From NCBI RefSeq assembly GCF_018798885.1, contig NZ_CP076361.1, positions 2,633,501 to 2,697,500 on the forward strand: a stretch of 64,000 bases of DNA, read 5' to 3'. This DNA comes from Gemmobacter fulvus. Lineage in GTDB: Bacteria; Pseudomonadota; Alphaproteobacteria; Rhodobacterales; Rhodobacteraceae. How positions within the stretch are numbered: position 1 is the stretch's first letter; every line of letters starts with the position of its first letter. The position numbers and the translations under genes were made by a program. Positions 1 to 64,000 of the stretch are shown here, piece by piece. Under the pieces are notes generated by a model. The model ran no database searches and was not told the DNA's origin. It saw only the letters and a program-made list of their open reading frames with translations.

Positions 1-142
1 AGCCGATCTGCGTGCGGTCGATCCCCAGACACAGGATATCCAGATGTGCATCCAGCGCCAGGGCAAGCTGTGCGGCGGCCCCCACGGTGGTGGCGGCTTC
101 CTCGGCGGATGTCACGATGGTTGTCAGCGTTTTGTAAGCCAT
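1..142 (-). CDS. universal stress protein (UspA family), N-terminal part only
   Basis: The gene runs off the left edge; only about 47 N-terminal residues are visible, beginning MAYKTLTTIVTSAEEA. A hydrophobic first strand followed by an Ala-rich helix and 'LDILCLGID' fits the nucleotide-binding fold of the UspA family. The ATG at 142-140 is preceded on the minus strand by GAGGAG, a good ribosome binding site. It is divergent from ccoN and shares a 207-bp intergenic region with two FNR-like boxes. A UspA-type gene beside ccoNOQP is known in Rhodobacter (orf277 in R. capsulatus), which supports the call. Function beyond stress or energy-status sensing cannot be told from this fragment. Confidence 0.75.
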   Translation of the reverse strand, partial: MAYKTLTTIVTSAEEAATTVGAAAQLALALDAHLDILCLGIDRTQIG

Positions 143-203
143 GGCCAGATCTCCTCGGCGGATCGTTATATCTCCAGCATAGTCATCGGGGCAGAGTGCC
201 GCA

Positions 204-217
204 TTGACCTCGATCAA
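204..217. promoter_or_regulatory. FNR/FnrL-type box, uspA-proximal
   Basis: TTGAC-CTCG-ATCAA matches the FNR consensus TTGAT-N4-ATCAA at 9 of 10 positions. It lies 62 bp upstream of the uspA-like ATG. A class II site (centred at -41.5) would put a leftward start near 169, consistent with regulation of that gene. Confidence 0.75.
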
Positions 218-234
218 GCGACAGGCTCCATAGG

Positions 235-248
235 TTGACATGGATCAA
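235..248. promoter_or_regulatory. FNR/FnrL-type box, ccoN-proximal
   Basis: TTGAC-ATGG-ATCAA is a second near-consensus FNR site, 31 bp centre-to-centre from the first and 101 bp upstream of the ccoN ATG. Rhodobacter ccoNOQP operons are known FnrL targets, so this is the likely oxygen-responsive activator site for the oxidase operon. Confidence 0.8.
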
Positions 249-349
249 GGCCACTGGCGGCTGCATCTGCGAAAGCGGGACGGTCAAAAAGTGCCCGGCT
301 GGCTCGCCTCTCCCCTGAGTCGGACCGGGACAAGACGAAGGGACGCAAA

Positions 350-1948
350 ATGTGGGATTACGTTAAACTGGTCGTGCTTGGCCTTGTCGCGGTCTTTGCC
401 GCGATTGCGGCCAATTATGCACTCGACCCCGCCTATATGGTGAACGCGATCGTTGTCATGCTTGCGGCTGGCATCACCTTTCTCTGGGTGCTGCGCCGTA
501 TGGGTGAGCCGGTCTTCGCCTCCGCCAATGAATATAATGACGGCGTTGTGCGCGCCGGGGTCATCGCCACCTCATTCTGGGGTGTGGTGGGCTTTCTGGT
601 GGGCGTGGTCATCGCCTTTCAGCTCGCCTTCCCGTCGCTGAACATTCCGGGGATCGAAGGCGTTCTGAACTTCGGCCGGTTGCGGCCGCTGCACACCAGT
701 GCCGTGATTTTCGCCTTTGGCGGCAATGCCCTGATCATGTCGGCCTTCTACATCGTGCAGCGCACCTGCGCCACGCGGCTGTGGGGCGGCAATCTGGGCT
801 GGTTCGTGTTCTGGGGCTGGCAGCTGATGATCGTGCTGGCCGCCACCTCTTATGTGCTGGGCGGCACCCAGTCCAAGGAATATGCTGAAACCGTCTGGTA
901 TATCGACTGGTGGATCGTGGTTGTCTGGGTCAGCTTCCTGCTGGTGTTCATGGGCACACTGATCAACCGCAAGGAGCCGCATATCTATGTGGCCAACTGG
1001 TTCCTGCTGTCGATGATCATCACCGTGGCCATGCTGCATGTGGTGAACAACCTCGCCGTTCCGGTGAACATGTTCAGCTCCAAATCCGTGTCTCTGTTCG
1101 GCGGCGTGCAGGATGCCATGACGCAATGGTGGTATGGCCACAATGCCGTGGGCTTCTTCCTGACCGCGGGCTTCCTGGGCATGATGTATTATTTCGTGCC
1201 GAAACAGGCCGAACGCCCGGTGTTCAGCTACAAGCTGTCGATCATCCACTTCTGGGCGCTGATCTTCCTGTATATCTGGGCCGGTCCGCACCACCTGCAC
1301 TATACCGCGCTGCCGGAATGGGCCGCGACGCTGGGCATGGTGTTCTCGATCATGCTGTGGATGCCGTCCTGGGGGGGCATGATCAACGGTCTGATGACGC
1401 TGTCGGGCGCCTGGGACAAGCTGCGCACCGATCCGATCATCCGCATGATGGTGGTCTCCATCGGCTTTTACGGCATGTCGACCTTCGAAGGCCCGATGAT
1501 GTCGATCAAGGCGGTGAACTCGCTGTCGCATTACACTGACTGGACCATCGGCCACGTCCATTCCGGCGCGCTCGGCTGGAACGGCATGATCACCTTCGGC
1601 GCGCTGTATTTCCTGACGCCGCGCCTGTGGAACCGCGAAGGGCTGTATAGCCTCAAGCTGGTCAGCTGGCACTTCTGGCTCGCCACCATCGGCATCGTTC
1701 TCTACGCCTCGGCCATGTGGGTCACCGGCATCATGGAGGGCCTGATGTGGCGCGAAGTGGATGCAAACGGCTTCCTCGTGAACGCCTTCGCCGATACCGT
1801 TGCCGCCAAGTTCCCGATGTATGTGGTGCGCGGACTGGGTGGGGTCATGTTCCTCGCCGGGGCCATGATCATGTGCTACAACCTGTGGATGACCGTGCGT
1901 GCCGTGCCTGCAAAGGCACCGCAGGCATCGGCTGTCCCCGCTGAATAA
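350..1948 (+). CDS. ccoN: cbb3-type cytochrome c oxidase subunit I
   Basis: This is the catalytic heme-copper subunit of the high-affinity terminal oxidase: it reduces O2 to water at the heme b3/CuB centre in the inner membrane. The 532-residue protein has about a dozen hydrophobic helices. Metal-ligand motifs are present: RLRPLHTS (His115, low-spin heme b), [11 protein letters not shown] (CuB region), GPHHLHYT (CuB His pair) and [16 protein letters not shown] (heme b3 and heme b His). Length is normal for CcoN. The ATG at 350 follows AAGGGA. It is first in the tight operon ccoNOQP and lies downstream of the FNR boxes. Confidence 0.97.
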
Positions 1949-1962
1949 GGGAGGGAACAGTC

Positions 1963-2688
1963 ATGGCTTTTCTCGACAAACACAAAGTCATCGAAACCCA
2001 CGCCACGCTGCTGCTGGTGCTGTCGTTCCTGGTGGTGACCATCGGCGGGCTGGTGCAGATCGTGCCGCTGTTCTACCTGGAAAACACCATCGAAAAGGTT
2101 GAAGGGGTGCGCCCCTACAGCCCGATGGAACTGGCAGGCCGCGAGATCTATGTGCGCGAAGGCTGCTATGTCTGCCACAGCCAGATGATCCGCCCGATGC
2201 GCGACGAGGTGGAGCGGTATGGCCATTACAGCCTTGCTGCGGAATCGATGTATGACCATCCGTTCCAATGGGGTTCCAAACGCACCGGGCCGGATCTGGC
2301 ACGGGTCGGCGGGCGCTATTCGGATGAATGGCATGTCGATCACCTGATGGATCCGCAATCGGTGGTGCCGGAATCGGTGATGCCCAAATACGAATACCTG
2401 ATGGGCAACAAGTTGGATGGCGCGCATGTCGCGGATTCCATGTGGGCCAATCAGGTGGTGGGCGTGCCCTATACCGACGAGATGATGCAGAATGCGGTGG
2501 CGGATTTCGCGGCGCAGGCCGATCCCAATGCCGACAGTGAAGGCCTTCTGGCCCGCTATCCCGGCGCGCAGGTGCGTAACTTTGACGGGCAGGCGGCTGT
2601 GACGGAAATGGATGCGCTGATCGCCTATCTGCAAGTTCTGGGCACGATGGTCGATTTCTCGACCTTCCAGCCCGATCCGAACCGCTGA
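1963..2688 (+). CDS. ccoO: cbb3-type cytochrome c oxidase subunit II (mono-heme c)
   Basis: This membrane-anchored mono-heme cytochrome c passes electrons to CcoN. It has 241 residues: an N-terminal transmembrane anchor at about 14-38, then a periplasmic domain with the single CYVCH heme c motif (Cys68, Cys71, His72) and a Met-containing 'ESVMPKYEY' segment that could supply the axial ligand. It begins 15 bp after the ccoN stop, behind GGGAGGGAAC. Confidence 0.97.
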
Positions 2689-2700
2689 GGAGGGGAAGTG

Positions 2701-2910
2701 ATGGATACCTATTCTTTCCTGCGGCATTTTGCCGACAGCTGGATGCTCTTGCTGATGACCGCGCTGTTCGTGGGCATCGTGGTGTTTGCCTTCCGCCCCG
2801 GCAGCCGCAGCGTGCAGGATGATGCCGCCAACTCGATCTTCCGCAACGAAAAGCGCCCGGCGCGCGATCCTGCGGAAGCCCCGGTCCGCCGCAATAGCAA
2901 GGAGGCGTGA
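2701..2910 (+). CDS. ccoQ: cbb3-type oxidase small subunit CcoQ (FixQ)
   Basis: This is a small single-pass membrane protein that in relatives stabilises the cbb3 complex. The sequence starts MDTYSFLRHFADSWMLLLM, has one transmembrane helix at about 15-33 ending in 'VFAFRPGS', then a charged cytoplasmic tail; 69 residues is usual. I chose ATG 2701 over the in-frame GTG at 2698 because the GGAGGGG ribosome site is better spaced from 2701. It lies between ccoO and ccoP. Confidence 0.93.
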   Translation: MDTYSFLRHFADSWMLLLMTALFVGIVVFAFRPGSRSVQDDAANSIFRNEKRPARDPAEAPVRRNSKEA

Positions 2911-2913
2911 GAC

Positions 2914-3801
2914 ATGTGCGCCAAGCAAGTGAAGAAACCCGGCGAGGTTGAAACCACCGGCCATGAATGGGACGGCATCCGGGAACTCGACAATCCGATG
3001 CCGCGCTGGTGGCTGTATACCTTCTACCTGACCATCATCTGGGCCATCGGTTATACCTTCTTTTACCCGGCTTGGCCGCTGGTCACCTCGGCCACGCAGG
3101 GGCTGTGGGGCGGCACGGCGGCGGGCAATCCGCGTCTGGCCGTGGTCGAAGAGATCAAGCGCTTCGATGATGCCAATGCGCCGATCAAGGCCAAACTGGT
3201 GGCAGCAGATCTGAACGCCATTGCCACCGACCCGGAGCTGGAGGGCTATGCCAAATCCGCCGGGGCGGCAGTGTTCAAGACCTGGTGCGCCCAGTGCCAT
3301 GGCGCCGGGGCTGCGGGTGTGCAGGCGGGGGGCTACCCCAACCTGCTCGACGATGACTGGCTTTGGGGCGGGGATATGGAATCGATCCATCTGACCGTGA
3401 CCCATGGCATCCGCAACACCACCGATGCCGATGCGCGCTATTCGGAAATGCCGAAGTTCGGGGTCGATGGCCTGCTGGAGAAACCGCAGATTGCCGAGGT
3501 CGTGGAATATGTTCTGCAGATTTCGGGCCAAGAGCATGATGCGGCACTGGCAACCGCAGGGGCGACGGTGTTTGCCGACAATTGCGCCGCCTGCCATATG
3601 GAAGACGGCTCTGGCGACCGGGCGCAGGGGGCCCCCAAGCTGACCGATGCGGTCTGGCTTTACGGTGGCGACCGCGATAAGCTGATCGAGACGGTCACCT
3701 ATGCCCGTTTCGGGGTGATGCCGAACTGGAACACGCGCCTGTCGGAAGACGAGATCCGGGCCGTGTCGACCTATGTTCACAGCCTTGGTGGCGGCGAATA
3801 A
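2914..3801 (+). CDS. ccoP: cbb3-type cytochrome c oxidase subunit III (di-heme c)
   Basis: This is the di-heme cytochrome c entry subunit of the cbb3 oxidase. The 295 residues hold one transmembrane helix at about 35-55 and two tandem cytochrome c domains, with heme motifs CAQCH (Cys125-His129) and CAACH (Cys224-His228). The gene follows ccoQ by 3 bp and is the last of ccoNOQP; a strong intrinsic terminator lies 20 bp past its stop. Confidence 0.97.
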
Positions 3802-3822
3802 GCTTCCGTCCCACAGAATCGA

Positions 3823-3852
3823 AAAGGCCCCCGGCGTGCCGGGGGCCTTTTT
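3823..3852 (+). terminator. intrinsic terminator of ccoNOQP, probably bidirectional
   Basis: The arms AAAGGCCCCCGG and CCGGGGGCCTTT form a perfect 12-bp stem around a CGTG tetraloop. A-tract on one side and T-tract on the other make it usable from both strands, so it could also stop the convergent small gene at 3869-4018. Confidence 0.92.
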
Positions 3853-3868
3853 GCTTTGCCCGCCATGC

Positions 3869-4018
3869 TTAACGTCCGAACCAGCATTGCGGATGCGTGA
3901 TGCGGCCCTGCCAGAAATATTCATCCTCCAGCCGCCGCTGTTCGGCCAGACGTTCGCGGCTGTTGCGCGGCTCCAGCCGGGTGGCGATCATCAGGCTTTG
4001 TGCAAGAATACCTAACAT
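3869..4018 (-). CDS. 49-residue protein of unknown function
   Basis: A short gene starting MLGILAQSLMIATRLEP and ending THPQCWFGR. The ATG at 4018 is preceded by AAGGAGAG at good spacing, which is the main evidence that it is translated. The protein has a hydrophobic N-terminal segment of about 13 residues, then an Arg/Glu-rich middle (RERLAEQRRLEDEYF) likely to be helical, then an aromatic tail. It is convergent with ccoP (sharing its terminator) and divergent from the LysR-type gene at 4118, so it is the natural candidate target of that regulator. I do not recognise the family. Confidence 0.55.
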   Translation of the reverse strand: MLGILAQSLMIATRLEPRNSRERLAEQRRLEDEYFWQGRITHPQCWFGR

Positions 4019-4117
4019 TTTTCTCTCCTTCATCTCTGCGTCCTTCTTGATTGATGCCATTTTAAAGCTGAACATGCGACTCAGCGTTTTTTGCAATATG
4101 TAAGGCAGGCTTTCACG

Positions 4118-5005
4118 ATGGAATGGCGCGGCTTCCCTCCGCTTTCAGCGCTGCGCGCCTTTGCGGCCTTTGCACAGGCGCCGACGCTGGATCAGGCGGG
4201 CGCGTTGATCGGCGTGACTCATGCCGCCATCAGCCAGCAGATCCGCGCGCTGGAAACGCAGATGGGGGTGGCGCTGGTGGATCGGGGCGGGCGCAGGCTG
4301 GCGCTGACCGACGAGGGGCGGCGGCTGGCCGAGGCGCTGGAGGCGGGCTTTGGCCAGATCGCCACGGTGGTTGCCGAACTGACCGGCAGCGATGGCAGCC
4401 GCCCGCTGCGCATCACCACAACGCCGTCTTTTGCCAGCGGCTGGTTGCTGCCACGGCTGCCCGAATTCCGGGCGCAGCATCCGGGCATTGATCTGGTGAT
4501 CGACCCCGCGCCGGAACAACGTGACATCGGGCGCGAGGCCGATGTGGGCCTGCGCTACGGCAATGGCGACTGGCCGGGGCTGGAGGCGCGGCTGGTGCTG
4601 CGCTCGTCGGTGGTGGTGGTGGCCTCGCCCGGTCTGGTTCCCGCAGACGGGCCGCAGGATGCCGCGCATCTGGCAAAGCTGCCCTGGTTGCAGGAGCCGG
4701 GCACCAATGAGGTGACAGGCTTTCTGCAACAATACGGCCTGACACGCGAAAAACGTGCGGGCATGATTTCCCTGCCCGGCAACATGATGCTGGATGCGGC
4801 GCGCGACGGGCAGGGGGTTGCGGTGGTGGCGCGGGCCTTCGTGCTGGCCGATCTGGCGGCGGGGCGGTTGCGGCTGCTGCACGAGGACAAGGAGCATGAA
4901 GGCTATTTTCTGGTCACCCGTCCCGGTGTTCTGCGCCCGCCGCTCAAGGCCTTTGCGCAATGGGTGCTGCGGCAAGCGGACGCAGGGCCGGGGCAGGCCA
5001 TTTGA
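4118..5005 (+). CDS. LysR-type transcriptional regulator, GcvA-like
   Basis: The 295-residue protein has the LysR layout: an N-terminal winged helix-turn-helix ('PPLSALRAFAAFAQ' through 'HAAISQQIRALETQMGVAL') and a periplasmic-binding-like effector domain from about residue 90. 'RGGRRLALTDEGRRLAEAL' and 'FASGWLLPRLPEF' are typical of the GcvA subgroup. I use ATG 4118, behind AAGGCAGG; a TTG at 4091 is the alternative. It is divergent from the 49-residue gene with a 99-bp gap, the usual layout for a LysR regulator and its target. Effector unknown. The stop codon lies inside an FNR-like box. Confidence 0.88.
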   Translation: MEWRGFPPLSALRAFAAFAQAPTLDQAGALIGVTHAAISQQIRALETQMGVALVDRGGRRLALTDEGRRLAEALEAGFGQIATVVAELTGSDGSRPLRITTTPSFASGWLLPRLPEFRAQHPGIDLVIDPAPEQRDIGREADVGLRYGNGDWPGLEARLVLRSSVVVVASPGLVPADGPQDAAHLAKLPWLQEPGTNEVTGFLQQYGLTREKRAGMISLPGNMMLDAARDGQGVAVVARAFVLADLAAGRLRLLHEDKEHEGYFLVTRPGVLRPPLKAFAQWVLRQADAGPGQAI

Positions 5006-5015
5006 CACAGGTCAA
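5002..5015. promoter_or_regulatory. FNR-like box overlapping the end of the LysR gene
   Basis: TTGAC-ACAG-GTCAA is a perfect 5-bp inverted repeat with FNR spacing, differing from the consensus at one base in each half. It overlaps the stop codon of the LysR gene and is 348 bp from the ccoG start, too far for a classical ccoG promoter. Confidence 0.5.
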
Positions 5016-5362
5016 GGCGCGCAGGCCCGGCGCATGACAGAAGAAGGGCGTCAGGCCGCAACGCTTGGCATCGGCACCGCCGCCCCATCCTGTTCGCGCG
5101 TTTCCTAGGGGTGGCGGTGCCGTTTCATGCCTTTGCCAGTGGCATGACCTCAATCGCCCCCCCTTTACCCGATGATGCGGCCATTCGGCACAGGCAGGCA
5201 GGATCCGCCCGGAATTGCAGGCTTTATTGGTCTGCACCCGGGGCTGCGCGCAATATGCCGCATCGCTTAGGTGTATCGGGGATGCGATTTTTGATACAGG
5301 TCAAGGCAGCCAAAGGCGCGCGGCCCCATACCAATGCAGAAGTCGCCAGTCGGAGCCATTCC
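5006..5362. other. intergenic region between the LysR gene and ccoG
   Basis: This 357-bp gap has FNR-like boxes near both ends. A 24-codon reading frame (5034-5108, starting MTEEGRQAATLG) lacks a convincing ribosome site. An open frame in phase with ccoG extends back to 5111 but includes the FNR box at 5291-5304, so it is better read as leader. No other gene is supported. Confidence 0.6.
5291..5304. promoter_or_regulatory. FNR/FnrL-type box upstream of ccoG
   Basis: TTGAT-ACAG-GTCAA has one mismatch to TTGAT-N4-ATCAA and is centred about 65 bp upstream of the GTG start of ccoG. A class II site would give a transcript starting near 5339. Oxygen control of rdxBHIS/ccoGHIS by FnrL is known in Rhodobacter. 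Confidence 0.78.
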
Positions 5363-6793
5363 GTGACAAGCCCAGATACCGAACCACATTCCCTTTACGC
5401 CGCGCGCGAACCCATTTTCCCCCGTCGGGTGAAGGGGACGTTCCGCACCCTGAAATGGTGGCTGTTGGCGCTCATGCTTGGGGCCTATTACCTCGCCCCA
5501 TGGATCCGCTGGGATCGCGGGCCTGCCTTGCCGGATCAGGCAGTGTTGCTGGATCTGGCGAACCGGCGCTTTTTCTTTTTCATGATCGAGATCTGGCCGC
5601 ATGAATTCTATTTCGTGGCGGGGCTGCTGATCATGGCCGGGCTGGGGTTGTTTCTGTTCACCTCGGCGGCGGGGCGGGTCTGGTGCGGCTATGCCTGCCC
5701 GCAGACAGTCTGGACCGATCTGATGATCTTGGTCGAACGCTGGGTGGAGGGCGACCGCAACGCCCGGCTGCGGCTGCACCGGCAGAAATGGAATGCCGAA
5801 AAGGTCCGCAAGCGGGCAGTGAAATGGACGCTGTGGTTTCTGATCGGCCTCGCCACGGGTGGGGCCTGGGTGTTCTATTTCACCGATGCGCCGACCTTGC
5901 TGAAGGATCTGGTCACTGGCCAGGCGCATCCGATTGCCTATACGACGATCTTCGTGCTGACAGCGACGACCTTCCTGTTCGGCGGCTTTTTCCGCGAACA
6001 GGTCTGTATCTATGCCTGCCCCTGGCCGCGCATTCAGGCCGCGATGATGGACGAAGATACCATCACGGTGGCTTACCGCGACTGGCGGGGCGAGCCGCGC
6101 GGCAAGCTGCACAAGGGCGAACCTACGGCCGGGCAGGGCGATTGCATTGATTGCATGGCCTGCGTGAACGTCTGCCCGATGGGCATCGACATCCGGGATG
6201 GCCAGCAACTCGCCTGCATCACCTGCGGCCTGTGCATCGACGCCTGCAATGACACGATGGACAAGATCGGCAAGCCGCGCGGCCTGATCGACTATCTGGC
6301 CCTGACCGACGAGACGCGCGAGCGTGCAGGTGCCGCGCCGAAATCGGTGTGGAAACATGTGTTCCGCCCGCGCACCATTCTTTACACTGTGCTGTGGGCC
6401 GGGGTGGGCATCGCGCTGGTGGTGGCGCTGTTCCTGCGTTCGGACATCGACGTGAACGTGACGCCGGTGCGCAACCCCACCTTTGTCACCCTGTCGGATG
6501 GCACGATCCGCAACACCTATGACGTGCGCCTGCGCAACAAGCTGGGCGAAGATCACAGCTATGCAATCACCATTACCTCGGCGGCGGATCTGGCGCTGCG
6601 GATCGAGGGGCGCGATGACAATATCGTCACGGTGCCCGCGAACGAGACCTTCTCGACCCGCGTGTATCTTGAGGCCGCACCGGGCAGCGCGGCGGCAGAG
6701 GCCGAACGCAGCGATGTGCGGATCTGGGTCGGCGCGGATGTCGGCAATGCCCGTGTGCATCATGACACGGTGTTCAACGGGAAGGGGCAGTAA
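5363..6793 (+). CDS. ccoG: cbb3 oxidase assembly protein CcoG (RdxB/FixG), polyferredoxin
   Basis: CcoG is a membrane 4Fe-4S protein that supports copper delivery and cbb3 oxidase assembly. The protein has transmembrane helices at about 33-48, 84-102, 157-174 and 193-212, a conserved VWCGYACPQTVW segment, two cysteine clusters CIDCMACVNVCP (261-272) and CITCGLCIDACN (285-296), another helix, and a C-terminal Ig-like domain. I place the start at GTG 5363, behind GGAG 5352-5355, giving 476 residues, the usual size; an ATG at 5111 would place the FNR box inside the gene. It is first of ccoGHIS. Confidence 0.95.
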   Translation: MTSPDTEPHSLYAAREPIFPRRVKGTFRTLKWWLLALMLGAYYLAPWIRWDRGPALPDQAVLLDLANRRFFFFMIEIWPHEFYFVAGLLIMAGLGLFLFTSAAGRVWCGYACPQTVWTDLMILVERWVEGDRNARLRLHRQKWNAEKVRKRAVKWTLWFLIGLATGGAWVFYFTDAPTLLKDLVTGQAHPIAYTTIFVLTATTFLFGGFFREQVCIYACPWPRIQAAMMDEDTITVAYRDWRGEPRGKLHKGEPTAGQGDCIDCMACVNVCPMGIDIRDGQQLACITCGLCIDACNDTMDKIGKPRGLIDYLALTDETRERAGAAPKSVWKHVFRPRTILYTVLWAGVGIALVVALFLRSDIDVNVTPVRNPTFVTLSDGTIRNTYDVRLRNKLGEDHSYAITITSAADLALRIEGRDDNIVTVPANETFSTRVYLEAAPGSAAAEAERSDVRIWVGADVGNARVHHDTVFNGKGQ

Positions 6794-6794
6794 C

Positions 6795-7250
6795 ATGGGC
6801 GAAATCACCGGACGGCAGGTTTTCGCGGTGACGGCAGGGGCCTTTGCCGTGATCATCGGGGTGAATGTGCTGATGGCCTACAAGGCGATCAGCACCTTTC
6901 CGGGGGTCGAGGTGAAGAACTCCTACGTCGCCTCGCAACAGTTCGAGGCGAACCGGACGGCGCAGGACGCGCTGGGCTGGACCCTGACGCCCAGCTATGC
7001 GCCCGAGGACGGGCTGCGCCTGACCTTTACCGATGCCGAAGGGCTGCCGGTGCCGGTGCGTGAGCTGACGGTTCTGGTCGGGCGCACAACCTCGACCACG
7101 GCGGATCAGAAACCGCAATTCGTGCGCGAGGCCGGGGCCTATCTTGCCCCGGTGACGCTGGCGCCCGGCAAATGGATGTTGCAGGTCACGGCCGAGGCCG
7201 AAGACGGCACGCCGTTCCAGCAACGGCTGGACCTGTTGGTGAAAGGCTGA
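6795..7250 (+). CDS. ccoH: cbb3 oxidase assembly protein CcoH (FixH family)
   Basis: The 151-residue protein has an N-terminal transmembrane helix at about 10-30 and a periplasmic beta-rich domain, as in the FixH/CcoH family needed for cbb3 assembly. It starts one base after the ccoG stop and ends 4 bp before ccoI, indicating translational coupling. 'WTLTPSYAPEDGLRLTF' matches the family only loosely; position in ccoGHIS makes the assignment firm. Confidence 0.93.
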   Translation: MGEITGRQVFAVTAGAFAVIIGVNVLMAYKAISTFPGVEVKNSYVASQQFEANRTAQDALGWTLTPSYAPEDGLRLTFTDAEGLPVPVRELTVLVGRTTSTTADQKPQFVREAGAYLAPVTLAPGKWMLQVTAEAEDGTPFQQRLDLLVKG

Positions 7251-7254
7251 TGCC

Positions 7255-9471
7255 ATGACGCTGGCGGAACGGATCACGGCGGCTGATGATTACGGCCATG
7301 TCTCGCCTTCGGCTTGCCCGGCCTGCGCGGTCGCCCCTTCGGCCGAGCGGCTGGCAGAGCTGACCGCACCGCAGGACGCCCGGCTGATGCTGTCGATACC
7401 GACCGCGCATTGCGCCACCTGCATCTCGACGGTGGAAAGCGGGCTGGCCGGGGTGCCGGGCGTACGCTCGGCCCGGGTCAACCTGACGATGCGCCGGGTG
7501 TCGGTGGAGGCCGAACCGCAGGTCGATGCCGAAACGCTGATCGCCGCGCTGAAAGGCGTGGGCTATGAGGCGCATGAACTGGACGCAGGCCTGCTGTCGG
7601 CCACCGAAACCGATCGGCAGGGGCGCGACCTGCTGATGCGGCTGGGCGTGGCCGGCTTTTCCATGATGAATGTGATGCTGCTGTCGGTGGCGGTCTGGTC
7701 GGGGGCCGAGGATGCGACCCGCGATCTGTTCCACTGGATTTCCGGGGCCATTGCGCTGCCGACCGTGGTCTTTGCGGGCCAGCCTTTCTTCAAATCGGCC
7801 TGGGCCGCGCTCAGGGTCGGGCGGCTGGGCATGGATGTGCCGATCTCGCTGGCGCTGATCCTCGCCTCGGCCATTTCGGTGTTCGAGACGATGAATTCCG
7901 GCCATCACGCCTATTTCGACGCGGCGGTGATGCTCAGCTTCTTTCTGCTGGCGGGGCGCTATCTTGACCATCGCACCCGCGCGGTGGCGCGGTCCGCCGC
8001 CGAGGAACTGGCGGCGCTGGAGGTGCCGCGCGCAACTGTGATCCGCGCGGGCACAGAGCAGGTGGTGGCGATTTCCGATCTTGCGGTGGGGGAACTGGTG
8101 CGGGTGCGCCCCGGCGGCCGGATGCCGGTGGACGGGGTGGTGATCGAAGGCACCTCCGAAATCGACCGTTCCTTGCTGACCGGCGAAAGCCTGCCCGCCT
8201 GGGCCGGGCCGGACACGGCGGTTTCGGCGGGCGAGGTGAACCTGACCGGGCCGCTGACGCTTCGCGTGACGGCGGCGGGCAAGGACAGCAGCCTGCACCG
8301 CATGGCCGATCTGGTCGCCGTGGCCGAAAGCGCCAAGACGCGTTATACCAGCCTCGCGGAACGCGCCGCGCGTGCCTATTCGCCGCTGGTGCATCTGCTG
8401 TCTTTCAGCGCCTTTGGTTTCTGGATGTGGAAAACCGGCGGCGATCTGCGCTTTGCCATCAATATTTCCGCCGCCGTGCTGATCATCACCTGCCCCTGTG
8501 CGCTGGGGCTGGCGGTGCCTGCGGTGGTGACGGCGGCCAGTGGGCGGCTGTTCCGCAAGGGGTTGCTGATCAAACACGGCACCGCGCTGGAGCGGCTGGC
8601 CGAGGTCGATACCGTGGTGTTCGACAAAACCGGCACGCTGACGTTGGGCGCACCCGAGCTCACCAATCTGGCGGCACAGCCCCGGCAGGTGGCCGAAGTG
8701 GCGCTGGCGCTGGCCGAAGCCTCGTCGCATCCGCTGGCGCAGGCTTTGGTGCAGGGCGCGCGGGCGGCGGGGCTGCATCCGGCACAGATCCGCGATCTGC
8801 GCGAAGTGCCGGGCTATGGCATCGAAGGCCAGTGGAACGGGCGGATCGTGCGGCTGGGCCGGGCGGGCTGGTGCCAGGCCGAGGCGCTGCCGATGACGGC
8901 CACCTATCTGTCTCTGGGCGATGGGCAGACCCATGGCTTCACCTTCACCGACCGGCTGCGCCCCGGGGCCGAGGCGGCGGTGGCCGCGCTCAAGGCGCAG
9001 GGCATGGCGGTGCGGCTGATTTCGGGCGATGCCGAAGGGCCGGTGGCGGAACTTGCGGCGCGGCTGGGCATCGCCGATTGGGTTGCCGGGGCCTTGCCCG
9101 CCGAAAAGGCCGCATTGGTCGGCGATCTGACGGCGGCGGGCCATCATGTGCTGATGGTGGGGGATGGGCTGAACGACACGGCGGCGCTGGCGCGGGCGCA
9201 TGTGTCGATCTCACCCGCCTCGGCGCTGGATGCGGCGCGGGTGGCCTCTGACATCGTGTTGCTGGGGCAGGATATGGCCCCGATTGCCGATGCCCTGCGC
9301 ATCGCCGGGCAATCCACGCGCCGGATCAAGGAAAACTTTGCGATTTCGGCCCTTTACAACGTGGTGGCGGTGCCGCTGGCGCTGGTCGGTCTGGCCACGC
9401 CCCTGGCGGCGGCCTTGGCAATGTCGCTCTCGTCGATTACCGTTTCGCTGAATGCGCTGCGATTGAAGTGA
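7255..9471 (+). CDS. ccoI: copper-translocating P-type ATPase CcoI (FixI)
   Basis: This P1B-type ATPase exports Cu+ across the inner membrane for the CuB site of cbb3 oxidase. The 738 residues show a Cys pair CPAC (21-24), a heavy-metal-associated domain with CATC (53-56), the actuator TGES loop, the CPC transmembrane metal site (413-415), the phosphorylation motif DKTGT (from Asp457), an 'SSHPL' nucleotide-site motif and GDGLND (636-641). Order and length match CcoI/FixI rather than CopA. It follows ccoH by 4 bp. Confidence 0.96.
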   Translation: MTLAERITAADDYGHVSPSACPACAVAPSAERLAELTAPQDARLMLSIPTAHCATCISTVESGLAGVPGVRSARVNLTMRRVSVEAEPQVDAETLIAALKGVGYEAHELDAGLLSATETDRQGRDLLMRLGVAGFSMMNVMLLSVAVWSGAEDATRDLFHWISGAIALPTVVFAGQPFFKSAWAALRVGRLGMDVPISLALILASAISVFETMNSGHHAYFDAAVMLSFFLLAGRYLDHRTRAVARSAAEELAALEVPRATVIRAGTEQVVAISDLAVGELVRVRPGGRMPVDGVVIEGTSEIDRSLLTGESLPAWAGPDTAVSAGEVNLTGPLTLRVTAAGKDSSLHRMADLVAVAESAKTRYTSLAERAARAYSPLVHLLSFSAFGFWMWKTGGDLRFAINISAAVLIITCPCALGLAVPAVVTAASGRLFRKGLLIKHGTALERLAEVDTVVFDKTGTLTLGAPELTNLAAQPRQVAEVALALAEASSHPLAQALVQGARAAGLHPAQIRDLREVPGYGIEGQWNGRIVRLGRAGWCQAEALPMTATYLSLGDGQTHGFTFTDRLRPGAEAAVAALKAQGMAVRLISGDAEGPVAELAARLGIADWVAGALPAEKAALVGDLTAAGHHVLMVGDGLNDTAALARAHVSISPASALDAARVASDIVLLGQDMAPIADALRIAGQSTRRIKENFAISALYNVVAVPLALVGLATPLAAALAMSLSSITVSLNALRLK

Positions 9472-9492
9472 GCGGATGAGGAGGCTGCGTCG

Positions 9493-9651
9493 ATGGAAAT
9501 CCTGACAATCCTGATTCCGGTGTCGTTGTTTCTGGGCGGTGTGGGGCTTGTGGCGTTTTTCTGGGCGCTGAAGGCGCGGCAGTTCGAGGATCCGCAAGGG
9601 GATGCGGCGCGCATCCTGACCACGGATTACGACGACCATCCGAAACCCTGA
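9493..9651 (+). CDS. ccoS: cbb3 oxidase maturation protein CcoS
   Basis: A 52-residue single-pass membrane protein, MEILTILIPVSLFLGGVGLV..., with the family pattern FFWALKARQFEDPQGDAARIL after the helix. CcoS is needed for cofactor insertion into the cbb3 oxidase. A GAGGAGG site lies 9 bp ahead of the ATG. It closes the ccoGHIS operon 21 bp after ccoI. Confidence 0.95.
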   Translation: MEILTILIPVSLFLGGVGLVAFFWALKARQFEDPQGDAARILTTDYDDHPKP

Positions 9652-9675
9652 TGCAGCCCGCAGTCTGAAACAGGC

Positions 9676-9710
9676 CCGACCCACGGGGCCATCGAGGCCC
9701 CGCGTGTCGG
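9676..9710. terminator. hairpin between convergent ccoS and hemC
   Basis: CGGGGCC and GGCCCCG pair around an ATCGA loop, and outer CCGAC / GTCGG arms extend the stem beyond a small internal loop. There is no T-tract, so this is a candidate bidirectional terminator or a REP-like element rather than a textbook intrinsic terminator. Confidence 0.55.
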
Positions 9711-9737
9711 CTGCCGCGGAGGGTGGCGGGGGCGGCG

Positions 9738-10682
9738 TCAGCGCCAGTCGAAGAAACCCTTGGGGGCCTGTGCCAGCAGCCGCGCCGCCAGATCCCGGCC
9801 CAGATCGGCCCCTGCGGCGATGGTGCCGCGCGCCTCGCCGGTGATGACCTCGGACCCGTCGGGTCGCAGGATTTCGCCGCGGAGCCAGATCTGATCGCCT
9901 TCCAACAGTGCCAGACCGGCAATCGGGGTTTCGCAAGAGCCATCCAGCGCCGCCAGATAGGCCCGTTCGGCGGCGAGCCGCTGCCCGGTCGGGCCATCAT
10001 GGATGGCGGCCAGCAGCGCCTCGGCCCGCGCATCCGCTGCGCGGCGCTCGATGCCGATGGCCCCCTGTGCCACGGCGGGCAGCATCTCGTCAGGCGCGAT
10101 GGCCGAGCGGGCGACGGCGGCCATGCCCAGCCGGTTCAGCCCCGCCATGGCAAGGAAGGTCGCAACCGCCACGCCATCTTGCAGCTTTTTCATGCGTGTC
10201 TGCACATTGCCGCGAAATTCCACCAGCGTCAGATCGGGGCGGCGCGCGGCCAGCTGCGCTCGGCGGCGCAGGCTGGACGAGCCGACGGTGGCCCCCTGCG
10301 GCAGATCTGCAAGGCGCTGGATCGTCGGGCTGACAAAGGCATCACGCACATCTTCGCGCGGCAGATAACAGTCCAGCAGCAGCCCTTCGGGCTGGGCCAC
10401 CGGCATGTCTTTCATCGAATGCACCGCGATGTCGATGCCGCCATCCAGCAGAGCATCCTCGATTTCGCGCGTGAACAGGCCCTTGCCGCCGATCTCTTTC
10501 AACGGGCGGTCCAGCACCCGGTCGCCGGTGGTCTTGATCGCCACGATCTGAAACGCGGCCTCTGGCAGATCAAAGGCCGCCATCAGCCGGTCGCGGGTTT
10601 CATGCGCCTGCGCCAAAGCTAGCGGCGAGCCACGGGTGCCGATCTTCAGCGGTTCAGCGGGGGAGGGGAGCGCATATGTCAT
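9738..10682 (-). CDS. hemC: hydroxymethylbilane synthase (porphobilinogen deaminase)
   Basis: HemC joins four porphobilinogens into hydroxymethylbilane in heme and tetrapyrrole synthesis. The protein begins MTYALPSPAEPLKIGTRGS and shows IKTTGDR, GKGLFTREIEDALL, AVHSMKDMP and SSSLRRRAQL, the substrate- and cofactor-binding signatures, plus Cys in LDGSCETPIAG, which carries the dipyrromethane cofactor. The chosen ATG at 10682 gives 314 residues, normal length; an upstream in-frame ATG would add 23 residues without homology. Divergent from hemE with a 134-bp gap, a known Rhodobacter arrangement. Confidence 0.96.
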   Translation of the reverse strand: MTYALPSPAEPLKIGTRGSPLALAQAHETRDRLMAAFDLPEAAFQIVAIKTTGDRVLDRPLKEIGGKGLFTREIEDALLDGGIDIAVHSMKDMPVAQPEGLLLDCYLPREDVRDAFVSPTIQRLADLPQGATVGSSSLRRRAQLAARRPDLTLVEFRGNVQTRMKKLQDGVAVATFLAMAGLNRLGMAAVARSAIAPDEMLPAVAQGAIGIERRAADARAEALLAAIHDGPTGQRLAAERAYLAALDGSCETPIAGLALLEGDQIWLRGEILRPDGSEVITGEARGTIAAGADLGRDLAARLLAQAPKGFFDWR

Positions 10683-10816
10683 GGCAGAGCCATAGCGCCC
10701 CGCGCGTAGCGTTTCAACTGCGACGGAGGCGCGCGGGCCGGCCTGAGGCACCCTGCCGCGCTTGACTTCCGGGCGTGGCCAGTCAAGTCAGGGGCAACAG
10801 AAAAGGGATGCCGCCG

Positions 10817-11860
10817 ATGGCCGAGACCATGACCGACAAGCTGATCCTGCGTGCGCTGAAGGGCGAAACCCTGCCGGTGCCGCCGATCTGGATGATGCGA
10901 CAGGCCGGGCGCTATCTGCCGGAATATCGTGCCACCCGCGCGCAGGCCGGGGATTTCCTTTCGTTGTGTTACAACCCGGAACTTGCCGCCGAAGTCACGC
11001 TGCAACCGATCCGGCGCTATGGCTTTGACGCGGCCATCCTGTTTGCCGACATCCTGTTGATCTGTCAGGCGCTGGGGGCGGATCTGTGGTTCGAGACGGG
11101 CGAGGGGCCGCGTCTGTCGACCATCACCACGCCCGCCGAACTGGCCGCCCTGAAACCCGCCCATGCGATTCATGACCGCCTGTCACCGGTCTATGAAACC
11201 GTGCGTCGCCTGTCGCGCGACCTGCCGGCCCAGACCACGCTGATCGGCTTTGCCGGTGCGCCCTGGACGGTGGCGACCTATATGATCGCCGGGCGCGGCA
11301 CCAAGGATCAGGGGCCTGCCCATGCGCTGAAAGCCGCAGATCGCGCCACCTTCGCTGCGCTGATCGACCTGATCACCGAAGCGACCATCGACTATCTGTC
11401 GGAACAGGTGAAGGCCGGGGCCGAGGTGGTCAAGCTGTTCGACAGTTGGGCCGGCAGCCTGAAAGGGCAGGACTTTACCGATTTCGCGGTGAAACCCGTG
11501 GCCCATATCATTGCCGAACTCAAACGCCGCCATCCGGGGCTGCCGATCATCGCCTTCCCGCGTGAGGCGGGGCAGGGCTATATCGGTTTTGCCAAGGCGA
11601 CCGGCGCGGATTGCGTGGCGATCGACAATTCGGTCAGCCCGGACTGGGCGGCGGCGCATGTGCAGCGGGATGGCTGCGTGCAGGGCAATCTTGCGCCGCA
11701 TCACATGGTCAGCGGCGGGCCTGCGCTGGTGGAGGCCACGCGCGCGGTTGTGCAGGCCTTCCGCAAGGGGCCGCATATCTTCAACCTTGGGCATGGCATC
11801 ACGCCGGACGCCGATCCCGAAAACGTGGCGCTGATGATTGAAACTGTGCGCAAGGGCTGA
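10817..11860 (+). CDS. hemE: uroporphyrinogen decarboxylase
   Basis: HemE decarboxylates uroporphyrinogen III to coproporphyrinogen III. The signature [16 protein letters not shown] near the N-terminus, [11 protein letters not shown] with the catalytic Asp, [14 protein letters not shown], and [18 protein letters not shown] near the C-terminus are all present. ATG 10817 ([11 protein letters not shown]) gives 347 residues and has AAGGG upstream with 9-bp spacing; ATG 10808 is too close to that site. Confidence 0.96.
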
Positions 11861-11868
11861 CGCCCGCG

Positions 11869-11890
11869 CGCGGCCCGTCGCGGGGCCGCG
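11869..11890. terminator. GC-rich hairpin between convergent hemE and the gene at 11903
   Basis: CGCGGCCC and GGGCCGCG form an 8-bp stem 8 bp after the hemE stop. No T-tract follows, so termination activity is only plausible. Confidence 0.4.
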
Positions 11891-11902
11891 CCAGCCTGCC
11901 GC

Positions 11903-12250
11903 TTATGCGGCGATGAACACCGGCCCGAGCATTGCCCGCAGAGCCACCAGCGCCGCCTCGGCCCCGTCACAGGCCTTCAGACGCACGGCGATCTGCCGGG
12001 CATAGCCGAACCGCGCCGCCAGGGCGGGGTACAGGACCAGCTCCAGCCCACCGGGGCCGATGCTGGCCTGCGCCACCGCATCGTCAGCCCCGAAATCCTC
12101 GTCATTCAATTCGAACCAGACCGGGCCGCCCGCCAGATCCTGACGGAACATCGCATAGCTTTCTTCGGTCGCATCGACAAAGCCGATGAACCGCGCGCCA
12201 TCCTCGTCCGTGACCGTCGCATAGACGGCTTTCACCACCACATCGGTCAT
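11903..12250 (-). CDS. 115-residue protein of unknown function, downstream of hemF
   Basis: An acidic 115-residue protein starting MTDVVVKAVYATVTDEDGARF, with alternating hydrophobic residues suggesting a small alpha/beta domain and no signal peptide or cysteine motif. Its ATG is only 3 bp after the hemF stop, so the two are almost certainly co-transcribed and probably translationally coupled. I do not recognise the family; the placement hints at a link to coproporphyrinogen oxidation but nothing in the sequence proves it. Confidence 0.72.
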   Translation of the reverse strand: MTDVVVKAVYATVTDEDGARFIGFVDATEESYAMFRQDLAGGPVWFELNDEDFGADDAVAQASIGPGGLELVLYPALAARFGYARQIAVRLKACDGAEAALVALRAMLGPVFIAA

Positions 12251-12253
12251 CGC

Positions 12254-13117
12254 TTAATACCACTTTGCCACGGGGGGCAGGCTCATCAGCACGGCATCCG
12301 GATTATGCCCGGTTTCCAGCCCGAATTTGGTGCCCCGGTCATAGACCAGATTGTATTCGGCATAGAGGCCGCGATGTAGTAGCTGCGTTTCGCGGTCGGC
12401 TGCCGAGGCGGTGGTGCCAAGGCGGCGTTCAGTCACCGGCAGGAAGGCGCGCAGGAAGGCGCGGCCCACATCCTGGGTAAAGGCGAAATCGGCGGCCCAG
12501 TCGCCGGTGTTCAGATCGTCATAGAAGATACCGCCGACGCCGCGCGCGCGGCCCCGGTGCGGAATGAAGAAATACTCATCCGCCCAAGCTTTGAATTTGC
12601 CATAATAGTCAGGGTGATGCGCATCACAGGCCGCTTGCAGTTCGGCATGGAAATGGGCGGTGTCATCGGCATATTCGATACAGGGGTTCAGATCGGCCCC
12701 GCCACCGAACCACCAGGCATGTGGGGTCCAGAACATGCGGGTGTTCATGTGGACGGCGGGCGTATGCGGGTTCTGCATATGGGCGACAAGGCTGATGCCC
12801 GCAGCCCAGAAGCGCGGATCCTCGGCCATGCCGGGCACGCCACGCGCGGCCATCGCCTTTTGCGCCGGGGCGCCAAGCGTGCCGAACACGGTGGAGATAT
12901 TGACGCCGACCTTTTCAAACACGCGGCCATTGCGCATCACGCTCATCTCGCCGCCCCCGCCGCTGTCGCGGGTGGTGGGCGTCACCTCGAACCGGCCGGG
13001 CGGGGTGGCGGCGGCAAACCCATCCTCAAGCGCCTCGAATGCCGTGGTGATCTGGTCGCGCAAGCTGCGGAACCAGGCGGCGGCCTGCGCTTTTTCGGTG
13101 TCATAGCCGGTGGTCAT
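12254..13117 (-). CDS. hemF: oxygen-dependent coproporphyrinogen III oxidase
   Basis: HemF uses O2 to convert two propionates of coproporphyrinogen III to vinyl groups. The central family signature is clear: NPHTPAVHMNTRMFW followed by AWWFGGGADLNPC, with YFFIPHRGRARGVGGIFYDD and LLHRGLYAEYNLVYDRG later. ATG 13117 (MTTGYDTEKAQAAAW) behind AGAGGAA gives 287 residues, typical length. No anaerobic counterpart hemN lies in the window. Confidence 0.96.
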   Translation of the reverse strand: MTTGYDTEKAQAAAWFRSLRDQITTAFEALEDGFAAATPPGRFEVTPTTRDSGGGGEMSVMRNGRVFEKVGVNISTVFGTLGAPAQKAMAARGVPGMAEDPRFWAAGISLVAHMQNPHTPAVHMNTRMFWTPHAWWFGGGADLNPCIEYADDTAHFHAELQAACDAHHPDYYGKFKAWADEYFFIPHRGRARGVGGIFYDDLNTGDWAADFAFTQDVGRAFLRAFLPVTERRLGTTASAADRETQLLHRGLYAEYNLVYDRGTKFGLETGHNPDAVLMSLPPVAKWY

Positions 13118-13234
13118 GCTGTCATTCCTCTGCGAACGCAGGCCCTTCCTATCAACTTCGCGGCAGGGCTGCCAGAATGGGTTTGGCAAGCCCGATGCGG
13201 CGGATTAGCCTGCCCAAAACCCCGGAGGGATTCC

Positions 13235-13624
13235 ATGAGACGTCTGATCCTGCTTCTTCCGCTGCTGGCGGCCTGCGGCACACCGCAGGAACAGTGCATT
13301 TCCTCGGTGACGCGGGATCAGCGGGTGGTGGAAAAGCTGATCGCCGAGACTCAGGGCAATCTGGATCGCGGCTATGCGATGGAACGCTATACGACCTATG
13401 AAATGGATTGGCGCAATTGCGGCCGCCCGCATCACAAGCCCGGCACAAAACCGGCACCGCCGCGCATGTGCTGGGAGGAAATTCCGGTGACGCGGACCCG
13501 GCCAAAGGCAATTGATCTGGCGGCAGAGGCCAGCAAGCTGCGGCAATTGCAGGACAAACGCGCGCAGCTGAGCCGGTCGGCGCAGCCTGCCATCGCGCAG
13601 TGCCGCGCCCAGCACCCGGAGTAA
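13235..13624 (+). CDS. small lipoprotein of unknown function
   Basis: The 129-residue precursor starts MRRLILLLPLLAACG, a lipoprotein signal with lipid-acceptor Cys14. The mature part has three further Cys residues in its first 90 positions (QCISS, NCGRP, MCWEE) and a C-terminal Lys/Arg/Gln-rich helix. GGAGGGA stands 4 bp ahead of the ATG. It is divergent from hemF and convergent with the SDR gene, 4 bp away. Family not recognised. Confidence 0.75.
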   Translation: MRRLILLLPLLAACGTPQEQCISSVTRDQRVVEKLIAETQGNLDRGYAMERYTTYEMDWRNCGRPHHKPGTKPAPPRMCWEEIPVTRTRPKAIDLAAEASKLRQLQDKRAQLSRSAQPAIAQCRAQHPE

Positions 13625-13628
13625 GGCG

Positions 13629-14435
13629 TCAGTGCGCCGGGGCGGCGACGGCATCCAGAATGCTGCGACCGCCATCCAGCGTGATGATCTGCCCGGTCAG
13701 AAAGCTTGAGGCATCCGAGGCGAGGTATTGCACCGTTTCCACCAGTTCGGCGGGCGAGGCGATGCGGCCCATCGGGGTTGCGGCAATGATCGTGTCGCGG
13801 AACTCGGGCGTTTCCTTCAACTGCGCCTGAAGGCTCGCGCTCATCACCGACCCGATCGAGACGGCATTGACGCGGATCCCCTTGGGCGCCAGCGCCACAG
13901 CCATGGCGCGGGTCATCTGATCGAGCGCGGCGCAGGCGATGGAATAGCCTAGCAACTCGGGCCGGGTGCGGGTGGCGGCGATGGAGGAGAGGTTGATGAT
14001 CGTGCCCGCAGCGCCCTGGATGCCATCGCGTTCCGCCTGCGCAATCATGCGCTTGGCGGTCAGCTGGCTCAGCCGCAGGCTGGTCAGCATGTTCTGTTGC
14101 AACATCGCCTCGACCGCATCCTCCTCGATGCAGAGCGGGTCCGACAGGGTGATCTGGCGGCTGGCATTGACCAGAATATCCACCCGCTCGAACGCATCCA
14201 TCGTGGCCGACAGCAGGTTGGTGATCGCCAGCTTTTGCCGCAGATCGCCGGCAAACATGCGGATCGGCCCTTCGGTGCGGGCCTCCTCGCCGATTTCGGA
14301 CTCCAGCCGGGTTTCGTCCATATCTGCGAACATGACATTCGCGCCCTTGTCGATGAAATGGCGGGCAATGGCGAGCCCGATGCCATTGGCGGCGCCGGTG
14401 ACGATGGCGGTCTTGCCGGAAATAGAGAGCGACAT
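13629..14435 (-). CDS. SDR-family protein lacking the catalytic lysine
   Basis: The 268-residue protein has the Rossmann motif TGAANGIG (13-20) and the usual classical-SDR length and order, including the INLSS serine (150-151) and a C-terminal TGQIITLDGG. But the YxxxK motif reads Y164-SIA-Cys168, and the structural NNAG motif reads VNAS. Without the lysine normal hydride-transfer chemistry is doubtful, although the cofactor-binding half is intact. It lies 18 bp after the RsmC-like gene and so is probably co-transcribed with it. Substrate unknown. Confidence 0.88.
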   Translation of the reverse strand: MSLSISGKTAIVTGAANGIGLAIARHFIDKGANVMFADMDETRLESEIGEEARTEGPIRMFAGDLRQKLAITNLLSATMDAFERVDILVNASRQITLSDPLCIEEDAVEAMLQQNMLTSLRLSQLTAKRMIAQAERDGIQGAAGTIINLSSIAATRTRPELLGYSIACAALDQMTRAMAVALAPKGIRVNAVSIGSVMSASLQAQLKETPEFRDTIIAATPMGRIASPAELVETVQYLASDASSFLTGQIITLDGGRSILDAVAAPAH

Positions 14436-14453
14436 GGGAACGCCCTTTCTGCC

Positions 14454-15440
14454 TTAGCGGCGGTTCGGGTAACTGGCGCGGATGATGCGGAAGGCGCGGT
14501 CGCTGCCGATATCTTCCACTTCGCGGAAGGCGGCCTTCAGCACGGGATCATAGGGCAGGTGCCGGTTCGCCACCAGCCAGAGCGTGCCGTCGGGCGCGAG
14601 CATCTTTGCCGCAGCCTTCAGAAACGCCACGCCCAGCATCGGATCGGCATCGCGTGTGGTGTGGAAGGGCGGGTTGCAGACAACCGCCCCCGCCAGATGC
14701 GGCACCTGCCAGCTTGTGGCATCGGCCCAATGGAACTGCGCGCGGGCATCGGTGATATTCTGGCGGGCGCAATCCAGCGCCGCCGCCTCGGCCTCGACCA
14801 GATGCAGTTCCTTCACCCCGTCACGGGTCAGGATATGCTGCGACAGATACCCCCAACCGGCCCCGAGATCGACCACCCGTGCCGGCAGTTTGGCGGGCAG
14901 GGCTTCGGCCAGCAGGGCCGAGCCGCGATCCGGCGCATCGGCAGAAAACACCCCCGGCGCGGTCAGAAAACCACCTTCGATCCGGCGCGGGGCGGCGGCC
15001 CAGCCTTGCAGGGCGGCACTGGCCGGAAAGGTGAAGATCTTGCCATGCGCCTTTGACAGCGCCTCGCTGACCGGGCCGAGCGCGCGCAATTCCTTGTAAA
15101 GCGCGTCCACGCCATCGGTCTTTTGCCCGTCGACGATCACCGGCGCCCCAAGGGGCAGGGCGGCACAGGCATCGGCCAGCAGGGCGCGCGCCTCGGCCTT
15201 GGCGCGGGGCAGGCAGACCAGGGCCGCCGCATGGCCGGTGCCCGGCGTCAGCGCGGTGCGATAGCCTTTGGCGGCGAAATGATCGTGATCGGGTTTGAAG
15301 CCCTGCACGATCAGCAGTCGCTCCTTCGGCAGGGCCGACAGGTCATCGCCCAGACGCGGGCGGAACACGACAATGCTGCCCGCATCGGGCAGGGGGAGGG
15401 CGCCGGTTTCCAGCGCGAGGTCAAGGCGGGTTGAACGCAT
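14454..15440 (-). CDS. class I SAM-dependent methyltransferase, RsmC/RlmG-like
   Basis: The 328-residue protein has two halves as in RsmC: an N-terminal degenerate methyltransferase-like domain and a catalytic C-terminal domain with the SAM motif VVDLGAGWGYLS and the N-methyltransferase motif NPPFH. RsmC methylates G1207 of 16S rRNA at N2; RlmG and similar enzymes share the layout, so the exact target is uncertain. It is followed closely by the SDR-like gene and preceded at 41 bp by clpS. Confidence 0.85.
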   Translation of the reverse strand: MRSTRLDLALETGALPLPDAGSIVVFRPRLGDDLSALPKERLLIVQGFKPDHDHFAAKGYRTALTPGTGHAAALVCLPRAKAEARALLADACAALPLGAPVIVDGQKTDGVDALYKELRALGPVSEALSKAHGKIFTFPASAALQGWAAAPRRIEGGFLTAPGVFSADAPDRGSALLAEALPAKLPARVVDLGAGWGYLSQHILTRDGVKELHLVEAEAAALDCARQNITDARAQFHWADATSWQVPHLAGAVVCNPPFHTTRDADPMLGVAFLKAAAKMLAPDGTLWLVANRHLPYDPVLKAAFREVEDIGSDRAFRIIRASYPNRR

Positions 15441-15481
15441 GAGCGGCCTGAGCGGCCTGTTCCTTCAGCAACGGGCGGGGG

Positions 15482-15802
15482 TCATTCCTTTTCCATCGTG
15501 CATTGCAGCGGATGCTGATGCCGACGGGCGAAATCCATGACCTGCGCCACTTTGGTTTCCGCCACTTCGAACGAGAACACGCCAACGACGGCAAGCCCCT
15601 TCTTGTGGACGGTCAACATGATCTCGAAGGCCTGCGCGTGATTGAGGCCGAAAAACCGCTCCAGAATATGCACCACGAATTCCATCGGGGTGTAATCGTC
15701 ATTCAGCAGCAGCACCTTGTACATCGGCGGGCGCTGCGTGCGGGTGCGCGTCTTCGTCAGGATCGAAGCGTCCGATCCATTCCCGTTGTCATCGGCAGAC
15801 AT
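15482..15802 (-). CDS. clpS: ATP-dependent Clp protease adaptor ClpS
   Basis: ClpS delivers N-degron substrates to ClpAP. The core family sequence is unmistakable: [17 protein letters not shown], the helix ending [34 protein letters not shown] and a C-terminal [13 protein letters not shown] 15802 gives 106 residues with a short disordered N-terminus ([11 protein letters not shown]). There is no obvious ribosome site, so the start is somewhat uncertain. clpA is not adjacent. Confidence 0.95.
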
Positions 15803-15967
15803 GAGGACAGGGCGAAGGGTCAATGCGTCACTCCGGCTGGGCTGGGGGCGGGTTGCAGGTGGATTCGGGATCTGGTTCAGGGACAACAGTATAGCGCAAT
15901 CCGGCGGCGGGAAAAGGGGGGCGGCTTTTTGCTTGCAGCCGCCCGCGCGCTCGGCAAGATTGCGCGG

Positions 15968-16669
15968 ATGACACAGCCCCTTCTGATCGGCTTCGATGCC
16001 GATGACACCCTCTGGCAGAACGAGACATTCTTCCGGCTCACCCAGGCCCGGTTCGAAGCCCTGCTGGCCGATTACGCCGAGGCCGATCACCTGCACGAGC
16101 GGCTGCTGGCGGCAGAGCGTCGCAATGTCGGCCATTACGGCTTTGGCGTGAAGGGATTCGTTCTGTCGATGATCGAGACCGCCATCGAAGTGACTGAGGG
16201 GCGTGTGCCCGCCTCGGTCATTGCCGAGCTGATGGCTGCGGGGCGCGACATGCTGGCTCATCCGATTGAACTGCTGCCGCATGCCCGCGCCGCCGTCGAG
16301 GCGGTGGCGGCGGATTTTCGGGTGCTGCTGATCACCAAGGGCGATCTGCTGGATCAGGAGCGCAAGCTGGCGCAGTCGGGGTTGGGCGATCTGTTCCACG
16401 GGGTCGAGATCGTGTCACACAAGACGCCCGAAACCTATGCGCGTCTGTTTGCCCGGCATGGCGTCGCACCAGAGGCGGCGATGATGGTGGGCAATTCGCT
16501 GAAATCCGATGTCCTGCCGGTGATCGAAACCGGCGGCATCGGTGTGCATGTGCCCCATGACCTGATCTGGGCGCTGGAACAGGCCGACGCCCCGCAGGGC
16601 CATCCGCGGTTTTTTGAAATGCCCGACCTGTCAGGCTTGCAGGCGCTTTTGGCCCGGCTTGCCGCATGA
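15968..16669 (+). CDS. HAD-superfamily hydrolase (YjjG/phosphoglycolate phosphatase type)
   Basis: The protein of 233 residues begins [19 protein letters not shown], with the DxDxT nucleophile motif. A helical cap follows, then motif II 'LLITKGD', the motif III lysine in VSHKTPETY, and motif [12 protein letters not shown]. It is divergent from clpS and followed by an intrinsic terminator. The substrate (nucleotide or small phosphate ester) cannot be told. Confidence 0.85.
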
Positions 16670-16729
16670 TGTTGTGTGGCAATTCGGCCTTGCCCACCAC
16701 ATCTGCCTATTGCAAATGAAACACGCCAT

Positions 16730-16755
16730 AAAACCCCTTGAATTTAGGGGGTTTT
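16730..16755 (+). terminator. intrinsic terminator after the HAD gene
   Basis: AAAACCCC and GGGGTTTT form an 8-bp stem around a 10-base loop, ending in a T-run, 61 bp after the HAD stop codon. Confidence 0.75.
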
Positions 16756-16847
16756 CGCTATGCCCCCCCTGTGCTAGCCTTTTTGCAAGGCCCCGAAAAA
16801 CAGGGGTATCCGAGGCAGAAATCAATAACAAGGCAAGGGGCAGCGAC

Positions 16848-18452
16848 GTGGCTTCGCGTTTTGGGCAGTTCGTCCGCAATTTCACTTTGCTGGTCACATT
16901 CGTTGTTGTGGCCGCTTGTTCGACGCCGAAACCTTCGGGGGCGGCGCCGTATGCAGCTTATGTGATGGATGCCCGAACGGGCGAAACCATCTATGCGAAG
17001 AACGCGGACACGCGGCTTCACCCGGCATCTCTGACCAAGATGATGACCCTCTATATCGCGTTCGAGGCGATCGAGCGGGGCGAGATCAGCCTTGATACCA
17101 TGGTCAAGATCACCAAGAACGCTGCGGCAGAACCGCCGTCGCGTCTGGGCCTGAAGGCCGGGCAGAAAGTGGCCCTGCGCCACCTGATCCGGGCGGCGGC
17201 GATCAAATCTGCCAATGATGCGGCCACCGCCATCGGCGAGGCCATCGGCGGATCCGAGGCGGAATTTGCACAGCGCATGAACCGCACGGCCAAGGCCATC
17301 GGCATGAAGAACACCACCTTTGCCAATGCCAACGGGCTGACCGCGAAGGGCCATTTGTCCACCGCCAGCGACATGTCGACGCTGGGCCGGCGGCTGTTCT
17401 ACGATTTCCCGCAATATTACAACATCTTCTCGCGCCGCGAGACGGATGCGGGTCTGGCCGATGTGGCCAATACCAACCGCCGCTTTCTGGACAGCTACAA
17501 GGGTGCCGATGGCATCAAGACCGGCTTCACCAACCCGGCGGGCTTCAACCTGACCGCCTCGGCAGAGCGCAATGGCGTGCGAATCATCGCGACGGTGTTC
17601 GGCGGAACCTCCACGGCACAGCGCAATGCCAAGATGGCGGAGCTGCTGGATCTGGGCTTTGCGTCGGTCAAACCCGGCGGCAAGGCCGTGCCGCCCGCCC
17701 CGCCGGTCTACGAGCCGCAAGCCGCGCCCGAAGCCGCTTTGGTGGCCGAGACCGGAACCGAGGGCAATCGGGTGATGGGCGCGAAAACCCTGCGTGTCAG
17801 CACGGTCATCAGCGCCTCTCCCCGCCCGCGCGCCCGGCCCGGCTCTGCCCCGGCAGAGGCGCAGACGCTGCTGGCCGCAGCGCCCGCCGCCGATCCCGGC
17901 GTGGATCCGATTGCCGAAATGATCGCCGCCGAAGTGGCCGTGGCCGCGATGCAGAATGACATTGCCGGGGCCTTGGCCGAAGCCGCAGGCACGCCCGGGG
18001 TGGCGATGGCCGCAGCGCCCATGGCGCAGGTGGATGATGGCAGCGTGATGTCGCTGGCCGCCGCGATGGTCACGCCGACGCCGCCCGTGCCGATGGCGGA
18101 ACCGGAGCATGTCCCGACCGTGATCCATACCGCGACGCCGCTGGACGGTACGCAGATGGCCGCAATCGAGCCGGTGCCGACAGCAGCCGAGGTGGTGACG
18201 CGGATTTCCACCTCGGGCGGGCGGCACTGGGGCGTGAATATCGGCCGGTTCAACAGCCGCACCTCTGCCGAACGGGCGCTGATGAAAACCATGCTGGCCG
18301 AAAGCGCCACGCTGAACGAAGGTCTGCGCAAGGTCGTGCAGAAAAGCGGCGGTTACGATGCGAATTTCATGGGACTGAGCCAGGATCAGGCCGATCTGGC
18401 CTGCCGCAGATTGCAGGCGCGCGGCACCCAGTGCTTTACCATCGGGCCGTAA
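16848..18452 (+). CDS. D-alanyl-D-alanine carboxypeptidase lipoprotein with C-terminal SPOR-like domain
   Basis: A serine penicillin-binding protein that trims peptidoglycan stem peptides in the periplasm. From GTG 16848 (behind AAGGGG) the 534 residues comprise a lipoprotein signal ending VVVAACS, an S11-family transpeptidase domain with SLTK (Ser61/Lys64), SAN (121) and KTG (224), then about 200 residues rich in Ala/Pro and a SPOR-like tail from about 455 ('HWGVNIGRFNSRTSAERAL'). S11 enzymes with SPOR tails are known in Rhodobacterales; the lipobox on such a protein is less usual. Confidence 0.9.
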   Translation: MASRFGQFVRNFTLLVTFVVVAACSTPKPSGAAPYAAYVMDARTGETIYAKNADTRLHPASLTKMMTLYIAFEAIERGEISLDTMVKITKNAAAEPPSRLGLKAGQKVALRHLIRAAAIKSANDAATAIGEAIGGSEAEFAQRMNRTAKAIGMKNTTFANANGLTAKGHLSTASDMSTLGRRLFYDFPQYYNIFSRRETDAGLADVANTNRRFLDSYKGADGIKTGFTNPAGFNLTASAERNGVRIIATVFGGTSTAQRNAKMAELLDLGFASVKPGGKAVPPAPPVYEPQAAPEAALVAETGTEGNRVMGAKTLRVSTVISASPRPRARPGSAPAEAQTLLAAAPAADPGVDPIAEMIAAEVAVAAMQNDIAGALAEAAGTPGVAMAAAPMAQVDDGSVMSLAAAMVTPTPPVPMAEPEHVPTVIHTATPLDGTQMAAIEPVPTAAEVVTRISTSGGRHWGVNIGRFNSRTSAERALMKTMLAESATLNEGLRKVVQKSGGYDANFMGLSQDQADLACRRLQARGTQCFTIGP

Positions 18453-18491
18453 GCGCTGAGCGCTGAGACATGCTCTTGCGGCGACCCACAG

Positions 18492-18526
18492 CTCCGGGCA
18501 GGGTAACCTGACCCGGAGGTTTTTTT
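18492..18526 (+). promoter_or_regulatory. terminator-like hairpin that contains the ribosome site of the next gene
   Basis: CTCCGGG (18492-18498) plus CAGG (18499-18502) pair with CCTG (18507-18510) and CCCGGAG (18512-18518) around a GTAA tetraloop with one bulged A; seven T follow directly at 18520-18526. This has the form of an intrinsic terminator, yet GGAGGT (18515-18520) is the Shine-Dalgarno of the gene starting at 18527. Termination of dacA-type transcription and masking of translation are both possible. Confidence 0.75.
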
Positions 18527-19207
18527 ATGCCAAGCTATGTCTTTCCACCGATCCCGCAGCCGAGTGTTGCGATAGAGGGCCAGAGCGCCCGCTTTCCCGT
18601 GCGCCGCATCTTTTGTGTCGGGCGCAACTATGCCGAACATGCGCGCGAGATGGGCCATGATCCGCAGGCCGAACCACCGTTCTTTTTCACCAAACCCGCC
18701 GATGCGCTGGTGGTGCATGGCGCGAGCATCGCTTATCCGCCCGCCACCGCCGATCTGCACCACGAGGCAGAGCTGGTGGTAGCCATCGGAACTGGTGGGG
18801 CGGAAATCCCCGAGACGGCGGCGCTGGACCATGTGTTTGGTTATGCGGCGGGCAATGATCTGACACGGCGCGATCTGCAAGCGGCGGCCAAGGCTGCCCG
18901 CAGGCCGTGGGACATGGCGAAGGGCTTTGATGCCTCAGCGGTGATCGGCGCGATCCGGCCGGGGCAGGCGGTGCCGCAAGGGGCGATCCGCTGTCGGGTG
19001 GACGGTGCGCTACGGCAAAGCGCCGATCTGGCCGAGATGATCTGGCCGGTGCCCGCGATCATCGCTCATCTGTCGCGGCTGGTGTGCCTAGCCCCTGGGG
19101 ATCTGATCATGACCGGCACGCCCGCCGGGGTGGCGGCGATCCAGCGCGGCGAGACCTGTGCGGTGGAGATTGACGGGCTGGCCCCCGCTGCCGTGACGCT
19201 GATCTGA
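18527..19207 (+). CDS. fumarylacetoacetate hydrolase-fold protein (fumarylpyruvate hydrolase-like)
   Basis: The 226-residue protein carries the FAH fold: VRRIFCVGRNYAEHAREMG, PPFFFTKPADALV, the metal-binding LHHEAELVVAIG (Glu ligands), KGFDASA and PGDLIMTGTPAGV. These match the small FAH enzymes that hydrolyse fumarylpyruvate or decarboxylate oxaloacetate. The start has GGAGGT buried in a hairpin (see 18492). The neighbours do not specify a pathway. Confidence 0.9.
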   Translation: MPSYVFPPIPQPSVAIEGQSARFPVRRIFCVGRNYAEHAREMGHDPQAEPPFFFTKPADALVVHGASIAYPPATADLHHEAELVVAIGTGGAEIPETAALDHVFGYAAGNDLTRRDLQAAAKAARRPWDMAKGFDASAVIGAIRPGQAVPQGAIRCRVDGALRQSADLAEMIWPVPAIIAHLSRLVCLAPGDLIMTGTPAGVAAIQRGETCAVEIDGLAPAAVTLI

Positions 19208-19216
19208 GCGGAGGGG

Positions 19217-19251
19217 GGCCTTGCAAGGGGCATCGAGCCCCCGGCAAGGCC
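19217..19251. terminator. hairpin between convergent FAH and FAD-oxidase genes
   Basis: GGCCTTGC (19217-19224) pairs with GCAAGGCC (19244-19251), and an inner GGGGC / GCCCC pair closes on an ATCGA-containing loop. It resembles the hairpin at 9676-9710 in its GGGGC-ATCGA-GCCCC core. Confidence 0.6.
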
Positions 19252-19343
19252 ATTGCATGGACTGCGGCGGCGGTGTGCACGGGCCGAAGGTCTGTGCGGG
19301 CGGTGTGGCAGAAGATGGATATTTTTGCCAAGATGAAAGGCCG

Positions 19344-20756
19344 TCAGGGCAGGATCTTGCCGGGATTCATCAGGTTGAGCGGATCCAGCGCCTGTTTGAT
19401 CTGCGCCATCACCGCCAGCGCCACCGGATCCTTGTGCCGGGCCATCGAGGGTTTCTTGGACAGACCGACCCCATGCTCTGCCGAGAAGGTGCCGCCCAGG
19501 CGTTGCACCTCATCCTCCACCGCTTGCAGCAGGGTGTCGGCGAGAGCGGGGGCGTCGCGGCTGGGGAAGATGGTGAAATGCACATTGCCATCGCCCAGAT
19601 GTGCGACCGACAGGGTTTCTGCCGCGGCATCCAATGCGGGCAAGCGGTTGTGGATCGCAGTCAGGAACGGGGCGACCGCGTCGAGTGGCAGGGCGACATC
19701 GGTGTCGATGGCCGGGCTGCGGGCAAAGGTGACTTCGGCGGCCAACTCGCGCCGGTGCCACATTGCGCGGCGCTGGGCCTCGGATTGTGCGACCTGTGCA
19801 TCGAGCACCATGCCCTCGTCCATCATCGTGGCGAGGGTGTCTTCCAGCAGGGTGGCAATCGGCAGGCTGCCATCGGGGCCGGGGTCGGCATCGCGTGGGG
19901 TGATCGCCCCGACCTCGACCAGAATGGTGACGGCATGGCGCGGGGTGAAGGGTTCGCCCACATCGGGGCGGGCTTCGGTCAGCCGCCGCAGATAGGTGTC
20001 GGGCATGAATTCGAACGCCTCGACCGCGCCGCCGGTGACGGCCTGGAGCCGGTTGAGCAGCACCAGCGCGTCTGGCAGGCTGCGGGCGGCCAGCGTGGCC
20101 GTGGCATAGGCGCGGGGGCGCGGCACCAGTTTCATCACGGCGGCGGTGATCACCCCCAGCGTGCCTTCGGCGCCGATGAACAGATCCCGCAGATCATAGC
20201 CGGAGTTGTCCTTGTGCAGGGCGGACATCAGGTTCAGCACCCGTCCATCCGCCAGAACCACCTCCAGCCCGAGGCAGAGCGCGCGGGTGGAGCCATAGCG
20301 CAGCACATTGGAGCCGCCCGCATTGGTGGACAGCACCCCACCGATCATCGCGGAGCCACGCGCGCCGAACCAGAGCGGGAAATAGAGGCCCTTCGCCTCG
20401 GCTGCATCATGCAGTGTCGACAGGATCACCCCGGCCTCGGCCACCGCGATGCGCGACTCCGGGCGGATCTCGCGGATGCGGTTCAGCCGTTCGACCGAGA
20501 GCATCAACCCGCCTTCGGTCATCGCGCCGCCGACAAGGCCGGTGCGACCCGAGACCGGCACCACTGGCACCCGATGCGTCTGGGCAAGGCGCAGGATCGC
20601 GGCCACCTGCGCCGTATCGGCGGGGCGGACCACCGCCAGCGGATCGGCGGTGTAGTTGCCGGTCCAGTCGGACATATAGGGGGCGCGGTCAGGGCCGCGC
20701 AGCACATGCGCGGGGCCAAGAAGCTCGGTCAGGGCGGTCAGCAGGGTATCGGTCAT
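19344..20756 (-). CDS. FAD-linked oxidase (D-lactate / D-2-hydroxyacid dehydrogenase family, GlcD-like)
   Basis: A 470-residue flavoenzyme of the FAD-binding-4 / FAD-oxidase-C family. The PP-loop VPVSGRTGLVGGA and GGVLSTNAGGSNVLRYGSTR bind FAD; HLGDGNVHFTIF and FSAEHGVGLSKKP near the C-terminus bind metal and substrate in relatives that oxidise D-lactate, glycolate or D-2-hydroxyglutarate. ATG 20756 has GGAG at 6 bp; the ATG at 20771 is less well placed. Substrate not determinable. Confidence 0.88.
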   Translation of the reverse strand: MTDTLLTALTELLGPAHVLRGPDRAPYMSDWTGNYTADPLAVVRPADTAQVAAILRLAQTHRVPVVPVSGRTGLVGGAMTEGGLMLSVERLNRIREIRPESRIAVAEAGVILSTLHDAAEAKGLYFPLWFGARGSAMIGGVLSTNAGGSNVLRYGSTRALCLGLEVVLADGRVLNLMSALHKDNSGYDLRDLFIGAEGTLGVITAAVMKLVPRPRAYATATLAARSLPDALVLLNRLQAVTGGAVEAFEFMPDTYLRRLTEARPDVGEPFTPRHAVTILVEVGAITPRDADPGPDGSLPIATLLEDTLATMMDEGMVLDAQVAQSEAQRRAMWHRRELAAEVTFARSPAIDTDVALPLDAVAPFLTAIHNRLPALDAAAETLSVAHLGDGNVHFTIFPSRDAPALADTLLQAVEDEVQRLGGTFSAEHGVGLSKKPSMARHKDPVALAVMAQIKQALDPLNLMNPGKILP

Positions 20757-20822
20757 GGCATCTCCAGTCACAGACAGAATGGTCTGACCGGCGGCAGGAT
20801 ACCAGAGGGGAGGTGCTGGATT

Positions 20823-21509
20823 TCAGGGTTGGGCGCGGGCCAGCAGATCCAGCACGGCAGGCCCGAGTTGGGCCACGATGCGCGCCACGCCCTCGCGGTT
20901 GGGGTGGATGCCATCGGCCTGCATCAGCGACCGCAGCGCTGCGGGATCTGTCGCGCCGAGGCCTGCCATGAAATTCGGCTGCATCAAGGTGCCATACCGG
21001 GTGGCGAGATCGGGGAAGATCGCATCGAATTGCGTCTTGTATTCGGGGCCGAAATTGCCGGGGCCGGGCAGGCCGATCAGCAGCACCGGCAGGTCGCGCT
21101 CGGCGGCCTCGCCGAGGATCGCGTCCAGATTGGCGCGGGTCACCGCCGGATCCAGCCCGCGCAGCAGGTCATTGCCGCCCAGTGCGACGATCAGCGCATC
21201 GGTTTCCGGTGTGAGTGACCAGTCGAGCCGCGCCAGTCCGCCGGCCGATGTATCGCCCGAGACGCCTGCGTTGATCAGGGTTGCGTCCGATCCCTTGGCC
21301 GCGAGCCAGGCCTGCAATTGCGGCACAAAGCCATCGCCTTCGGGCAGGCCATATCCGGCTGTCAGACTGTCGCCCAAGGCGACGACGGTCAGCGGCTCGG
21401 CCTGCGCTATCGCGGCGGAAAGACAGAGCGCAAGTGTTGCAAGGGCTTTGCCTATGGCGGCGCGCGCCCCATATGCGACAGGTGAGATGAGGCGAAGGGC
21501 AAAAAACAT
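20823..21509 (-). CDS. secreted GDSL esterase / arylesterase (TesA-like)
   Basis: The 228-residue precursor has a signal peptide ending AIAQA before EPLTV, then the SGNH blocks: ALGDSLTAGYGLP (Ser nucleophile), INAGVSGDTSAGG, VALGGNDLLRG and DGIHPNREGVA (Asp/His). TesA-type enzymes hydrolyse acyl and aryl esters in the periplasm. Its ATG at 21509-21507 overlaps on the opposite strand by two bases the ATG of the YbbA-like gene. The E. coli tesA-ybbA-ybbP trio has the same divergent order. No clear ribosome site precedes the start. Confidence 0.88.
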   Translation of the reverse strand: MFFALRLISPVAYGARAAIGKALATLALCLSAAIAQAEPLTVVALGDSLTAGYGLPEGDGFVPQLQAWLAAKGSDATLINAGVSGDTSAGGLARLDWSLTPETDALIVALGGNDLLRGLDPAVTRANLDAILGEAAERDLPVLLIGLPGPGNFGPEYKTQFDAIFPDLATRYGTLMQPNFMAGLGATDPAALRSLMQADGIHPNREGVARIVAQLGPAVLDLLARAQP

Positions 21510-22179
21510 GGGTGAACCGATTCTGGCGTTGGACAATGCGCAGCTGACATTGGCGGGAAATGCCGGTCCGGTCGAGATTTTGCGGGGCATCACACTGACA
21601 GTTGAACGGGGCGAGACAGTGGGGCTGGTCGGGCCGTCCGGGTCCGGCAAATCGTCGCTGCTGATGTTGATGGGTGGGTTGGAGCGGGCGACGGCAGGGC
21701 AGGTGCGGGCGCTGGGGCAGGATCTGGGTGCGATGAACGAGGATGCGCTGGCGCGGTTTCGGCGCGGCAACATGGGCGTGGTGTTCCAGAGCTTTCACCT
21801 GATCCCGACGATGACGGCGCTGGAGAATGTGGCGGTGCCGCTGGAACTGGCCGGGGTGAAAGAGGCCTTTTCACTGGCCGAGGCGGAACTGGCTTCGGTC
21901 GGGCTGGGCAAGCGGCTGCATCACTATCCGGCGCAGATGTCGGGCGGCGAGCAGCAGCGCGTGGCGCTGGCCCGTGCGGCGGCCCCGCGTCCGGCGATCC
22001 TGCTGGCGGATGAGCCGACCGGTAATCTGGATGGCGTCAATGGTGCGGCGATCATGGACATGCTGTTCGGGTTGCGCGACCGGCATGGCGCGACGCTGGT
22101 TCTTGTCACCCATGCGGCAGAACTGGCGGCGCGTTGTGACCGGGTGGTGCGGCTGGTCGACGGGCAGGTGGCAGCATGA
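21508..22179 (+). CDS. ABC transporter ATP-binding protein, YbbA/LolD-like
   Basis: A 223-residue ABC ATPase: Walker A GPSGSGKSS, Q-loop VFQSFHL, signature MSGGEQQRVALARA, Walker B ILLADEPTGNLD and H-loop TH. It belongs to the MacB/LolD-type group working with FtsX-like permeases. The AAGGGC ribosome site is 8 bp upstream. The stop overlaps the permease start by four bases (ATGA). Confidence 0.93.
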   Translation: MGEPILALDNAQLTLAGNAGPVEILRGITLTVERGETVGLVGPSGSGKSSLLMLMGGLERATAGQVRALGQDLGAMNEDALARFRRGNMGVVFQSFHLIPTMTALENVAVPLELAGVKEAFSLAEAELASVGLGKRLHHYPAQMSGGEQQRVALARAAAPRPAILLADEPTGNLDGVNGAAIMDMLFGLRDRHGATLVLVTHAAELAARCDRVVRLVDGQVAA

Positions 22180-24686
22180 GCTGGACACTGGCGGCGCGGC
22201 TGGCGCGCCGGGAACTGCGCGGCGGGGTGCAGGGCTTTCGCATCTTTCTGGCCTGTCTGGCACTGGGTGTGGCGGCGATTGCCGCTGTGGGCATGGTGCG
22301 CGGCGCAATCGAGGCGGGGCTGCGCGATCAGGGCGCGGTCTTGCTGGGCGGCGATGCGCAGATGGAATTCACCTATCGCTTCGCCGATGCGGATGAGCGG
22401 GCCTATATGGAGGGCCTTGCCAGCCGGGTGTCCGAGGTGGTCGATTTCCGCTCCATGATCGTGGTGGGCGAGGAACGGGCGCTGACTCAGGTCAAGGCGG
22501 TGGATGATCTTTACCCGCTGGTGGGCGCGGTGGTGCTGGATCCGCCGTTGCCCCTGCCCGAGGCGCTGGCTGGGGGCGAGGGCCTGCCCGGCGCGGTGAT
22601 CGACAAGGTGCTGATGGATCGTCTGGGGCTGGCCCCCGGCGACCGTTTCCGCCTTGGCGCGCAGGAATTCCGGCTGGGGGCGGCGCTGCTGCGCATGCCC
22701 GACAGCGCGGCGGGCGGCTTCAGCCTTGGCCCGCCGATGATCGTGTTGACCCGTGATCTGGGCAAGTCGGGGCTGATCGTGCCGGGATCGCTTTATGAAA
22801 CCGAATACCGGCTGGATCTGCCGGAGGCCAGTGATCTGGCACAGCTGGAAAGTGCCGCCGAGGCCCGGTTTGCCGACAAGGGCATGCGCTGGAGCGACAG
22901 CCGCCGCGCGGCACCGGGGGTGGAACGCTTCGTGGATCGGATGGGGTCGTTTCTGGTGCTGGTCGGTCTGGCCGGTCTGGCCGTGGGCGGTGTGGGCGTG
23001 TCCAGCGCGGTGCGCGCCTATCTGGAGGGCAAGGTGCCGGTGATCGCCACCCTGAAAACGCTGGGGGCCGAGGGCGGGCTGATCTTCCGAGTCTACCTGT
23101 TGCAGATCGGGGCCTTGGCTCTGGTGGGGATCGGGCTGGGGCTCATGCTGGGCGTGCTGGTGCCGCTGCTGGCGGGGCCGTTGATTGCGGCGGCCTTGCC
23201 GTTTCCGGTGGCCTTTGCCGTCTATCCGATGCCGTTGATCGAAGCCGCGTTTTATGGCGCGACCACGGCGCTTCTGTTCACGCTCTGGCCTTTGGCGCGG
23301 GTCGAGGCGGTGCGGGCGGCGGCGCTGTATCGCGGAGGCGGTGCGGCGGGCCTGCCGCGCCCGCTGCTGATGCTGGCGATGCTGGCCCTTGCGGCGCTGC
23401 TGATCGGCGGCGCGGTGCTGCTGTCGGGTATGTGGGGGCTGGCCCTTGGCGCGGCGGCGGGTGTGGTCGCCGCGCTGCTGGTGCTGGCGGCGGCGGGTCT
23501 GGCCACCCGGCGTCTGGCGCGGATCGGTGCGCGGCGGGTGCGCGGGGCAGTGGCCCTGCGCGCGGCGCTGGGCGCCATTGCCGCGCAGCGGGGCGAGGCA
23601 ATGTCGGTCATCCTGTCGCTGGGGCTGGGGCTGTCGGTGCTGGCCGCCGTCGGGCAGATCGACGCCAATCTGCGCGCCTCGATCGACCGCGATCTGCCCA
23701 GCCGAGCCCCGAGCTATTTCTTTGTCGACATCCAGAATGACCAGATCGCCGGGTTTCTGGACCGGGTGAAATCGGATCCCGCCATCACACGCGTCGACAG
23801 CGCGCCGATGCTGCGTGCGGTGGTCAGCCAGATCAATGGCCGCCCGGCGCGCGATGTGGCGGGCGAACATTGGGTGGTGCGTGGCGACCGGGGCATCACC
23901 TATGCCGCCACCCCGCCCGAAAATACCAATGTGGTGGCGGGCAAATGGTGGCCTGCCGATTATACTGGCGCGCCGCAGGTCAGCTTTGCGGCGGACGAGG
24001 CCGAAGAGATCGGCCTGAAACTGGGCGATACCGTCACCATCAATGTGCTGGGCCGCGACATCACGGCCACGGTCACCAGCTTCCGGCAGGTCGATTTTTC
24101 CTCTGCCGGGATGGGCTTTGTGATGACGCTGAACCCATCGGCGCTGGCCGGGGCACCGCATACCCATATCGCCACGATCTATGCCGCACCGGAGGCAGAG
24201 GCGAAGATTCTGCGCGATCTGGCGGGGGCCTGGCCGAATATCACCGCGATCCGGGTGCGCGACGCGATTGACCGCGTGACCGAGGCGCTGGACGCCATCG
24301 CCACGGCAACGGCCTGGGCGGCGGCGGCGGTGCTGTTGACCGGCTTTGTGGTGCTGATCGGCGCGGCGGCGGCGGGGGAACGCGCGCGGGTCTATGAGGC
24401 GGCGGTGCTGAAGGTGCTGGGGGCCACGCGAGGCCGCATCCTGGCCAGTTTCGCGCTGCGCTCGGTCTTGACCGGGGCTGCGGCGGGGCTGGTGGCGATT
24501 GTGGCCGGGGGCATTGCCGGTTGGGCGGTGATGGTCTTTGTGATGGAGGCCGACTATCAGTTCGAGCCGGTGTCGGCGCTGGCCATTGTGCTGGGTGGCA
24601 TCCTGATCACCTTGCTGGCGGGGCTGGTCTTTGCGCTGCGCCCGCTGGCGGTGCGGCCTGCCCGCGTGCTGCGCACGCAAGACTGA
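22176..24686 (+). CDS. ABC transporter permease, FtsX/YbbP-like
   Basis: The 836-residue membrane protein has the FtsX/MacB layout in duplicate: an N-terminal helix, a long extracytoplasmic domain, a three-helix block (about 260-370), a further pair of helices, another extracytoplasmic domain (about 500-700) and C-terminal helices. YbbP of E. coli has the same size and the same partner, YbbA, next to tesA. The exported substrate of the YbbAP family is not established. Confidence 0.9.
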   Translation: MSWTLAARLARRELRGGVQGFRIFLACLALGVAAIAAVGMVRGAIEAGLRDQGAVLLGGDAQMEFTYRFADADERAYMEGLASRVSEVVDFRSMIVVGEERALTQVKAVDDLYPLVGAVVLDPPLPLPEALAGGEGLPGAVIDKVLMDRLGLAPGDRFRLGAQEFRLGAALLRMPDSAAGGFSLGPPMIVLTRDLGKSGLIVPGSLYETEYRLDLPEASDLAQLESAAEARFADKGMRWSDSRRAAPGVERFVDRMGSFLVLVGLAGLAVGGVGVSSAVRAYLEGKVPVIATLKTLGAEGGLIFRVYLLQIGALALVGIGLGLMLGVLVPLLAGPLIAAALPFPVAFAVYPMPLIEAAFYGATTALLFTLWPLARVEAVRAAALYRGGGAAGLPRPLLMLAMLALAALLIGGAVLLSGMWGLALGAAAGVVAALLVLAAAGLATRRLARIGARRVRGAVALRAALGAIAAQRGEAMSVILSLGLGLSVLAAVGQIDANLRASIDRDLPSRAPSYFFVDIQNDQIAGFLDRVKSDPAITRVDSAPMLRAVVSQINGRPARDVAGEHWVVRGDRGITYAATPPENTNVVAGKWWPADYTGAPQVSFAADEAEEIGLKLGDTVTINVLGRDITATVTSFRQVDFSSAGMGFVMTLNPSALAGAPHTHIATIYAAPEAEAKILRDLAGAWPNITAIRVRDAIDRVTEALDAIATATAWAAAAVLLTGFVVLIGAAAAGERARVYEAAVLKVLGATRGRILASFALRSVLTGAAAGLVAIVAGGIAGWAVMVFVMEADYQFEPVSALAIVLGGILITLLAGLVFALRPLAVRPARVLRTQD

Positions 24687-24720
24687 AACACCGTGCTGCG
24701 CAGGCAAGACTGACTGACAA

Positions 24721-24752
24721 GCCCCGCCGGGATCCGGCGGGGCCAGTCTTTT
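24721..24752. terminator. terminator between convergent YbbP-like and PanB-like genes
   Basis: GCCCCGCCGG and CCGGCGGGGC form a perfect 10-bp stem around GAT, followed after CAG by TCTTTT on the plus strand. Confidence 0.8.
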
Positions 24753-24762
24753 GGCGGAAGGC

Positions 24763-25563
24763 TCAGGCCTCCTCTGACAGCCAGTGCCGGAAGGCCGCCG
24801 TCACCTCTGCATCGCCCGCCACCAGGTATTGCGGCGCGGGATAGCTGCCGGAATGAACATCCGCGACAAACTCGCCATAGGCCGCGATGCGGTCGCGGTG
24901 CAGCCGCGCATATTCTGCGGCGAAATCGCGATAGCGCTTGGCATGGCGCGGCACTTTGCCGGTGGTCTGGCCCAGCACGTCATCGCTGAACAGATACTGG
25001 GCATGGCCGCCCGGACCGGCCCCCATGGAGATCAGGAACAGGTCGGTATGCTCGGCAATCGCATCGGTGATCGACTGCGGCACCACCTCGATTTCCACTG
25101 CAAAGGCCCCGGCCTCTTCCAGTGCCTTACACTGGCGATAGATCATCTGCGCCTGATCCAGTGTCTTGCCCACCGCCTTGAAGCCGCCCGTCCATGTGGC
25201 CTTGGAGGGGATCAGCCCGACATGGCCACAGACCGGCACCGCATGGTCCGCCAGCAAACGGATGGCCGCAACGCTGCCCGAACAATAGACAGCATCCGCG
25301 CCGTGCCGGACCATGGTCAGCGCCCAGTCCAGCATCTTTTCAGGGCCGCCGATATTGTAGAAATTGTCGCCGGGGCAGGCAAAGGCGGAAGGGGCGGCAT
25401 CGCGAAAGCGCGGATCCATCAGCAGCGCGGGCGGCACGGACAGCAGCTCCACCCCGGCACGTTCGGCGGCTTCGGCTTCGTCCAGCGTTTCCACGCGCAG
25501 CATGGCATATTGGTGTGTGCCACGATTGGCGCGCAGGTCTTGAATTGTCGGGCGTCTGGCCAT
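24763..25563 (-). CDS. PanB-family (ketopantoate hydroxymethyltransferase-like) protein, divergent active site
   Basis: The 266-residue protein aligns with PanB in its second half: PVCGHVGLIP, GGFKAVG, ALEEAGAFAVEIEVVP (catalytic Glu kept) and SMGAGPGGHAQYLFSDDVLG. PanB adds a one-carbon unit from methylene-tetrahydrofolate to a keto acid. In the first half, however, the metal-binding Asp of 'VGDS' is replaced (LLSVPPALL, about 40-48) and the lysine of 'MVKIEGG' is Tyr93 (AVYCSGS). It is therefore probably not the housekeeping pantothenate enzyme. It lies 12 bp after the MocE-like gene, in the same leftward operon. Confidence 0.82.
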   Translation of the reverse strand: MARRPTIQDLRANRGTHQYAMLRVETLDEAEAAERAGVELLSVPPALLMDPRFRDAAPSAFACPGDNFYNIGGPEKMLDWALTMVRHGADAVYCSGSVAAIRLLADHAVPVCGHVGLIPSKATWTGGFKAVGKTLDQAQMIYRQCKALEEAGAFAVEIEVVPQSITDAIAEHTDLFLISMGAGPGGHAQYLFSDDVLGQTTGKVPRHAKRYRDFAAEYARLHRDRIAAYGEFVADVHSGSYPAPQYLVAGDAEVTAAFRHWLSEEA

Positions 25564-25575
25564 CTGGAAGGTGCC

Positions 25576-25890
25576 TTATGATAGCTGGATAAAGACGCGA
25601 CCGCCTTCAACCTTGGTGGGATAGGTCTTGAGATTGACGCAGACCGGCGCACGCTTCGCCTCGCCGGTGCGGTAATCGAACTGGCCATTGTGCTTGGGGC
25701 ATTCGATCCGATGCTCCATCACCAGACCATCGGCCAGATGCACCTGTTCATGGCTGCACAGGCCATCGGTGCAGTAGAATGCGCCCTCGGGTGCGTGGTA
25801 GATGGCAAACGTGGCGCTGCCATGATCGAAGCGGATCACATCCTCTTCGTCGATGTCATCCGTGGCGCAGGCGTCGATCCATTGGGTCAT
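25576..25890 (-). CDS. Rieske [2Fe-2S] ferredoxin, MocE-like
   Basis: A 104-residue soluble Rieske ferredoxin: CSH (first Cys-His pair) and CPKH (second) with the correct spacing, and the flanking VCVNLKTYPTKVEGG typical of dioxygenase ferredoxins. ATG 25890 (MTQWIDACATDD) has AAGGAG at about 9 bp; the upstream ATG at 25923 overlaps the MocD-like gene and has no such site. In rhizobia MocE works with MocD in rhizopine (3-O-methyl-scyllo-inosamine) breakdown. Confidence 0.9.
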   Translation of the reverse strand: MTQWIDACATDDIDEEDVIRFDHGSATFAIYHAPEGAFYCTDGLCSHEQVHLADGLVMEHRIECPKHNGQFDYRTGEAKRAPVCVNLKTYPTKVEGGRVFIQLS

Positions 25891-25919
25891 GTGCGTGGCT
25901 CCTTTGCTGTGCAGGTCAG

Positions 25920-27011
25920 TCATTCGGCGGCGGTGCCAAGGGCTGCGCCAAGGGCCGCCATGTGAAAATCGTCGCGGTAGGGTTTGGCGGTGGGCGGCAG
26001 ATCGCGTTTGAGGAAATGATCCTCATTCGCCAGCTGGCGGCGCAGCACCGGCCACATTTCGCGGAACGCCTCGGCGATCGAGCGGTTGGGCGCGGGCAGA
26101 TCGTGCCGGATCAGGGCGTGCAGCTTGGGCAGCGCGTGATAGGGCACCATCGGGAACATGTGGTGTTCCACATGGTAGTTCATGTTCCAGTACACAAAGC
26201 GCGAGAAACGGTTCATCAGCACGGTGCGCGAGTTCAGCCGGTGATCGTTCACATTGTCGGCCAATCCGCCATGTTGCAGCAGGCCGGTCATCACATGATG
26301 CCATGCGCCATAGAGCCGGGGCAGGCCGATCACCATCAGCGGCAGGATCGAGCCCAGCCACAGCGCCAGTGCCAGCGTGGCGGCATAGATCAGGCACCAC
26401 AGCCGCGCCACGCGGATCACCTTGTGATGTTCGGATTGCGGGATATAGGTCTGCTCTTCGGGGGCCAGCCGCCCGGTTGCGTTCAGCAGCATCCGGCCCC
26501 AGCCGGACCAGGCATCAAAGATGCCGAAAAAATTGCCGATCAGCTTGAAAAACACCGGCGGGCGCATGATCGCGATTTCGGGGTCACGGCCCACGATATA
26601 GGTATCGGTATGGTGGCGGGCATGGCTCCAGCGCCAGCTGTGCGGGTTTCGGATCATGCAGAAACAGGCAATGTTGTAGACGAGATTGTTCATCCACGGC
26701 GTCTTGAACGCGGTGCCATGGCTGCATTCATGCCAGCGGCTGTCCATGGCCGAGCCGTAAAACACGCCATAGACCGCCCAGAACGGCAGCGACCAGAACG
26801 AGGGCCAGAGCAGCCATCCCGCTGTCGCGCAGACCAGCATGGTGCCGAACAAAAGGAAGGTGTCGCGGATCGCGGGTTGGTCGGACCGCTGCATCAGGGC
26901 CTTCATTTCCTTGCGCGGCACCTCGGTGTGATACCATTCGGCTGTGGCCAGCCCGGTTTCAACCGCGCGTCGGGCATCAGGCCCCAGAAGGCTGTAATCG
27001 CGTTTTGTCAT
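25920..27011 (-). CDS. fatty-acid-desaturase-fold di-iron oxygenase, MocD-like
   Basis: The 363-residue membrane enzyme has about four transmembrane helices and the three His boxes of the desaturase/hydroxylase family: HECSHG, HARHH and HVEHH. MocD of rhizobia is the relative paired with a Rieske ferredoxin. Start ATG 27011 (MTKRDYSLLGPDARR) follows GGGAGA. It is first in the leftward operon MocD-MocE-PanB-like and is divergent from the LacI gene. The ferredoxin reductase (MocF) is not found nearby. Confidence 0.88.
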   Translation of the reverse strand: MTKRDYSLLGPDARRAVETGLATAEWYHTEVPRKEMKALMQRSDQPAIRDTFLLFGTMLVCATAGWLLWPSFWSLPFWAVYGVFYGSAMDSRWHECSHGTAFKTPWMNNLVYNIACFCMIRNPHSWRWSHARHHTDTYIVGRDPEIAIMRPPVFFKLIGNFFGIFDAWSGWGRMLLNATGRLAPEEQTYIPQSEHHKVIRVARLWCLIYAATLALALWLGSILPLMVIGLPRLYGAWHHVMTGLLQHGGLADNVNDHRLNSRTVLMNRFSRFVYWNMNYHVEHHMFPMVPYHALPKLHALIRHDLPAPNRSIAEAFREMWPVLRRQLANEDHFLKRDLPPTAKPYRDDFHMAALGAALGTAAE

Positions 27012-27166
27012 TGTGATCTCCCGCCGGGGCCGTGGCAGCTCTGGCCTGCCCCTCTTGCTGCCAAGGATAGGCCAACTGCGGCGTCGCGCAATCTGGGCGC
27101 TGGTAGTTTTCGTCAAAATGCATCATCATGCCTGCGGTGAATGATGAAAAACCATCGGGGATGGCT

Positions 27167-28192
27167 ATGGCAAGACGACCGGGAATGGCAGAGCTGGCAC
27201 AGGCGGCTGGGGTATCGGTGGCAACGGTGGACCGGGTGCTGAACGGGCGGGAGCAGGTGAAACCCGATACCGTGGCGCGCGTGCATGAGGCGGCGCTGCG
27301 CATCGGTCATCCGGCGGCGCGGCGCATTGCCCCGCTGGCGGCAGATCTGCCCGAGTTGCGATTCGGCGTGGTGCTGCACAAGCAGGGGCAGGATTTCTAC
27401 AAGGCCTTTGCCGAGGCCCTGCACCGCGCGGTTGCGGCAGCGCCCGGTGTGCGTGGCAAGCTGGTGCTGGAGTTTTCGGCCTCGCAATCGCCCTCCGACA
27501 TGGCGGGGCTGCTGCGCAGCATGGCTGGGCGCTGCGATGTGCTGGCGGCAACGGCGGTCAACCACCCCGAGGTGACTGCCGCCGTTGAGGAGCTGAAGGC
27601 GCAGGGGCTGGCGGTGTTTTCGTTGCTGTCGGATTTCGCGCAGGGGGTGCGGGCGGGGTATGTCGGGCTGAACAACCTCAAGGTCGGGCGCACCGCGGGC
27701 TGGCTGATCGGCATGGCTGGGCGCACGCCGGGCAAGGTGGCGGTGTTTGTCGGCGGCCATCGCTGGCACGGCCATGAACTGCGCGAGGCGGGGTTTCGCA
27801 GCTATCTGCGCGAATGTGCGCCGCAGTTGGCCGTGCTGGACACGGTGGTGAACCTGGAAACCCGGCAATTGACCTATGAGGCGACGCTGGGCCTGCTGGC
27901 GCGCCAGCCCGATCTGCGTGGCATCTATGTGGCGGGCGGCGGCATGGAGGGGGCGATTGCGGCGCTGCGCGAGGCCCGGCCCGCCGGGGTGGCGCTGGTC
28001 GTCTCGGCGCTGACCCCCGATTCGCGCGCCGGTCTGGCTGAAGGCGTGGTGACGCTGGTCACCGATACGCCGCTGGACACGCTGTGCCGTGATCTGCTGG
28101 CCATCATGGTGGCTGCGGCGCGCGATGGGGTGGGGCCAAACGGCATCCAGCATTTTCTGCCCCCCGATATTCACGTGGCGGAATCGCTTTAG
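27167..28192 (+). CDS. LacI-family transcriptional regulator
   Basis: A LacI/GalR repressor of 341 residues: helix-turn-helix GMAELAQAAGVSVATVDRVLNGREQV, then a hinge and a type I periplasmic-binding effector domain. ATGs at 27128, 27161 and 27167 are in frame; 27167 (MARRPGMAEL) has the best spacing from GGGGA. It stands between the MocDE-type operon and the IolI/ABC/IolG operon and probably controls both. Effector likely to be the imported cyclitol or a derivative (inference). Confidence 0.9.
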   Translation: MARRPGMAELAQAAGVSVATVDRVLNGREQVKPDTVARVHEAALRIGHPAARRIAPLAADLPELRFGVVLHKQGQDFYKAFAEALHRAVAAAPGVRGKLVLEFSASQSPSDMAGLLRSMAGRCDVLAATAVNHPEVTAAVEELKAQGLAVFSLLSDFAQGVRAGYVGLNNLKVGRTAGWLIGMAGRTPGKVAVFVGGHRWHGHELREAGFRSYLRECAPQLAVLDTVVNLETRQLTYEATLGLLARQPDLRGIYVAGGGMEGAIAALREARPAGVALVVSALTPDSRAGLAEGVVTLVTDTPLDTLCRDLLAIMVAAARDGVGPNGIQHFLPPDIHVAESL

Positions 28193-28230
28193 GGGGGGCG
28201 GCGCAGCGGTGGCAGTGCCCGGGAATCCGG

Positions 28231-28262
28231 TTTTGGAATTTTTCAGTTGAAATGATCCAAAA
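28231..28262. promoter_or_regulatory. 32-bp imperfect palindrome, candidate LacI-family operator
   Basis: TTTTGGAATTTTTCA and TGAAATGATCCAAAA are 15-base half-sites separated by GT; 12 of 15 positions are symmetric. It lies in an AT-rich patch 63 bp upstream of the IolI-like gene start, within the 132-bp gap after the LacI gene. Confidence 0.7.
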
Positions 28263-28324
28263 ATAGAATATCAATTCCACGACTGCCGCGCCATCGTGGC
28301 GGTCTCTTGGGGGGAATCACGGAT

Positions 28325-29134
28325 ATGCTGCCTTTCGCGTTGAACCACATGACCACGCCGCGTCTGGGCTGGGAGGCGTTTCTGGACCTTTCGGCCAGAC
28401 TGGGCTGCGTCGGGGTGGAGTTTCGCAATGATCTGCCCGGCGCGCTGTTCGACGGGGCCGATCCGGCCGTGGTCGGGGCGGCGGTGCAGGCGCGGGGCCT
28501 GCGCTTTCTGGCGCTGGCCGAAGTGAAGATGTTCAACGACTGGTCGGATGCCAAACAGGCCGAAGCGGCGGCGCTGATGGCGATTGCCAAACAGGCCGGG
28601 GCCGAGACGATCAGCCTGATCCCGCGCAATGATGGCGTGGCGACGGATCGGGCCGACAGCCGCAGGGTCACTGAAACGGCGCTGCGCGCGCTGTTGCCGA
28701 TGCTGCGCGACGCGGGGCTGAAGGCGATGGTCGAGCCGCTGGGCTTCGAGGTCTGCTCGCTGCGCTACAAGGATGTGCTGGCCGATGCGATTGATGCAGT
28801 GGGCGGTGCCGGCACCTATTTCATGGTGCATGATACCTTCCACCATCACCTTGCCGGGGGCGGGGCGATCTTTCCCGAACTGACCGGCATCGTGCATGTG
28901 TCGGGCGTGGTCGATCCGGCGGTGGCTGTCGCGGACATGCGCGACCCGCACCGGGTTCTGGTCGATGATGCAGACCGGCTGGGCAATGTGGCGCAGATCC
29001 GTGCCTTGCGCGCCGCAGGTTATGACGGCCCGATCAGCTTTGAGCCCTTTGCGCCCGAGGTGCATGCGCTGGGCGATGCCTATGCGCCGTTGCGCGCCTC
29101 GATGACGTTTATTGACGCGGGTGTCGCGGCCTGA
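28325..29134 (+). CDS. sugar phosphate isomerase/epimerase, IolI/MocC-like TIM barrel
   Basis: A 269-residue AP-endonuclease-2-type TIM barrel. VGVEFRNDLPGALF, KAMVEPLGFEVC, MVHDTFHHHL and HVSGVVDPA fit the metal-binding positions of inosose isomerase IolI and related proteins (IolE, MocC). GGGGGGAA lies 8 bp ahead of ATG 28325. It is the first gene of the rightward operon behind the palindrome. Inosose isomerase or dehydratase are both possible. Confidence 0.8.
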   Translation: MLPFALNHMTTPRLGWEAFLDLSARLGCVGVEFRNDLPGALFDGADPAVVGAAVQARGLRFLALAEVKMFNDWSDAKQAEAAALMAIAKQAGAETISLIPRNDGVATDRADSRRVTETALRALLPMLRDAGLKAMVEPLGFEVCSLRYKDVLADAIDAVGGAGTYFMVHDTFHHHLAGGGAIFPELTGIVHVSGVVDPAVAVADMRDPHRVLVDDADRLGNVAQIRALRAAGYDGPISFEPFAPEVHALGDAYAPLRASMTFIDAGVAA

Positions 29135-29221
29135 CCGCCACCCGCCTCAAAACAGCCGCTCCGGGGAGGGGCGGTCCGGCTGGAGCATGGTGCGCCGGAC
29201 ACCGATAGTGGAGGAACGAGA

Positions 29222-30163
29222 ATGAAAAAGACCCTTCTGGCTGCCGGTTTTGCCTCGCTGATGGCAACCACCGCAATGGCGCAAGACATTGGCGTGTCGA
29301 TGGCGCTGTTTGACGACAACTTTCTGACGGTTCTGCGCAACGGGCTGGATGCCAAGGGCAAGGAACTGGGCGTCGGCCTGCAGATCGAAGATGCGCAGAA
29401 CGATGTGGCCAAGCAGCTTGACCAGATCAACAACTTCATCGCCTCGGGCGTGTCGGCCATCATCGTGAACCCGGTCGATACCTCGGCCACGCAGGCCATG
29501 TCGGATGCCGCCGCTGCCGCGAACATCCCGCTGGTCTATGTGAACCGCGAGCCGGTGAACGTCGACACCATGCCCGACAATCAGGCCTTCGTCGCCTCGA
29601 ACGAACTGGATTCGGGCACGCTGCAAACCAAGGAAGTCTGCCGCCTGTTCAAGGACGCGGGCAAGACCGAGGCGAACATCTATGTGATCATGGGCGAGCT
29701 GTCGAACCAGGCTGCCGTGATGCGCACCAAGGACATTCACGATGTCATCGCCGGGCCGGATTGCGGCGTGAAGGTCAATATCCTGGACGAGCAGACCTCG
29801 AACTGGTCGCGCGATCTGGCACAGAACCTGATGACCAACTGGCTGTCCACCGGCGCGGCGTTTGATGGCGTGATTGCCAACAATGACGAATCCGCCATCG
29901 GCGCCATTCAGGCGATGAAGGCATCGGGCGTGGATATGGCCACCGTCGTGGTGGCAGGTATCGACGCCACGCAGGACGCACTGGCGGCGATGCAGGCGGG
30001 CGATCTGGATGTGACGGTGTTCCAGGATGCTGCCGGTCAGGGCGCAGGCGCGCTGGATGCGGCGATCAAGCTGAGCAAAGGCGAAGCCGTGGAGCAGAAG
30101 GTCTACATTCCGTTCCAGCTGGTGACCCCGGCCAATATCGGCGATTTCCTCGCCAAGAACTGA
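29222..30163 (+). CDS. sugar ABC transporter substrate-binding protein (ribose/inositol type, MocB-like)
   Basis: A periplasmic-binding protein of the ribose/galactose family (313 residues) with a signal peptide ending TTAMA-QD. The type I PBP fold is clear: 'IEDAQNDVAKQLDQINNFI', 'AIIVNPVDTSAT', 'NNDESAIGAIQAM'. The ligand is probably a sugar or cyclitol, given the IolI- and IolG-like neighbours. GGAGG precedes the ATG. A hairpin terminator follows, so its mRNA is likely more abundant than that of the permease. Confidence 0.9.
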   Translation: MKKTLLAAGFASLMATTAMAQDIGVSMALFDDNFLTVLRNGLDAKGKELGVGLQIEDAQNDVAKQLDQINNFIASGVSAIIVNPVDTSATQAMSDAAAAANIPLVYVNREPVNVDTMPDNQAFVASNELDSGTLQTKEVCRLFKDAGKTEANIYVIMGELSNQAAVMRTKDIHDVIAGPDCGVKVNILDEQTSNWSRDLAQNLMTNWLSTGAAFDGVIANNDESAIGAIQAMKASGVDMATVVVAGIDATQDALAAMQAGDLDVTVFQDAAGQGAGALDAAIKLSKGEAVEQKVYIPFQLVTPANIGDFLAKN

Positions 30164-30177
30164 TCCCGTTGCGGATC

Positions 30178-30206
30178 GGGGCGGCGCAGAGGTGCCGCCC
30201 CTCTTT
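30178..30206 (+). terminator. attenuating terminator between binding protein and permease genes
   Basis: GGGGCGGC (30178-30185) and GCCGCCCC (30194-30201) form an 8-bp stem with an 8-base loop, followed by TCTTT. Its place inside the operon suggests partial termination to raise binding-protein output. Confidence 0.72.
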
Positions 30207-30274
30207 GATCTCTGACCGGACGTGACGCGTCAGCAGAGTTTATTTCAGCAGTTAATCCGGGGGAGGGTGCAGCC

Positions 30275-31351
30275 GTGTCACAAACGACGCATGGGCTGGG
30301 CGGCCTGAAATATGATCCGACAAAGAAAGCACGCGCGCCAGAATGGAACGTCTTCTTTGCTCTGGTCGGCATCATCATCGTGTTCGAACTGATCGGTCGG
30401 CTGTTCATGGGCGACAGCTTTCTGTTCAACACACGCGACAATGTGGACACGCTGTTCAATCAGGCGCGGTTGCAGATCATCATCCTTCAGGTGTCCATCG
30501 TCGGCATCATCGCCATCGGTGTGACGCAGGTTATCATCACCGGCGGGATTGATCTGTCGTCTGGCTCCATCGTCGGGGCCACGGCGATGATCGCCATGAG
30601 TTTTGCACAGGTTGCCATGGTGAACGGCAACCCCAACCCCAAGGCGATTTTCGGGGATCTGGGCTGGATGGACCTGCCGGTGATCGTGCCGGTGCTGGTC
30701 GGGCTGAGCTGCGGTGTGGTGGCGGGCCTGATCAACGGATCCTTGGTGGCCTATACCAAGATCCCGCCGTTCATCGCCACGCTGGGCATGATGGTCACGG
30801 CGCGCGGCATTGCGAAATGGTGGTCCAAGGGCAACCCGATCTCTTTCCCGACCGACAGCTATGCGCTGATCGGCAAGGGCATGACGCCGGTGTTCCTGTT
30901 CGTGGTGCTGGCGGTGCTGTTCCACTGTATCATGACCTACACGAAATATGGCAAACATTGCTACGCCATCGGCTCGAACGAAGCGGCGACGCGCATGTCG
31001 GGCATCAATGTCGACCGTCACAAGGTGCTGGTCTATGTCATCGCCTCGGGTCTGGCTGCCTTTGCTGCCATCGTGCTGTCGTCCAAGAACCTGACCGCAC
31101 AGGCCGGCATGGGGGTGATGTATGAACTCGACGCCATCGCCATGGCCGTGATCGGCGGGGTGTCGCTGCAAGGCGGGCGCGGCTCGATCCTCGGCACCGT
31201 GCTGGGCGCGCTGATCTTCGGCGTGATCATCTCGGGCTTCACCTTCCTGAAGCTCGACGCGTATTATCAGGAAATGGTCAAGGGCGTGATCATCGTCGGT
31301 GCCGTGGTTCTGGATCAATGGCGGCAGCAAAGCCGGTCGCGGGGGAAATAA
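30275..31351 (+). CDS. sugar ABC transporter permease (RbsC/IatP-like)
   Basis: The 358-residue membrane protein of the RbsC family has about ten hydrophobic helices and the family motifs GVTQVIITGGIDLSSGS and IGSNEAATRMSGINV, plus GVSLQGGRGSILGTVLGAL near the C-terminus. The start is GTG 30275 behind GGGGGAGG. It is followed by its ATPase at 3 bp spacing. Confidence 0.92.
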   Translation: MSQTTHGLGGLKYDPTKKARAPEWNVFFALVGIIIVFELIGRLFMGDSFLFNTRDNVDTLFNQARLQIIILQVSIVGIIAIGVTQVIITGGIDLSSGSIVGATAMIAMSFAQVAMVNGNPNPKAIFGDLGWMDLPVIVPVLVGLSCGVVAGLINGSLVAYTKIPPFIATLGMMVTARGIAKWWSKGNPISFPTDSYALIGKGMTPVFLFVVLAVLFHCIMTYTKYGKHCYAIGSNEAATRMSGINVDRHKVLVYVIASGLAAFAAIVLSSKNLTAQAGMGVMYELDAIAMAVIGGVSLQGGRGSILGTVLGALIFGVIISGFTFLKLDAYYQEMVKGVIIVGAVVLDQWRQQSRSRGK

Positions 31352-31354
31352 GCC

Positions 31355-32125
31355 ATGAGCGATATCATTCTGGAAACCCGTGGCCTGACCAAACGCTATG
31401 GCGGTGTGCATGCGCTGGAGGATGCCAATTTCGTGCTGCGCAAGGGCGAACATATCGCTGTGGTGGGCGACAATGGCGCGGGCAAATCGACCTTCGTGCG
31501 CCAGATCACGGCGGTAGAGCAGAAGTCCGGCGGGCAGGTGTTTTTCGATGGCCGCGAGGTGAACTTCTCGGGGCCGCTGGAGGCGCGCGAATCCGGGATC
31601 GAAACCGTGTTTCAGACGCTGGCGCTGGCCGATGATCTGGACGTGCCGTCGAACCTGTTTCTGGGGCGCGAGCTGTTCAAGTTCCGCCTTGGGCCGTTTT
31701 CGGTGCTGGATCGCAAGACGATGCGCGAACGCACGCTGGAGGCGCTGAAAACCACGGCGGTCAAGATCCCCAATGTCGACAACCCTATCCGCAACATGAG
31801 CGGCGGGCAGCGGCAATGTGTGTCCATCGCGCGCACGGCGGCCTTTGCGTCGAAACTGGTGATCATGGATGAACCGACGGCGGCGCTGGGGGTGCAGGAA
31901 ACCGCGCAGGTGGAAAACATCATTCGCGGCCTGAAGGAGCGCGGCGTGCCACTGATTCTGGTCAGCCACAATCTGCGGCAGGTGTTTGATCTGGTCGACC
32001 GGATCGTGGTGTTCCGGCGCGGGCGCATCGTGGCGAGCCTGAACAAGGACGAAACCGACGGCAATGACATCGTGAGTTATATCACCGGCGTCAAAGGCAT
32101 CGGGGCCGAGGCAAGCCATGCGTGA
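31355..32125 (+). CDS. sugar ABC transporter ATPase, single-domain
   Basis: A 256-residue ABC ATPase: Walker A GDNGAGKST, signature MSGGQRQCVSIARTA, Walker B LVIMDEPTAALG and H-loop SHN. Most sugar importers of the Rbs type use a double-domain ATPase; this one has a single domain like a minority of inositol and fructose importers and must act as a homodimer. Its 3' end overlaps the SDR start by 8 bp. Confidence 0.92.
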   Translation: MSDIILETRGLTKRYGGVHALEDANFVLRKGEHIAVVGDNGAGKSTFVRQITAVEQKSGGQVFFDGREVNFSGPLEARESGIETVFQTLALADDLDVPSNLFLGRELFKFRLGPFSVLDRKTMRERTLEALKTTAVKIPNVDNPIRNMSGGQRQCVSIARTAAFASKLVIMDEPTAALGVQETAQVENIIRGLKERGVPLILVSHNLRQVFDLVDRIVVFRRGRIVASLNKDETDGNDIVSYITGVKGIGAEASHA

Positions 32126-32900
32126 CCACGCCGAAACGGTGGCCGTGATCACCGGCGGATCGCAGGGCCTTGGCCTTGCGATTGCCGAGCGGCTGCTGGC
32201 CGAAGGCTGCGGGCGCATGATCCTGGCAGGCCGGGGTGTTGCCAAGGGCGAGGCGGTAGCGGCGCAGCTCAGGGCAGGCGGGGCCGACGTGCGCTTCCTG
32301 CCCGCCGATATGGGCCGCCCGGACGAGGCGATTGCCCTGATCGACCGCGCGGCATCGCGGTTTGGCCGGGTGACGGCGCTGGTCAATGCGGCGGCGGCCA
32401 CCGACCGCGGCTCGATCCTTGATACAACGCCCGAGGCCTGGGACAACCTGATGGCCGTCAATGCCCGCGGGCCGTTCTTTGCGCTGCAACGTTTTGCGCA
32501 GCTGGCGGCGCAACACGGCCATCCGGCGCAGGCGGTCAATATCCTGTCGATGGTGGTGCATTGCGGCCAAAGCTTTCTGGCGCCCTATTCGGCCAGCAAG
32601 GCCGCGCTGGCCAATGTGACGCGCAACGCGGCGCAGGCACTGCGCGGCCATCGCATCCGGGTCAATGCCATCAACTGCGGCTGGATGGACACGCCGGGCG
32701 AGGATGAGACCCAGCGCAAATACCATGGGGCCACCGATGGCTGGCTGGCGGCGGCAGAGGCGGCGCAGCCGATGGGCATGTTGGTCAAACCCGCGCATGT
32801 GGCGGGGCTGGCCAGTTTCATGCTATCGCCCGCCTCTGGCGTGATGACCGGGGCTGTGGTGGATTTCGATCAGAATGTTTCCGGCGCCTATCCCGAATAA
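32118..32900 (+). CDS. SDR-family oxidoreductase in the inositol-like operon
   Basis: A classical SDR of 260 residues: TGGSQGLG cofactor loop, VNAAAATDRG, a catalytic YSASK and a C-terminal substrate loop. Overlap with the ATPase gene shows co-translation. In this setting it could oxidise an inositol or inosose derivative, or a sugar acid, but its substrate is not evident. Confidence 0.88.
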   Translation: MRDHAETVAVITGGSQGLGLAIAERLLAEGCGRMILAGRGVAKGEAVAAQLRAGGADVRFLPADMGRPDEAIALIDRAASRFGRVTALVNAAAATDRGSILDTTPEAWDNLMAVNARGPFFALQRFAQLAAQHGHPAQAVNILSMVVHCGQSFLAPYSASKAALANVTRNAAQALRGHRIRVNAINCGWMDTPGEDETQRKYHGATDGWLAAAEAAQPMGMLVKPAHVAGLASFMLSPASGVMTGAVVDFDQNVSGAYPE

Positions 32901-32951
32901 CCGGGCGCGGAGCGAACAACCGGCCCAAGCGGCCAACCGTAAGAGGACAAG

Positions 32952-33953
32952 ATGACTGTCAAATTCGCGCTTCTGGGCGCTGGCCGGATCGGCAAGGTTC
33001 ACGCCAAGGCGATCACGGGCGATGCCAATGCCACGCTGGTGGCCGTGGCCGATGCGTTTCCCACGGCGGCACAGGCGATTGCCGATCACTATGGCTGTCA
33101 GGTGCGCAGCATCGAGGAAATCGCGGCGGCCAAGGATATTGACGCCGTGGTGATCTGCACCCCCACCGATACCCATGCCGACCTGATCGAGATGTTCGCC
33201 ACGGCGGGCAAGGCGATCTTCTGCGAAAAGCCGATCGACCTGAGCCTTGACCGCGTGAAGGCCTGCCTGTCGGTGGTGCGCGCCACCAAGGCCACGCTGA
33301 TGGTGGGTTTCAACCGCCGCTTCGACCCGCATTTCGCCGCCGTCCGTGCCGAGATCGACAAGGGCACGATCGGCGATGTGGAAATGGCCGTCATCACCTC
33401 GCGCGATCCGGGCGCGCCGCCGATTGACTATATCGGGCGGTCGGGCGGGATCTTCCGCGACATGACCATCCATGATTTCGACATGGCGCGCTTCCTGCTG
33501 GGCGAAGAGATTGCCGAAGTGGCCGCCACCGCCGCAGTGCTGGTGGATCCGGCGATTGGCACGGCAGGCGATTTCGACAGCGTTCAGGTGCTGCTGAAAA
33601 CCGCCAGCGGCAAACAGGCGATGATTTCGAACTCGCGCCGCGCCACCTATGGCTATGATCAGCGCATCGAGGTGCATGGCTCCAAAGGCGCGGCCTCGGC
33701 GGAAAACCAGCGCCCGGTGTCCATCGAGGTGGCGACGTCGGCCGGCTATACCCGGCCGCCGCTGCATGACTTCTTCATGACCCGCTATACCGAGGCCTAT
33801 GCCGCCGAAATCGCGAGCTTCATCACCGCAGTTTCGGGCAAGGGCGCTGCCGAACCTTCGGGCGAGGATGGGCTGATCGCACTGGCGCTGGCCAATGCGG
33901 CGCTGCTGTCTGTGGCCGAAGGCCGCACTGTGAAAATGTCGGAAATCCTGTAA
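32952..33953 (+). CDS. Gfo/Idh/MocA-family dehydrogenase, inositol 2-dehydrogenase-like
   Basis: The 333-residue NAD(P)-dependent oxidoreductase shows LLGAGRIGKVHA (nucleotide binding), FCEKPIDLSLD (the EKP motif with catalytic Lys), NRRFDPHF and GGIFRDMTIHDFDMARFLLGE, as in IolG and MocA. IolG oxidises myo-inositol to scyllo-inosose. It is the last gene of the rightward operon, behind GAGGACAAG. MocA-type rhizopine dehydrogenase is an alternative. No iolB, iolC or iolD lies in the window. Confidence 0.9.
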   Translation: MTVKFALLGAGRIGKVHAKAITGDANATLVAVADAFPTAAQAIADHYGCQVRSIEEIAAAKDIDAVVICTPTDTHADLIEMFATAGKAIFCEKPIDLSLDRVKACLSVVRATKATLMVGFNRRFDPHFAAVRAEIDKGTIGDVEMAVITSRDPGAPPIDYIGRSGGIFRDMTIHDFDMARFLLGEEIAEVAATAAVLVDPAIGTAGDFDSVQVLLKTASGKQAMISNSRRATYGYDQRIEVHGSKGAASAENQRPVSIEVATSAGYTRPPLHDFFMTRYTEAYAAEIASFITAVSGKGAAEPSGEDGLIALALANAALLSVAEGRTVKMSEIL

Positions 33954-33992
33954 CCGATCTGGCCGCGCGGGGGCAGGGCCGTCGCGCGGCGC

Positions 33993-34622
33993 TCAGTTGC
34001 TGATCAGCCAATAGCTGGTCACACCCGGCCCGGAATTGACCACGCGCACCGCCAGAAAGCCGCTGTCGGGCAGGGTGACGGCGCAGGCGGGCACAAGCGG
34101 TGCCAGGCAGGCGGGGCCTGCCTCTGTCTCCACACTCAGGGCCAGCACACTGTCACCATCACCGATCACCCCGATTTCCACCGGCACCGCACCATCGGCG
34201 GCAATCCGGTAGCCATGGCTTTGCCCGGGGTTCAGCGTGGCCACGCTGGCCCTGACCACGCTCTTCGGCAGCACCTCGGCGGTGGCGATGGCACTGCCCA
34301 GCAGGATGGCCAGCGTCTCGTCGGCCTCGGCGGCGGCGGTCGCAGCGGCAAGCAGGCTTGCAGCGTCGCGCGGTGCGTCGGCAGCATCCGGCCCCTTGCC
34401 TGCGGTGCCGCTGAGCTCTGGCGCGCGCTCGACCATCTGCACCGTGACCCCAGCCGCCAGCCGCGCGGCGGCGATCTGCGCCAGCGCATCCCGATTGGCC
34501 GTCCCTTGGGCAAACAGCTGATGCGCCAGCGCCAGTTGGCTGACGGATCCCGCCGGTTCGGCATGGGCGGGCAGGGCAAGAACGGACAATACAAGAACGG
34601 GCAGGGCAATCAGGGCGCGCAT
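33993..34622 (-). CDS. secreted protein of unknown function
   Basis: The 209-residue precursor starts MRALIALPVLVLSVLALPAHAEP, a clean type I signal peptide. The mature protein is Ala-rich and probably helical in its first half and beta-rich in the second, ending 'VVNSGPGVTSYWLISN'. Two Cys (GPACLAPLVPACAV) could form a disulfide. It is divergent from argE and convergent with the Gfo/Idh gene. I do not recognise it. Confidence 0.7.
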   Translation of the reverse strand: MRALIALPVLVLSVLALPAHAEPAGSVSQLALAHQLFAQGTANRDALAQIAAARLAAGVTVQMVERAPELSGTAGKGPDAADAPRDAASLLAAATAAAEADETLAILLGSAIATAEVLPKSVVRASVATLNPGQSHGYRIAADGAVPVEIGVIGDGDSVLALSVETEAGPACLAPLVPACAVTLPDSGFLAVRVVNSGPGVTSYWLISN

Positions 34623-34757
34623 ATCACTCTCGGGGCTGGGTGCGGCCAGACTGCCCGCGCGGCCCGGCAAAGGAAAGCCCGAAGCCGCGCTTTGGCGGAT
34701 CGGCTCTTCCGTTTGCACTGATTTCGCGTATTTGTATGCGCAAAACGGAGGGCGGCG

Positions 34758-35921
34758 ATGCGCGCGATTTTCGACAGGCTGATGGCATTTGATACGGTGA
34801 GCGCAAAGCCCAACATGGATCTGATGCTCTATGTGCAGGGGCTGCTGGCCGAGGCCGGCATTGCGGCGCAGCTGATCCCCGATGCGACAGGCGGCAAGGC
34901 CAATCTGTTTGCCACCGTCGGCCCTGCGAGCGTGCCGGGGGTGATGCTGTCTGGCCATACCGATGTCGTGCCGGTCGAGGGGCAAAGCTGGACCAAACCG
35001 CCCTTCGCGCTGACCGAGGAGGATGGCCGCTTTTATGGCCGGGGCGCCACCGACATGAAGGGTTTCTGCGCTTTGGCCATCGACGCGATGCTGAAGGCCG
35101 CTGCCCTGGAGCAGGCGGGGCGCCCGATTGCCGTGCCGCTGCATCTGGCGCTGTCCTATGACGAAGAAATCGGCTGCATGGGTGTGCGCTCGCTTGTCGA
35201 CATGCTGGCGCAGGCCCCGGTCAAGCCGCGCTTCTGCATCGTGGGCGAGCCGACGGGGATGCAGGTGGCCACCGGGCACAAGGGCAAGGTGGCGCTGCGG
35301 GCCACCTGCACCGGGCGCGAGGGCCATTCGGCGCTGGCGCCGCTGGCGCTGAACGCGCTGCATCTGGCGGCGGATTTCCTGAATGCCGTGCGGGCCTTGC
35401 AGGCGCGGGTGGCCGCCGAGGGCGTGCGCGATGGCGATTACGATGTGCCCTATACCACGCTGCATGTCGGCAAGATGCAGGGCGGGGTGCAGGTGAACAT
35501 CGTGCCCAATACTGCCACGCTGGATTTCGAGATCCGCTCGCTGGCCGAGGATGACCCCGAGACCCTGATCGCCGATCTGCGGACGGCGGCCGAGGCCATC
35601 GTCGCGCCGCTGCGCGCCGAATACCCCGAGGCGGCGATCCGTGTCGACCGGCTGTGGGATTACCCCGGCCTCGGCACCCCATCCGAAGCGGCGGTGGTGA
35701 ATTTCGTCAAGGGTCTGACCGGGGCCAATGGCACGATGAAAGTGGCCTTCGGCACCGAGGGCGGGCTGTTTTCCGAACGCCTTGGCATCCCCACCGTGAT
35801 CTGTGGGCCGGGCAGCATGGCGCAGGGCCACAAGCCAGACGAATATGTCAGCGTGGAGCAGATGGCACGCTGTGCGGCGATGCTGGATGCGCTGATCCTG
35901 CAGCTTGAGCAGGGGATCTGA
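34758..35921 (+). CDS. argE: acetylornithine deacetylase (ArgE type, M20 family)
   Basis: The 387-residue M20 metallohydrolase has the zinc motifs LSGHTDVVPVEGQSW (His/Asp) and YGRGATDMKGF (Asp), the Glu pair in ALSYDEEIGCMG, and GEPTGMQVATGHKG. ArgE removes acetate from N-acetylornithine in arginine synthesis. Succinyl-diaminopimelate desuccinylase is the usual alternative; 'GCMGVRSLVDML' and length favour ArgE. Confidence 0.88.
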   Translation: MRAIFDRLMAFDTVSAKPNMDLMLYVQGLLAEAGIAAQLIPDATGGKANLFATVGPASVPGVMLSGHTDVVPVEGQSWTKPPFALTEEDGRFYGRGATDMKGFCALAIDAMLKAAALEQAGRPIAVPLHLALSYDEEIGCMGVRSLVDMLAQAPVKPRFCIVGEPTGMQVATGHKGKVALRATCTGREGHSALAPLALNALHLAADFLNAVRALQARVAAEGVRDGDYDVPYTTLHVGKMQGGVQVNIVPNTATLDFEIRSLAEDDPETLIADLRTAAEAIVAPLRAEYPEAAIRVDRLWDYPGLGTPSEAAVVNFVKGLTGANGTMKVAFGTEGGLFSERLGIPTVICGPGSMAQGHKPDEYVSVEQMARCAAMLDALILQLEQGI

Positions 35922-35974
35922 TCGCGCGCGCGAGGGCACTTTCCGGCGCAGGTTGGCTGGGTTAGGGTGGCGAC

Positions 35975-37024
35975 ATGGCTGTGACCCTGACCACCCTTCC
36001 GCAGATCTTCGCCCTTGGCTTTGACAGCATCATCGACGTGCGCTCGCCCGCCGAATGGGCCGAGGATCATATTCCGGGTGCCATCAACCTTCCGGTGCTG
36101 AATGATGCGGAGCGCGCCGAGGTGGGCACGATCTACAAACAGGTCAGCCCGTTCACCGCGCGCAAGATCGGCGGGGCGCTGGTGGCGAAGAATGCCGCCG
36201 CCCATCTGCAGGGGCCACTGGCCGACAAGACGGGCGGCTGGAAACCGCTGGTCTATTGCTGGCGCGGCGGGCAGCGTTCCGGCTCTTTCACCTCGATCCT
36301 GCAACAGGTGGGCTGGCGGGCCGATGTGATCGCGGGCGGTTACAAGGCCTGGCGCAAGCTGGTGGTGGATCAGGTGCATGAGCGCCCGGTGCCCAGCCCG
36401 GTGGTGCTGCTGGATGGCAATACCGGCTCTGCCAAGACCGAGGTGCTGGCTTTGCTGGCCGCACAGGGCGTGCAGGTGATCGACCTTGAGGGCATGGCGC
36501 GGCACCGGGGATCGCTGTTCGGGGCGCTGCCGGGTGGGCAGCCGTCGCAAAAGACATTCGAGGGGGCCCTGGCACTGGCGCTGGCCCGGCTCGACCCCGC
36601 CCGCCCGGTGGTGGTGGAGGCGGAAAGCTCCAAGGTTGGTAATTGCCGGATCCCGGCGCCCCTGTGGAAGGCGATGGTCGCGGCCCCGAGGATCGAGATC
36701 GTGGCGCCGCTGGCCGCACGGGCTGCGTATCTGACGCGGGCCTATGCCGATCTTCTGGCCGATCCGGCGCGGCTGGTGCAGGTGATCGCCTTGCTGCGCC
36801 CGCTGCACCCCGCTGTGGTGATCGAGGCATGGCAGGCGCAGGCCGGGGCCGGGGCCTTCACCGATCTGGCCGAAGGGCTGATGGCGCGGCACTATGATCC
36901 GCGCTACGCCAAACATCGCGGGCGTCTGGCAGTGCCGGTGCAGCGGGTCGCGGTGGACAGCCTGGCCCCGGCGGCGCTGCCGGAACTGGCGGCCCGTATC
37001 GCGGCGCGGTTGCACGACAGGTAA
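35975..37024 (+). CDS. mnmH: tRNA 2-selenouridine synthase (SelU)
   Basis: MnmH replaces sulfur in 2-thiouridine at the tRNA wobble base with selenium from selenophosphate. The 349-residue protein has an N-terminal rhodanese domain (IIDVRSPAEWAEDHIPGA) with the catalytic Cys in YCWRGGQRSGS, and a C-terminal P-loop domain with GNTGSAKT. The convergent neighbour selD supplies selenophosphate. Confidence 0.95.
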   Translation: MAVTLTTLPQIFALGFDSIIDVRSPAEWAEDHIPGAINLPVLNDAERAEVGTIYKQVSPFTARKIGGALVAKNAAAHLQGPLADKTGGWKPLVYCWRGGQRSGSFTSILQQVGWRADVIAGGYKAWRKLVVDQVHERPVPSPVVLLDGNTGSAKTEVLALLAAQGVQVIDLEGMARHRGSLFGALPGGQPSQKTFEGALALALARLDPARPVVVEAESSKVGNCRIPAPLWKAMVAAPRIEIVAPLAARAAYLTRAYADLLADPARLVQVIALLRPLHPAVVIEAWQAQAGAGAFTDLAEGLMARHYDPRYAKHRGRLAVPVQRVAVDSLAPAALPELAARIAARLHDR

Positions 37025-37056
37025 TCTTGCGGAGCGCGCGATGCGCGCAAGACTTT
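37025..37056 (+). terminator. hairpin after mnmH
   Basis: TCTTGC and GCAAGA flank an inner GCGC / GCGC pair, followed by CTTT, directly after the mnmH stop. This lies between the convergent mnmH and selD. Confidence 0.5.
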
Positions 37057-37126
37057 GAGCGCGCCTGCACCGCCTGTGGCGGTTTGGCTTGTGGCCTGCG
37101 GCGCGAGTATTTTTACAAATTGCAAA

Positions 37127-39328
37127 TCAGCGTGCGGTGATATGGGCCGGGCCTTCGGTCAACTGGCCGATGCGGGCGGCGGTGATGCCCTTTGCGTGGA
37201 GCGCCGCGAGGGTGGAGGTGGCCTTGGCTGCGGGCAGGGCGGCGAGAAAGCCGCCCGCGGTCTGGGGATCGAACAGCAGGGCGGTCTCGGGCGTGTCTGG
37301 TGCATCGAGTTGGCCGTGCAGGGCGGCGCGATTGGCAGGGGCGAGGCTGGAGGCCATGCCCTGCGCCGCCAGATCGCGGGCGCCGGGCAGCAGCGGCAGG
37401 GCGGCCAGATCCAGAATGGCGCCGGTGCCGGAGGCCGTGCAGATCTCCAGCAGGTGCCCGGCGAGGCCGAAGCCGGTGACATCAGTCAGCGCATGGGCGA
37501 CCGGGGTCAGCAGGGCGGCGGCCTCGGCGGGGGATTGGCACATTGACGCGAAGGCCGCCGCGACAGCCTCGCCCAGCAAGAGGTCTTGCGGCGCAAGGCG
37601 CGCCATTTCTGCGGCAAGAATAATGCCGGTTCCCAGCGGTTTGGTGAGGATCAGCGCATCGCCGGGGGTGCCGCCGCCTTTGGTCAGGATCCGTTCGGCG
37701 CGGCCTGTCACGGTGAAGCCCAGCGTCAGTTCGGCCCCGATGCTGGTATGGCCGCCGACGATGTCGGCCCCCGCCGCGCGGAAGGTTTTAGTGGCGGTGG
37801 CCATGATTTCGCGCAGGGTTTCGGCCTGAAGCCGGGGCGAGAGGCGGGGCAGGGTAATCTGCGCCAGCGCGCTGTGCGGCTGTGCCCCCATGGCCCAGAC
37901 ATCGCCCATCGCATGCAGGGCGGTGATCCGGGCCATCAGCGCAGGATCGGCGGTGAAGGCGCGCAGGTGATCGGTGGTCAGAACCTGAAAGCCGGGACCA
38001 TGGCGCAGCACGGCGGCATCATCGCCGGGGCCGCTGAGCACATCGGGGTTTTGCGGCGCGGGCAGCGGGGCCAGCGCCGTCGCCAGATCCCGCGCCCCGA
38101 CCTTGGCGCCGCAGCCGCCGCAAAGTGGTTTTGGCCCCAGCGCCTCGGCCAGACCGGCGGCGGCGGGAGTGGGCAGGCGGCGGGCAGGCATCGCCGGCAG
38201 GGTGGTGAATTTTGCCATGAAGGCACGGTCGATCTGGTCTTTCCAGCGCCAGAGCCAGGGGTGCGACAGGCGCAGGCCGAGTTTGTCGGCCACGGCATTG
38301 CGCCGCCCTGTCGACACGAGTTTCAGGTAATCGCGCTGCGGCTGGTATGGGCGCATCCGGCCCTGTTCGGCCAGGGCCACGCGCAGATTGTGCAAAAGTA
38401 TGGGGGCCTCGCGCACCGCAAAGACACCGGCCTTGGGGCGGGGGGCATGGGTCAGATGGGCGCAATCGCCCGCCGCGAAGATCGCGGGATCGGAGCTTTG
38501 CAGCGTGGGGGTGACGCAGACATATCCGTCCTGTAGATCCAGCCCTGTCGCGGCCAGCCAGTCGTGTGGCCGTGCGCCCGCGACCGAGAGGATGAAATCG
38601 GCGGCAATCTGTCGGCCATCCTGAAGCGTGACGCCGTCTGCGGTCAGCCCTGCGGCCTTTGTGCCGGTCAGCAGGTGCACATCGGCGGCTGCCAGCTCTG
38701 CCAGCAGCGCCCGGCGTGCGCCGTTGCCGATATGGGGCAGCGCGGTCTGTGCCTGTTCCAGCAGCGTCAGCTGCGGTCTGGCCCCGGTGCTGCGCAGCCG
38801 ATGTGCGGTGGCCAGCGCCAGCTCCACACCGCCGATGCCGGCCCCGAGGATCACCACGCGCGGCGCGGCCAGCCCGCGCGCCAGAAACGCCTGCCAGCGC
38901 GCGGCATAGCCCGCCAGCGGCTTGGCCGATACCGCATGGTCAGCAAAGCCCGGCAGGCGCGGCAGATCCGAGGTGATGCCGATGTCGAGGCTGGCCACAT
39001 CATAGGCCACCGGCGGCCGACCCGAGGACAGATGCACCCGCCGCGTGCTGCGGTCCAGCCCGCATGCGTGATCGAGAATCAGCCGCGCCCCGGCAAACCG
39101 TGCCAGCGGCACAAGGTCGATCATCATTTCGGCCCGCTGGTAATGGCCTGCGATGAAACCGGGCAACATGCCGGTATAGGGGGTGACCGGATCGGGGTTG
39201 ATCACGGTCAGCCGCACCCCCGGCAAGGGCGTCATGCCCCACATGCGCAAGAGCAGGGCATGGGCATGGCCGCCGCCGATCAGCACCAGATCGCGGGTCA
39301 GTGGCAGATCCCTGTCAGCGTGCTGCAT
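37127..39328 (-). CDS. selD: selenophosphate synthetase fused to an N-terminal NADH-dehydrogenase-like flavoprotein
   Basis: SelD makes selenophosphate from selenide and ATP. The 733-residue protein has two parts. Residues 1 to about 375 are a pyridine nucleotide-disulfide oxidoreductase-like domain: LVLIGGGHAHALLL, VVILGAGIGGVELAL and IFAAGDCAHL. The remainder is SelD, beginning at the catalytic CGGCGAK (about 400), then GDDAAVL, ITALHAMGDVWAMGAQP and VTGFGLAGHLLEI. The catalytic residue is Cys, not selenocysteine. Such fusions are known in several bacterial groups; the flavoprotein half may generate selenide (inference). Confidence 0.93.
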   Translation of the reverse strand: MQHADRDLPLTRDLVLIGGGHAHALLLRMWGMTPLPGVRLTVINPDPVTPYTGMLPGFIAGHYQRAEMMIDLVPLARFAGARLILDHACGLDRSTRRVHLSSGRPPVAYDVASLDIGITSDLPRLPGFADHAVSAKPLAGYAARWQAFLARGLAAPRVVILGAGIGGVELALATAHRLRSTGARPQLTLLEQAQTALPHIGNGARRALLAELAAADVHLLTGTKAAGLTADGVTLQDGRQIAADFILSVAGARPHDWLAATGLDLQDGYVCVTPTLQSSDPAIFAAGDCAHLTHAPRPKAGVFAVREAPILLHNLRVALAEQGRMRPYQPQRDYLKLVSTGRRNAVADKLGLRLSHPWLWRWKDQIDRAFMAKFTTLPAMPARRLPTPAAAGLAEALGPKPLCGGCGAKVGARDLATALAPLPAPQNPDVLSGPGDDAAVLRHGPGFQVLTTDHLRAFTADPALMARITALHAMGDVWAMGAQPHSALAQITLPRLSPRLQAETLREIMATATKTFRAAGADIVGGHTSIGAELTLGFTVTGRAERILTKGGGTPGDALILTKPLGTGIILAAEMARLAPQDLLLGEAVAAAFASMCQSPAEAAALLTPVAHALTDVTGFGLAGHLLEICTASGTGAILDLAALPLLPGARDLAAQGMASSLAPANRAALHGQLDAPDTPETALLFDPQTAGGFLAALPAAKATSTLAALHAKGITAARIGQLTEGPAHITAR

Positions 39329-39487
39329 TGCGGCCCTTTCCCTGATCCACCGTCCGATCCGCCACCCTACCGCCTTGTCCGGGCGAGGGCGAGAGGCGGG
39401 CAGCGACAGAATAGGTCGCACAAGGGGGTGACCCCTGTCCGGCTTCGGCCTATTTCGGAGGGAACAGGAACAGGGACGGCAAACGCG

Positions 39488-41503
39488 ATGGCATATTTCC
39501 TCGGGGTGGATACGGGCGGCACCTATACCGATGCGGTGATCGTGGATGAGGCCGCGACGCAGGTGATCGGCAAGGCAAAATCGCTGACCACGCGCGGCGA
39601 TCTGGCGCTGGGCATCGGGCGGGCGGTGGATGCCGCACTGGCCGGGGCCGGGGTGGCGGCCGCCGACATCTCGATGGTGTCGCTGTCCACCACACTGGCC
39701 ACCAATGCGCTGGTCGAGGGGCAGGGCGGGCGGGTTGCGCTGATCTTCATCGGCTTCGATGCGGGCGATCTGGAGCGTGGCGGTCTGACCGAGGCGCTGG
39801 GCGGCGATCCGGTGCTGCGGCTGGCCGGGGGGCACGAACATTCCGGCAGCGAAACTGCGCCGCTGGATCTGGCGGCGCTGGAGGCCGAGGCGGCGCGGCT
39901 TGGGCCGGAGGTGATGGGGTTTGCCGTGGCCAGCCGGTTTGCCACCCGCAACCCGGCGCATGAGGTGGCGGCGCGCGATCTGATCCGCCGGGTGACGGGG
40001 CGGCCCGTCACCTGTTCGCACGAGCTTTCGGCCAATCTCAACGGGCCGAAGCGGGCGCTGACAGCGGTGCTGAATGCGCGGCTGATCGGCATGATCGACC
40101 GGCTGGTTGCGGCCTGCGAACGGCATCTGGCGGCTTTGGGCATTGCTGCGCCGCTGATGGTGGTGCGCGGCGACGGCGCGCTGATTTCGGCGGCCATGGT
40201 GCGCGAGCGTCCGATTGAAACCATCCTGTCGGGCCCGGCTGCCTCGATCGTGGGGGCGCGCTGGCTGACCGGGGCGCCCGATGCGCTGGTGTCTGACATC
40301 GGCGGCACCACCACCGATGTGGCGCTGCTGCGCGATGGGTTGCCCGAGATCGACCCTGAGGGCGCGCGGGTCGGTGGCTTCCGCACCATGGTCGAGGCGG
40401 TGGCAATGCGCACCACCGGGCTGGGCGGCGATTCCGAGGTGCATCTGATCACGTCGGGGCTGGAGGGCGGGCTGCGGCTTGGCCCGCGCCGCCTGATCCC
40501 GGTGGCGCTGCTGGCGGTGGACCATCCCGACATGGTGCATATGGCGCTGGACCGCGCATTGTCGACCGAGGTGGCGGGCGAATTTGACGGGCGGTTTGTC
40601 ATTCCGATGGGCGGCAATCCGGGGGGGCTGTCGGCGCGCGAAGCGGCGCTGCTGGCGCGGATCACCACGCCGATGCCGCTGGCCCAGCCGATCACCTCGC
40701 GGCTGGAAGTGGCAGCGATGGAGCGGCTGGTGGCGCGCGGGCTGGTGATGATCGCGGGGGTGACGCCTTCGGATGCCAGCCATGTGCTCGGGCGGCTGGG
40801 CGATTGGGATGCGCAGGCGGCGGAAAAGGCGGTGCGCCTGCTGGGGCGGCGGCGCACCGGCAAGGGCGAGCGGTTTGCGACCGATCCATTGGTGCTGGCG
40901 CAAAAGGTGGTGGACCAGCTGACCACGCAGACGGTGGATTGCCTGCTGGAGGCCGCCTTTGCCGAAGATCCGGCCTTTGCAGGCGAGCCGCCCGAGGTGC
41001 TGGCCCGGCATGTTCTGGCGCAGCGCGGCATCGCCGGGCATCGCGGCGTGGTGCAGGCCACGCTGCGGCTCGGGGTGCCGGTGATCGGGCTGGGGGCTTC
41101 GGCTCCCGCCTATTACGGCGCGGTAGGTGATCGGCTGGGGGCAGAGATGATCCTGCCCGAACATGCGGGCGTCGCCAATGCCATCGGCGCGGTGGTAGGG
41201 CAGGTCAGCCAGCGCGCGCGCGGCATCGTCACCAGCCCCGGCGAGGGGCGCTTTGTGGCGCATCTGGCCACGGGCAACCAGATGTTTGCCAGCCGCGATG
41301 CCGCACTGGACGCGCTGGAGGCCGCTCTGACCGAGGAGGCGACAGAGCGCGCCCGCCGCGCCGGGGCCGCCGATCTGCGCATAACGCCCGAGCGCAACAT
41401 CCGCGAAGCCGAGATCGAAGGCCGCGTGATGTTTGTCGAGGCGAGTATCAGCGTGACGGCCACCGGGCGCCCGCGCATTGCCCATGATCGCGGGGTTGCG
41501 TGA
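39488..41503 (+). CDS. hydantoinase/oxoprolinase family protein (HyuA-like)
   Basis: The 671-residue protein has the hydantoinase A layout with an actin-like ATPase fold: GVDTGGTYTDAVIVDEA at the N-terminus, STTLATNALVEGQGG, and DIGGTTTDVALL in the middle. HyuA-type enzymes hydrolyse N-methylhydantoins or 5-oxoproline in an ATP-dependent reaction. The usual HyuB partner is absent from the window. It is divergent from selD with a 159-bp gap. Confidence 0.88.
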   Translation: MAYFLGVDTGGTYTDAVIVDEAATQVIGKAKSLTTRGDLALGIGRAVDAALAGAGVAAADISMVSLSTTLATNALVEGQGGRVALIFIGFDAGDLERGGLTEALGGDPVLRLAGGHEHSGSETAPLDLAALEAEAARLGPEVMGFAVASRFATRNPAHEVAARDLIRRVTGRPVTCSHELSANLNGPKRALTAVLNARLIGMIDRLVAACERHLAALGIAAPLMVVRGDGALISAAMVRERPIETILSGPAASIVGARWLTGAPDALVSDIGGTTTDVALLRDGLPEIDPEGARVGGFRTMVEAVAMRTTGLGGDSEVHLITSGLEGGLRLGPRRLIPVALLAVDHPDMVHMALDRALSTEVAGEFDGRFVIPMGGNPGGLSAREAALLARITTPMPLAQPITSRLEVAAMERLVARGLVMIAGVTPSDASHVLGRLGDWDAQAAEKAVRLLGRRRTGKGERFATDPLVLAQKVVDQLTTQTVDCLLEAAFAEDPAFAGEPPEVLARHVLAQRGIAGHRGVVQATLRLGVPVIGLGASAPAYYGAVGDRLGAEMILPEHAGVANAIGAVVGQVSQRARGIVTSPGEGRFVAHLATGNQMFASRDAALDALEAALTEEATERARRAGAADLRITPERNIREAEIEGRVMFVEASISVTATGRPRIAHDRGVA

Positions 41504-41522
41504 AAAAAATGGCGAAGGCCGC

Positions 41523-41551
41523 TTGACCTTGCCGAGAACGTCGCCTAATTA
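41523..41551 (+). promoter_or_regulatory. sigma70-type promoter of the tRNA-Met gene
   Basis: TTGACC (41523-41528), 17 bp, TAATTA (41546-41551), placed 10 bp upstream of the tRNA 5' end. The fit to the consensus is good for this GC-rich sequence. Confidence 0.7.
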
Positions 41552-41561
41552 GCGCGGCAGT

Positions 41562-41638
41562 GGCTAGGTAGCTCAGTTGGTTAGAGCACGCGACTCATAA
41601 TCGCGGGGTCGGGAGTTCAAATCTCCCCCTCGCCACCA
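41562..41638 (+). tRNA. tRNA-Met (CAT), elongator
   Basis: A 77-nt tRNA including an encoded CCA (41636-41638). The D-arm has AGCTCAGTTGGTTAGAGC, the anticodon stem CGCGA/TCGCG holds loop CTCATAA with CAT at 41596-41598, and the T-arm has GGGAG-TTCAAAT-CTCCC. The acceptor stem GGCTAGG/CCTCGCC has one T-C mismatch at pair 4-69. Paired position 1-72 (G-C) argues for the elongator rather than the initiator form. Confidence 0.93.
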
Positions 41639-41953
41639 CTACTTCCCCTTGACAATCAACGTCTTGACATCGCCCGGTTCGCGCAGCGGCTCGGGCCGTT
41701 TTATAGAGCCGTTTACACTTGGCCTTGCGCCCAGCCGCATGCCGCAGCTGCACGGCAGCGCGTTCTTCATACCATTCAGGCACTTGCGCGAAAATGTGCG
41801 AAATCTTGGGATTCTGGTTTGATCGGAGTCTCCATTTTCGCTGCATTGCGGCATTATGTTCGTTTTGTGTGAAATGGGTAAAAAACGAAAATAAACCTTG
41901 ACGGATGCGCGCGTCGGCGGCAGTGTTTCGACACGTTGGGGGAGGATATCGGC
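41639..41953. other. intergenic region between tRNA-Met and glpD
   Basis: The 315-bp stretch is AT-richer than its surroundings near its right end and holds the inverted repeat at 41854-41894. Reading frames of 60-84 codons cross it on both strands, one ending directly at the tRNA, but none has a family resemblance or a convincing ribosome site. No integrase or attachment-site duplication of the tRNA end is seen. Confidence 0.6.
41854..41894. promoter_or_regulatory. candidate GlpR (DeoR-family) operator upstream of glpD
   Basis: TTATGTTCGTTTT (41854-41866) and AAAACGAAAATAA (41882-41894) are inverted repeats matching at 12 of 13 positions, 15 bp apart. The TTCG/CGAA core resembles the ATGTTCG half-site of E. 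coli GlpR. Additional CGAAAAT-like half-sites lie near 41788 and 41836. It is about 60 bp from the glpD start. Confidence 0.65.
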
Positions 41954-43549
41954 GTGACGGATCGTGAACGGCCCGAAGTGGTCGATCTTTTCATTATCGG
42001 CGGGGGTATCAACGGCTGCGGCATTGCGCGCGACGCGATGGGGCGCGGCCTGACCGTGACGCTGGCCGAACAGGGCGACCTTGCGCAGGCAACCTCTTCG
42101 GCCTCGACGAAGCTGTTTCACGGCGGCCTGCGCTATCTGGAATATTTCGAGTTCCGACTGGTGCGTGAGGCGCTGGAGGAGCGCGAAACCCTGCTGGCCG
42201 CGATGCCGCATATCAGCTGGCCGATGCGCTTTGTGCTGCCCTATCACGACGATATGCGCTTCGAGAGCGATACGCCGACCTCGCGCCTGCTGGGACTTGT
42301 GATGCCCTGGATGAAGGGGCGTCGCCCGGCCTGGCTGATCCGTCTGGGGCTGTTCTTGTATGATACGCTGGGCGGGCGCAAAATCCTGCCCGCCACCCGC
42401 ACACTGGATCTGACGCAGGATCCGGCGGGGCGGCCGCTGAACCCGAAATTCCGCAAGGCCTATGAATACAGCGATTGCTGGGTCGAGGATTCGCGTCTGG
42501 TGGCGCTGAGCGCCCGTGATGCCGCCGACCGGGGTGCGCAGATCCATACCCGGACGCGGGTGGTGAGTGCCGATCGGGCCGATGGCCTGTGGCGCGTGAC
42601 GACTGAAGGGGCCGAGGGGCGGCAGGTGCATCTCGCCCGCGCGCTGGTCAATGCAGGCGGCCCCTGGGTCGAGGATGTGATCCGCAATGTGGCGCGCATC
42701 AATTCTACCGAAGGCGTGCGTCTGGTGCGCGGCAGCCATATCGTGACGCGCAAGCTCTATGATCACGACCGTTGTTATTTCTTTCAGGGCGAAGATGGCC
42801 GGATCATCTTTGCCATCCCCTACGAGCAGGATTTCACCCTGATCGGCACCACCGACAAAGACCACAAGGACGCCCCGAAAGAGGCGCGCTGCACCGATGA
42901 AGAGCGCGATTATCTCTGCGCCTTTGCCTCGAAATATTTCGCAAAGCCGGTGACGGCGGCGGATGTGGTCTGGACCTATTCGGGCGTGCGGCCCCTGTAT
43001 AATGACGGCGCGAAATCGGCGACGGCGGCGACGCGCGACTATGTGCTGAGCCTCGATCAGAATGGCGCGCCCTTGCTGAATGTGTTTGGCGGCAAGATTA
43101 CCACGCATCGCCGTCTGGCCGAAAGCGCGCTGGAAAAGCTGGCACCGTTCTTTCCGCAGGCCAAGGGCAACTGGACGGCGCGGGTGCCGTTGCCGGGCGG
43201 GGATTTTCCGCATGATGGCGTGGCGGCGCTGCGGGCCGGATTGCGGGCGCGGTATGCGTTCCTGACTGATTACTGGGCGGCGCGGCTGGTGCGGGCCTAT
43301 GGCACGCAGGCGGCAGAGATGCTGGGCGATGCCAGAACCGCTTCGGATCTGGGACAGGATTTTGGCGCGACCTTGACCGCGCGTGAGGTAGACTGGCTTG
43401 TGGCGCGCGAATTTGCGCGCGGGGCCGAAGATATTGTCTGGCGGCGCAGCAAGCTGGGCTTGCGCATGACGGCAGAGCAGATTGCGGCGCTTGAGGCCTA
43501 TCTGGCCGGGGCGCAGGCGGCAGGGGCACAAGCCCCGGCAGCAGAGTAA
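41954..43549 (+). CDS. glpD: glycerol-3-phosphate dehydrogenase, FAD-dependent (aerobic)
   Basis: GlpD oxidises sn-glycerol-3-phosphate to dihydroxyacetone phosphate and feeds electrons to quinone. The 531 residues show DLFIIGGGINGCGIARDA (FAD), SSASTKLFHGGLRYLE, a VNAGGPWV segment and GGKITTHRRLAE near 380. The start is GTG 41954, 7 bp after GGAGGA. It heads the glpD-STPQUV-K locus. Confidence 0.96.
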   Translation: MTDRERPEVVDLFIIGGGINGCGIARDAMGRGLTVTLAEQGDLAQATSSASTKLFHGGLRYLEYFEFRLVREALEERETLLAAMPHISWPMRFVLPYHDDMRFESDTPTSRLLGLVMPWMKGRRPAWLIRLGLFLYDTLGGRKILPATRTLDLTQDPAGRPLNPKFRKAYEYSDCWVEDSRLVALSARDAADRGAQIHTRTRVVSADRADGLWRVTTEGAEGRQVHLARALVNAGGPWVEDVIRNVARINSTEGVRLVRGSHIVTRKLYDHDRCYFFQGEDGRIIFAIPYEQDFTLIGTTDKDHKDAPKEARCTDEERDYLCAFASKYFAKPVTAADVVWTYSGVRPLYNDGAKSATAATRDYVLSLDQNGAPLLNVFGGKITTHRRLAESALEKLAPFFPQAKGNWTARVPLPGGDFPHDGVAALRAGLRARYAFLTDYWAARLVRAYGTQAAEMLGDARTASDLGQDFGATLTAREVDWLVAREFARGAEDIVWRRSKLGLRMTAEQIAALEAYLAGAQAAGAQAPAAE

Positions 43550-43559
43550 GGGGAGAGCG

Positions 43560-44648
43560 ATGGCACTGGAGTTACGGGGGGTATCGCGCAGCGTCGCGGG
43601 GCGGGTTCACATCCACCCCACCGATCTGACGTTGGAAAAGGGCACGATGAATGTGCTGCTCGGCCCCACATCCGCAGGCAAGACCAGCCTGATGCGGCTG
43701 ATGGCGGGGCTGGATGTGCCCTCGACCGGGCGGATTTTCTGGGACGGGCAGGATGTGACCGGGATGCGCGTGCAGGATCGCCGCGTCGCCATGGTCTATC
43801 AGCAGTTCATCAACTATCCGGCGATGAGCGTCTATGACAACATCGCCTCGCCGCTGCGGCTGATGGGGCGCTCTGCGGCTGAAATCGACCGCGCGGTGAA
43901 AGAGACCGCCGAGATGATGAAGCTGACCCCGATGCTGACGCGCAAACCGCTGGAGCTTTCGGGCGGGCAGCAACAGCGCTGCGCGCTGGCGCGGGCGCTG
44001 GTGAAAGGGGCGGGGCTGGTGCTGCTGGACGAGCCGCTGGCCAATCTGGATTACAAGCTGCGCGAGGAATTGCGCATCGAGATTCCGCGCATCTTCGAGG
44101 CCTCGGGTGCGATCTTTGTCTATGCCACGACCGAGCCGGAAGAGGCGCTGCTGCTGGGCGGCAATACCGCCGCGCTGTGGGAGGGCCGCGTCACGCAATT
44201 CGGCCCCACGCCGCGCGTCTACCGCCAGCCCGCCGATGCGACCACGGCGCGGGTGTTTTCGGATCCGCCGATGAATTTCGTCAGCTGCTTCAAACAGGGC
44301 AACCGGGTGAATTTCGGCGATACCGCCAATGCCCCGGCCAGCGGGGCCTTCGCAGCCCTGCCGGATGGCCGCTATCTGGCAGGTTTCCGGGCCAATCATC
44401 TGGAACTGAACAAACATTCCGGGCAGGCGGTGGAGTTTCACTGCACCTTGGGCGTGACGGAAATCACCGGCTCGGAAACCTTCATCCATCTGCATCACGG
44501 TGCCGAAAAATGGGTGGGGCTGGTGCATGGGGTGCATGATCTGGCACCGGGGGCTCAGGTCTCGGTCTGGCTGGATCCGGCGCATGTCTATCTGTTCGAT
44601 GCGGCAGGGCGGCTTGCGGCCCCTGCGGCCTATGCCTTGGCAGCGTGA
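43560..44648 (+). CDS. glpS: glycerol ABC transporter ATPase GlpS
   Basis: The 362-residue ATPase resembles the MalK/UgpC class with a C-terminal regulatory domain. It has Walker A GPTSAGKT (35-42), signature LSGGQQQ (133-139) and Walker B LVLLDEPLANLD, but the H-loop reads VYATTEP, with Thr191 where His is expected. The order glpD-S-T-P-Q-U-V-K is that of the rhizobial glycerol importer. It follows glpD by 10 bp behind GGGGAGAG. Confidence 0.9.
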   Translation: MALELRGVSRSVAGRVHIHPTDLTLEKGTMNVLLGPTSAGKTSLMRLMAGLDVPSTGRIFWDGQDVTGMRVQDRRVAMVYQQFINYPAMSVYDNIASPLRLMGRSAAEIDRAVKETAEMMKLTPMLTRKPLELSGGQQQRCALARALVKGAGLVLLDEPLANLDYKLREELRIEIPRIFEASGAIFVYATTEPEEALLLGGNTAALWEGRVTQFGPTPRVYRQPADATTARVFSDPPMNFVSCFKQGNRVNFGDTANAPASGAFAALPDGRYLAGFRANHLELNKHSGQAVEFHCTLGVTEITGSETFIHLHHGAEKWVGLVHGVHDLAPGAQVSVWLDPAHVYLFDAAGRLAAPAAYALAA

Positions 44649-44655
44649 GGGGATC

Positions 44656-45741
44656 ATGGCGCAAATCACGCTGAAAAATCTGGCGCACAGCTATTATCCC
44701 AATCCCAAGGGGGATCAGGATTACGCGCTGAAGGAAATGGATCACGTCTGGCAGGATGGCGGGGCCTATGCGCTGCTCGGCTCGTCGGGCTGTGGCAAGA
44801 CCACGCTGCTCAACATCATCTCGGGCCTGCTGCGCCCCAGCCATGGCCGGGTGCTGTTCGGGGCGACCGATGTGACCGATGCCCCGACGGCCGAACGCAA
44901 CATCGCCCAGGTGTTCCAGTTTCCGGTCGTCTATGACACGATGACGGTGCGCGACAATCTGGCCTTTCCTCTGCGCAATCGCGGCATGGATGCGGGCTAT
45001 ATCAAGGGCCGCGTCGATCAGATCGCACAGATGATCGGCATGGAGGACATCCTGTCGCGCAAGGCGCGCGGTCTGACGGCGGATGCCAAGCAGAAGATCA
45101 GCCTTGGCCGGGGCATGGTGCGCGAGGACGTGAACGCGATCCTGTTCGACGAGCCGCTGACCGTGATCGACCCGCATATGAAATGGGAATTGCGCACGCA
45201 GCTGAAAAAGCTGCACCGCGAATTCGGCCATACGATGATCTATGTCACCCATGACCAGACCGAGGCGCTGACCTTCGCCGACAAGGTGGTGGTGATGTAT
45301 GATGGCCGCGTGGTGCAGATGGCCACGCCGGAAGAGCTGTTCGAGACGCCGGCCCATACTTTTGTCGGGTATTTCATCGGCTCGCCGGGCATGAACTTTC
45401 TGGAGGCAAAAATCGAGGGCACCCGCGCGCAGGTGCAGGGCGGGGCCGTGGTGGATCTGGGGGCGGCCTATGCGCCGGTGGCCGGGCGCACCCAGATCGG
45501 CATCCGCCCGGAACATGCGGTGCTGACCGCGGGCGAGGGCCTGCCGCTGACCATCCGCCGGGTGGAGGATGTGGGCCGTCACCGCATCGTGCGCGGCGAG
45601 ATGTTCGGCCAGCCCTTCAACGTGATCGCGCCCGAAGGCATGGCGGTGGGGGCAGAGCTGACGCATGTGGCCTTCGCGCCGGGCAAACTGAACGTCTATG
45701 CCGATGACTGGCGTGTAAGCCCGCAGGGGAGGGCGGCCTGA
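44656..45741 (+). CDS. glpT: glycerol ABC transporter ATPase GlpT
   Basis: The second ATPase (361 residues) has Walker A GSSGCGKT (42-49), Walker B AILFDEP and an intact H-loop His199 (YVTHDQ), but its signature motif is LTADAKQ (140-146) in place of LSGGQ. With GlpS it should form a heterodimer having one standard and one degenerate ATP site. This GlpT is not the E. coli glycerol-3-phosphate antiporter of the same name. Its stop overlaps the glpP start by one base. Confidence 0.9.
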   Translation: MAQITLKNLAHSYYPNPKGDQDYALKEMDHVWQDGGAYALLGSSGCGKTTLLNIISGLLRPSHGRVLFGATDVTDAPTAERNIAQVFQFPVVYDTMTVRDNLAFPLRNRGMDAGYIKGRVDQIAQMIGMEDILSRKARGLTADAKQKISLGRGMVREDVNAILFDEPLTVIDPHMKWELRTQLKKLHREFGHTMIYVTHDQTEALTFADKVVVMYDGRVVQMATPEELFETPAHTFVGYFIGSPGMNFLEAKIEGTRAQVQGGAVVDLGAAYAPVAGRTQIGIRPEHAVLTAGEGLPLTIRRVEDVGRHRIVRGEMFGQPFNVIAPEGMAVGAELTHVAFAPGKLNVYADDWRVSPQGRAA

Positions 45742-46612
45742 TGGACAAGACACAGAACAACAAGGCCTGGTTCCTTGTGTTGCCGGTGCTGGTGCTGGTG
45801 GCCTTTTCCGCCGTGCTGCCGCTGATGACCGTGGTGAACTATTCGGTCAACGACACCTTCGGCAACAACGAGTTTTTCTGGGCCGGGCTGGAATGGTTCG
45901 AGGAAATGGTGACCTCCGACCGTCTGCACGCGGCGCTTGGGCGGCAGGTGCTGTTTTCGGCGATCATTCTGGCAATCGAGGTGCCGCTGGGCATCTTCAT
46001 CGCGCTGAACATGCCGAAGAAGGGCTTCTGGGCCAGTCTGGTGCTGGTGCTGATGGCGCTGCCCCTGCTGATCCCGTTCAACGTGGTCGGCACGATCTGG
46101 CAGATCTTCGGCCGGGTGGACATCGGCCTGCTGGGGCATGTTCTGGCGGCGATGGGTGTGGACTACAACTATACCAATGACGCGCTGGATGCCTGGGTCA
46201 CGGTGATCGTGATGGATGTCTGGCACTGGACTTCGCTGGTGGCGCTGCTGTGCTACGCCGGGCTGCAATCCATCGCGCAGGCCTATTATCAGGCGGCCAA
46301 GATTGATCAGGCCAGCCGCTGGGCCGTCTTCCGGTATATCGAGCTGCCCAAGATGCAGGGGGTTCTGCTGATCGCGGTGCTGCTGCGCTTCATGGACAGT
46401 TTCATGATCTACACCGAACCCTTCGTGGTGACGGGCGGCGGGCCGGGCAATGCCACCACCTTCCTGTCCATCGACCTGGTGAAGATGGCGGTCGGCCAGT
46501 TCGACCTTGGCCCCGCCGCCGCCTTCTCGATCATGTATTTCCTCGTGATCCTGCTGGTGAGCTGGGTGTTCTACACCGTGATGACCAATCTGGATAAGGC
46601 GGAGGCCAAGTG

Positions 46613-46613
<1 letters not shown>
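45741..46613 (+). CDS. glpP: glycerol ABC transporter permease GlpP
   Basis: A 290-residue MalF-type permease with six helices. The EAA loop reads 'YYQAAKIDQASRWAVFRYIELPKM'. It overlaps glpT by one base at its start and glpQ by one base at its end, so translation is coupled along the operon. Confidence 0.9.
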
Positions 46614-47415
<802 letters not shown>

Positions 47416-47416
<1 letters not shown>

Positions 47417-47832
47417 TGGCAGCCACTGTGCAAAGCCGGACCAATTGGGGCCTGATCTATGCGGTGGCAGGGGGGATCTGGCTGGCCGGGCTGGCCCTGC
47501 TGATCCTGACCGCACCGCAGAAGGATGGCGCAACCGATTGGGTCGCCCCGATGTTCCCCGGCGGCTGGATGGCCTGGACGCTGCCGGTGGCGCTGTTCTT
47601 CTACATCATCGCCGGGCTGCTGACCCTGTTCACCATTCTGGCCATCCGCTTTCCCGAAACGCCGCGCGTCGGTGTGCTGGGGATCGAGACGACGCGGGGG
47701 GACAGGCTGTTTATCTCGTTGCTCGGCTCGGCCTTTATCAATCTGGGCTGGCTGTTCTTTTTCGGCGGCCCGTTGTGGTGGGCGCTGCTGATCTGCCTGG
47801 TCTATGCCGCAGCGGTGTTCCGCTGGGTCTGA
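47416..47832 (+). CDS. glpU: small membrane protein GlpU (DUF2160 type)
   Basis: A 138-residue protein with four hydrophobic helices (about 13-32, 48-73, 95-115 and 119-136). A protein of this size and place, between the permeases and the binding protein, is a constant part of the rhizobial glpSTPQUV importer. It overlaps glpQ by one base. Its role is not established; an accessory membrane subunit is likely. Confidence 0.85.
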
Positions 47833-47845
47833 CCGGCCCCGAAAG

Positions 47846-47877
47846 TGCATCCGGGCGGTGCCACCCGCCCCGATGCA
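47846..47877 (+). repeat. inverted repeat / hairpin between glpU and glpV
   Basis: TGCATC-C-GGGCGG and CCGCCC-C-GATGCA pair with a single C-C mismatch around a short loop, giving a 12-bp stem without a T-tract. It may protect the downstream binding-protein mRNA from 5'-end decay or stop part of the transcription from upstream. Confidence 0.65.
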
Positions 47878-47920
47878 GCTCTGCATAACAGAAACGACAT
47901 CTCACTTCTGGGAGGAACAC

Positions 47921-49645
47921 ATGAGATTGCGTCACACAACCACCGCCATGGCGCTTGCGCTGATGGCCACCGGCGCGGCCCCCGCCTGGGCCGACATGGA
48001 GGCGGCGAAAGCCTTCCTCGATGCCGAAATCGGCACGCTGTCCGCGCTGGACCGCGCGGCGCAAGAAGCCGAAATGCAGTGGTTCGAAGAGGCCGCCAAA
48101 CCCTATGCGGGCATGGAAATCAAGGTGGTGTCGGAAACCATCACCACCCATGAATACGAGGCCAAGGTTCTGGCCCCGGCCTTTACCGCCATCACCGGCA
48201 TCAAGATCACCCATGATCTGATCGGGGAAGGCGATGTGGTCGAAAAGCTGCAAACGCAGATGCAGTCGGGCGAAAACATCTATGACGCCTATATCAACGA
48301 CTCCGATCTGATCGGCACCCATTGGCGCTATCAGCAGGCCCGCAACCTGACCGACTGGATGGCAGGCGAAGGCGCGGCTGTCACCAACCCCAATCTGGAT
48401 CTGGCCGATTACATCGGGGCCAAGTTCACCACCGCCCCGGATGGCAAGCTGTATCAACTGCCCGACCAGCAGTTCGCGAACCTTTACTGGTTCCGCTATG
48501 ACTGGTTCAACGATCAGAAAACCAAGGATGATTTCAAGGCCAAATACGGCTACGACCTTGGCGTTCCGGTCAACTGGTCGGCCTATGAGGATATCGCGGA
48601 ATTCTTCACCGGCCGCGACATGAGCTATATGGGCGGCCCGGCTACCGGCGTTTATGGCAACATGGACTACGGCAAGAAAGACCCGAGCCTTGGCTGGCGC
48701 TACACCGATGCGTGGATGTCGATGGCCGGCATGGGCGACAAGGGCGAACCGAACGGCCTCCCGGTGGACGAATGGGGCGTGCGGGTCGACGAAAACTCGC
48801 GCCCGGTCGGCTCCTGCGTGGCACGCGGCGGAGCAACCAATGACGCGGCGGCGGTCTATGCCGTGACCAAGGCCATCGAATGGCTTCAGAAGTTTACCCC
48901 GCCAGAAGCGCAGGGCATGACCTTCGGTGAGGCAGGCCCTGTGCCGGCACAGGGCAATATCGCCCAGCAGATGTTCTGGTACACCGCCTTCACCGCCGAC
49001 ATGGTCAAGCCCGGCCTGCCGGTGATGAACGAGGATGGCACGCCGAAATGGCGCATGGCCCCCAGCCCGCATGGCGCCTATTGGACCGAAGGCACCAAGG
49101 TGGGCTATCAGGATGTGGGTTCGTGGACGCTGATGGAATCCACCCCGGTGGACCGGGCGCAGGCGGCCTGGCTTTATGCCCAGTTCGTCACCTCGAAAAC
49201 CGTCGACGTGAAGAAAAGCCATGTCGGCCTGACCTTCGTGCGGGAATCCTCGATCCAGCATGAAAGCTTCACCGAACGCGCCCCGCAACTGGGCGGTCTG
49301 GTGGAATTCTACCGCTCGCCCGCACGGGTGGCATGGTCGCCCACCGGCACCAATATCCCGGACTATCCGAAGCTGGCACAGCTGTGGTGGCAGAACATCG
49401 GTGATGCCATGTCGGGCGCGAAAACCCCGCAGGAATCGCTGGATGCGCTGTGCGAAGAGCAGGAAAAGGTGCTGGAGCGTCTGGAGCGCGCCGGTGTGCA
49501 AGGCGATATCGGCCCGAAGATGAACGAGCCGAAAGACCCGCAGGAATGGCTCGATGCCCCCGGCGCGCCGGTGGCCAAGCTGGAGAACGAAAAGCCGCAG
49601 GGCGAAACGATCTCCTATGACGAGCTGATCAAATCCTGGCAATAA
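47921..49645 (+). CDS. glpV: glycerol ABC transporter substrate-binding protein GlpV
   Basis: The 574-residue periplasmic binding protein has a signal peptide ending APAWA-DM, and the type II (MalE-like) fold: 'EIKVVSETITTHEYEAKVLAPAF', 'LYQLPDQQFANLYWFRYDWF'. It is longer than most sugar-binding proteins, as known for GlpV. GGAGGA stands 4 bp ahead of ATG 47921. It is flanked by hairpins on both sides. Confidence 0.92.
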   Translation: MRLRHTTTAMALALMATGAAPAWADMEAAKAFLDAEIGTLSALDRAAQEAEMQWFEEAAKPYAGMEIKVVSETITTHEYEAKVLAPAFTAITGIKITHDLIGEGDVVEKLQTQMQSGENIYDAYINDSDLIGTHWRYQQARNLTDWMAGEGAAVTNPNLDLADYIGAKFTTAPDGKLYQLPDQQFANLYWFRYDWFNDQKTKDDFKAKYGYDLGVPVNWSAYEDIAEFFTGRDMSYMGGPATGVYGNMDYGKKDPSLGWRYTDAWMSMAGMGDKGEPNGLPVDEWGVRVDENSRPVGSCVARGGATNDAAAVYAVTKAIEWLQKFTPPEAQGMTFGEAGPVPAQGNIAQQMFWYTAFTADMVKPGLPVMNEDGTPKWRMAPSPHGAYWTEGTKVGYQDVGSWTLMESTPVDRAQAAWLYAQFVTSKTVDVKKSHVGLTFVRESSIQHESFTERAPQLGGLVEFYRSPARVAWSPTGTNIPDYPKLAQLWWQNIGDAMSGAKTPQESLDALCEEQEKVLERLERAGVQGDIGPKMNEPKDPQEWLDAPGAPVAKLENEKPQGETISYDELIKSWQ

Positions 49646-49656
49646 GCCCGGATCCT

Positions 49657-49686
49657 TGAAGGGGGCGGGCAGACCTGCCCCCTTCA
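49657..49686 (+). repeat. hairpin between glpV and glpK
   Basis: TGAAGGGGGC and GCCCCCTTCA form a perfect 10-bp stem around a 10-base loop that can pair further (GGG with CCT). No T-tract follows, so it may block 3'-exonucleases and favour glpV mRNA over glpK. Confidence 0.65.
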
Positions 49687-49775
49687 GCCTGATCCGAATA
49701 CCTGTCGCCCCCGCCGGGGCAGGGCCACGCCATGGGCGGGTATTTCGATCAGGGTGAAGCAGAGCCGGATAGCAC

Positions 49776-51256
<1,481 letters not shown>

Positions 51257-51260
<4 letters not shown>

Positions 51261-52396
51261 ACAGTTTTTCCATCGCGGTGCCGGGCCGCATCCTGTTCGG
51301 GCGGGGCGAGGCGGCCAAGGCCCCCGGCCTGATCGCGGCCTTCGGCGCGCGGGGGATCGTGGTGCATGGCGCCGATGCGGCGCGGGCCGGGTGGCTGATG
51401 CAGGGGCTGCGCGCCGCCGGATGTGAGGCTTTGGGCATTGCCTGCGCGGGCGAGCCGGTGCTTGCAGTGCTGGAACAGGCGGTGGCACAGGCGCGGGCGC
51501 ATCGCCCCGACTGGATCGTGGCTCTGGGGGGCGGGGCGGCCCTTGATCTGGGCAAGGCGATTGCCGCCCTTGTGCCCGCACCCGGCGAGGCGATGGATTA
51601 TCTGGAGGTGGTGGGGCGTGGCCTGCCGCTGGAGGCCGCGCCCTTGCCCTTCATCGCGCTGCCCAGCACGGCGGGGACCGGGGCCGAAGTCACCAAGAAT
51701 GCGGTGATCGGCGTGCCCGCACAGGGGCGCAAGGTGTCGCTGCGTGATGACCGGATGCTGGCGCGGCTTGCCATCGTCGATCCGGCGCTGACCGATGATT
51801 GCCCGCGCGCGGTGACGCTGGCCTCGGGGCTGGATGCCATCACGCAGGTGATCGAGCCCTATATTTCCTGCAAGGCAACCCCCTATACCGATGCGATCAC
51901 CCGTCCGGTCATCGGCCCCGGCCTTGCCGCGCTGGTGGCGCTGATGGCGGGCGAGGACGCGCAGGCGCGCGATACGCTGGCCTGGACCTCGGTCTGTGGC
52001 GGCATGGCGCTGGCCAATGCCGGTCTCGGGGCTGTGCATGGGCTGGCCGGGGTGATCGGCGGCCAGACAGGGGCGTCGCATGGCGCGATCTGTGGTGTCT
52101 TGCTGGGGCCGGTGCTGGCGATGAACCGCGCCCGGACCGATGGCCCGGCCCGCGCGCGGATAGACGAGGTCTGCGCGCTGATTTCCGGGGTTCTGGGCGG
52201 CGCGGCGGCGGATGCGCCGCAGGTGCTGGCCGATTGGGCGCGGGCTGCGGGCCTGCCGGGGCTGGCGGCGCAGGGGCTTGCCCCGGCGGATCATGCGCAG
52301 GTGGCCGAAGCCTCGGCGGCTTCGTCGTCGATGAAGGGCAACCCGCTGCCGCTGTCGCCCGCCGATCTGGTTACGGTGCTGCAAGCCGCGCGCTGA
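51257..52396 (+). CDS. iron-containing alcohol dehydrogenase (polyol/glycerol type)
   Basis: A group III alcohol dehydrogenase of 379 residues: [13 protein letters not shown] binds NAD(P), and [17 protein letters not shown] is the family signature. The metal site keeps the two C-terminal His (GAVHGLAG and ASHGAICG) and the Asp of LDAITQ, but the expected His of that motif is Gln. Start ATG overlaps the glpK stop (ATGA), so it belongs to the glycerol operon; glycerol or a glycerol-derived aldehyde is a reasonable guess. Its 3' end overlaps the convergent HAD gene by 26 bp. Confidence 0.88.
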
Positions 52397-53060
52397 GCAA
52401 CGCCCGCAGCGCCGCGTGATCCGGGGCCACCGCCTCGGCCCCTGCCGCAGATAGCAGGGCGGCATGGTCTGTCGCCTTGCCGATCAGGTGGCAACCGCCG
52501 GTAAAGGCGATGGCGGGCATCCCGGCAGCGCGGGCCGCCTGCACCCCTGCGGGCGCATCCTCGATCACCACACAGTCGCCCGGCGGCACACCCATCTTCG
52601 CGGCGGCATAGAGGAACAGGTCGGGCGCGGGTTTGCCCTGCGCCACCATATCGGCGCTGAACACATTCTGCGCAAAGCGGGCGGCAAGGCCGGTGCAGCG
52701 CAGCGCCACCTCCAGCCGTGCCACAGCACCCCCTGAGGCGATGCAGATCGCCACACCGGCCTGCGCCAGCGCGTCCAGCGTGGCCTCGGCCCCCGGCACC
52801 GGGTGCAGCTCGGTGGGATAACGGCGGAACAGCCGGGCGTGCCAGGCATCGGGAAAATCGGCACCGCAGGGCTGGCCGGTGCGGTCGCGGATATAGGCCA
52901 TGTGGCGCGCGGTCGAGGCGCCCAGAAACAGGCCATGCGCCTCGTCCACGCTGACCGGGGCCCCGCGGGCCGTGATCTCGGCGGCGAGCTCCTCCAGCGC
53001 GATGCCCTCACTATCGGCCAGAACGCCGTCGAAATCGAAGATGGCCAAAGACAGGGGCAT
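52371..53060 (-). CDS. HAD-superfamily phosphatase/phosphomutase (beta-phosphoglucomutase-like)
   Basis: The 229-residue protein begins MPLSLAIFDFDGVLADSEG with the DxD nucleophile motif, then a helical cap, 'ICIASGG' (motif II), GKPAPDLFL (motif III Lys) and VIEDAPAGVQAA (motif IV). Such enzymes dephosphorylate or isomerise sugar phosphates. It is 48 bp downstream of the aldehyde dehydrogenase gene in the leftward operon, and its last 26 bp overlap the convergent Fe-alcohol dehydrogenase. Confidence 0.85.
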   Translation of the reverse strand: MPLSLAIFDFDGVLADSEGIALEELAAEITARGAPVSVDEAHGLFLGASTARHMAYIRDRTGQPCGADFPDAWHARLFRRYPTELHPVPGAEATLDALAQAGVAICIASGGAVARLEVALRCTGLAARFAQNVFSADMVAQGKPAPDLFLYAAAKMGVPPGDCVVIEDAPAGVQAARAAGMPAIAFTGGCHLIGKATDHAALLSAAGAEAVAPDHAALRALLSARLAAP

Positions 53061-53108
53061 TTGCAGCCTTTCCTGCGCGCCCCCGGTCCCCGGGGGCGCG
53101 GCTGGGGA

Positions 53109-55496
53109 TCATTCGCCGTAGGGCAGCCAGATCGTTTTCACCTGAGTGGCGCGGCGCAGATAGTCTGCCCCTTGCCCCTGCGCCGGGTCGCGCCAGTCGC
53201 GCAGGCGGCCGCCGTCGGTCCAGACCGGCTTGAGGTTGCCTGCCGAGGCCGTCTCGACCATCGCCACGCCCTCTGCGCTGCCGCAATACCACAGCGCGGC
53301 CACGTCATCATGCTCGGCCAGAGTGCGCGCCAGCACATCACGCTCGCCGGTCAGCAGGTTGACCACGCCGCCCGGCATGTCCGAGGTTTCCAGCACCTGA
53401 TACAGCCGCGCCGCGATCAGCGGGTGGCTTTGGCTTGCCACCACCACCGCGCGGTTGCCCATGGCAATGGCGGGCAGCAGCAAGGACAGCAGCGACAGCA
53501 GCGGCGCTTCATCCGGGCAGACAAGACCCATCACGCCAAAGGGCTCGTTCATTGCCAGCGTGACATGCCGGGATTTGGTGGCATGGACCGCGCCGTCGAA
53601 CTTGTCGGCCTGCGCCGCATACCAGAAGGCGCGGCGGATGCTCAGTTCCACCTCCTCTGCGGCAGCCTTGGCGCTGGTGCCGGTGCTGTCGATCAGCAGG
53701 GCTTCAAACTCGGCCCGGCGCTGATCGAGATTTTCGGCAAAGAAATACAGCACCTGCGCGCGGTTATGCGCCGTGACGCCGCCCCAGCCGCCCGCCTTGT
53801 GCGCCGCCTCGACCGCATTGCGCACATCCTTGCGATTGGCCAGCGCGGCTTGGCCAATGGCGACGCCGCCCTTGCCCAGCACGGTATAGCTTTGCCCGCC
53901 ATCGGCCCGCGCCTGCTTGCCGCCGATATAAAGCTTGGCCGTCACGTCAATGTCGGCGCGGTCGGATTTGCCGGTGAAGGGGGAAACCTCGATGGCCAGC
54001 GCCGGGGCAGGGCGGGCTTTGCCGCCTTTTTCCCATGCGGGCGACAGGTATTCCGCCATGCCCTCGCGCCCGCCTTCACGGCCAAAGCCGCTTTCGCGAT
54101 AGCCGCCAAAGGCCGCCCCGGCATCGAAGATATTGGTGGCATTGATCCAGACCACCCCGGCCTTGACCTTGGCCGCCACCTCGATCGCGCGGTTGATGTT
54201 TTCCGACCAGACCGACGCGGCAAGGCCATAGCGGCTGTCATTGGCCAGCGTCACCGCCTCGTCGGCGGTGCGGAAGGTCAGGGTGGTGGCCACCGGGCCG
54301 AAGATTTCCACCTGCGACACGGTGGAGGCGGGGGCCGTGCCGGTAAAGAACCCCGGCGCGCAGAAATTGCCGGTCTTGGGCAGCGCCCCCGGCGCGCGGT
54401 GCAGCGTGGCGCCTTCCGCCTCGCCCTGCGCCAGCAGGCCGGTGATGCGCGTCAGTTGCTTGCGCGACACGATGGCGCCCACATCCATCGTCTTGTCCAG
54501 CGGATCGCCGGTGCGCAGCACCTGCATCCGGGCGGTCAGCTTGGCAAAGAAGCGCGGCGCCACGCCTTCCTGCACCAGAATACGCGACCCGGCACAGCAG
54601 ACCTCGCCCTGATTGAACCAGATCGCATCGACGACGCCTTCGACGGCGGCATCCAGATCGGCATCCTCGAACACGATGAACGGGGATTTGCCGCCCAGTT
54701 CCAGCGACAGTTTCTTGCCCGATCCGGCAATCTGGCGGCGGATGACGCGGCCCACTTCGGTCGAGCCGGTGAAGGCGACCTTATCGACATCAGGGTGGCC
54801 CGCAATCGCGGCCCCGGTCTCGCCATCGCCATTGACGATGTTCAAGACCCCGGCAGGCAGGCCCACTTCGGCGCAGATCTGCGCAAAGGCCCAGGCGCTG
54901 AGCGGGGTCAGATCGGCCGGTTTCAGCACCACGGTATTGCCCGCCGCCAGTGCAGGCGCGACTTTCCAGGCGAGCATCAAGAGCGGGAAGTTCCACGGGA
55001 TCACCTGCCCGCAGACGCCGACCGGGGTGTGGTTCGGAAATTCGCTGTCCAGCACCTCGGCCCAGCCGGCATGGTGATAGAAGTGGCGCGCCACCAGCGG
55101 CACGTCGATGTCGCGCGTCTCGCGGATGGTCTTGCCATTGTCCATCGTCTCCAGCACCGACAGGAAGCGTTCGCGCTTCTGGATGTGGCGGGCAATGGCA
55201 TAGAGGTATTTTGCACGCGCATGGCCGGGCAGGGCCGACCATTTCGGATAGGCGGCACGGGCGGCGCGCACGGCGGCCTCCACATCCTCGGCGCTGCCCT
55301 TGGCCACCTGCGCCAGCGGCACATCGGTGGCCGGATTCAGCACCTCGATCAGCGGCGCGCGGGCGTCGGTGAATTTGCCGTTGATGAAATGGCCGATCCC
55401 GTCGCCCAGGCCCGCAAGCCAGGCTTTGACCTCGGCATTGCCTTCCGGGGCGGGGCCGTATTCCATGGTGTTCATGATGTCCTTGATCGTGGGCAT
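53109..55496 (-). CDS. tandem aldehyde dehydrogenase; second domain truncated and probably inactive
   Basis: The 795-residue protein has a complete N-terminal aldehyde dehydrogenase domain (1 to about 490): VIPWNFPLLMLAWK, FTGSTEVG, LELGGKSPF (general-base Glu) and NQGEVCCAGSR (catalytic Cys). A second, shorter domain of about 280 residues follows (AGGWGGVTAHNRAQ, 'VCPDEAPLLSLLSLLLPAI'), which has the N-terminal lobe but no catalytic Cys/Glu pair. It lies directly after deoC and probably oxidises the acetaldehyde or other aldehyde that DeoC releases. The start ATG 55496 (MPTIKDIMNTME) is preferred over one 102 bp upstream inside deoC. Confidence 0.9.
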   Translation of the reverse strand: MPTIKDIMNTMEYGPAPEGNAEVKAWLAGLGDGIGHFINGKFTDARAPLIEVLNPATDVPLAQVAKGSAEDVEAAVRAARAAYPKWSALPGHARAKYLYAIARHIQKRERFLSVLETMDNGKTIRETRDIDVPLVARHFYHHAGWAEVLDSEFPNHTPVGVCGQVIPWNFPLLMLAWKVAPALAAGNTVVLKPADLTPLSAWAFAQICAEVGLPAGVLNIVNGDGETGAAIAGHPDVDKVAFTGSTEVGRVIRRQIAGSGKKLSLELGGKSPFIVFEDADLDAAVEGVVDAIWFNQGEVCCAGSRILVQEGVAPRFFAKLTARMQVLRTGDPLDKTMDVGAIVSRKQLTRITGLLAQGEAEGATLHRAPGALPKTGNFCAPGFFTGTAPASTVSQVEIFGPVATTLTFRTADEAVTLANDSRYGLAASVWSENINRAIEVAAKVKAGVVWINATNIFDAGAAFGGYRESGFGREGGREGMAEYLSPAWEKGGKARPAPALAIEVSPFTGKSDRADIDVTAKLYIGGKQARADGGQSYTVLGKGGVAIGQAALANRKDVRNAVEAAHKAGGWGGVTAHNRAQVLYFFAENLDQRRAEFEALLIDSTGTSAKAAAEEVELSIRRAFWYAAQADKFDGAVHATKSRHVTLAMNEPFGVMGLVCPDEAPLLSLLSLLLPAIAMGNRAVVVASQSHPLIAARLYQVLETSDMPGGVVNLLTGERDVLARTLAEHDDVAALWYCGSAEGVAMVETASAGNLKPVWTDGGRLRDWRDPAQGQGADYLRRATQVKTIWLPYGE

Positions 55497-55506
55497 GTGC
55501 AGATCC

Positions 55507-56460
55507 TCAGGCCAGCGCGTGGCGGTTGGCGGCCGAGTAGCGGCCCGTGACGTGGTGTTCCAACTGGCGTTCGATATCGCCCAGCATGGACGAGGCACCG
55601 ATGCGGAACAGATCGGGCTGCATCCAGCGCAGGCCCAGTTCCTCTTTCATCAGGATCAGCCAGGTCATGGCGTCCTTCGCGGTTTTCAGCCCGCCTGCCG
55701 GTTTGAAGCCGACAATCTGGCCGGTCAGATCGCGGAAATCGCGCAGGGCCCGCAGCATGGTCAGAGACACCGGCAGGGTGGCGTTCACATCCTCTTTCCC
55801 GGTCGAGGTCTTGATGAAATCCGAACCGGCCTGCATCGCAATCATCGAGGCCTTGTAGACATTGGACAGGGTTTTCAGATCGCCGGTGGCGAGGATCGCC
55901 TTCATATGCGCCTCGCCACAGGCGGCGCGCATGGCGGCAATCTCGTCATAAAGCGCGGACCAGTTGCCGGTCAGAACGTGCTCGCGGGTGATCACGATGT
56001 CGATCTCGCGCGCGCCCTGTTCCACGGCATAGCTGATCTCGGCCAGCCGCAGCGGCAGCGGCGTCAGCCCGGCGGGAAAGCCGGTGGCGACCGAGGCGAC
56101 CGGGATCCCCGAGCCTTCCAGCGCCTTCACTGCATGGGGCACCATGGTCGGATAGACGCAGACGGCGCCAACGGTGATGCCCTCGACCCCCAGCGCCGCC
56201 AGCAGATCGTCGCGCACCGGGTTGCGGGCTTTTGCGCAGAGGCGCTGCACCCGGCCGGGCGTGTCGTCGCCCGCAAGGGTAGTCAGGTCGATGCAGGTGA
56301 TGGCCTTCAGCAGCCAGGCTGCCTGCCACTCTTTCTTGACGGTGCGGCGGCTGCCAAGGCTGGCGGCACGGCGTTCCGTGGCGGACAGGTTGACCGCGAT
56401 ATGGTCAAACCATGCGGGTGTGAAGGGGGTGCCTGTCGGGCGGGGAAAGTGGTCTGTCAT
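55507..56460 (-). CDS. deoC: deoxyribose-phosphate aldolase
   Basis: DeoC cleaves 2-deoxyribose-5-phosphate to glyceraldehyde-3-phosphate and acetaldehyde. The 317-residue class I aldolase shows CIDLTTLAG (Asp), VCVYPTMV, EIDIVITREHVLTG, KAILATGDL and the Schiff-base lysine in SDFIKTSTGKE, followed by VGFKPAGGL. The long N-terminus is typical of the larger DeoC group. It lies between the ABC permease and the aldehyde dehydrogenase. Confidence 0.94.
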   Translation of the reverse strand: MTDHFPRPTGTPFTPAWFDHIAVNLSATERRAASLGSRRTVKKEWQAAWLLKAITCIDLTTLAGDDTPGRVQRLCAKARNPVRDDLLAALGVEGITVGAVCVYPTMVPHAVKALEGSGIPVASVATGFPAGLTPLPLRLAEISYAVEQGAREIDIVITREHVLTGNWSALYDEIAAMRAACGEAHMKAILATGDLKTLSNVYKASMIAMQAGSDFIKTSTGKEDVNATLPVSLTMLRALRDFRDLTGQIVGFKPAGGLKTAKDAMTWLILMKEELGLRWMQPDLFRIGASSMLGDIERQLEHHVTGRYSAANRHALA

Positions 56461-56495
56461 GTCATGTTCCGATCTGAGGTCGGGAGAGGGGCGGC

Positions 56496-57497
56496 TCAGC
56501 CGCGCCCCCGGCGAATGTCGATAAAGCGGTTCAGCAGGATGGCTGCGATGATGATAACCCCGGTAACGGTCATCTGATAGAACGACCCAAGGCCAAGCAA
56601 GTTGAAGATATTGCGCAGCACTTGCAGCAGCATCACGGCAAAGAAGGTGCCCAGAACGCCGCCCCGCCCGCCAAACAGCGAGGTGCCGCCCAGCACGACA
56701 GCGGCGATGGCGTCCAGTTCCAGCCCCTGTGCGGCGGTCGGCTGGCCGATCCGCAGGCGCGAGGTCAGCAGGATGCCGCCAAGCGCGCTCATCACACCAG
56801 AGGCGGCAAAGACGAGGATCAGCACCCCGCGTGTCGGCAGGCCCGACAGGCGGGCCGCCTCGGGGTTGCCGCCGGTGGCATAGACGGTTTCGCCAAACAC
56901 GGTCAGCCGCAGCAGCCCACCCGCCAGCACGCAGAGCAGAATGAAGATCAGGCCCATGGAGCTGACCGAAAAGCCGGGGGCGAGCGGCACCATGGTGGAC
57001 GAGATCGCGGCAAAGCCCGCAGGCAGGCCCGAGACCGGCACACCGTCGGTCATCAGATAGGTCAGCCCCCGGAAGGACACGAGACCCGCCAGTGTCACGA
57101 TGAAACTGGGCACCTGCGCCAAGGCGGTGATCGCCCCCATCGCCGCACCACAAAGGGCACCGGCCCCGATGGTCAGCGCCAGCGCCGCCCAGATCGGTGT
57201 CCCGCCTGCCAGCAGCACGGCAATCAACATGCCACACAGCGCACAGACGCTGCCCACCGACAGGTCGATATTGCCGGTCAGGATGACGAAGGTCATGCCC
57301 ACTGCCACCACGCCGGTCACGGCGGCCTGCTGGAACAGGTTGGCGATATTGGTGCCGGTCAGGAAATTCTCGGACAGCAGGGCCGCGCAGACCACCACGA
57401 TCAGGAAGATCACGATGAAATTGTATTCAATCGCCAGATCCACCAGACGGCGTGCAGGCGAGGGGGCGGGGGTGGCCCCGGTGATGGTGTCAGTCAT
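56496..57497 (-). CDS. sugar ABC transporter permease (RbsC-like)
   Basis: A 333-residue RbsC-family permease with about ten helices: GMTFVILTGNIDLSVGSV and ATGGNPEAARLSGL, then GGTSLFGGRGGVLGT. ATG 57497 overlaps the end of the ATPase gene and has GGGGAA at good spacing; ATG 57512 is possible but has no site. Confidence 0.92.
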   Translation of the reverse strand: MTDTITGATPAPSPARRLVDLAIEYNFIVIFLIVVVCAALLSENFLTGTNIANLFQQAAVTGVVAVGMTFVILTGNIDLSVGSVCALCGMLIAVLLAGGTPIWAALALTIGAGALCGAAMGAITALAQVPSFIVTLAGLVSFRGLTYLMTDGVPVSGLPAGFAAISSTMVPLAPGFSVSSMGLIFILLCVLAGGLLRLTVFGETVYATGGNPEAARLSGLPTRGVLILVFAASGVMSALGGILLTSRLRIGQPTAAQGLELDAIAAVVLGGTSLFGGRGGVLGTFFAVMLLQVLRNIFNLLGLGSFYQMTVTGVIIIAAILLNRFIDIRRGRG

Positions 57498-58983
57498 GGT
57501 GGTGTTCCCCAAGGATCTGCCGCTTCAGGATCGTGTCCTGATCGGTGCTGGCGGGATTGAATTGTGCAATGTTGCGGCCTTCGTGAAAGACCCAGATCGT
57601 GTCGCAGGCGGCATACAGCTCTTCCAGCTCTGACGAGGCGACGATCACCGCCGCGCCCTGTTTGGCCAGACCATCGACCAGCGCATAAAGATCGGCCTTG
57701 GCCCCGATGTCCAGCCCGCGCGAGGGCTCGTCCAGCAACAGCAGCTCGGACCCTTTGATGATCCATTTCGCCAGCACGACCTTTTGCTGATTGCCGCCCG
57801 AAAGCTGTACGACCTTCTGGTCGGGGTTGCCATATTTGGTGGACAGCTGTTTCAGCACCGGCACCGTGCGGGCCTTCTGTGCGCGATGCCGGGCCAGAAT
57901 CTGCCCCTGCATCGCGGGAAGGGTGGCGTTCTTGTAGATCGGCGCGTCGAGGATCAGGCCTTCGGTCTTGCGGTTTTCCGGCACAAGGCCAAGCCCCGCG
58001 CGGATCGCATCCTTGGGACGGCGCGGCGCATAGGGCGCGCCTTTCAGCACCATCTGCGCCTCATGCGGCAGCGCCCCGAACAGCGCCTTCAGGAACGAGG
58101 TCCGCCCCGATCCGTTCAGCCCGGTCAGGCCGCAGATCTCGCCCCGTCGCAGGGTGAAATCTCGGATATCAAGGCCCTGCGGACCGGTCAGCCGATCCAC
58201 CTGCAGCATCACCTCGCCCGTCACCGGCGGACGGTCGCGCCGCTCTACCAAGGTGCGTTCGCGGCCCAGAATGGCCTCGACCAAAGCGGAATCGGGCGTG
58301 CCCGCCACATCGAAGGTTTCAATCGTGCGGCCCGCGCGCAGCACCGTCACCCGGTCGCCGATCTCGCGCAGCTCGCCCAGCCGGTGGCTGACATAGACGA
58401 TGGCCACGCCCTGCGCCGTCAGCTCGCGGATCACCCGGAACACCGCCTTCAGCTCGGTTTCGTTCAGCGCCGCCGAAGGTTCATCCATGATGATCACCTT
58501 CGCCGCGCGGGTCAGCGACCGGGCAATGGCGGTCAGTTGCTGATTGGCAACCGACAGGCTTTCCACCCGCGCATCCGGGCCGAACTGCGCCCCCACCCGT
58601 GCCAGCGCCTCTGCGGCCCGCGCGCGGCGGTGGCCTTTGTCCAGAAAGCCCAGACGGGCGGGCGGATGGCCCAGAAACAGGTTTTCCGCCACCGTCAGCT
58701 GCGGCACCAGATCAAGCTCCTGATAGATCATCGAAATGCCCGCCGCTGCCGCCTCTGAAGGTTTGCGAAAGCTGACCGGCTGGCCGTCGACGCGGATTTC
58801 CCCGGCTGATGGCATCATCGCCCCCGCCACCAGCTTCAGGAAGGTCGATTTTCCGGCCCCGTTCGCGCCCAGCAGGCAATGCACCTCGCCGCGCCGCACC
58901 GACAGGCCGGCATCTTCCAGCGCCACGATATTGGGCGGGAATCGCTTGGCCAGATGGCGGATGGTCAGCACATCCTCGGTCAT
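57490..58983 (-). CDS. sugar ABC transporter ATPase, double-domain (RbsA-like)
   Basis: The 497-residue protein contains two ABC domains. The first has Walker A GANGAGKST, a signature LSVANQQ and Walker B VIIMDEPSAAL; the second has a Walker A of GLNGSGRTS, a signature QLSGGNQQK and Walker B LLLLDEPSRGLD. This pattern is normal for RbsA-type ATPases of pentose and polyol importers. It overlaps both the regulator gene (4 bp) and the permease gene. Confidence 0.93.
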   Translation of the reverse strand: MTEDVLTIRHLAKRFPPNIVALEDAGLSVRRGEVHCLLGANGAGKSTFLKLVAGAMMPSAGEIRVDGQPVSFRKPSEAAAAGISMIYQELDLVPQLTVAENLFLGHPPARLGFLDKGHRRARAAEALARVGAQFGPDARVESLSVANQQLTAIARSLTRAAKVIIMDEPSAALNETELKAVFRVIRELTAQGVAIVYVSHRLGELREIGDRVTVLRAGRTIETFDVAGTPDSALVEAILGRERTLVERRDRPPVTGEVMLQVDRLTGPQGLDIRDFTLRRGEICGLTGLNGSGRTSFLKALFGALPHEAQMVLKGAPYAPRRPKDAIRAGLGLVPENRKTEGLILDAPIYKNATLPAMQGQILARHRAQKARTVPVLKQLSTKYGNPDQKVVQLSGGNQQKVVLAKWIIKGSELLLLDEPSRGLDIGAKADLYALVDGLAKQGAAVIVASSELEELYAACDTIWVFHEGRNIAQFNPASTDQDTILKRQILGEHHHD

Positions 58984-59966
58984 TCCGTTTCCTCCAGAAT
59001 ATTGCGGGCGGTCGCCTCGTCGGTGACCAGCACCGAGACATAGCCCGCGCGCAGGGCGGCGGCGGCGATCTGGTGTTTCTCCTCTCCCGCCACCACGCCA
59101 ATGGCGCGGTCCTTGCGGCGCAGCGCTTCCAGACGCAGCCCGACGGTGCGGGCGTCCAGCGCCGGATCGACGATCCGCCCCTGATGATCGACAAACCGCC
59201 CCAGAATATCGCCCACCGATCCCAGCGCCTTCAGCCGGTCAATATCCGCCTGCGTCAGATAGCCCGAGGACATCAGCACCGATTGATGCGACACGCCGCC
59301 CATGCCGTAGCAGATCACCGGCGCGGCTTCGGCCAGCGCTAGCACCCGTTCGATGATCGGATCTTCTTCCAGCGCGTCGCGGGTGCTGCTTTTGCCGACG
59401 ATGGCGGGCACCGGCAGCAGGGTGGCAGTGCCGCCCGCCGATTGCGCGAATTCTTCCGCCACCGCCGAAGTGCGGGTGGAGGTCTGTTGCAAGGTGGTGG
59501 AGCCGTTCACCAGCACCACATGCGCGCCGGGGTTCCAGCCCGAGGGCAGGGCGCGGGCGACAGCCGACATGGTGCGCCCCCAGCTGACCCCCAGCAAGTC
59601 GGGCTTGGGGTTGAGATTGGCCAGATAGGTGGCCGCGGCCTGCGCCACGCTGTCGATCAGCAGGGCCGGATCGGTGATTTCGCCCATCGGCACCACCACG
59701 GCATCGCGCAGCTTGAACGCCTGTTGCAGCGCCACTTCAAGGCTGGTCTTGCGATTGGCGCGGGGGGTGATCTCGATCCGCACGATGCCTTCGGCCTTGG
59801 CCTCGGTCAGCAATTTGCCGACCTGCCAGCGGGTCAGGCCCAGTTCGGTCGCGATGTCGGACTGGGTGCGCTCCAGATCGTAATAGAGCTTGGCCACCTG
59901 CACCATCAGGTGATCGCGCTGTTCGTCCAGCGGCAGGCGCGAGGAATAGGGGTTGCGCTCGCTCAT
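58980..59966 (-). CDS. SorC/DeoR-family sugar-binding transcriptional regulator
   Basis: The 328-residue protein has an N-terminal helix-turn-helix, VAKLYYDLERTQSDIATELGLTRWQVGKLL, and a SorC-type sugar-phosphate-binding domain (SWGRTMSAVARAL, VVLVNGST, GMGGVSHQSVL, DHQGRIVDP). B. subtilis DeoR and enterobacterial LsrR are of this type and respond to phosphorylated sugars. It lies inside the operon it presumably controls; the palindrome at 63715-63739 is the probable operator. Confidence 0.9.
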   Translation of the reverse strand: MSERNPYSSRLPLDEQRDHLMVQVAKLYYDLERTQSDIATELGLTRWQVGKLLTEAKAEGIVRIEITPRANRKTSLEVALQQAFKLRDAVVVPMGEITDPALLIDSVAQAAATYLANLNPKPDLLGVSWGRTMSAVARALPSGWNPGAHVVLVNGSTTLQQTSTRTSAVAEEFAQSAGGTATLLPVPAIVGKSSTRDALEEDPIIERVLALAEAAPVICYGMGGVSHQSVLMSSGYLTQADIDRLKALGSVGDILGRFVDHQGRIVDPALDARTVGLRLEALRRKDRAIGVVAGEEKHQIAAAALRAGYVSVLVTDEATARNILEETE

Positions 59967-61480
59967 GCGGCACCACCCGTCTGGCGGCGGGCCAGATCAT
60001 GCAGCACCGGCGTCAGGCTGGCTGTGGCCTCGCGGTAAAGCGGCAGGCTGCGGGCGAACCAGGCGGCACGCTCGGGGTCGGGGTGCAGGGCGCGGGTGGG
60101 GGCGGCGCAGGTGCGGGCCGCCTCGGCCAGACCGGGATAGACCCCAAGGGCCGCTGCCGCCGCAACCGAGGCACCCACCAGCGACAGGTTGTCTTCGCGT
60201 GCGACCTGCACAGGGCGGCCCATCGCATCGACCGTGGCTTGCAGCCAAGCGGCGTTCTTGACGATCCCGCCCGCCATCACGATCCGGTCGATCTGCACAC
60301 CGCGTTCGGCCAGCACCGCCAGCACATTGGCCGATCCCAGCGCCACGCCATCCACCGCCGATGCGTAAAGATCGGCGCGGCCATGGCCCAGCGTCAGCCC
60401 GAGCATTGCCCCGCGCAGCGCCGCATCGCGGTAGGGGGTGCGGTTGCCCATCCAGTAATCCAGCGTCAGCAGCCCTTCGGCACGGCCCGGCGTGGCCGCG
60501 ACCTCGGCAATCAACGCGGCATGGCCCGGTGCGTCCAGCCCGAAGATCGTGCCTGCCAGCCAGTTCAGCACCGATCCCGCCGAAACCTGCCCACATTCGA
60601 CCAGCCAATGCCCGTCGGTCAGCGCATTGGGATAGGGGCCCCAGAAGCCCGACACATCGCCTTCGGCCCCCAGCTGCGTCAGTTGCACGACCGAGGTGCC
60701 GCCAATGAACAGCATGCCGCCCGGCTGCACGATATCGGCCCCCAACATGCCGATATGCGCATCAATGCCGCCCTGTGCCACCAGCGGGCGGTTACTCAGC
60801 CCAAGGTCGGCGGCCATGGCGGCGCGCATCGGGCCGATCACACCGCCCACCGGGATGATCCGGCCCGGCAGCCGCCCGGCCAGATCGCCGATCCCCAGCG
60901 CGTCATAGACCTCGGGCACAAAGCGGCCCCCGGCGCTGTCGTAATTCCATTTGCAGGCGGCATTCATGCGCGACCCGACCCAGTCGCCGGTCAGATCGTG
61001 GTTCACATAATCCAGCGCCTCGCAGATCACCTCGGCCCTGGCCCAGACCTCGGGTTGATGGCGCTTCAGCCACATCGCCTTGGGCACCAGCCATTCGACC
61101 GCATCCGACCCGCCGCAATGGCGCATCACCGGATGATCGAGCCGCGCAGTTTCGCGGCTTTCGGCCTCTGCCCGGCAATCCATCCACAACAGGGCAGGGC
61201 GCAGCGGCGTGCCGTCGCGGGTGCAGATCGCAACGGTGGAGGCAGTGGTGGCGGCGCAGACTGCATCCACCGCCGTCATGCCCGCCTGCGCGAGCGCGGC
61301 CCGCCCGGCCAGACGCAGCGCCGCGCGCCAGTCGGCAGGGTTCTGTTCGGCCCAGCCCGCGCGGGGATAGGTGGTGGCATAGGGCGCTTCGGCCATGGCC
61401 AGCATGGCGCGGCGGTCCGTATCATAGACCCCCGCCCGCACGCCGCCCGTGCCGAAATCAAAACTCAAGACATGCGCCAT
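59963..61480 (-). CDS. FGGY-family carbohydrate kinase (ribulokinase-like)
   Basis: The 505-residue kinase starts MAHVLSFDFGTGGVRAGVYD and includes WMDCRAEAE, LPKAMWLKRHQPEVWARAE, VAQGGIDAHIGMLGAD, FIGGTSVVQL and VMAGGIVKNAAWLQ. These are closer to ribulokinase-like FGGY members than to glycerol or xylulose kinase. ATG 61480 follows GGAGGA by 9 bp, which is better than the GTG at 61489. It overlaps the regulator gene by 4 bp. Exact substrate unknown, probably a pentulose or polyol. Confidence 0.87.
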   Translation of the reverse strand: MAHVLSFDFGTGGVRAGVYDTDRRAMLAMAEAPYATTYPRAGWAEQNPADWRAALRLAGRAALAQAGMTAVDAVCAATTASTVAICTRDGTPLRPALLWMDCRAEAESRETARLDHPVMRHCGGSDAVEWLVPKAMWLKRHQPEVWARAEVICEALDYVNHDLTGDWVGSRMNAACKWNYDSAGGRFVPEVYDALGIGDLAGRLPGRIIPVGGVIGPMRAAMAADLGLSNRPLVAQGGIDAHIGMLGADIVQPGGMLFIGGTSVVQLTQLGAEGDVSGFWGPYPNALTDGHWLVECGQVSAGSVLNWLAGTIFGLDAPGHAALIAEVAATPGRAEGLLTLDYWMGNRTPYRDAALRGAMLGLTLGHGRADLYASAVDGVALGSANVLAVLAERGVQIDRIVMAGGIVKNAAWLQATVDAMGRPVQVAREDNLSLVGASVAAAAALGVYPGLAEAARTCAAPTRALHPDPERAAWFARSLPLYREATASLTPVLHDLARRQTGGAA

Positions 61481-61550
61481 GCCTGCCACTCCTCCGCGTT
61501 TCCTGTCCGGCTGGCCACTCCCCCGGCCTGCCTCTGTTCCCTATACCCGC

Positions 61551-62573
61551 TCAGGGGCGGAACATGATCTTGGAAAAGAACAGGGTCCGGTCGGTTTTGA
61601 GGGTTTCAAACATGCCGGGCAGCGCCTCCAGCCCCAGCTCGTGGCTGATCATGAATTCCCATTTCAGCGCGCCCGAGGCCAGCTTGTCCAGTGTCACCGT
61701 CCATTGCGGGCCGGGATAGGGCGCGCCGAAAGAGTTCCACGACCCGTGCAACGAGACTTCCTGCCGCAGGAAATGCTGGAACGCCTTGTTCGTCAGCGGC
61801 ACATCGTCCACCGGAATGCCGATGAACACCACATGCCCGCCGGGGGCGGCTAGCGTGACGGCGGCATTGATCGACGAGGGATGCCCCGCCGCCTCGACGA
61901 TCAGATCGGCCAGCAGGCCCTTGGGCAGCTCGTCCCCGGCCAGAAAGCACTGCGTTGCCCCGGCTGCGCGGGCCTGTTCCAGCTTGGCTTCGGAGACGTC
62001 AATCGCCACCACCTCGGATGCGCCCATCAGCAGCATCCACTGGATCGCGAACAGGCCGATCGGGCCGCAGCCGATCACCGCGCCGCGCGCGCCCATGCGC
62101 ACGCCGCCCGCCTTCCAGATCGCATGCAGCGCGATGGAGGCCGGATCCACCATGGCCGCCGCGCGCGGATCGGTGCCTGCCGGGGCCACCAGCAGGTTTG
62201 CCACCGGCACCACCACCCATTCCGCATAGGCCCCGTCGCGGCGCGAGCCGAAATAGTCATAGTCGCGGCAGCGCGAAAAATCGCCCGTCGCGCATTGATC
62301 GCAGGTGCCGCAGGGCAGCATCGGCGGCACGGTGCAGAGATCGCCCAGAGCAAAGCCGTCGACCCCCGCGCCCAGTTCCTCGATATGGCCGGAAAACTCG
62401 TGGCCGCAGATGATCGGCATCTTGTGCGCGCCCTTGATCAGCATCCGCGGCAGATCCGAGCCGCAGACGCCAACCGCCGCCACGCGCAGCAGCACTTCGC
62501 CCGGACCGGGCACGGGTTTTGCAACCTCTTCCAGCCGGATATCGCCGGGGGTGTAAAGAACGGCAGCGCGCAT
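61551..62573 (-). CDS. zinc-containing alcohol/polyol dehydrogenase (sorbitol dehydrogenase-like)
   Basis: The medium-chain dehydrogenase of 340 residues has the catalytic zinc site VGVCGSDL and CGHEFSGHIEEL, a structural zinc site with four Cys (CGTCDQCATGDFSRC) and the cofactor loop IGCGPIGLFAIQW. Polyol dehydrogenases of this kind oxidise a secondary hydroxyl to a keto group. ATG 62573 is better spaced from AAGGAAG than the adjacent ATG 62576. Confidence 0.9.
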   Translation of the reverse strand: MRAAVLYTPGDIRLEEVAKPVPGPGEVLLRVAAVGVCGSDLPRMLIKGAHKMPIICGHEFSGHIEELGAGVDGFALGDLCTVPPMLPCGTCDQCATGDFSRCRDYDYFGSRRDGAYAEWVVVPVANLLVAPAGTDPRAAAMVDPASIALHAIWKAGGVRMGARGAVIGCGPIGLFAIQWMLLMGASEVVAIDVSEAKLEQARAAGATQCFLAGDELPKGLLADLIVEAAGHPSSINAAVTLAAPGGHVVFIGIPVDDVPLTNKAFQHFLRQEVSLHGSWNSFGAPYPGPQWTVTLDKLASGALKWEFMISHELGLEALPGMFETLKTDRTLFFSKIMFRP

Positions 62574-62670
62574 CATCACTTCCTTATGCACATGAGAGGG
62601 TTGGGCCACCGGGCGGGAGCGGGCCCGGTGGCCGGTGCCGCGCAGGATGGCCCCATCCCGCGCGGTCAGA

Positions 62671-63657
62671 TCATTTTGCCAGAACGTCGGGGCGGTATTC
62701 GGCAAAGAGGCCGGTGCGCGGGAAGTCGGCCACATTGTCGGGCGTGACCGCCTTCGACCCGGCATCGACAAAGGCCGGAACCTCTTTGCCTGCCGCCACT
62801 TCGCGGGCGACCTGAATGGTCACATCCCCCAGATATTTCGGATCGTTCAGTGCCGTGGCCACATAATTGCCGCCTGCCGCCATCGATTCCAGCGCCTCGG
62901 ACAGCCCGTCCACACCCGAGATCAGCACATCGGTGCGGCCATTCTCGGACAGAACCTGCGCCGCGCCCAAGGCCATGTCGTCATTATGGGCATAGACGAC
63001 TTTGACATCGGTATGCGCCTGCAACAGATCCTGCATCGCGGTCACGGCATTGGCGCGGATATATTCGGCATAGGGGCCTTCGACGATCGTATGGCCCGAA
63101 CCTTCGATGGCGGCGTGAAAGCCGTCGCGGCGGTCCATCATCACGGCGCCACCGGCGTCGCCCTGAATCTCGATGATCTTGGCCCCGGTGATGCCATCGG
63201 CGGCAAGGCGCGCCACCACGGCTTCGCCCACCAGCTGACCCATGGCCTTGTTGTCGCGGCCGATATGCGCCTTGACGCCACCGCCATTGACCGAACGGTC
63301 CACCGTCAGCACCGGAATACCCGCAGCGGCGGCGGCTTCGAGCGAGGGCACAACGGCGTCGGGGTTGACCGGGTTGATGATGATGGCATTCACGCCCTGG
63401 GTGATCAGATCCTGAATGTCATCATTCTGCTTGGACACGTCACCATTGGCGTCGAGGAAGATCAGCGTATCACCCCCCGCAGCGGCGGCGGCTTCGGCCC
63501 CGTCTTTCAGCTGCACATAGAACGGCGATTGCAGGGTGACCTGGCTGAACCCGATCTTCAGCCCTTCGGCAAAGGCCGGGGCGGCGAAGGTGGCCCCCAG
63601 CGCCAAGACGGATGCGGCACTGGCGAGGCGGGTGAGTGCGTGGCGACGTGTGATCAT
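62671..63657 (-). CDS. sugar ABC transporter substrate-binding protein (RbsB-like)
   Basis: The 328-residue periplasmic protein has a Tat-like or Sec signal (MITRRHALTRLASAASVLALG... ending APAFA-EG) and the ribose-binding fold: LKIGFSQVTLQSPFYVQLKDG, LDANGDVSKQNDDIQDLI, AIIINPVNPDAV, VVYAHNDDMALGAAQ. It is first in the leftward operon that ends with the HAD gene, 58 bp from the palindrome. Confidence 0.92.
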   Translation of the reverse strand: MITRRHALTRLASAASVLALGATFAAPAFAEGLKIGFSQVTLQSPFYVQLKDGAEAAAAAGGDTLIFLDANGDVSKQNDDIQDLITQGVNAIIINPVNPDAVVPSLEAAAAAGIPVLTVDRSVNGGGVKAHIGRDNKAMGQLVGEAVVARLAADGITGAKIIEIQGDAGGAVMMDRRDGFHAAIEGSGHTIVEGPYAEYIRANAVTAMQDLLQAHTDVKVVYAHNDDMALGAAQVLSENGRTDVLISGVDGLSEALESMAAGGNYVATALNDPKYLGDVTIQVAREVAAGKEVPAFVDAGSKAVTPDNVADFPRTGLFAEYRPDVLAK

Positions 63658-64000
63658 TTTTGCTCCTCCCTGAAGCAGTCCTGAAAGTCGGTTGGCCGCG
63701 TGAGCGGAATTCTACAGATGTGATATTTTTTCACATCTGATGTTGTAAGCGCACTGAAATGGCTTGCTCTTGTCAATATCGAATTGCTTTTTGGCCGGTA
63801 TTATTTTCCAAAATCCTTTGATTCCAATTGGATGTCGGCGGGCTCTCTGCGGCTCAGGTGGGGCCGAACACCACGGCCAGACCCGGCGCAACCGAGTCAC
63901 CCCAAGTCATGCTGCACTGCGGCGCTGCATTTGCGGGTTACGCCGCACACGCATTGGTCGCGGGATGTTACAGGATCGGCAATTTTCGCCGCGCGGCAGC
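63658..64000. other. upstream region of the leftward operon
   Basis: The first 160 bp are AT-rich and hold the 25-bp palindrome (63715-63739), a TTGACA on the minus strand (63771-63776) that could be a -35 element, a TTTTGG...CCAAAA pair (63789-63813) and CCAATTGG (63823-63830). The last 150 bp are GC-rich; a short reading frame at 63910-63854 on the minus strand is discussed under rejected items. No gene is supported. Confidence 0.6.
63715..63739. promoter_or_regulatory. perfect 9-bp inverted repeat, candidate operator of the SorC/DeoR-type regulator
   Basis: CAGATGTGA (63715-63723) and TCACATCTG (63731-63739) are exact inverted repeats around TATTTTT. The element lies 58-82 bp upstream of the binding-protein ATG, where a repressor would block transcription of the operon. 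Confidence 0.72.

What the first reader, a model, noticed from the sequence alone, without database searches (positions are those of the whole stretch)
24763..33953. Candidate catabolic island for an O-methylated or modified inositol
MocD-like di-iron oxygenase and MocE-like Rieske protein, known from rhizopine breakdown, stand back to back with an inositol-type set (IolI-like isomerase, ABC importer, IolG-like dehydrogenase, SDR) under a LacI regulator. The usual iolB, iolC and iolD genes are missing. A plausible scheme is import, oxidative removal of a methyl (or other) group by MocDE, and oxidation by the dehydrogenases. The real substrate is unknown.
Basis: partly seen in the sequence, partly recalled or inferred. 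Interest (0 to 1): 0.7.

Follow-up and report, generated by a model that had tools for sequence, protein, structure and literature searches.

The report
Methyl-inositol demethylation island with PanB-like enzyme
A bacterial gene island seems to import inositol-like sugars, strip methyl groups from them with oxygen, and feed the rest into the ordinary inositol pathway; it carries an overlooked PanB-like enzyme that also follows the demethylation genes of known rhizopine loci.

Summary
(1) iolC, iolD, iolE and iolB are not missing from the genome: they lie together 2.6 Mb away, without an IolG. In 78 of 80 named relatives PanBL lies within 2 kb downstream of MocD/MocE. In 14 of 14 plasmid loci with a rhizopine-type MocR (at least 80% identical) the order is MocD-MocE-MocF-PanBL-PurU. 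PanBL lacks four PanB active-site residues in 40 of 40 sequences but keeps a His and a Glu. PurU (formyl-THF deformylase) suggests that the removed methyl carbon goes onto tetrahydrofolate. The importer/IolG operon looks like an inositol front end: in some relatives it adjoins iolC/iolD, and its promoter gap has an IolR-type box (one mismatch here). Best reading: MocDE oxidatively demethylates an O-methyl-cyclitol, PanBL handles the C1 unit, and IolG passes the ring to the iol pathway. Substrate and PanBL chemistry are inferred, not shown.

The parts
24763..25563 (-). PanBL: divergent PanB homologue without the PanB metal site; proposed C1 (formaldehyde) handling enzyme
   Evidence: PF02548 127.8 bits, TIGR00222 94.8 below cut-off 207.55; 40/40 PanBL lack the PanB D, D, K, E residues, keep H and E
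25576..25923 (-). MocE-type Rieske [2Fe-2S] ferredoxin (likely start at an inner ATG)
   Evidence: TIGR02377 168.6 > 136.15; CxH-CxxH motif; 68% identical to the moc-locus MocE
25920..27011 (-). MocD-type membrane di-iron oxygenase
   Evidence: PF00487 122 bits; three His boxes; 67% identical to the moc-locus MocD
27128..28192 (+). LacI-family regulator (true start probably later)
   Evidence: PF00356 and PF13407
27142..27157 (.). weak copy (5 mismatches) of a palindrome, TGACGAAAATTCGTCA, found in the MocD/LacI gap of relatives
   Evidence: 32 of 45 loci with <=4 mismatches, shuffles mean 0.5, max 2; the window itself is not among the 32
28264..28279 (.). IolR-type box GGAA-N6-TTCC with one mismatch (TGGAATTGATATTCTA on the - strand)
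   Evidence: exact box in 19 of 45 LacI/TIM gaps (window not among them), shuffles mean 0.2, max 2
28307..29134 (+). xylose-isomerase-like TIM barrel, 2q02/4hgx type
   Evidence: PF01261; PDB 2q02 95.7 bits, IolI 1i60 18.9 bits
29222..30163 (+). periplasmic binding protein, 63% identical to the MocB-position protein of a rhizopine-type locus
   Evidence: (best PDB 4yo7, 186 bits)
30275..31351 (+). ABC permease (sugar type)
   Evidence: PF02653
31355..32125 (+). ABC ATPase
   Evidence: PF00005
32118..32900 (+). SDR oxidoreductase of subfamily PRK06198
   Evidence: NF004847 337.5 > 240
32952..33953 (+). IolG, inositol 2-dehydrogenase
   Evidence: TIGR04380 413.1 > 355; PDB 4hkt 542 bits

Best explanation
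This is a peripheral cyclitol module that feeds the ordinary inositol pathway. The SBP/permease/ATPase imports inositol-type cyclitols. MocD (di-iron) with MocE (its ferredoxin; an unlinked reductase is needed) hydroxylates the O-methyl group of a methylated cyclitol such as pinitol or ononitol, and the resulting hemiacetal releases formaldehyde and the free ring. PanBL takes up the C1 unit, most likely onto tetrahydrofolate, from which it leaves as formate through FolD and PurU. IolG (with SDR and TIM barrel perhaps adjusting stereochemistry) oxidises the ring to an inosose, which the distant iolE-D-B-C products degrade. Shown here: gene content, recurrence, loss of the PanB active-site residues, order in moc operons, IolR-type box, iol core elsewhere. 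Inferred: demethylation, substrate, C1 role of PanBL, FolD step (not searched for).
For: PanBL lies within 2 kb downstream of MocD/MocE on the same strand in 78 of 80 named loci; after thinning at 80% identity 20 of 21 have MocD, MocE or the FA-hydroxylase type in the stretch. 14 of 14 records with MocR >=80% identical read MocD-MocE-MocF-PanBL-PurU; the one MocR tested passes NF052281, 739 against 650. PurU also follows PanBL on the same strand in 6 of 80 named loci. Where MocD is replaced by an FA_hydroxylase- or sterol-desaturase-type protein, PanBL stays (own C4 cluster; L104, L176, L177, L181, L189), so it tracks the reaction rather than one oxygenase family. Marivivens LCG002 has MocD-MocE-PanBL-TIM-SBP-permease-ATPase-iolG-iolC-iolD; L046 has PanBL, IolG, PurU, IolC, IolD and IolB in one run. 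IolR-type box in 19 of 45 importer gaps. PanBL and SBP co-occur in 14 of 149 family genomes (27 with PanBL, 30 with SBP; Fisher p = 3.7e-5). Precedents: PanB uses 5,10-methylene-THF (PMC4814558, passages); the nicotine operon purU-mabO-folD moves a methyl carbon through THF (PMC3891541, passage).
Against: No biochemistry supports any step. PurU is not in the island; 7 of 80 named loci have it within the fetched stretch, 2 of 21 after thinning. The own PurU is on another contig. Formaldehyde is said to condense with THF spontaneously (PMC7073904, abstract start in a listing), so an enzyme may not be needed. No MocF lies in the island; the best own homologue is unlinked, 42%. The SBP occurs without PanBL in 16 of its 30 family genomes, so the importer is not tied to a methylated substrate. 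The LacI-type palindrome is poor in the window (5 mismatches), and the IolR-type box was found in only 2 of 7 importer loci lacking MocD and PanBL in the stretch. One of 20 fetched family loci (L179) has PanBL but no oxygenase nearby, and among class-level loci, with more distant members, only 7 of 17 show MocD, MocE or FA hydroxylase.
Confidence: 0.55

Rival explanations
1. Two neighbours, not one pathway: the importer/IolG operon serves plain myo-inositol under IolR, and the LacI-controlled MocDE-PanBL unit demethylates something unrelated.
For: Importer operon beside iolC/iolD without PanBL in the stretch in L152, L157, L160; IolR-type box in 19 of 45 importer gaps but 1 of 45 MocD/LacI gaps; MocD-MocE-reductase-PanBL occurs alone with LacI in Sinorhizobium and beside other sugar- or betaine-type genes.
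Against: Same arrangement in 44 named loci plus the window; near-complete single-direction runs in L106 and L187; a second, differently built IolG-PanBL-MocE cluster in the same genome; IolG-IolB with PanBL-MocDE in L041, and IolC-D-B in one run with PanBL in L046.
Confidence: 0.22
2. A true rhizopine locus: the substrate is 3-O-methyl-scyllo-inosamine.
For: MocD, MocE and SBP 67, 68 and 63% identical to the proteins of a rhizopine-type locus.
Against: The island has LacI in place of MocR, and IolG is 28% identical to the MocA-position protein. The intact PanBL (11) and the SBP (14) proteins of moc loci form clades of their own.
Confidence: 0.07
3. PanBL is not a C1 enzyme but a lyase or hydrolase for the oxidised product, or adds formaldehyde to a keto-cyclitol.
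For: The PanB fold superfamily is recalled to include C-C lyases; PanBL lost the residues for binding a keto acid through metal (role recalled) but keeps H and E and has invariant E157 and H207.
Against: Its neighbours change with the apparent substrate (inositol, betaine-type, sugar-acid contexts) while PanBL stays, which fits a common product such as formaldehyde; PurU follows it in the moc loci.
Confidence: 0.15

Closest known systems
Rhizopine catabolism locus moc (mocR, mocBA, mocDEF, mocC) of Sinorhizobium and Rhizobium
   Same: MocD and MocE types, MocB-like binding protein, Gfo/Idh dehydrogenase; the 14 moc loci examined here also carry PanBL (and PurU)
   Different: LacI instead of MocR; true IolG rather than MocA; no local MocF or PurU; separate PanBL and SBP clades
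Alphaproteobacterial myo-inositol regulon (iolCDEB, idhA, ibpA-iatA-iatP, IolR; PMC2597717, passages)
   Same: IolG equivalog, IolR-type box, iolC, iolD, iolE and iolB present in the genome
   Different: different importer: 4irx (recalled to be Caulobacter IbpA) is the 18th PDB match, 94.8 bits against 186.2 for 4yo7; MocDE-PanBL added
Ketopantoate hydroxymethyltransferase PanB
   Same: Pfam PF02548; His and Glu positions kept
   Different: about 20-residue deletion; two Asp, one Lys and one Glu of PanB absent in 40 of 40; below model cut-offs
Nicotine plasmid operon purU-mabO-folD (PMC3891541, passage)
   Same: demethylation coupled to THF and PurU
   Different: an oxidase (MABO) instead of a di-iron oxygenase; no PanB-like protein mentioned in the passage read

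Membership tests
Rhizopine (moc) catabolic locus | MocR regulator in the locus | tested here: not met
   LacI-family regulator in its place
Rhizopine (moc) catabolic locus | MocD and MocE | tested here: met
   67% and 68% identical to moc-locus proteins
Rhizopine (moc) catabolic locus | MocF reductase in the operon | tested here: not met
   none among the island's genes; best own homologue unlinked, 42%
Rhizopine (moc) catabolic locus | MocA dehydrogenase | tested here: not met
   IolG is 28% identical to the MocA-position protein
Rhizopine (moc) catabolic locus | MocB binding protein | tested here: inconclusive
   63% identical over full length to the MocB-position protein; NF052284 'rhzpin_SBP' only 36 bits against a cut-off of 420; ligand unknown
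Inositol (iol) catabolism | inositol 2-dehydrogenase IolG | tested here: met
   TIGR04380 413.1 > 355
Inositol (iol) catabolism | iolB, iolC, iolD, iolE in the genome | tested here: met
   all above cut-off at G000:C1 about 17.6-23.2 kb; not in the island
Inositol (iol) catabolism | IolR box GGAA-N6-TTCC upstream | tested here: inconclusive
   one mismatch in the window; exact in 19 of 45 equivalent gaps
PanB (ketopantoate hydroxymethyltransferase) | equivalog score | tested here: not met
   94.8 against 207.55
PanB (ketopantoate hydroxymethyltransferase) | metal-binding Asp/Asp/Glu and active-site Lys (E. coli numbering and roles recalled) | tested here: not met
   absent in 40 of 40 PanBL, present in 5 of 5 PanB
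MocDEF-type oxidative demethylase | O2-dependent release of the methyl carbon | not testable with these tools
   needs an enzyme assay

The most novel reading that the evidence does not exclude
PanBL is a new tetrahydrofolate-linked enzyme family, a PanB stripped of its keto-acid/metal half, that takes formaldehyde (or the hydroxymethyl hemiacetal itself) from MocD- or FA-hydroxylase-type oxygenases and makes methylene-THF. It is an overlooked common part of oxidative demethylation modules, including the rhizopine operon, which would then be mocDEF plus PanBL plus PurU.
Probability: 0.35. Interest if true: 0.75.

Novelty: new variant of a known kind. Interest (0 to 1): 0.57.

Why it matters
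O-methyl-inositols are common plant metabolites (general knowledge), and I found no account, in what I could search, of how bacteria remove the methyl group and dispose of the formaldehyde. The recurrent MocD-MocE-PanBL unit gives a testable answer, and it suggests that the rhizopine operon, used as a plant-bacteria signalling tool, contains two genes (PanBL and purU) beyond mocDEF. PanBL is annotated as the pantothenate enzyme PanB in many of the plasmid records listed, which is probably wrong.

Tried and rejected
Considered and set aside: (1) PanBL as the genome's pantothenate PanB. It is below the model cut-offs, and a further PanB-like match exists at G000:C1:1353567; I could not confirm that match as a full-length PanB (one search kept five PanBs from other genomes, not this one). 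(2) The TIM barrel as IolI: weak match only. (3) The binding protein as orthologue of Caulobacter IbpA: 94.8 bits for 4irx against 186 for 4yo7; what these two entries are and that 4yo7 holds myo-inositol is recalled, not read. (4) NCBIfam 'rhzpin_SBP' was not a useful marker here: 36 bits for the window SBP, 152 and 138 for two other proteins that it matched, cut-off 420. (5) My first PanB alignment picked wrong frames and was replaced; the five PanBs in it were picked by a GHxGLxPQ-type motif, so their His is there by choice.

A paper search on methylated-sugar demethylation with THF gave nothing (0 papers).

Not-in-print statement: searches in the open-access library showed, among the rows listed, no paper linking a PanB-like protein or PurU with mocDEF; several lists were capped (20 of 61, 15 of 175, 12 of 363, 12 of 41), and most listed papers were not opened. 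PMC10107442 was read in passages only; the words purU, formyltetrahydrofolate, hydroxymethyltransferase and formaldehyde do not occur in its main text, but its Figure S1 (synteny of moc regions) was not available and may draw these genes. Bahar 1998 and Rossbach 1994 were not read.
Full report
What is there. The window lies at G000:C1:2633501-2697500 of a 4.68 Mb genome in seven contigs. Minus-strand genes run MocD (ends 25920, start ATG at 27011), MocE (25576-25923) and a PanB-family protein, here PanBL (24763-25563). Plus-strand genes run LacI, TIM barrel, binding protein, permease, ATPase, SDR and IolG (27128-33953). Family scores support the assignments: MocE family ferredoxin 168.6 against 136.15; IolG equivalog 413.1 against 355; SDR PRK06198 337.5 against 240. 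MocD keeps three His boxes and MocE its Rieske motif. The TIM barrel is not close to IolI (18.9 bits) but to 2q02 and 4hgx (about 95 bits). That 2q02 is a Salmonella inositol-cluster protein is recalled, not read.

The iol core is not missing. A search with a relative's IolC found one strong match, 84%, at G000:C1:17640. The stretch around it holds iolC, iolD, iolE and iolB, each above its equivalog cut-off. The whole-genome search with IolG puts its two close copies elsewhere: the window's own and one on contig C4, 50% identical; the other matches are at most 32%. The window operon therefore plausibly supplies import and the first oxidation.

The importer/IolG operon looks like an inositol front end. 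Among 149 genomes of the family the binding protein occurs in 30 (E <= 1e-80) and PanBL in 27 (E <= 1e-45), with 14 in common (Fisher p = 3.7e-5 with the own genome, 9.5e-5 without). I fetched 12 stretches around binding proteins. In four of them the importer genes adjoin iolC and/or iolD: L157 and L160, which also hold an IolG relative (64%); L159, which holds one too (65%) and has MocD; and L152, whose Gfo/Idh gene is only 27% identical to IolG. L157 and L152 come from genomes without a PanBL match at the limit used; the genomes of L159 and L160 have PanBL elsewhere. In 45 loci with the window's arrangement (44 named loci plus the window), the LacI/TIM gap holds an exact GGAA-N6-TTCC in 19 (shuffles mean 0.2, max 2) and the MocD/LacI gap in 1; in 10 thinned loci the counts are 5 and 0. 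This is the IolR-linked motif of Caulobacter and relatives (PMC2597717, passages). The window has one mismatch (28264-28279), and the own iolC has an exact copy upstream. A control against my reading: of seven importer loci without MocD or PanBL in the stretch, checked over 300 bp upstream of TIM or SBP, two had the box.

PanBL is the constant partner of MocDE. MocD or MocE lies within 2 kb upstream on the same strand in 78 of 80; the two exceptions are a contig end (L098) and L104, where an FA_hydroxylase-type protein and MocE flank PanBL. Thinned at 80% identity, 20 of 21 have MocD, MocE or the FA hydroxylase in the stretch. Of 39 PanBL matches in the family survey I fetched 20, mostly the higher-scoring ones that are not of the window's type: 19 have an oxygenase and/or MocE nearby, L179 has none; 19 matches were not fetched in that call. 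At class level, with more distant members, 7 of 17 loci do.

A second cluster in the same genome. Contig C4 holds a cluster with IolG (50%), PanBL (49%), a MocE-type protein, another TIM barrel, ABC genes and an FA_hydroxylase-type membrane protein in place of MocD. It is conserved in two other genomes (L176, L177). PanBL, IolG and a histidine-rich membrane oxygenase thus come together twice, with different oxygenase families.

The rhizopine operon. Of 31 plasmid records with a MocR relative, 14 are at least 80% identical to the Rhizobium indicum query (itself one of them), which passes the rhizopine MocR equivalog (739 against 650). All 14 show MocD, MocE, MocF, PanBL and PurU in that order and strand. 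They come from three genera and many are near-identical, so they count as few independent cases. Some frames are interrupted: PanBL in L194, L196 and L201, MocD in L199, MocR and PurU in L201. Published descriptions that I saw name mocRABCDEF (PMC10107442, PMC6668481, passages). PMC11387232 (passage) names S. meliloti 1021 SM_b20817-20820 as LacI, mocD, mocE and mocF; the pSymB DNA shows MocD, MocE, MocF and PanBL relatives in a row. That these are the same genes is likely but was not checked by coordinates, as the record held is unannotated.

PurU and the C1 idea. PurU directly follows PanBL on the same strand in the 14 moc loci and in 6 of 80 named loci. It is convergent beside PanBL in one more (L058) and lies within the PanBL-IolG-IolC run of L046. 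The own PurU, 77% identical to the moc one, lies on contig C3 beside a GcvT-like protein, not in the island. Deformylating formyl-THF makes sense if the methyl carbon passes through THF, as in the nicotine operon purU-mabO-folD (PMC3891541, passage; that review names formaldehyde as the product, whereas the enzyme name implies formate). Against need for an enzyme, formaldehyde is said to condense with THF spontaneously (PMC7073904, abstract start in a listing). Other partners of MocDE-PanBL-type units (a glycine-betaine-type binding protein in L043, sugar-acid genes in L052, DUF4432-like and Gfo/Idh genes in Mesorhizobium and others, a DMSP-lyase-family gene in L189) suggest varied methylated substrates with a common C1 product. 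These identifications, except the annotation of L189, rest on my reading of sequences, not on profile scores.

PanBL is not PanB. In an alignment of 40 PanBL and 5 PanB proteins, the two metal Asp, the Lys and the Glu (E. coli D45, D84, K112, E114; numbering and roles recalled) are present in 5 of 5 PanB and 0 of 40 PanBL. A stretch of 41 residues is cut to 20-25 in 38 of 40. H136 and E181 equivalents are kept 40 of 40, and E157 and H207 (window numbering) are invariant in PanBL and differ in the five PanBs. A PanB that lost its keto-acid site but kept the rest could work on formaldehyde and THF; PanB itself uses 5,10-methylene-THF (PMC4814558, passages). This is inference; the structure job did not finish.

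Membership. The island is not a rhizopine locus (no MocR, MocA or MocF in it; separate clades), though MocD, MocE and the SBP are 63-68% identical to proteins of one. It belongs with the inositol pathway by IolG and gene neighbourhood. PanBL is a PanB-family protein but not a PanB.

Verdict. A conserved, probably O-methyl-cyclitol-demethylating front end of inositol catabolism, with an unrecognised PanB-like component that extends the known mocDEF module. The demethylation step, the substrate and the PanBL reaction remain to be tested.

Noticed in passing
G000 contig C4, L009 15205-19922 and L010 129-2219: A second IolG/PanBL/MocE cluster with an FA_hydroxylase-type membrane protein instead of MocD and a different binding protein.
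   Followed up: partly
G000:C3:209457-210338 (L207): A PurU 77% identical to the rhizopine-locus PurU sits beside a GcvT-like protein and a 719-aa flavin-oxidoreductase-like protein (read from sequence only): possibly another demethylation locus.
   Followed up: partly
L109, L112-L137 (22 of 80 loci): In 21 Rhizobiales loci and one Tateyamaria the MocD/PanBL unit sits with ABC genes, a Gfo/Idh dehydrogenase and another TIM barrel, in 17 loci with a DUF4432-like protein (name from my reading): probably a different methylated substrate.
   Followed up: no
L148 7470-8726 and L072, L086-L088, L090, L092, L098, L101: A Gfo/Idh dehydrogenase (levoglucosan-dehydrogenase-like, below cut-off) beside the own iol core has relatives directly downstream of PanBL in these 8 of 80 loci: a further link between the two.
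   Followed up: partly
window 27018-27160 and relatives: Palindrome TGACGAAAATTCGTCA (<=4 mismatches) in the MocD/LacI gap of 32 of 45 loci and in 16 of 45 LacI/TIM gaps: candidate LacI operator that would tie the two operons; poor in the window.
   Followed up: partly
window 35975-41485: SelU-like gene and a long frame ending in SelD-like sequence stand next to each other (read from the translations only).
   Followed up: no
L189 (Mesorhizobium sp. 131-2-1 plasmid): Sterol-desaturase-type protein, PanBL, 2Fe-2S protein and FAD reductase beside a DMSP-lyase-family gene and taurine ABC genes.
   Followed up: no
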